From positions 1 through 22,475 of the IMG/VR virus record IMGVR_UViG_3300007541_000244: a DNA stretch of 22,475 nt; one strand, written 5' to 3'. The position numbers were made by a program, and so were the translations under genes. The notes under the pieces were generated by a model. The model was given only the letters and a program-made list of their open reading frames with translations, was not told the origin of the DNA and ran no database searches. The stretch is from a virus. Positions 1-22,475 of this stretch are shown one piece after another. Positions within the stretch are counted from its first letter, which is position 1. Every line of letters begins with the position of its first letter.

Positions 1-4471: not shown

Positions 4472-4499
4472 ATTATAGCCTGCCCCCGCGAGAATGCAA
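4472..4499 (-). promoter_or_regulatory. Sigma70-like leaderless promoter for 33-aa gene
   Basis: On the minus strand, -35 TTGCAT (4499-4494), 16-bp spacer, -10 TATAAT (4477-4472), 6 nt, ATG at 4465. Confidence 0.75.
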
Positions 4500-4657
4500 G
4501 GGGAATCTCGATAAAAGCGCAAACTCGTTCGCGGAAACGGGTCCCATAGGGGTATCCCCTAGCAGCTATATGTATGGATGTATGTAGGACAAAGATAACG
4601 GGTCCCATATTTCCAAGGGACTCCTAACGTTTTAGGGACTCCTAGTTTTGCTCAGAG
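4500..4657. other. Central intergenic region between the leftward and rightward arms
   Basis: No convincing gene. It holds the hairpin TAGGGG (4547-4552) / CCCCTA (4556-4561), two copies of CGGGTCCCATA (about 4538 and 4592) and two copies of AGGGACTCCTA. It separates leftward and rightward transcription, so it could hold regulatory sites or a replication origin. Nothing in it proves either. Confidence 0.5.
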
Positions 4658-4669
4658 CTATATATAAAC
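4658..4669 (+). promoter_or_regulatory. TATA-type start element without -35
   Basis: CTATAT followed by 6 nt ATAAAC and then ATG at 4670. No TTG is present 17 bp upstream. The same CTATAT-6 nt-ATG layout occurs at 5855-5866. It resembles T4-type late promoters, which use only a TATA-like -10 and are read by a phage sigma factor. Confidence 0.5.
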
Positions 4670-4783
4670 ATGGACCGCGCCTACAAATGAGGATGTGGGG
4701 GTTCCAAGCCTAAGGGCAAGATTGGAACTTACCGTCCACCTAGTTCAGGTGGTAGCAAGATTAGAATCAGGATCAGGAAATGA
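4670..4783 (+). pseudogene. Small basic gene with an in-frame TGA at codon 7
   Basis: The frame reads MDRAYK, TGA, then GCGGSKPKGKIGTYRPPSSG and GSKIRIRIRK before its stop at 4781-4783. That stop overlaps the ATG of the next gene (ATGA), the usual sign of two real coupled genes. The 30 residues after the TGA look coding (basic, ordered, ending at the coupled stop) but have no standard start codon. Possibilities are TGA readthrough, a +1 shift at the G5 run (4697-4701) from the ATG at 4687, or a homopolymer error: removing one G would give an intact frame beginning MRMWGSKPKG. Function unknown. Confidence 0.45.
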
Positions 4784-5274
4784 CCAAGAAGCAGCTATAC
4801 TCCAGACTCGTTTCGAGCTTGGTTGAGATGAGTGTTCGACAGCAGAAGAACAACGCCAAGGGACGAGGACGTAAGAGCAAGCGTAACCAACGCAAGTCCA
4901 CCAACCCTGCTGAGGTTGGACCTCAAGAAACTCCTGGTTCTGCGGGAGATGATCTTCCTGGAACGGCCAATGACAAGGATGGGAAACCTATCGCCAACAC
5001 CCGAGGAACCCGTGGAACCCCTGAGCAAGAGGTTTCCATGCGTGGAACCAAGGGTATTGCTCGCGCAACGGCAGCAGCAGGTGAGAGGGGTTCGATTGTT
5101 TCTAGACTTGCAAACAGGTATGCAGATACTTTGCCCAGCAAGTCAGGAAGTGCTGACAAGATCCGAAACTTCAGTCGAGGAGTAACCAAGATTGGAGCGG
5201 GCACTGCAAGCCTGATCAGGAAGGGCTTGAACAAAGGTAAGAACGTGCCTCTAGGTGGCAAGAGCCTTGTTTAG
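4780..5274 (+). CDS. Basic hypothetical protein (164 aa)
   Basis: 164 residues starting MTKKQLYSRLVSSLVEMSVR. A helical N-terminus is followed by a very basic stretch (KGRGRKSKRNQRK at about 28-40), a low-complexity Pro/Gly/Asp middle and a basic helical C-terminus. No family recognised. The composition suggests DNA or RNA binding, possibly a virion- or DNA-associated protein, which is inference. AGGA at 4769-4772 lies 7 nt before the ATG. Its start overlaps the previous stop and its end overlaps the next small frame. Confidence 0.65.
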   Translation: MTKKQLYSRLVSSLVEMSVRQQKNNAKGRGRKSKRNQRKSTNPAEVGPQETPGSAGDDLPGTANDKDGKPIANTRGTRGTPEQEVSMRGTKGIARATAAAGERGSIVSRLANRYADTLPSKSGSADKIRNFSRGVTKIGAGTASLIRKGLNKGKNVPLGGKSLV

Positions 5275-5416
5275 AAACAAGGACTCTAACTATTGGCGCA
5301 AGAAGGCGAAGCAGAAGGTTCGAGTTTATTGGAGCAACCTCAGAGCTAGTAAGCAGTGGGTTGCTAAGATAGAATCTACCACTTCTTCAAAGGGCAAGAA
5401 GCGCCGTCCAAGGTAA
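5255..5416 (+). CDS. Small basic protein (about 53 aa), non-ATG start
   Basis: The frame opens at GTG 5255 after a TAG, or at TTG 5267, and reads LFRNKDSNYWRKKAKQKVRV, then YWSNLRASKQWVAKIE and a KKRRPR tail. It is strongly basic and Trp-rich like its neighbours. It overlaps the 3' end of the 164-aa gene by 20 nt and the convergent gene at 5376-5852 by 41 nt. No ATG is available, so the start is uncertain. The evidence is composition and position only. Confidence 0.4.
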   Translation: MARALFRNKDSNYWRKKAKQKVRVYWSNLRASKQWVAKIESTTSSKGKKRRPR

Positions 5417-5852
5417 CCTTCTTCTTCATCATGCATCCGCACATGCTGCATTGAACCTTGTCTTTGATGAGGTGAGGACAGGCATGACAAATTTCGAGCC
5501 TAGCTTGTTGAGTTTGCTCGTCTGACATCTTAAATCCGCTTCGAGCCCATGTCCACATAGTTTTGGCGAAGAGCCATAATTTGTCGAGAAAGGAGGTCCC
5601 TTCCTCGGTCTTAGGGGCGGCAATCACAGTGATGGCACTGACTATGCGCTCTAGCTTGTCTAAGGCTCTGTAGCGCCACAGAGAGTATCTTAGCTGGGCA
5701 TACTTAGCTCTTGCCTCAGAGAGCTTGTTAGACTCGTTTGCAAGAGCCTCCTGGAAGTCCTTATTGGCCTCTGCACATTTTGTGGCGAAACCATTACACT
5801 TGTTTAGAGCATCCTCACAAGTATAGGATAGTGCGATCTCTTTCTCGGTCAT
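5376..5852 (-). CDS. Protein with C-terminal cysteine-rich (zinc-ribbon-like) domain
   Basis: 158 residues starting MTEKEIALSYTCEDALNKCN. Residues about 25-70 look helical or coiled-coil (EALANESNKLSEARAKYAQL). A hydrophobic Trp-rich stretch follows at about 88-106. The last 38 residues carry ICHACPHL, QCSMCGCMMKKKV and SCPLKKW (cysteines near 122, 125, 135, 138, 140, 153). This CxxCP...CxxCGC...CP.KKW pattern recurs at the C-terminus of many phage proteins and probably binds zinc; its role is unknown. The start codon is only 14 bp from the divergent plus-strand ATG at 5867. Confidence 0.75.
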   Translation of the reverse strand: MTEKEIALSYTCEDALNKCNGFATKCAEANKDFQEALANESNKLSEARAKYAQLRYSLWRYRALDKLERIVSAITVIAAPKTEEGTSFLDKLWLFAKTMWTWARSGFKMSDEQTQQARLEICHACPHLIKDKVQCSMCGCMMKKKVTLDGASCPLKKW

Positions 5853-5866
5853 GACTATATATTGGT
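5853..5866. promoter_or_regulatory. Bidirectional TATA element between divergent start codons
   Basis: Fourteen bases separate the ATG of the minus gene (5852) from the plus ATG (5867). On the plus strand, CTATAT (5855-5860) plus 6 nt leads to ATG. On the minus strand, CAATAT plus 6 nt leads to ATG. The same AT core can therefore set a leaderless start in both directions. No -35 hexamer is seen on either side. Confidence 0.5.
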
Positions 5867-5956
5867 ATGTTAAATGCTATTGCTAGGAAGTTTAAGCAGA
5901 TGAAGAAGAAGGGCATGTTCAACAAACGTGCCATCAATAAGATCAAGAAGCAGTGA
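5867..5956 (+). CDS. Small very basic protein (29 aa)
   Basis: 29 residues, MLNAIARKFKQMKKKGMFNK then RAINKIKKQ: amphipathic and Lys-rich. The ATG follows a CTATAT element by 6 nt, matching the 4658-4670 layout. The 3' end overlaps the convergent glycosyltransferase gene by 14 nt. Too short for a family assignment; the composition matches the other small plus-strand genes nearby. Confidence 0.45.
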   Translation: MLNAIARKFKQMKKKGMFNKRAINKIKKQ

Positions 5957-6623
5957 TCGGCAGGCGATGCTCTTCTATGAACTTGGCTCTGTTGACGTGC
6001 CAAGACTCTCTTCCCGCTAACTCGCCCCTGGAGTTATGTAGGACATTTATAGGGACTGTTCTATTCTTTAGACCTAGCTTGTGGGCAGTGAGGGTATAGT
6101 GGATATCGTAGTAATCCCACTCGCCTTCTAGGTAGCTGGGCTTTGCTAGACCGACCTTCCTTAGTGTCTTTCCTGACGCTGCAAGGAACAGGCCATCCAT
6201 GACCACGACTGTCTTGTATGGTCCATAGTAGGTTGGAGTAGACTCTAGAGCATGAGGACCATGCCAGACAATGCCTGAGTGATGTCCCTCTCTCCACGCC
6301 TGACCATTCCACCAAACAGCATCCTCTAGAAGTTTAGCAGTCCCAGCCACACCAATGAATCCTGCATCGTGTGCTAGGCATTGCATGAGGCAGTCTCTAA
6401 AGACCCACTTGCTGGACATGATCTCGATATCGTCGTGACACAGGATTACAATGTCGTCGTCCTTCACGTCACTGGAGTCTAATGCCTTCTGGTATCCTCC
6501 GAAGATAGACTTCTGATTAACCAGAAACTTAACCTTCACTCCTGCGTCTGATAGATAGGTAGAGAGGTTATGTGCTGTATCAGTCAGTTCCTTAGAGCGC
6601 GTGCAGATAAAAGCGTAGATCAT
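5943..6623 (-). CDS. GT-A-type glycosyltransferase
   Basis: 226 residues starting MIYAFICTRSKELTDTAHNL. An N-terminal Rossmann-like half leads to DDDIVILCHDDIEIM (about 55-69), where HDDIE supplies a DxD-like metal/nucleotide-sugar motif. Then come YKTVVVMDGLFLAAS (about 136-150), the usual acceptor-side segment of family-2-like enzymes, and WDYYDIHYTLTAHKLGLK (about 169-186), containing the probable catalytic acidic residues, and a late HNSRG. This suits a small soluble transferase that adds sugar from an activated donor to phage DNA, virion protein or host surface; the acceptor is unknown. It is transcribed opposite to terminase, with start codons 19 bp apart. Confidence 0.78.
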   Translation of the reverse strand: MIYAFICTRSKELTDTAHNLSTYLSDAGVKVKFLVNQKSIFGGYQKALDSSDVKDDDIVILCHDDIEIMSSKWVFRDCLMQCLAHDAGFIGVAGTAKLLEDAVWWNGQAWREGHHSGIVWHGPHALESTPTYYGPYKTVVVMDGLFLAASGKTLRKVGLAKPSYLEGEWDYYDIHYTLTAHKLGLKNRTVPINVLHNSRGELAGRESWHVNRAKFIEEHRLPITAS

Positions 6624-6642
6624 TTCATCGGTATAATAGGAT
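6624..6642. promoter_or_regulatory. Bidirectional TATAATA element between glycosyltransferase and terminase
   Basis: GGTATAATAGG is close to self-complementary in outline. It gives TATAAT (6632-6637) 5 nt before the terminase ATG and TATTAT (6638-6633, minus strand) 9 nt before the glycosyltransferase ATG. I see no -35 hexamer at 16-18 bp on either strand. Likely a shared late-type promoter. Confidence 0.5.
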
Positions 6643-8169
6643 ATGGATTACAAGGAAGAGTATCTAAGGTGCAAGAAAGATCCAATATACTTCATTAGCA
6701 AGTATATCAAGGTCGTCCACCCTATACGTGGTATGGTGCCATTCAAGCTATACCCTTTCCAGAAGGTGATACTTAACGCTCTTGAGACAGAGCGATTCAA
6801 CATACTTCGTAAGTTTCGCCAAGCAGGATGCACTACTATCGCTGCTGCATATTCTGTATGGAAGTGCTTGTTCAATTCACACCAAACCATAGTTATCCTA
6901 TCTGTGGGTGATACTGAATCTACTGAGGTTCTTGATCGTATTAAGATCATGTATGATGAGACTCCTGAGTGGATGCGACCTAAGGCTACTCAGATTAACG
7001 CTCACAACCTTAAACTAGAAAACAATAGCCACATTAAGTCTCGTCCTTCTGGTAAACAATCAGGCCGTGGTCTATCTGGATCACTACTCATTATTGACGA
7101 GGCTGCTTTCATTGAGCATATTGATACTATTTGGGCTGCTGTATATCCTATCATCTCGACTGGTGGTCGTGCTTTCGTGCTGTCTACTGTGAACGGTATA
7201 GGCAACTGGTATCATCAGATCTGGGAAGGGGCTGTAGAGGGGACTAACTCATTCAACCCTATTCAAATCAACTGGAAAGATCACCCTGAGTATAACAGGG
7301 TTGATGGGTTTGATTGGCTATACAAGGAGATGGAGCAGCGAGACCCTCCCATGAATATTGATGAATGGGAGAAGACTACACGCGCTAACCTTAGTCACAA
7401 GAAATGGCTACAAGAGTATGAGTGTGAATTCCTAGGAACAGGTGATACCTTCATCGAGGGACAGATCCTTAACTCACTGCTAGAGAACGTGTCTGAGGAC
7501 TTCTATAGGCTTTACAACAACCGAATGTATGTCTGGAAGGATCCTGATCCTACTACCTCTTACTTCATTGCTGCTGACGTAGCTCTAGGTCGTGAGCGTG
7601 ATTACTCCGCATTCCAGGTGGTCGATCTCCAGACTGGTGAGCAGGTAGCTGAGTTTTACAGCAACACTACCCCCATAAACGAGTTTGCACGTATCTTATT
7701 TGAGCAGGGGAACAGGTATAACGTAGCTCCCATACTTATTGAGCGTAATACGATTGGAAACAATCTAATCGACTACCTGTGGGAACAATTAGAATATGAC
7801 AACGTGTGGTTCGATGAGAAGGGCCTGCCTGGGTTCCAAACAACCACTAAAACCAGGGATCAAGTGCTGATTGAGATGGAAGAAGCACTACGCACATCTG
7901 AAGTAAAATTAAACTCCAAGCGCACTGTAATGGAGTTGAATACGTTCATTATCAGCGATAATGGTCGTTTCCAAGCAGATACAGGTCAAAATGATGACCT
8001 AGTGATGTCATTAGCACTATCTATCTATGGAGCTAGACGTTACAGAGAGGAGAATCCTGGGATCGTTATGAATAAGACGTTCCGAGAACAGAAACCACTC
8101 TCACCTCTTAAGTCGTATAGCTTCGGAGAAGGACGTAATGAGGACATCACATGGCTGATGAGAGACTGA
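6643..8169 (+). CDS. terL: Terminase large subunit (T4 gp17-like)
   Basis: 508 residues. This is the ATP-driven motor and nuclease that packages the genome into proheads through the portal. The ATPase half shows a Walker A-like loop RKFRQAGCTT (about 56-65), Walker B LLIIDEAAF (about 148-156) and the coupling motif LSTVNG (about 180-185). The C-terminal RNase H-like nuclease half has AADVALGRERDYSAFQVVD, with an expected metal-binding Asp, then ILIERNTIG and NDDLVMSLAL carrying further acidic residues. It is somewhat shorter than T4 gp17 (about 610). The ATG is 5 nt after a TATAAT box with little room for a ribosome site. The end overlaps the portal gene by 19 nt. No small terminase gene is recognisable next to it. 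Confidence 0.95.
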   Translation: MDYKEEYLRCKKDPIYFISKYIKVVHPIRGMVPFKLYPFQKVILNALETERFNILRKFRQAGCTTIAAAYSVWKCLFNSHQTIVILSVGDTESTEVLDRIKIMYDETPEWMRPKATQINAHNLKLENNSHIKSRPSGKQSGRGLSGSLLIIDEAAFIEHIDTIWAAVYPIISTGGRAFVLSTVNGIGNWYHQIWEGAVEGTNSFNPIQINWKDHPEYNRVDGFDWLYKEMEQRDPPMNIDEWEKTTRANLSHKKWLQEYECEFLGTGDTFIEGQILNSLLENVSEDFYRLYNNRMYVWKDPDPTTSYFIAADVALGRERDYSAFQVVDLQTGEQVAEFYSNTTPINEFARILFEQGNRYNVAPILIERNTIGNNLIDYLWEQLEYDNVWFDEKGLPGFQTTTKTRDQVLIEMEEALRTSEVKLNSKRTVMELNTFIISDNGRFQADTGQNDDLVMSLALSIYGARRYREENPGIVMNKTFREQKPLSPLKSYSFGEGRNEDITWLMRD

Positions 8170-9980
8170 ACGAGAACAGTGGTCCTGGAATGACCACATG
8201 GAACCCTACCCGATACGGTGATCTGTCGAACCTATACACGACAGGTTACATGGCTAAGATCTTTGGAAAGTTCTTTAGCACTGAGGTTAAGCGAAAGAAC
8301 GCTATCAAAGGTGATCCGCGCAATGTTGAAGGAGACCTTCTTGTAAATCCTAACTCTCCTGTAGTCGATCTCGGTCAGCCTGGGATGAGCTACAGTAGAG
8401 GTCTGCCTTTTATGCCTGAGGCAGAGCTAAACCGTAAGCGTAGGTATGATGAGTTCGAGAAGATGGACGAGTATCCTGAAATTACGGCTGCTCTAGACAT
8501 CTATGCTGATGAATCTACTCAAAAAGACCTTCGTAATAAGCGTTGGGTCGTCAAGTCAGACTCAGAAGAGGTCATTAAAGAGATTGAAAACCTATTTAAG
8601 CGCATTAGGCTTGACCACGTTTACTGGGACATCGTCCGTGGCACCTGTAAGTATGGTGACTCCTTCATTGAAGTTGTAGCTAATGCCAACGCTATGGACC
8701 AAGGCGTTCGTAAGATCAAGGTTCTGAACCCCTACTACATCCTAAGAATCGAGGATAAGTTCGGTCAACTAAAGACTTTCCTACAGGAAATACCAGAAAG
8801 ACAGGTAAATCAGGGAGATTGGATGAATTCCAACTCCAAATACCTCGAATTGGACAAGAATCAGATAGTTCACTTCCGACTTCACACGTCTGACCCCAAA
8901 TATTACCCCTACGGACGTTCAATTATGAGCGGTGCAATTCGAGTTTACCGCTCTCTTAAGCTAATGGAGGACGCGATGATCGTCTATCGCCTCTCTAGAG
9001 CACCTGAAAGACGCATTTTCTACGTCGATGTGGGTAATTTACCCTCTGGTAAGGCCGAACAGTTCATGGAAACCATGAAAATGCGCTTCAAGAAGGAGAA
9101 ATACGCCAATCAGAACCGTGTTGATAGCCGCCACAACCCTCTAGCGGTCGATGAGGACTTCTTCATCCCCATTAGAGGTAACCAAGGCACCAAAGTAGAC
9201 ACCTTAAAGGGCGCTGAGAACCTTGGAGAGGTCGATGACGTTAAGTATTTCAGAGATAAGCTCCTAGCAACCCTCAAAGTTCCCAAGGATTACATCGTAG
9301 AATACGATAAATCAGCCGAGCGCAAGGCAAACCTCGACCAACTGGACGTAAAGTTCGCTAGAGTTATCCAAAGGGTCATTCAAAGCGTGTCTCAAGGCTT
9401 TACACTCATTGCAAGACGCCATTTGGAGATGATTGGCTACCCCAAGAGCCAGATTAACAGCATGGAAGTTGTTCTTCCTGATGGTTCTGACATCTTCATC
9501 AAGCGTAAGATGGCTGTGGATGCTCAGAAGGCAGAGGTTATCACCAATGTTATGGCAACTGGTCTATTCCCTAAGTCCTACATCTATAAAGAGTTCTACG
9601 ATATGACGGAAACGGAGATCGAGATGCTCATGGCAGAGGCTGAGAAGGAGCAGGAAGAGCAGATGCAGCGTGAGGCCGACATGATGGCGCAGCAGCAGCA
9701 GGCCCAGGCCGCTGGACAGATGCAGCAGACGCAGGTTCAAGGCCAAACCGACATGGCTGTATCCAATAACCAAGCTCAGAACGACATGCAAGTGGCTGAT
9801 AATCAGGCTAAGAATGACGTTAGAGTGGAGAAGGCCAGACCCAAGCCTAAGCCAGCGGCCAAGCCTAAGAAGAAGAACGAAGAACTACAGTCACTTCGTA
9901 ACCAGATTATCCTAGAAGAGGGTGCAGATAGCCCCAGAGCAAGAGCTTTGCTACGTATTTTAAAGAAATATGATAATTAA
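8151..9980 (+). CDS. Portal protein (T4 gp20-like)
   Basis: 609 residues. Twelve copies should form the ring at one head vertex through which terminase drives DNA and to which the tail joins. Recognised from MDEYPEITAALDIYADEST (about 105-123), a hallmark of T4-type portals, and from the long helical core with GTCKYGDSFIEV and LKVPKDYIVEYDKSAERKAN. From about residue 500 there is a Gln/Met-rich, low-complexity tail (MMAQQQQAQAAG) ending in KPKPAAKPKKKNEELQSLRN, longer than usual. The start overlaps terL by 19 nt with GAGG upstream, suggesting coupled translation. ATG at 8190 is a less likely alternative. Confidence 0.92.
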   Translation: MADERLNENSGPGMTTWNPTRYGDLSNLYTTGYMAKIFGKFFSTEVKRKNAIKGDPRNVEGDLLVNPNSPVVDLGQPGMSYSRGLPFMPEAELNRKRRYDEFEKMDEYPEITAALDIYADESTQKDLRNKRWVVKSDSEEVIKEIENLFKRIRLDHVYWDIVRGTCKYGDSFIEVVANANAMDQGVRKIKVLNPYYILRIEDKFGQLKTFLQEIPERQVNQGDWMNSNSKYLELDKNQIVHFRLHTSDPKYYPYGRSIMSGAIRVYRSLKLMEDAMIVYRLSRAPERRIFYVDVGNLPSGKAEQFMETMKMRFKKEKYANQNRVDSRHNPLAVDEDFFIPIRGNQGTKVDTLKGAENLGEVDDVKYFRDKLLATLKVPKDYIVEYDKSAERKANLDQLDVKFARVIQRVIQSVSQGFTLIARRHLEMIGYPKSQINSMEVVLPDGSDIFIKRKMAVDAQKAEVITNVMATGLFPKSYIYKEFYDMTETEIEMLMAEAEKEQEEQMQREADMMAQQQQAQAAGQMQQTQVQGQTDMAVSNNQAQNDMQVADNQAKNDVRVEKARPKPKPAAKPKKKNEELQSLRNQIILEEGADSPRARALLRILKKYDN

Positions 9981-10033
9981 CGGGTTATGTGCCAATTTGG
10001 CAGGCTATATAGAAACTAGCCCTAACTATATCC
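9981..10033 (+). promoter_or_regulatory. Two hairpins and TATA-type motifs between portal and next gene
   Basis: TGCCA (9990-9994) / TGGCA (9998-10002) with a 3-nt loop resembles the first hairpin of the left-arm 62-bp elements. GGCTA (10003-10007) / TAGCC (10017-10021) follows. CTATAT occurs at 10005-10010 and 10026-10031. No Shine-Dalgarno precedes the ATG at 10034, so initiation may again be leaderless or nearly so. Confidence 0.45.
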
Positions 10034-11527
10034 ATGGACTTCTTCGAGCAGCGAAACCGCAAAGTATCAAACCTAAATCTTCTTGCCGACTCTTTATCAC
10101 ATTCTATTCGTGAAGGAGTTAGACTGTTCTCCGTGGACGATGTAGATTCAATCGCTACATTCGTTACAGAGAGCGGTCAGGTTATCCAAGGCCAGTATTA
10201 CTTTGGTGAGAAGCTGGTATTCGATAATATCGTGGTCGAGTCAGGAGAAGTGTTCAGTGATGAGAAGAGATTCGAGGAAGCTAACCGCGCCCGAGTCTCT
10301 TCTTTAATTGAGAGCATTTACTCAGACGATCTAGTGACCGCTGCTGACGCATTTGAGGACATCATCCAGTCCTGGGGCACGCAGCTAAAGTTTAACAAGA
10401 CTGTTGATCGTCTTACTGAACAAGCTGCTTCCTTCAATGCTACCTTTGATATAGTTGGCACTGACGAGTTTCAGCGATTCCTAGAGGTATCCGAGAACAT
10501 TAGCAAGTGGATGAATGAGAATAAGGAGTCTCTTGCTGCCAACCAAGAGATTACTCATGCTCTTAGACTTTCTGATACCGTATCGCGTGCATTCAACCTT
10601 GATCGTATGAGTCTTGAGCAGCTTGCCGAGAAAGCTCGATATGAGGTAGACTTCGGTGATAACCGCAGCATTTACGAGATGGTCTGCCAGCAGGAGCTTG
10701 TGAGCCGTGAAATCCTAGAGAGCAAGAAGTCGTTCGACCAGATCTGGGTTTCCGAGCCTAAGATTAACGCTCTAGCTGAGAAGATCTTCTCTACAGATCA
10801 GAAGGAGATTCAAAAGGCTCTTGTGGAGGCAGTTGCTGAGGTTCCTTACCTCGCCCTTATCAGCAAGAAGCAGCTTTCCAACACTGTTTCTAGATGCTTA
10901 AACATTGTGGCAGAAGACTTTGAGTATAACAAGTCTGATCTAAAGGAGTTCGTCTCAACATTGTTTGAGATGAAGAAGCCTCTAAAAGACCTAATCGGAA
11001 CTCTTCTTAGCGAGAAGTATGGTGTTAACATCAATAACCTCAAAGAAGCTCCTACCTTCCGCACACTCTTAAACACTCAGTCTCTTATATTTGAGTGTCT
11101 TGCTAAAGAGGCTCCACGTGGTAGCGTTGTGCGCGAGGCTTTAACCTCTATGTCTACCTTGCTAAAGGGTAAGAACGGCGTCCAGGCCATTGACGTAAAC
11201 TCTGGTTTAAGGTTCCTCTTCACTGAGTCTGGGTTCGACTCTGTTTACGCAGACCGCCCTGTCAGCGACTTTGCTCTTAACTCTCCTCTAACCGATAGTA
11301 AAGAGGACGTAGATTTCATCCTGTCTGAGCTTTACGACCACGCTATAGAAGAGGAGCAGGCTGTGGCTGAGAAGAAGAAGAAGCCAGCCTCAAAGAAGAA
11401 GCCAGACTCAGAATCTACTGAGGAAGAGGATGCTATTGAGGAAGACGGTGAGTCCGTAGAGGACTTCATGAAGAAGGTTGCTGAGATCGAAGATATTATC
11501 AACCCAACAGATGTTAGCGACGAGTGA
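10034..11527 (+). CDS. Hypothetical virion or head-assembly protein (497 aa)
   Basis: 497 residues starting MDFFEQRNRKVSNLNLLADS, predicted mostly helical. An N-terminal segment of about 90 residues includes IATFVTESGQVIQGQYYFGE, then long helices with many Glu, Lys and Ser. The C-terminal about 90 residues are low-complexity: a lysine block (EKKKKPASKKKPDSE) followed by an acidic run (STEEEDAIEEDGE). I recognise no family. Position directly after the portal, together with an acidic helical build, would suit a scaffold or internal head protein, but the usual T4-type protease and capsid genes are not next to it. That role is inference only. Confidence 0.75.
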   Translation: MDFFEQRNRKVSNLNLLADSLSHSIREGVRLFSVDDVDSIATFVTESGQVIQGQYYFGEKLVFDNIVVESGEVFSDEKRFEEANRARVSSLIESIYSDDLVTAADAFEDIIQSWGTQLKFNKTVDRLTEQAASFNATFDIVGTDEFQRFLEVSENISKWMNENKESLAANQEITHALRLSDTVSRAFNLDRMSLEQLAEKARYEVDFGDNRSIYEMVCQQELVSREILESKKSFDQIWVSEPKINALAEKIFSTDQKEIQKALVEAVAEVPYLALISKKQLSNTVSRCLNIVAEDFEYNKSDLKEFVSTLFEMKKPLKDLIGTLLSEKYGVNINNLKEAPTFRTLLNTQSLIFECLAKEAPRGSVVREALTSMSTLLKGKNGVQAIDVNSGLRFLFTESGFDSVYADRPVSDFALNSPLTDSKEDVDFILSELYDHAIEEEQAVAEKKKKPASKKKPDSESTEEEDAIEEDGESVEDFMKKVAEIEDIINPTDVSDE

Positions 11528-11574
11528 TATCTGCCTATAATCTCCTAAGCAGGTAAATACAATAGGAGAACAGT
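11528..11574 (+). promoter_or_regulatory. TATAAT element and strong ribosome binding site for the giant gene
   Basis: TATAAT at 11536-11541 lies within a possible CTGC/GCAG hairpin (11531-11534 / 11549-11552). TAGGAGA at 11563-11569 is a good Shine-Dalgarno 5 nt before ATG 11575. No -35 hexamer is evident. Unlike most genes here, this one clearly has a conventional leader. Confidence 0.55.
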
Positions 11575-14500
11575 ATGGCAGATTACTACCCCCTACGTAT
11601 CGTTTATGTTTCAGGTGTCCCCACTATCGGGGAGATGCAACCTGGAGACACCATCCCTGAGGCTGCTGGAGGAACTGGCTTCACCAGTGCTGATGAGTTC
11701 GCACAGCATGTATTCTCTTCATTCTCACACGGAGATCTAGCTGGCTTAGGAGATAACGATCACCCCCAGTATCTTCTAAAGACTGTTATTCAAACTGCTA
11801 GTGGTGCATGGGATAGTGCATATCGGCAGGTCCTCACCCTCAGCAACTCTTGGGAAGAGAGTGCAGACGTAACGTATGTCTCCTCTATCGTATCGGGTCT
11901 TCCTGCTGATATTATCTTCCTCAGTGGTCAAGTAGGATCCCAAGGAGATAAGATTAGTGAGGTCGCTGCTACCTCAGGGACGTGGGATAGTGTGTATGCC
12001 CAGGTCCTCACCCTCAGCAACTCTTGGGAAGAGAGTGCAGACGTAACGTATGTCTCCTCTGTAGTCTCTAGTGTAGAAGGATCTACTGTCAGCCTATCTG
12101 CCTACATTGCGGCTAACGAGGCCGATTGGATGACATCCGCATCCTTACCTCGATATCTTTCTGGTCTAGGTGACACTGACATAACCCCTGTTAGCGCTAT
12201 TGACGACCACCAGATCTTGGTCTGGGACGAAGCGGCTCAAAAGTGGATCAACGACTATAACGATGATTCCTATCTAAAGGTCTATAACAACACTACCTCG
12301 GCTATGAGCAGGGGTGATGTAGTTCATATTACAGGAGCCCATAACCCTAACACTGCGTATGTTGCGCTAGCTAAAGCTGACGCTGCATCTTCAATGCCTG
12401 CTATCGGTGTTCTATACGAGGACATTGCTATCAATGGAGAAGGTGTAGCTGTTATCTTCGGTAAGGCAGATGGCATGAATACCAGTGGCTTTACCGAAGG
12501 CACCACTGTATACGTGTCACCAACAACCGCTGGTGGACTAGTAAATACAAGACCTAGTGGGGTAAACGAACTAGTTCAGAACCTTGGTATCATCATGCGC
12601 TCTCATGAGAGCAATGGTGTCATCAAAGTAACTGGTGTAGGTAGAACTAACGACATCCCTAACAGCACCCAGGCAGAGATAGATCAGAATGCTGCTGATA
12701 TCGTGTTCCTGTCTGGTATCGCGGGAGCTTCTACCGATGATATCGCAGAGATTGCCGCTGCCTCTGGAACTTGGGACTCTGTCTATGCTCAGGTCCTTAC
12801 CCTCTCTGATAGTTGGGAAGAGTCTTCTGACATTACTTATGTCAGTGGTGTAGTCGATACTAACACAAGTAACATCACTGCCAACGACAACGATATTACT
12901 TACGTTTCAGGTGTTGTAAGTGAACTTGGCGACGATATGACCGAGGTTCGTGCAGCCTCAGGAACTTGGGATAGTGTATACGCTCAGGTCGTCTCCCTAA
13001 GCAACTCATGGGAAGAGAGTGCTGATATTAGCTATGTGTCAGGTGTAGTTGATGCTAACACGACTAACATTACTGCCAACGACAATGACATCACCTTCCT
13101 ATCAGGTATTACTGCTGCTCAAGGTGATGACATTGCTGAGATAGCAGCAGCGTCTAGCACTTGGGATTCTGCCTACGCTCAAGTCCTTAGCCTTAGTGAC
13201 TCCTGGGAAGAGAGTGCAGACCTAACATACGTCTCTGGCGTAGTCGATGGTAACTCTTCTGACATCACCTTCGTGTCAGGTATTGTAGGTGATCAGGGCA
13301 ACAAGATTAGCGAGGTAGCAGCAGCCTCTGGAACTTGGGATAGCGTATATCAGCAAGTCCTTAGCCTTAGTGACTCTTGGGAAGAGAGTGCAGACATCAC
13401 CTACGTAAGTGGTGTAATAGATACCAACACAACCAACATTACCGCTAACGACAATGACATCACCTTCCTATCAGGTATTACTGCTGCTCAAGGTGATGAT
13501 ATTGCTGAGGTAGCAGCAGCTAGTGCTACATGGGATAGCGTATACGCACAGGTTCTTTCCCTTAGTAACTCATGGGAAGAGAGTGCAGATATTAGCTATG
13601 TGTCAGGTGTAGTTGATGGCAATGCAGCAGACATTACTTACCTCTCTGGAGTTAGTGATGCACATGACTCTGACATTGCCTTCCTATCAGGTATTACTGC
13701 CTCTCAAGGTGATGATATTGCAGAGGTAGCCGCTGCCAGCGCTACATGGGATAGCGTATACGCTCAAGTCCTCAGCCTTAGCAACTCTTGGGAAGAGAGT
13801 GCTGACATCAGCTATGTCTCTGGTGTCGTCTCACAGAACATTATCGACATTGGCACGAACTCTAGCGACATTACTAGCAACACTAACCTGATCTCTGCCA
13901 ATACGGCAGATATCGCCAATCTTGGGACGGTCAGTGGTAACATCGCTACTAACACTGCTAATATCACTGCCAATGACAACGACATAACATTCCTATCAGG
14001 TATTACTGCTGCTCAAGGTGATGATATTGCTGAGGTGGCCGCTGCTTCTGGAACTTGGGATAGCGTATACGCACAGGTGCTATCACTGAGTGACTCATGG
14101 GAAGAGTCTGCTGACATAACATATGTCAGTGGTGTAGTAGATACCAACACCACCAACATCACTGCTAACGATAACGACATTACTTATGTCAGCGGAGTCG
14201 TCAGTGAACTTGGTGATGACATGACCGAGGTTCGTGCGGCATCGGGAACTTGGGATAGTGTATATGCTCAGGTCGTAAGCCTTAGCAACTCCTGGGAAGA
14301 AAGTGCTGACCTTACTTATGTCTCTGGTGTTGTAGATAACAACGCTATTAACATCACTCGTAACGACAATGACATTACTTATCTCTCAGGTGTCATTGAT
14401 GGTAACGATGCTGATATTACCTTCCTCTCAGGTATTACTGCCGATCAAGGTGATGATATCGCTGAGGTTGCAGCAGCTAGCGGCACTTGGGATAGTGTAT

Positions 14501-17500
14501 ACGCACAGGTTCTATCTCTTAGTAACTCTTGGGAAGAGAGTGCAGATATTACCTACGTATCAGGTGTAGTAGACGACAACGCAGCAGATATCACCTACCT
14601 CTCTGGTGTTAGTGATGCACAGGATGCAGACATCACCTTCGTGTCAGGTATTGTAGGTAACCAGGGCAATAAGATTAGTGAGGTGGCGGCGGCTTCTGGA
14701 ACTTGGGATAGCGTATATCAGCAAGTCCTTAGCCTAAGCAACTCATGGGAAGAGAGTGCAGATATTAGCTATGTAAGCGGTGTAGTCGCACAGAACATCA
14801 TTGATATTGGCACTAACTCCAGCGACATTACTAGCAACACAGGGCTTATCAGTGACAATGCCTCTGATATTACCTACCTCTCTAGCGTTGTTTCTGGTGT
14901 AGCAGGTGGTGACCTAGCTTACGTGTCAGGTGTTGTAGACGCTAATACTGCTGATATCTCCAACCTTGGCTCTGTCTCTGCTAACATCGCTACTAACACT
15001 GCCAATATCACTACTAACGACAACGATATTACTTACGTTAGTGGAGCAGTTAGCGATCTCAGTGACGACATGACAGAGGTTCGTGCAGCCTCAGGAACTT
15101 GGGATAGTGTGTATGCTCAGGTAGTGTCTCTCAGCAACTCATGGGAAGAGAGTGCAGACATCACCTACGTAAGTGGTGTAGTAGATACCAACACCACCAA
15201 CATCACTGCTAACGATAACGACATTACCTTTGTATCAGGTATCGTAAGTGACCAAGGTGATGACATTGCAGAGGTGGCAGCAGCAAGCGCTACCTGGGAT
15301 TCAGTATATGCTCAAGTTCTCAGTCTCTCTTCGTCTTGGGAAGAAAGCCCCGATATCTCTTACGTGTCAGGGGTCGTTGCCCAGAATCAAGCCGATGTGG
15401 CTAACCTGGGAAGTGTATCGGCCAACATTCAATCTAACACTGACGATATCACCTTCCTGGGAGGAGTCAGTGCGGGAATCGCGGATAACGAAGCTGATGT
15501 AACATGGCTATCAGGCATAGTTGGTGGGCAAGGAGATAAGATCTCTGAGGTCGCTGCTGCTAGTTCTACATGGGACAGTGCATATGCACAGGTGCTTACC
15601 CTCAGTAACGCATGGGAAGAGTCGGCAGATATTAGCTATGTCTCTAGTGTTGTAGATAACAACGCTATTAACATCACTCGCAATGATAACGACATTTCCT
15701 ATATGTCAGGTATCATTGACGACAATACTGCTGATATCTCCAACCTAGGTTCTGTATCTGCTAACATCGCTACCAACACAGCAGATATTGCTTACCTAGG
15801 AACTGTCTCTGGTAACATACTGACCAATGCTAGCAACATCTCCGCTAACACAGCAGACATTAGTAACCTAGGAAGTGTTAGTGCTAACATCGCTACCAAC
15901 ACTGCCAATATTACTGCTAACGATGGCGACATTACCTACGTTAGTGGGGCAGTTAGCGATATCAGTGCTGACATGACCGAGGTTCGTGCGGCTTCGGGCA
16001 CATGGGACAGTGTATACGCCCAGGTTGCTTCCCTTAGTAGCTCTTGGGAAGAGTCCGCCGACATCACCTACGTGTCAGGTGTTGTAGACGATAACACTGC
16101 TGACATCTCCAACCTTGGAAGTGTAAGCGCTAACATCGCTACCAACACTGCTAACATCACTGCCAACGACAATGATATTACCTTTGTATCAGGCATAGTC
16201 GGTGGACAAGGTGATAAGATCTCTGAGATAGCTGCTGCTTCTGGAACTTGGGACAGCGTTTACTCACAAGTCCTTTCTCTTAGTAACGCATGGGAAGAGA
16301 GTGCAGACCTTACATATGTCAGTGGAGTAGTAGACAATAACGCCCTCAATATCACTCGTAATGATAATGACATCTCCTATATGTCGGGTATCATTGACGA
16401 TAATACTTCTGACATCTCCAACCTAGGTGGCGTGTCTGCCAACATCGCTACTAACACAGCAGATATTACCTACCTGGGGACTGTCTCTGGTAACATCCTG
16501 ACCAATGCCACCAACATCTCTGCTAACACAGCGGACATCAACAACCTTGGCAGCGTCAGTGCTAACATCGCAACCAACACAGCTAACATTACTGCTAACG
16601 ACAACGATATTTCCTGGGTGTCAGGTATTGTTGGTGGTCAAGGCGATAAGATCACTGAGGTTGCAGCAGCTAGCGGAACTTGGGATAGTGTATATCAGCA
16701 AGTTCTTAGCCTAAGCAACTCATGGGAAGAGAGTGCTGACCTTACCTATGTCAGTGGTGTTGTAGATAACAACGCTATTAATATAACTCGCAATGATAAC
16801 GACATCTCCTACATGTCAGGTATCATTGATGGAAACACTTCAGATATCACGTATGTGTCTGGAGTTGTAGATATCAATACCTCGGCTATTGAAAACGCCC
16901 TAGACCTTAGTGATATCACCACATACATAGAGCATGGAGATTTAAACGGTCTAGGAGATAATGATCACCCTCAATACCTACTAAGCTCTGTTTTAGCAGC
17001 AGCTAGTGGTGTTTGGCAGAGCACCTACAATCAAGTAAATAGCCTGTCCTCCTCTTGGGAGGAGTCGGCTGATATAACATATGTCTCCGGTGTAGTAGAT
17101 GCTAACACTGCTGACATCTCTAACCTAGGGTCTGTATCTGCCAACATCGCTACCAACACTGCTAACATCACTGCTAACGACAACGACATTACCTACGTTA
17201 GTGGAGCAGTTAGCGATCTCAGTGACGACATGACAGAGGTTCGTGCAGCCTCAGGAACTTGGGATTCAGTATACGCCCAGGTTCTTTCACTGTCTAACTC
17301 ATGGGAAGAGTCTGCTGATATAACTTATGTCTCTGGTGTAGTTGATGCTAATACTGCTGACATCTCTAACCTTGGCACTGTAAGTGGCAACATCGCTACT
17401 AACACAGGTAACATTTCTAGTAACACTGCTGACATTGGTTATCTTGGAACTGTATCAGGAAACATCCTGACTAACGCTTCTAACATCACTACCAATGCTA

Positions 17501-20500
17501 ACGACATTACTGCACTAGAGGCTGACGTAGCTAACCTAGGCAGTGTAAGTGCTAATATCGCTACTAACACAAGTAACATCACTGCCAACGACAACGACAT
17601 AAGCTATGTTTCTGGCGTAGTAAGTGAGCTTGGCGATGACATGACCGAGGTCAGGGCGGCTTCTGGAACTTGGGATAGTGTGTATGCACAGGTCCTCAGC
17701 CTTAGTAACTCTTGGGAAGAGAGTGCTGACCTTACCTATGTCAGTGGTGTAGTAGATGATAACACAGCCGACATAAGCAACCTAGGTAGTGTAAGCGCTA
17801 ACATAGCCACTAACACTATTAACATCACTCGCAATGATAACGACATCTCCTACATGTCAGGTGTCATTGACGGTAAGACCTCTGATATTTCTTATGTATC
17901 GGGCATAATTGATGATAACGCTGCTGATATCTCTAACCTGGGATCTGTCAGTGCGGATATTGCTACTAACACGTCCAGAAGCCTAGGAAACCTAGCCGAC
18001 ATAAACAACCTAAAGGCAGTGTCAGGTTCAATATCAGTGAACACTGCTGATATAAGTTACTTAGGCGCGGCATCAGGTGATTGGGAAAGTGTTTACTCTC
18101 AAGTTCAGTCTCTATCGGCATCGTGGGAAGAGAGCGCAGACATTAGCTATGTGTCAGGTGTAGTAGATACTAACACAAGTAACATCACTGCCAACGACAA
18201 TGACATCACCTTCGTGTCAGGTATTGTAGGTGATCAGGGCAACAAGATTAGCGAGGTAGCAGCAGCCTCTGGAACTTGGGATAGCGTGTATGCACAGGTC
18301 CTTAGCCTAAGCAATTCTTGGGAAGAGTCTGTTGACATTACCTATGTCTCAGGAGTAGTTGATGCTAATACTGCCGACATCTCTAACCTCGGTAGTGTAT
18401 CGGCTAACATTGCTACTAACACTGCTAACATTTCTTCTAATGACAGTGATATCTCATACCTATCAAGTATAATAGATGCCAACAGTTCTTCAATTGCAAG
18501 CGCCTTAGAACTTAGTGATGTATCTATCGAGTTCGATAGTTTAGTATCTAGCATTCATCATGGAAGTCTTAGCGGACTAGGAGATAACGATCACCCTCAA
18601 TATCTACTAAGCTCTGTCCTCGCAGCAGCCAGCGGCGTTTGGCAGGACACGTATAACCAAGTAAATACCCTATCTGCTTCTTGGGAAGAGTCGGCTGATA
18701 TAACCTATGTCTCAGGAGTAGTAGATGGTAATACTTCTGACATCAGTTACGTATCAGGTATAGTAGATGCTAATACTTCTGCTATCGAAGATGTTTATGA
18801 TCTAAGCGATATCGAGGCTTTTATTGATCATGGTAATATCGCTGGTCTTTCTGACAATGATCACCCTCAATATTTACTAAGCTCTGTCTTCGCAGCAGCC
18901 AGCGGCGTTTGGCAGGACACGTATAACCAAGTAAATACCCTATCTGCTTCTTGGGAAGAGAGTGCGGACATTAGCTACGTCTCAGGCGTAGTCGATGCTA
19001 ACACAGCAGACATCTCTAACCTTGGAACTGTAAGCGCCAACATTGCCACTAACACTTCTAACATCACTGCTAACACAGCAGATATCACCTACATCGGCAC
19101 TGTCTCTGGCAACATTCTAACCAATGCTACTAACATCAGCACGAACGCAGGTAACATTACGACCAATGCCAATGACATTACTGCTCTTGAGGCTGACATG
19201 GCTAATGTTATTAGCACCTCTGGAAACTGGGACAGCGCCTACTCTCAAGTTCAGTCCTTGTCTGCGTCCTGGGAAGAGTCTGCTGATATAACCTATGTCT
19301 CAGGTGTAGTTGATTCAAAGGTCAACAAAGAACTTCTAGGTCATTACATTGAACCTTGGACAGAGGGAAGTGGTAATCAAAATGCTCCGACTGGTTGGAA
19401 TAGTTATAGCACATCATCTCTTAGAGAGTTTGATACTGATCCTTTTGGCAACCAAAGTATTATTTGGAAAGCTATTGATACTGATGTTACTTCTGATGGA
19501 GAGGGGGGATTTAATAGTGGTAAAGTCCCAGCGGATGCAAGCTCGACATATAGATTCTCTTGTTTCATTAAGCAGGAAAATACTGCTAGTGGAGGCGTAT
19601 ACTTTGGAAACTATGCTCATAGTAGTCTAGAAGGAGGCACTAATGATCATCGAGTAGATGTTAGATCGGCAGGAGCAGCATCAGGAACAGGAAATATTAA
19701 TCCATATTTCATATCTAATCTACCAATGCCTAGCACTGACTGGTATCTTGCGGTTGCTTATCTACACGCTTATCAAACTGAAACAGGTCCTAGCACTCGT
19801 CAGGAAACAGGCATATACAAAGTATCTACTGGTGAGAAGGTTTCATTTAGTATTACTGATAGGGTATTTGACGATACTACCGCTATTGCACTCGGTATTA
19901 GAGCTTACCACTTCAATAACCCAGCAGGAACAGGAGATGCTATTCAATTCTTCCAACCAAGGATTGATCTTGTAGACGGTAATGAACCTTCAATAACTGA
20001 TCTATTAGGTATAGTCCCAAGAACAGATTATGTCCTCTCTTCTACTAACAGTGCATTAAGTAGTCTTGTTGATGATAACACTGCTGATATAACCTATGTC
20101 TCAGGTGTAGTTGATTCTAACACTGCCGACATCTCCAACCTAGGCTCGGTATCGGCTAACATCGCTACTAACACTAGCAACATCAGCACCAACGCTAATG
20201 ACATAACTGCTCTTGAGGCAGATGTAGCTAACCTAGGCAGCGTATCTGCTAACATAGCTACTAACACTAGCAATATTACCACTAACGCTAATGACATTAC
20301 AGCGCTAGAAGCTGACGTAGCTAACCTTGGTTCTGTCTCTGCTAATATCGCCACTAACACTAGCAACATTAGCACTAACGCAGGGAACATTACAACCAAT
20401 GCTAATGACATAACTGCTCTTGAGGCAGACATGGCTAACGTTATTAGCACCTCTGGTAACTGGAACAGCGTCTATGGAACGGTAGGATCCCTGTCTTCTA

Positions 20501-22475
20501 CTTGGGACCCAGACACAGCGGCAGAGATTTTAACAAAGATAAAGACTGTTGATGGAGCAGGATCTAATCTTGATGCGGATCTTCTAGATGGTCAACAAGG
20601 TTCTTACTATCTCAACACTGGGACCGCAACTCAGGATAAGAATGGGCTTCTTAGACTTGATCAAGTCGGGGTATCCAAGTATATTGATAGCAAAACATGG
20701 TCTTATGGAGATTTTAGTTCTACAAGCCAGATGCCAACTCTCCGAGGATTCACCGTAAAACCTAAAGGTTACGGTGATGATGGTAAGGGTATTGAGTTTA
20801 GGTATGATACTATTCAAACTGCTTACCTATTAGACGAACATTCTGGTGCTACCTACAACATTCTGGAGGGAAGCGACCCTGGTGAAACACTTATAAAGAG
20901 GTTTACAAGATACACTAATAACTATTTCAATCTGAACAGTTATAAGAGTGCAAGTAATGCTTGGGAGATTGAGTTTAGTGGATTCACAATCAGTAACTCT
21001 TCTTGGAATTATTGGAAACCTTTACTTCTTTGGCATGGCACTCCAGGCACATCAGTAGGTGATATCACAATCGAAGCATTGGAAGGTGATGGCACTACTT
21101 GGACCACTATTTTCAGTGGAACTATGCCAACTTTACCTGACCAGCGCGATGTCATATTCCCAGAAAACTACTATGCAACCACTACTGGCAGCCTCAAAGG
21201 AATGAGGCTGCGTATTGAGGGTATTACAGGCAACTGTTACCTAAAGATGTTCGGTATGACCTCCAAAACATCAGCCAGCTTCCAATGGCAAATGCTTAAG
21301 GATGGTGGAAACTTCTATGGAAATGTTTATGGAAAGGAAGACGGTCTACAAACATGGTATATTGAACAAGCAGGAACAGGAGTATTTAAGAACCTATTTG
21401 CGGGAGGACAAGATGTTAGCGCAGCCATATCGGAATATAATAGCAATGAATACAAATGGGATGCTAATGCTGCTGACATCTCTAATCTAGGTTCTGCGTC
21501 TGGAAACTGGAACTCGGCGTATTCTCAGGTCCAGTCACTATCTGCTTCTTGGGAAGAGTCCGCTGATATCTCCTATGTCTCTGGAGTGGTTGATGCTAAT
21601 ACTGCTGACATTAGTAACCTAGGTAGTGTTAGTGCTAACATCGCTACTAACACTAGCAACATCAGCACTAACACGGGTAACATTAGTGATAACGCTGCTG
21701 ACATCTCCTGGATGTCTGGTATTGTTGGTGGTCAAGGCGATAAAATCAGCGAGGTAGCTGCTGCCTCTGGTGACTGGGATGGGACATACTCTACTGTCCT
21801 GGCTAACTCTGGGACGTGGGGCACTGTCTACAACGATAGTGCCTTGGCGGCTGCTTCTGGTAACTGGAACTCTGCATACTCCCAGGTCCAGTCCTTGTCG
21901 GCCTCTTGGGAAGAGAGTGCAGATATTAGTTATGTAAGTGGAGTGGTTGATGCAAACACTGCTGACATCTCTAACCTTGGTTCTGTATCTGCTAATATCG
22001 CCACAAACACTTCTAACATTAGCACTAATGCAGGAAACATTACAACCAACGCTAATGACATCACGGCCCTTGAGGCAGATGTTGCTAACCTTGGTTCTGT
22101 ATCAGCTAACATCGCTACTAACACTAGCAACATCAGCACTAACGCAGGCAACATTACTACTAACGCTAACGACATTACTGCCCTTGAGGCAGACATGGCG
22201 AACGTCATTAGCACTTCTGGGAACTGGAACTCGGTATACTCCCAGGTTCAGAGCCTATCTGGTAGCTGGGAAGAGAGTAGTGACATTAGTTACGTCAGTG
22301 GAGTAGTAGATGATAACACTGCTGATATATCTTATGTCTCTGGTGTAGTAGATACTAATACTTCTGCTATAGAAAATGCTCTTGATCTCAGTGACATCAC
22401 AACATACATAGAGCATGGTGATCTTAACGGTCTTGGAGATAACGACCACCCTCAATATGTTCTTTCTTCAACAAA
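11575..22475 (+). CDS. Giant repeat-built tail fibre / adhesin-type protein (3' end outside window)
   Basis: At least 3,633 codons with no stop, read in one frame from ATG 11575 (MADYYPLRIVYVSGVPTIGE) to the window edge. Order of parts: the N-terminal leader; collar motif HGDLAGLGDNDHPQYLL (about 52-68); WEES modules; a globular domain at about 235-363 with KVYNNTTSAMSRGDVV and LVQNLGIIMRSHES, of a type seen in marine phage fibres; a long array of WEES modules and Asn/Ile heptads; a carbohydrate-binding-like domain at about 2583-2816; a domain opened by VDGAGSNLDADLLDGQ at about 2986-3293; then more repeats and a fifth collar motif at 3614. The NxxxI heptads suggest a trimeric fibrous stalk. 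It probably reaches to or binds the host surface. GC is lower than in the left arm. The C-terminal tip is not visible. Confidence 0.9.
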   Translation, partial: MADYYPLRIVYVSGVPTIGEMQPGDTIPEAAGGTGFTSADEFAQHVFSSFSHGDLAGLGDNDHPQYLLKTVIQTASGAWDSAYRQVLTLSNSWEESADVTYVSSIVSGLPADIIFLSGQVGSQGDKISEVAATSGTWDSVYAQVLTLSNSWEESADVTYVSSVVSSVEGSTVSLSAYIAANEADWMTSASLPRYLSGLGDTDITPVSAIDDHQILVWDEAAQKWINDYNDDSYLKVYNNTTSAMSRGDVVHITGAHNPNTAYVALAKADAASSMPAIGVLYEDIAINGEGVAVIFGKADGMNTSGFTEGTTVYVSPTTAGGLVNTRPSGVNELVQNLGIIMRSHESNGVIKVTGVGRTNDIPNSTQAEIDQNAADIVFLSGIAGASTDDIAEIAAASGTWDSVYAQVLTLSDSWEESSDITYVSGVVDTNTSNITANDNDITYVSGVVSELGDDMTEVRAASGTWDSVYAQVVSLSNSWEESADISYVSGVVDANTTNITANDNDITFLSGITAAQGDDIAEIAAASSTWDSAYAQVLSLSDSWEESADLTYVSGVVDGNSSDITFVSGIVGDQGNKISEVAAASGTWDSVYQQVLSLSDSWEESADITYVSGVIDTNTTNITANDNDITFLSGITAAQGDDIAEVAAASATWDSVYAQVLSLSNSWEESADISYVSGVVDGNAADITYLSGVSDAHDSDIAFLSGITASQGDDIAEVAAASATWDSVYAQVLSLSNSWEESADISYVSGVVSQNIIDIGTNSSDITSNTNLISANTADIANLGTVSGNIATNTANITANDNDITFLSGITAAQGDDIAEVAAASGTWDSVYAQVLSLSDSWEESADITYVSGVVDTNTTNITANDNDITYVSGVVSELGDDMTEVRAASGTWDSVYAQVVSLSNSWEESADLTYVSGVVDNNAINITRNDNDITYLSGVIDGNDADITFLSGITADQGDDIAEVAAASGTWDSVYAQVLSLSNSWEESADITYVSGVVDDNAADITYLSGVSDAQDADITFVSGIVGNQGNKISEVAAASGTWDSVYQQVLSLSNSWEESADISYVSGVVAQNIIDIGTNSSDITSNTGLISDNASDITYLSSVVSGVAGGDLAYVSGVVDANTADISNLGSVSANIATNTANITTNDNDITYVSGAVSDLSDDMTEVRAASGTWDSVYAQVVSLSNSWEESADITYVSGVVDTNTTNITANDNDITFVSGIVSDQGDDIAEVAAASATWDSVYAQVLSLSSSWEESPDISYVSGVVAQNQADVANLGSVSANIQSNTDDITFLGGVSAGIADNEADVTWLSGIVGGQGDKISEVAAASSTWDSAYAQVLTLSNAWEESADISYVSSVVDNNAINITRNDNDISYMSGIIDDNTADISNLGSVSANIATNTADIAYLGTVSGNILTNASNISANTADISNLGSVSANIATNTANITANDGDITYVSGAVSDISADMTEVRAASGTWDSVYAQVASLSSSWEESADITYVSGVVDDNTADISNLGSVSANIATNTANITANDNDITFVSGIVGGQGDKISEIAAASGTWDSVYSQVLSLSNAWEESADLTYVSGVVDNNALNITRNDNDISYMSGIIDDNTSDISNLGGVSANIATNTADITYLGTVSGNILTNATNISANTADINNLGSVSANIATNTANITANDNDISWVSGIVGGQGDKITEVAAASGTWDSVYQQVLSLSNSWEESADLTYVSGVVDNNAINITRNDNDISYMSGIIDGNTSDITYVSGVVDINTSAIENALDLSDITTYIEHGDLNGLGDNDHPQYLLSSVLAAASGVWQSTYNQVNSLSSSWEESADITYVSGVVDANTADISNLGSVSANIATNTANITANDNDITYVSGAVSDLSDDMTEVRAASGTWDSVYAQVLSLSNSWEESADITYVSGVVDANTADISNLGTVSGNIATNTGNISSNTADIGYLGTVSGNILTNASNITTNANDITALEADVANLGSVSANIATNTSNITANDNDISYVSGVVSELGDDMTEVRAASGTWDSVYAQVLSLSNSWEESADLTYVSGVVDDNTADISNLGSVSANIATNTINITRNDNDISYMSGVIDGKTSDISYVSGIIDDNAADISNLGSVSADIATNTSRSLGNLADINNLKAVSGSISVNTADISYLGAASGDWESVYSQVQSLSASWEESADISYVSGVVDTNTSNITANDNDITFVSGIVGDQGNKISEVAAASGTWDSVYAQVLSLSNSWEESVDITYVSGVVDANTADISNLGSVSANIATNTANISSNDSDISYLSSIIDANSSSIASALELSDVSIEFDSLVSSIHHGSLSGLGDNDHPQYLLSSVLAAASGVWQDTYNQVNTLSASWEESADITYVSGVVDGNTSDISYVSGIVDANTSAIEDVYDLSDIEAFIDHGNIAGLSDNDHPQYLLSSVFAAASGVWQDTYNQVNTLSASWEESADISYVSGVVDANTADISNLGTVSANIATNTSNITANTADITYIGTVSGNILTNATNISTNAGNITTNANDITALEADMANVISTSGNWDSAYSQVQSLSASWEESADITYVSGVVDSKVNKELLGHYIEPWTEGSGNQNAPTGWNSYSTSSLREFDTDPFGNQSIIWKAIDTDVTSDGEGGFNSGKVPADASSTYRFSCFIKQENTASGGVYFGNYAHSSLEGGTNDHRVDVRSAGAASGTGNINPYFISNLPMPSTDWYLAVAYLHAYQTETGPSTRQETGIYKVSTGEKVSFSITDRVFDDTTAIALGIRAYHFNNPAGTGDAIQFFQPRIDLVDGNEPSITDLLGIVPRTDYVLSSTNSALSSLVDDNTADITYVSGVVDSNTADISNLGSVSANIATNTSNISTNANDITALEADVANLGSVSANIATNTSNITTNANDITALEADVANLGSVSANIATNTSNISTNAGNITTNANDITALEADMANVISTSGNWNSVYGTVGSLSSTWDPDTAAEILTKIKTVDGAGSNLDADLLDGQQGSYYLNTGTATQDKNGLLRLDQVGVSKYIDSKTWSYGDFSSTSQMPTLRGFTVKPKGYGDDGKGIEFRYDTIQTAYLLDEHSGATYNILEGSDPGETLIKRFTRYTNNYFNLNSYKSASNAWEIEFSGFTISNSSWNYWKPLLLWHGTPGTSVGDITIEALEGDGTTWTTIFSGTMPTLPDQRDVIFPENYYATTTGSLKGMRLRIEGITGNCYLKMFGMTSKTSASFQWQMLKDGGNFYGNVYGKEDGLQTWYIEQAGTGVFKNLFAGGQDVSAAISEYNSNEYKWDANAADISNLGSASGNWNSAYSQVQSLSASWEESADISYVSGVVDANTADISNLGSVSANIATNTSNISTNTGNISDNAADISWMSGIVGGQGDKISEVAAASGDWDGTYSTVLANSGTWGTVYNDSALAAASGNWNSAYSQVQSLSASWEESADISYVSGVVDANTADISNLGSVSANIATNTSNISTNAGNITTNANDITALEADVANLGSVSANIATNTSNISTNAGNITTNANDITALEADMANVISTSGNWNSVYSQVQSLSGSWEESSDISYVSGVVDDNTADISYVSGVVDTNTSAIENALDLSDITTYIEHGDLNGLGDNDHPQYVLSST
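11728..11778 (+). repeat. Collar motif DNDHPQY, copy 1
   Basis: HGDLAGLGDNDHPQYLL. The HGxLxGLxDxDHxQYL signature recurs in phage tail fibres and collar-linked proteins and usually sits near the virion-proximal end. Further copies are at 16933, 18559, 18829 and 22414. Confidence 0.85.
11827..11886 (+). repeat. 60-bp exact tandem-type repeat (partner 12001-12060)
   Basis: Identical to 12001-12060 at an offset of 174 bp, encoding QVLTLSNSWEESADVTYVSS. Confidence 0.9.
13260..13346 (+). repeat. 87-bp exact repeat (partner 18201-18287)
   Basis: Base-for-base identical to 18201-18287, 4,941 bp away, including all third codon positions, while flanking units differ. It encodes DITFVSGIVGDQGNKISEVA and the start of the GTWDS motif. 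Confidence 0.9.
15034..15105 (+). repeat. 72-bp exact repeat (partner 17194-17265)
   Basis: Identical to 17194-17265, 2,160 bp away, encoding YVSGAVSDLSDDMTEVRAAS and GTWD. The same protein segment occurs elsewhere with different codons. Confidence 0.88.
16933..16983 (+). repeat. Collar motif DNDHPQY, copy 2
   Basis: HGDLNGLGDNDHPQYLL, preceded by AIENALDLSDITTYIE and followed by SSVLAAASGVW, where the unit re-enters the WEES pattern. Confidence 0.85.
18559..18609 (+). repeat. Collar motif DNDHPQY, copy 3
   Basis: HGSLSGLGDNDHPQYLL followed by SSVLAAASGVWQDTYNQVN. The following 81 nt are repeated 270 bp further on with one change. Confidence 0.85.
18610..18690 (+). repeat. 81-bp direct repeat (partner 18880-18960)
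   Basis: Matches 18880-18960 at 80 of 81 bases (CTC versus TTC). The 270-bp offset equals a whole unit containing a collar motif and a WEES motif. Confidence 0.9.
18829..18879 (+). repeat. Collar motif DNDHPQY, copy 4
   Basis: HGNIAGLSDNDHPQYLL, 270 bp after copy 3, followed by SSVFAAASGVWQDTYNQVN. Confidence 0.85.
22414..22464 (+). repeat. Collar motif DNDHPQY, copy 5
   Basis: HGDLNGLGDNDHPQYVL at the window edge, preceded by the same AIENALDLSDITTYIE as copy 2. Confidence 0.85.

Follow-up and report, generated by a model that had tools for sequence, protein, structure and literature searches.

A giant reading frame in an uncultivated T4-like phage probably encodes a modular virion fibre with a long coiled-coil array

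Results

The locus and its giant reading frame

The DNA analysed here (the window) comprises 22,475 bases and corresponds to one IMG/VR record; the giant frame sits on its + strand. The late-region features are listed below, with residue numbers referring to the giant protein.

6643..8169, + strand: T4-type terminase large subunit (gp17), from database matches
8151..9980, + strand: T4-type portal protein (gp20), matching Portal_T4 at E 1.1e-70
10034..11527, + strand: 497-aa gene directly upstream of the giant gene, conserved in the group
11575..22473, + strand: giant gene, probably a fibre; 3,633 codons here, open at the window edge, and at least 3,978 in sister contig G001
11575..11690, + strand: N-terminal anchor, residues 1 to ~38, MADxxPLRIVxVSGxPTIGExxxGDT..GGTG (alignments A1 and A4; 32 IMG/VR loci)
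11725..11778, + strand: HGDLAGLGDNDHPQYL (HPQY) motif, residues 51-68, recurring near residues 1786, 2330 and 3609 and in relatives
12157..12729, + strand: beta-domain, residues 195-385; relatives' copies are 48-63% identical
12730..19299, + strand: coiled-coil array, residues ~386-2575, of W-D-S-Y...WEESADITYVSGVVD units and NLGSVSANIATNTxNI heptad units
19315..20019, + strand: carbohydrate-binding-module-like (CBM-like) domain 1, residues 2581-2815 (AlphaFold2 pLDDT 78, pTM 0.83)
20047..20499, + strand: short coiled-coil stretch, residues ~2825-2975, period 3.46-3.48
20500..21474, + strand: DADLLDG motif and predicted globular segment, residues ~2976-3300, lacking coiled-coil periodicity
21475..22473, + strand: second coiled-coil stretch, running past the window; in L051 it is followed by CBM-like domain 2 (~3723-3965)

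The giant frame starts with an ATG at 11575, just downstream of a GGAG motif, and continues to 22473 for 3,633 codons without a stop. The remaining frames of this interval carry 188 and 488 stops on the + strand and 141, 407 and 150 on the - strand, which excludes an open frame arising by chance. Sister contigs from three other metagenome assemblies (G001, G002 and G003; IMG/VR 3300025646, 3300022200 and 3300025687) align to the array without gaps at 99.93-99.98% identity. The longest, G001, carries the frame on to 3,978 codons without a stop before its own edge, so that 3,633 codons is a lower bound and the gene, whose end lies outside the available sequence, spans at least 12,000 bases. These results bear out the original prediction of a frame of more than 3,633 codons reaching the window edge. 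Extension of the contig, which had been proposed as a check, lengthened the frame but did not reach its stop; searches for a stop codon that used the G001 end and array peptides as queries returned only contigs already known. Frames of this kind at contig edges, which are dropped by gene callers that require a stop, can rank among the largest phage genes.

The array region is highly repetitive, as it would be if a fibre of ordinary length had been inflated by duplication during assembly, and an early stop combined with such duplication was the outcome named in advance as contradicting the prediction. The G001 frame is still open, and we regard assembly duplication as so improbable as to be ruled out: the three sister contigs agree with the array without gaps, exact internal repeats reach at most 87 bp, with no repeated 100-mer, and the repeat copies have a mean DNA identity of 71%, with 60% of fourfold-degenerate sites differing (near saturation). 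In addition, G003 differs from the window at eight places inside the ORF, most of them grouped in two short stretches towards its end; these point differences of its own show that it does not simply duplicate the same assembly. Divergence between the copies falls mainly at third positions. Comparison of 26 copies of the main unit gave 1758, 1509 and 4252 differences at codon positions 1, 2 and 3, and synonymous codon differences outnumber nonsynonymous ones by 3618 to 1407; the dominance of third-position and synonymous differences indicates that the protein sequence of the repeats has been maintained by purifying selection.

Genomic surroundings

The giant gene comes last in the order T4-type terminase, T4-type portal, 497-aa gene, giant gene. 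The terminase is only 30-34% identical to its nearest counterparts in phage records (Flavobacterium phage immuto, cyanophages and others), and the 497-aa gene has no match in PHROG, Pfam or phage records. In relatives, the slot after the 500-aa gene is filled by a 138-141-aa gene, a fibre gene beginning MFKSF and a fibre gene beginning MADxIPLRIV in varying combination, with a helicase beyond.

Several other observations concern the rest of the window. A glycosyltransferase-like gene (Glyco_tranf_2_5, 5943-6623 on the minus strand) is the divergent neighbour of the terminase, as it is in relatives whose contigs extend that far. G+C content is 0.50-0.59 at positions 1-4000 versus 0.42-0.48 in the late region (6500-22475), and neither RNA families (Rfam) nor tRNAs were found in the window. 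An intergenic element is repeated before the minus-strand, perhaps early, genes, with palindromes at 289, 1293, 2261, 3031 and 3727 (+ coordinates), and is also present in L021, L032 and L033. It combines a CTGCCATTTTGGCAG palindrome and an imperfect hairpin with two boxes, CTTGCA/TTGAAA and CTACTATA/CTATTATA. The ATG lies exactly 5 nt past the last box in 10 of 12 copies, which suggests that mRNAs of the genes behind the element may be leaderless.

N-terminal anchor and beta-domain

The anchor is the part conserved throughout the family and is common to about 30 contigs. Its PLR...IGE...GD...GGTG pattern is present in the giant protein, with 14 invariant columns in alignment A1 and, over 70 residues, 44% identity with the reference row; identity across the first 42 residues was 64% in the IMG/VR search, and a search of genome contigs found no relatives of the anchor. 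Genes of this family share one slot and differ in their shafts, and their products range from 446 to at least 3,978 aa. As a side observation, L045, L022 and L061 combine the same anchor with collagen-like GPQG shafts that are open at the contig edge (at least 1,482 aa in L045).

The beta-domain matches proteins of Synechococcus and Flavobacterium phages annotated as tail fibre or fibritin, at 33-41% identity. One of these, from S-CRES1, is annotated as fibritin, and the S-SM2 fibre with the same domain sits between gp16 and gp17. These observations raise the possibility that the giant protein is a head or neck filament, resembling that of phiCbK or an overgrown whisker/fibritin, instead of a tail fibre; the attachment biology would be similar and the geometry would differ. 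The gene itself follows terminase, portal and the 497-aa gene, the slot in relatives precedes a helicase, and phiCbK gp76, which has 2,799 aa, a lectin domain, tandem expansions and a place near head genes, is a proposed head filament (PMC3556154). However, the related 112-kb contig G006 groups head, tail and baseplate genes on the same side of the genome, so gene position is weak evidence. We consider a head or neck filament possible, if rather doubtful.

The predicted coiled-coil array

Hydrophobic residues recur with a period of 3.42-3.46 along residues 376-2575 in nearly every 150-residue sliding window, and the main periodicity peak, at 3.43 residues, lies within the range of 3.3-3.7 set for a shaft. 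A register fit divides the array into 637 layers of 3.43 residues with 44 stammer-like and 23 nonad-like breaks, and scores 1.23 per layer versus 0.75 +/- 0.016 for shuffles. Asparagine occupies 89 of about 350 d layers (a quarter), a residue and layer position also known from trimeric autotransporter stalks, and the pattern [ILV]xxNxxx[ILV] occurs 110 times versus 15 +/- 4 expected. A 3.43-residue period together with asparagine d layers is a signature of trimeric coiled coils, and the array would accordingly be expected to form three-chain rods. AlphaFold2 modelling of residues 1-400 gave a mean pLDDT of 39, too low for use, so the trimeric assignment rests on sequence periodicity. By extension from trimeric coiled coils in which nonads make beta-layers (PMC4786415), the nonads of the array may do the same.

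Array peptides had no match in phage records with the low-complexity filter on, and a sequence search against solved structures gave none. Weak whole-protein Pfam matches to DUF4363, Fib_alpha, Mu Gp37 and Sec10 were set aside as coiled-coil or compositional, and no stretch passes the threshold alone. The array is an unusually long natural coiled coil with a periodicity below that of heptads, and it could serve as a test case for how stammers and the proposed beta-layers shape long rods.

Bacterial trimeric autotransporter stalks also typically show the IxxN heptad signature, and sharing it would suit an adhesin that is secreted or displayed on the cell, or some other phage-carried protein that is not part of the virion. 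The N-terminus, however, is a phage-family anchor with no obvious signal peptide on inspection, and the gene occupies a slot in the late structural region that relatives fill with other fibre genes; a non-virion protein is in our judgement very improbable.

Distal domains

The model of CBM-like domain 1 is a predicted beta-sandwich that matches solved carbohydrate-binding modules of the CBM4-2 and CBM16 folds with Z of 10-11 and rmsd of ~3 A over 135-150 residues; Foldseek gave E of about 1e-4, with a TM by query of only 0.35-0.46. CBM-like domain 2, at ~3723-3965 in G001, is 37% identical to domain 1. The distal domains are thus predicted to fold like carbohydrate-binding modules, a resemblance of fold from which sugar binding may be surmised. 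Between them, the N-terminal part of the 2976-3300 segment (the DADxLDG region) matches tail-fibre PHROGs, and the segment has no copy in related loci except the sister contigs. Matches of the protein are to generic tail-fibre PHROGs; none of the T4 fibre families passed the threshold in Pfam or PHROGs.

A length difference at one junction, and a swapped cassette

L038, a relative whose gene is complete (1,339 aa), encodes the beta-domain and CBM-like domain 1 at a distance of 4 nt, whereas the window protein has about 2,200 residues between them. Since the flanking domains adjoin in L038, the array represents extra length at a single junction; the comparison gives a difference in length, which could reflect gain here or loss there. 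L038 and L039 are, as a separate observation, 99.9% identical through the fibre gene and then diverge at once, with different downstream genes.

The whole fibre cassette also differs between near-identical phages. L014 matches the window at 98.4% identity across 5,626 bp until the two part at 11490; from there its fibre operon is a different one, with a 138-aa gene and an MFKSF fibre. That MFKSF fibre (L014 6073-10734), in place of the giant gene, has at least 1,554 aa and three copies of the CBM-like domain.

Discussion

A fibre or adhesin, as had been predicted, is the best reading of the giant frame. It is supported by the anchor, the beta-domain, the periodicity of the shaft, the CBM-like folds and the DADxLDG matches to PHROGs, and we think it very likely that the product of the frame is a giant fibre (adhesin) on the virion of an aquatic T4-like myophage. 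The conserved N-terminal anchor would fasten three chains to the virion, and the coiled-coil stretches, mainly the one of ~2,200 residues, would come together as a parallel three-chain rod that contains asparagine layers and is regularly interrupted by stammer- or nonad-like breaks. The distal carbohydrate-binding-like domains, with a C-terminal tip beyond the data, may bind polysaccharide on or around the host, and the rod would act as a spacer or tether that holds this sugar-binding end hundreds of nanometres off the particle.

Fibre lengths given here in nm are projections from residue counts. A coiled coil rises 0.148 nm per residue, and at this value the central array projects to ~320 nm, and the coiled stretches of the window together to ~410 nm. 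With the figure given in PMC3556154 (12-20 residues per nm), 3,978 residues correspond to about 200-330 nm. We tentatively propose that the fibre reaches ~200-430 nm or more and exceeds the T4 long tail fibre at 145 nm (PMC5537660), that its overwound, break-rich array of 3.43 residues per turn was inserted and expanded between domains that adjoin in relatives, and that its cassette is exchanged between near-identical phages; the case for this reading is suggestive and could well prove wrong. The locus offers a well-controlled case of length change in a phage fibre, in which the anchor, beta-domain and next domain are the same and ~2,200 more residues stand at one junction, and the 98.4%-identical phage with its different cassette belongs to the same set of comparisons.

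Long modular phage fibres are a known kind, of which the giant frame is an extreme member within our non-exhaustive literature comparison. The closest systems are complete MADxIPLRIV-anchored relatives of the same uncultivated T4-like group (L033, 955 aa; L038, 1,339 aa; L064, 564 aa; L063, 446 aa; L067, 487 aa), which share the anchor, the genomic slot and HPQY motifs and, in several cases, the beta-domain. The window fibre is about three times as long as the longest of them, or more; L038, with a CBM-like domain 85% identical to the window's, lacks the array where the window has roughly 2,200 residues of coiled coil. Tail-fibre-like proteins of Kyanoviridae (S-SM2, 554 aa; S-PRM1, 1,319 aa) and of Flavobacterium phage immuto (587 aa; all lengths from annotated coordinates) share the beta-domain at 33-41% identity but are shorter and do not match the anchor or array.

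The frame had been predicted to be far longer than ordinary tail fibres, and its 3,633 codons are real, but giant length alone is not unprecedented, because one tail-fibre PHROG model has 3,319 positions and phiCbK gp76 has 2,799 aa (PMC3556154). The latter, compared here by its description, resembles the window protein in being giant, in its lectin-type domain, in lying near head genes and in its internal expansion, but it is glycine-rich and predicted to be coil/beta rather than coiled coil (PMC3556154). The T4 long tail fibre proteins gp34 and gp37 are likewise parts of a trimeric modular phage fibre; gp34, however, has 1,289 aa, the portion of known structure is largely beta, interspersed with short helical domains, and the whole 145-nm fibre is built from four proteins (PMC5537660). 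Trimeric autotransporter stalks and alpha/beta coiled coils (PMC4786415) resemble the array in having heptads broken by stammer- and nonad-type insertions, whereas the window protein is phage-borne, with no YadA-type membrane anchor seen.
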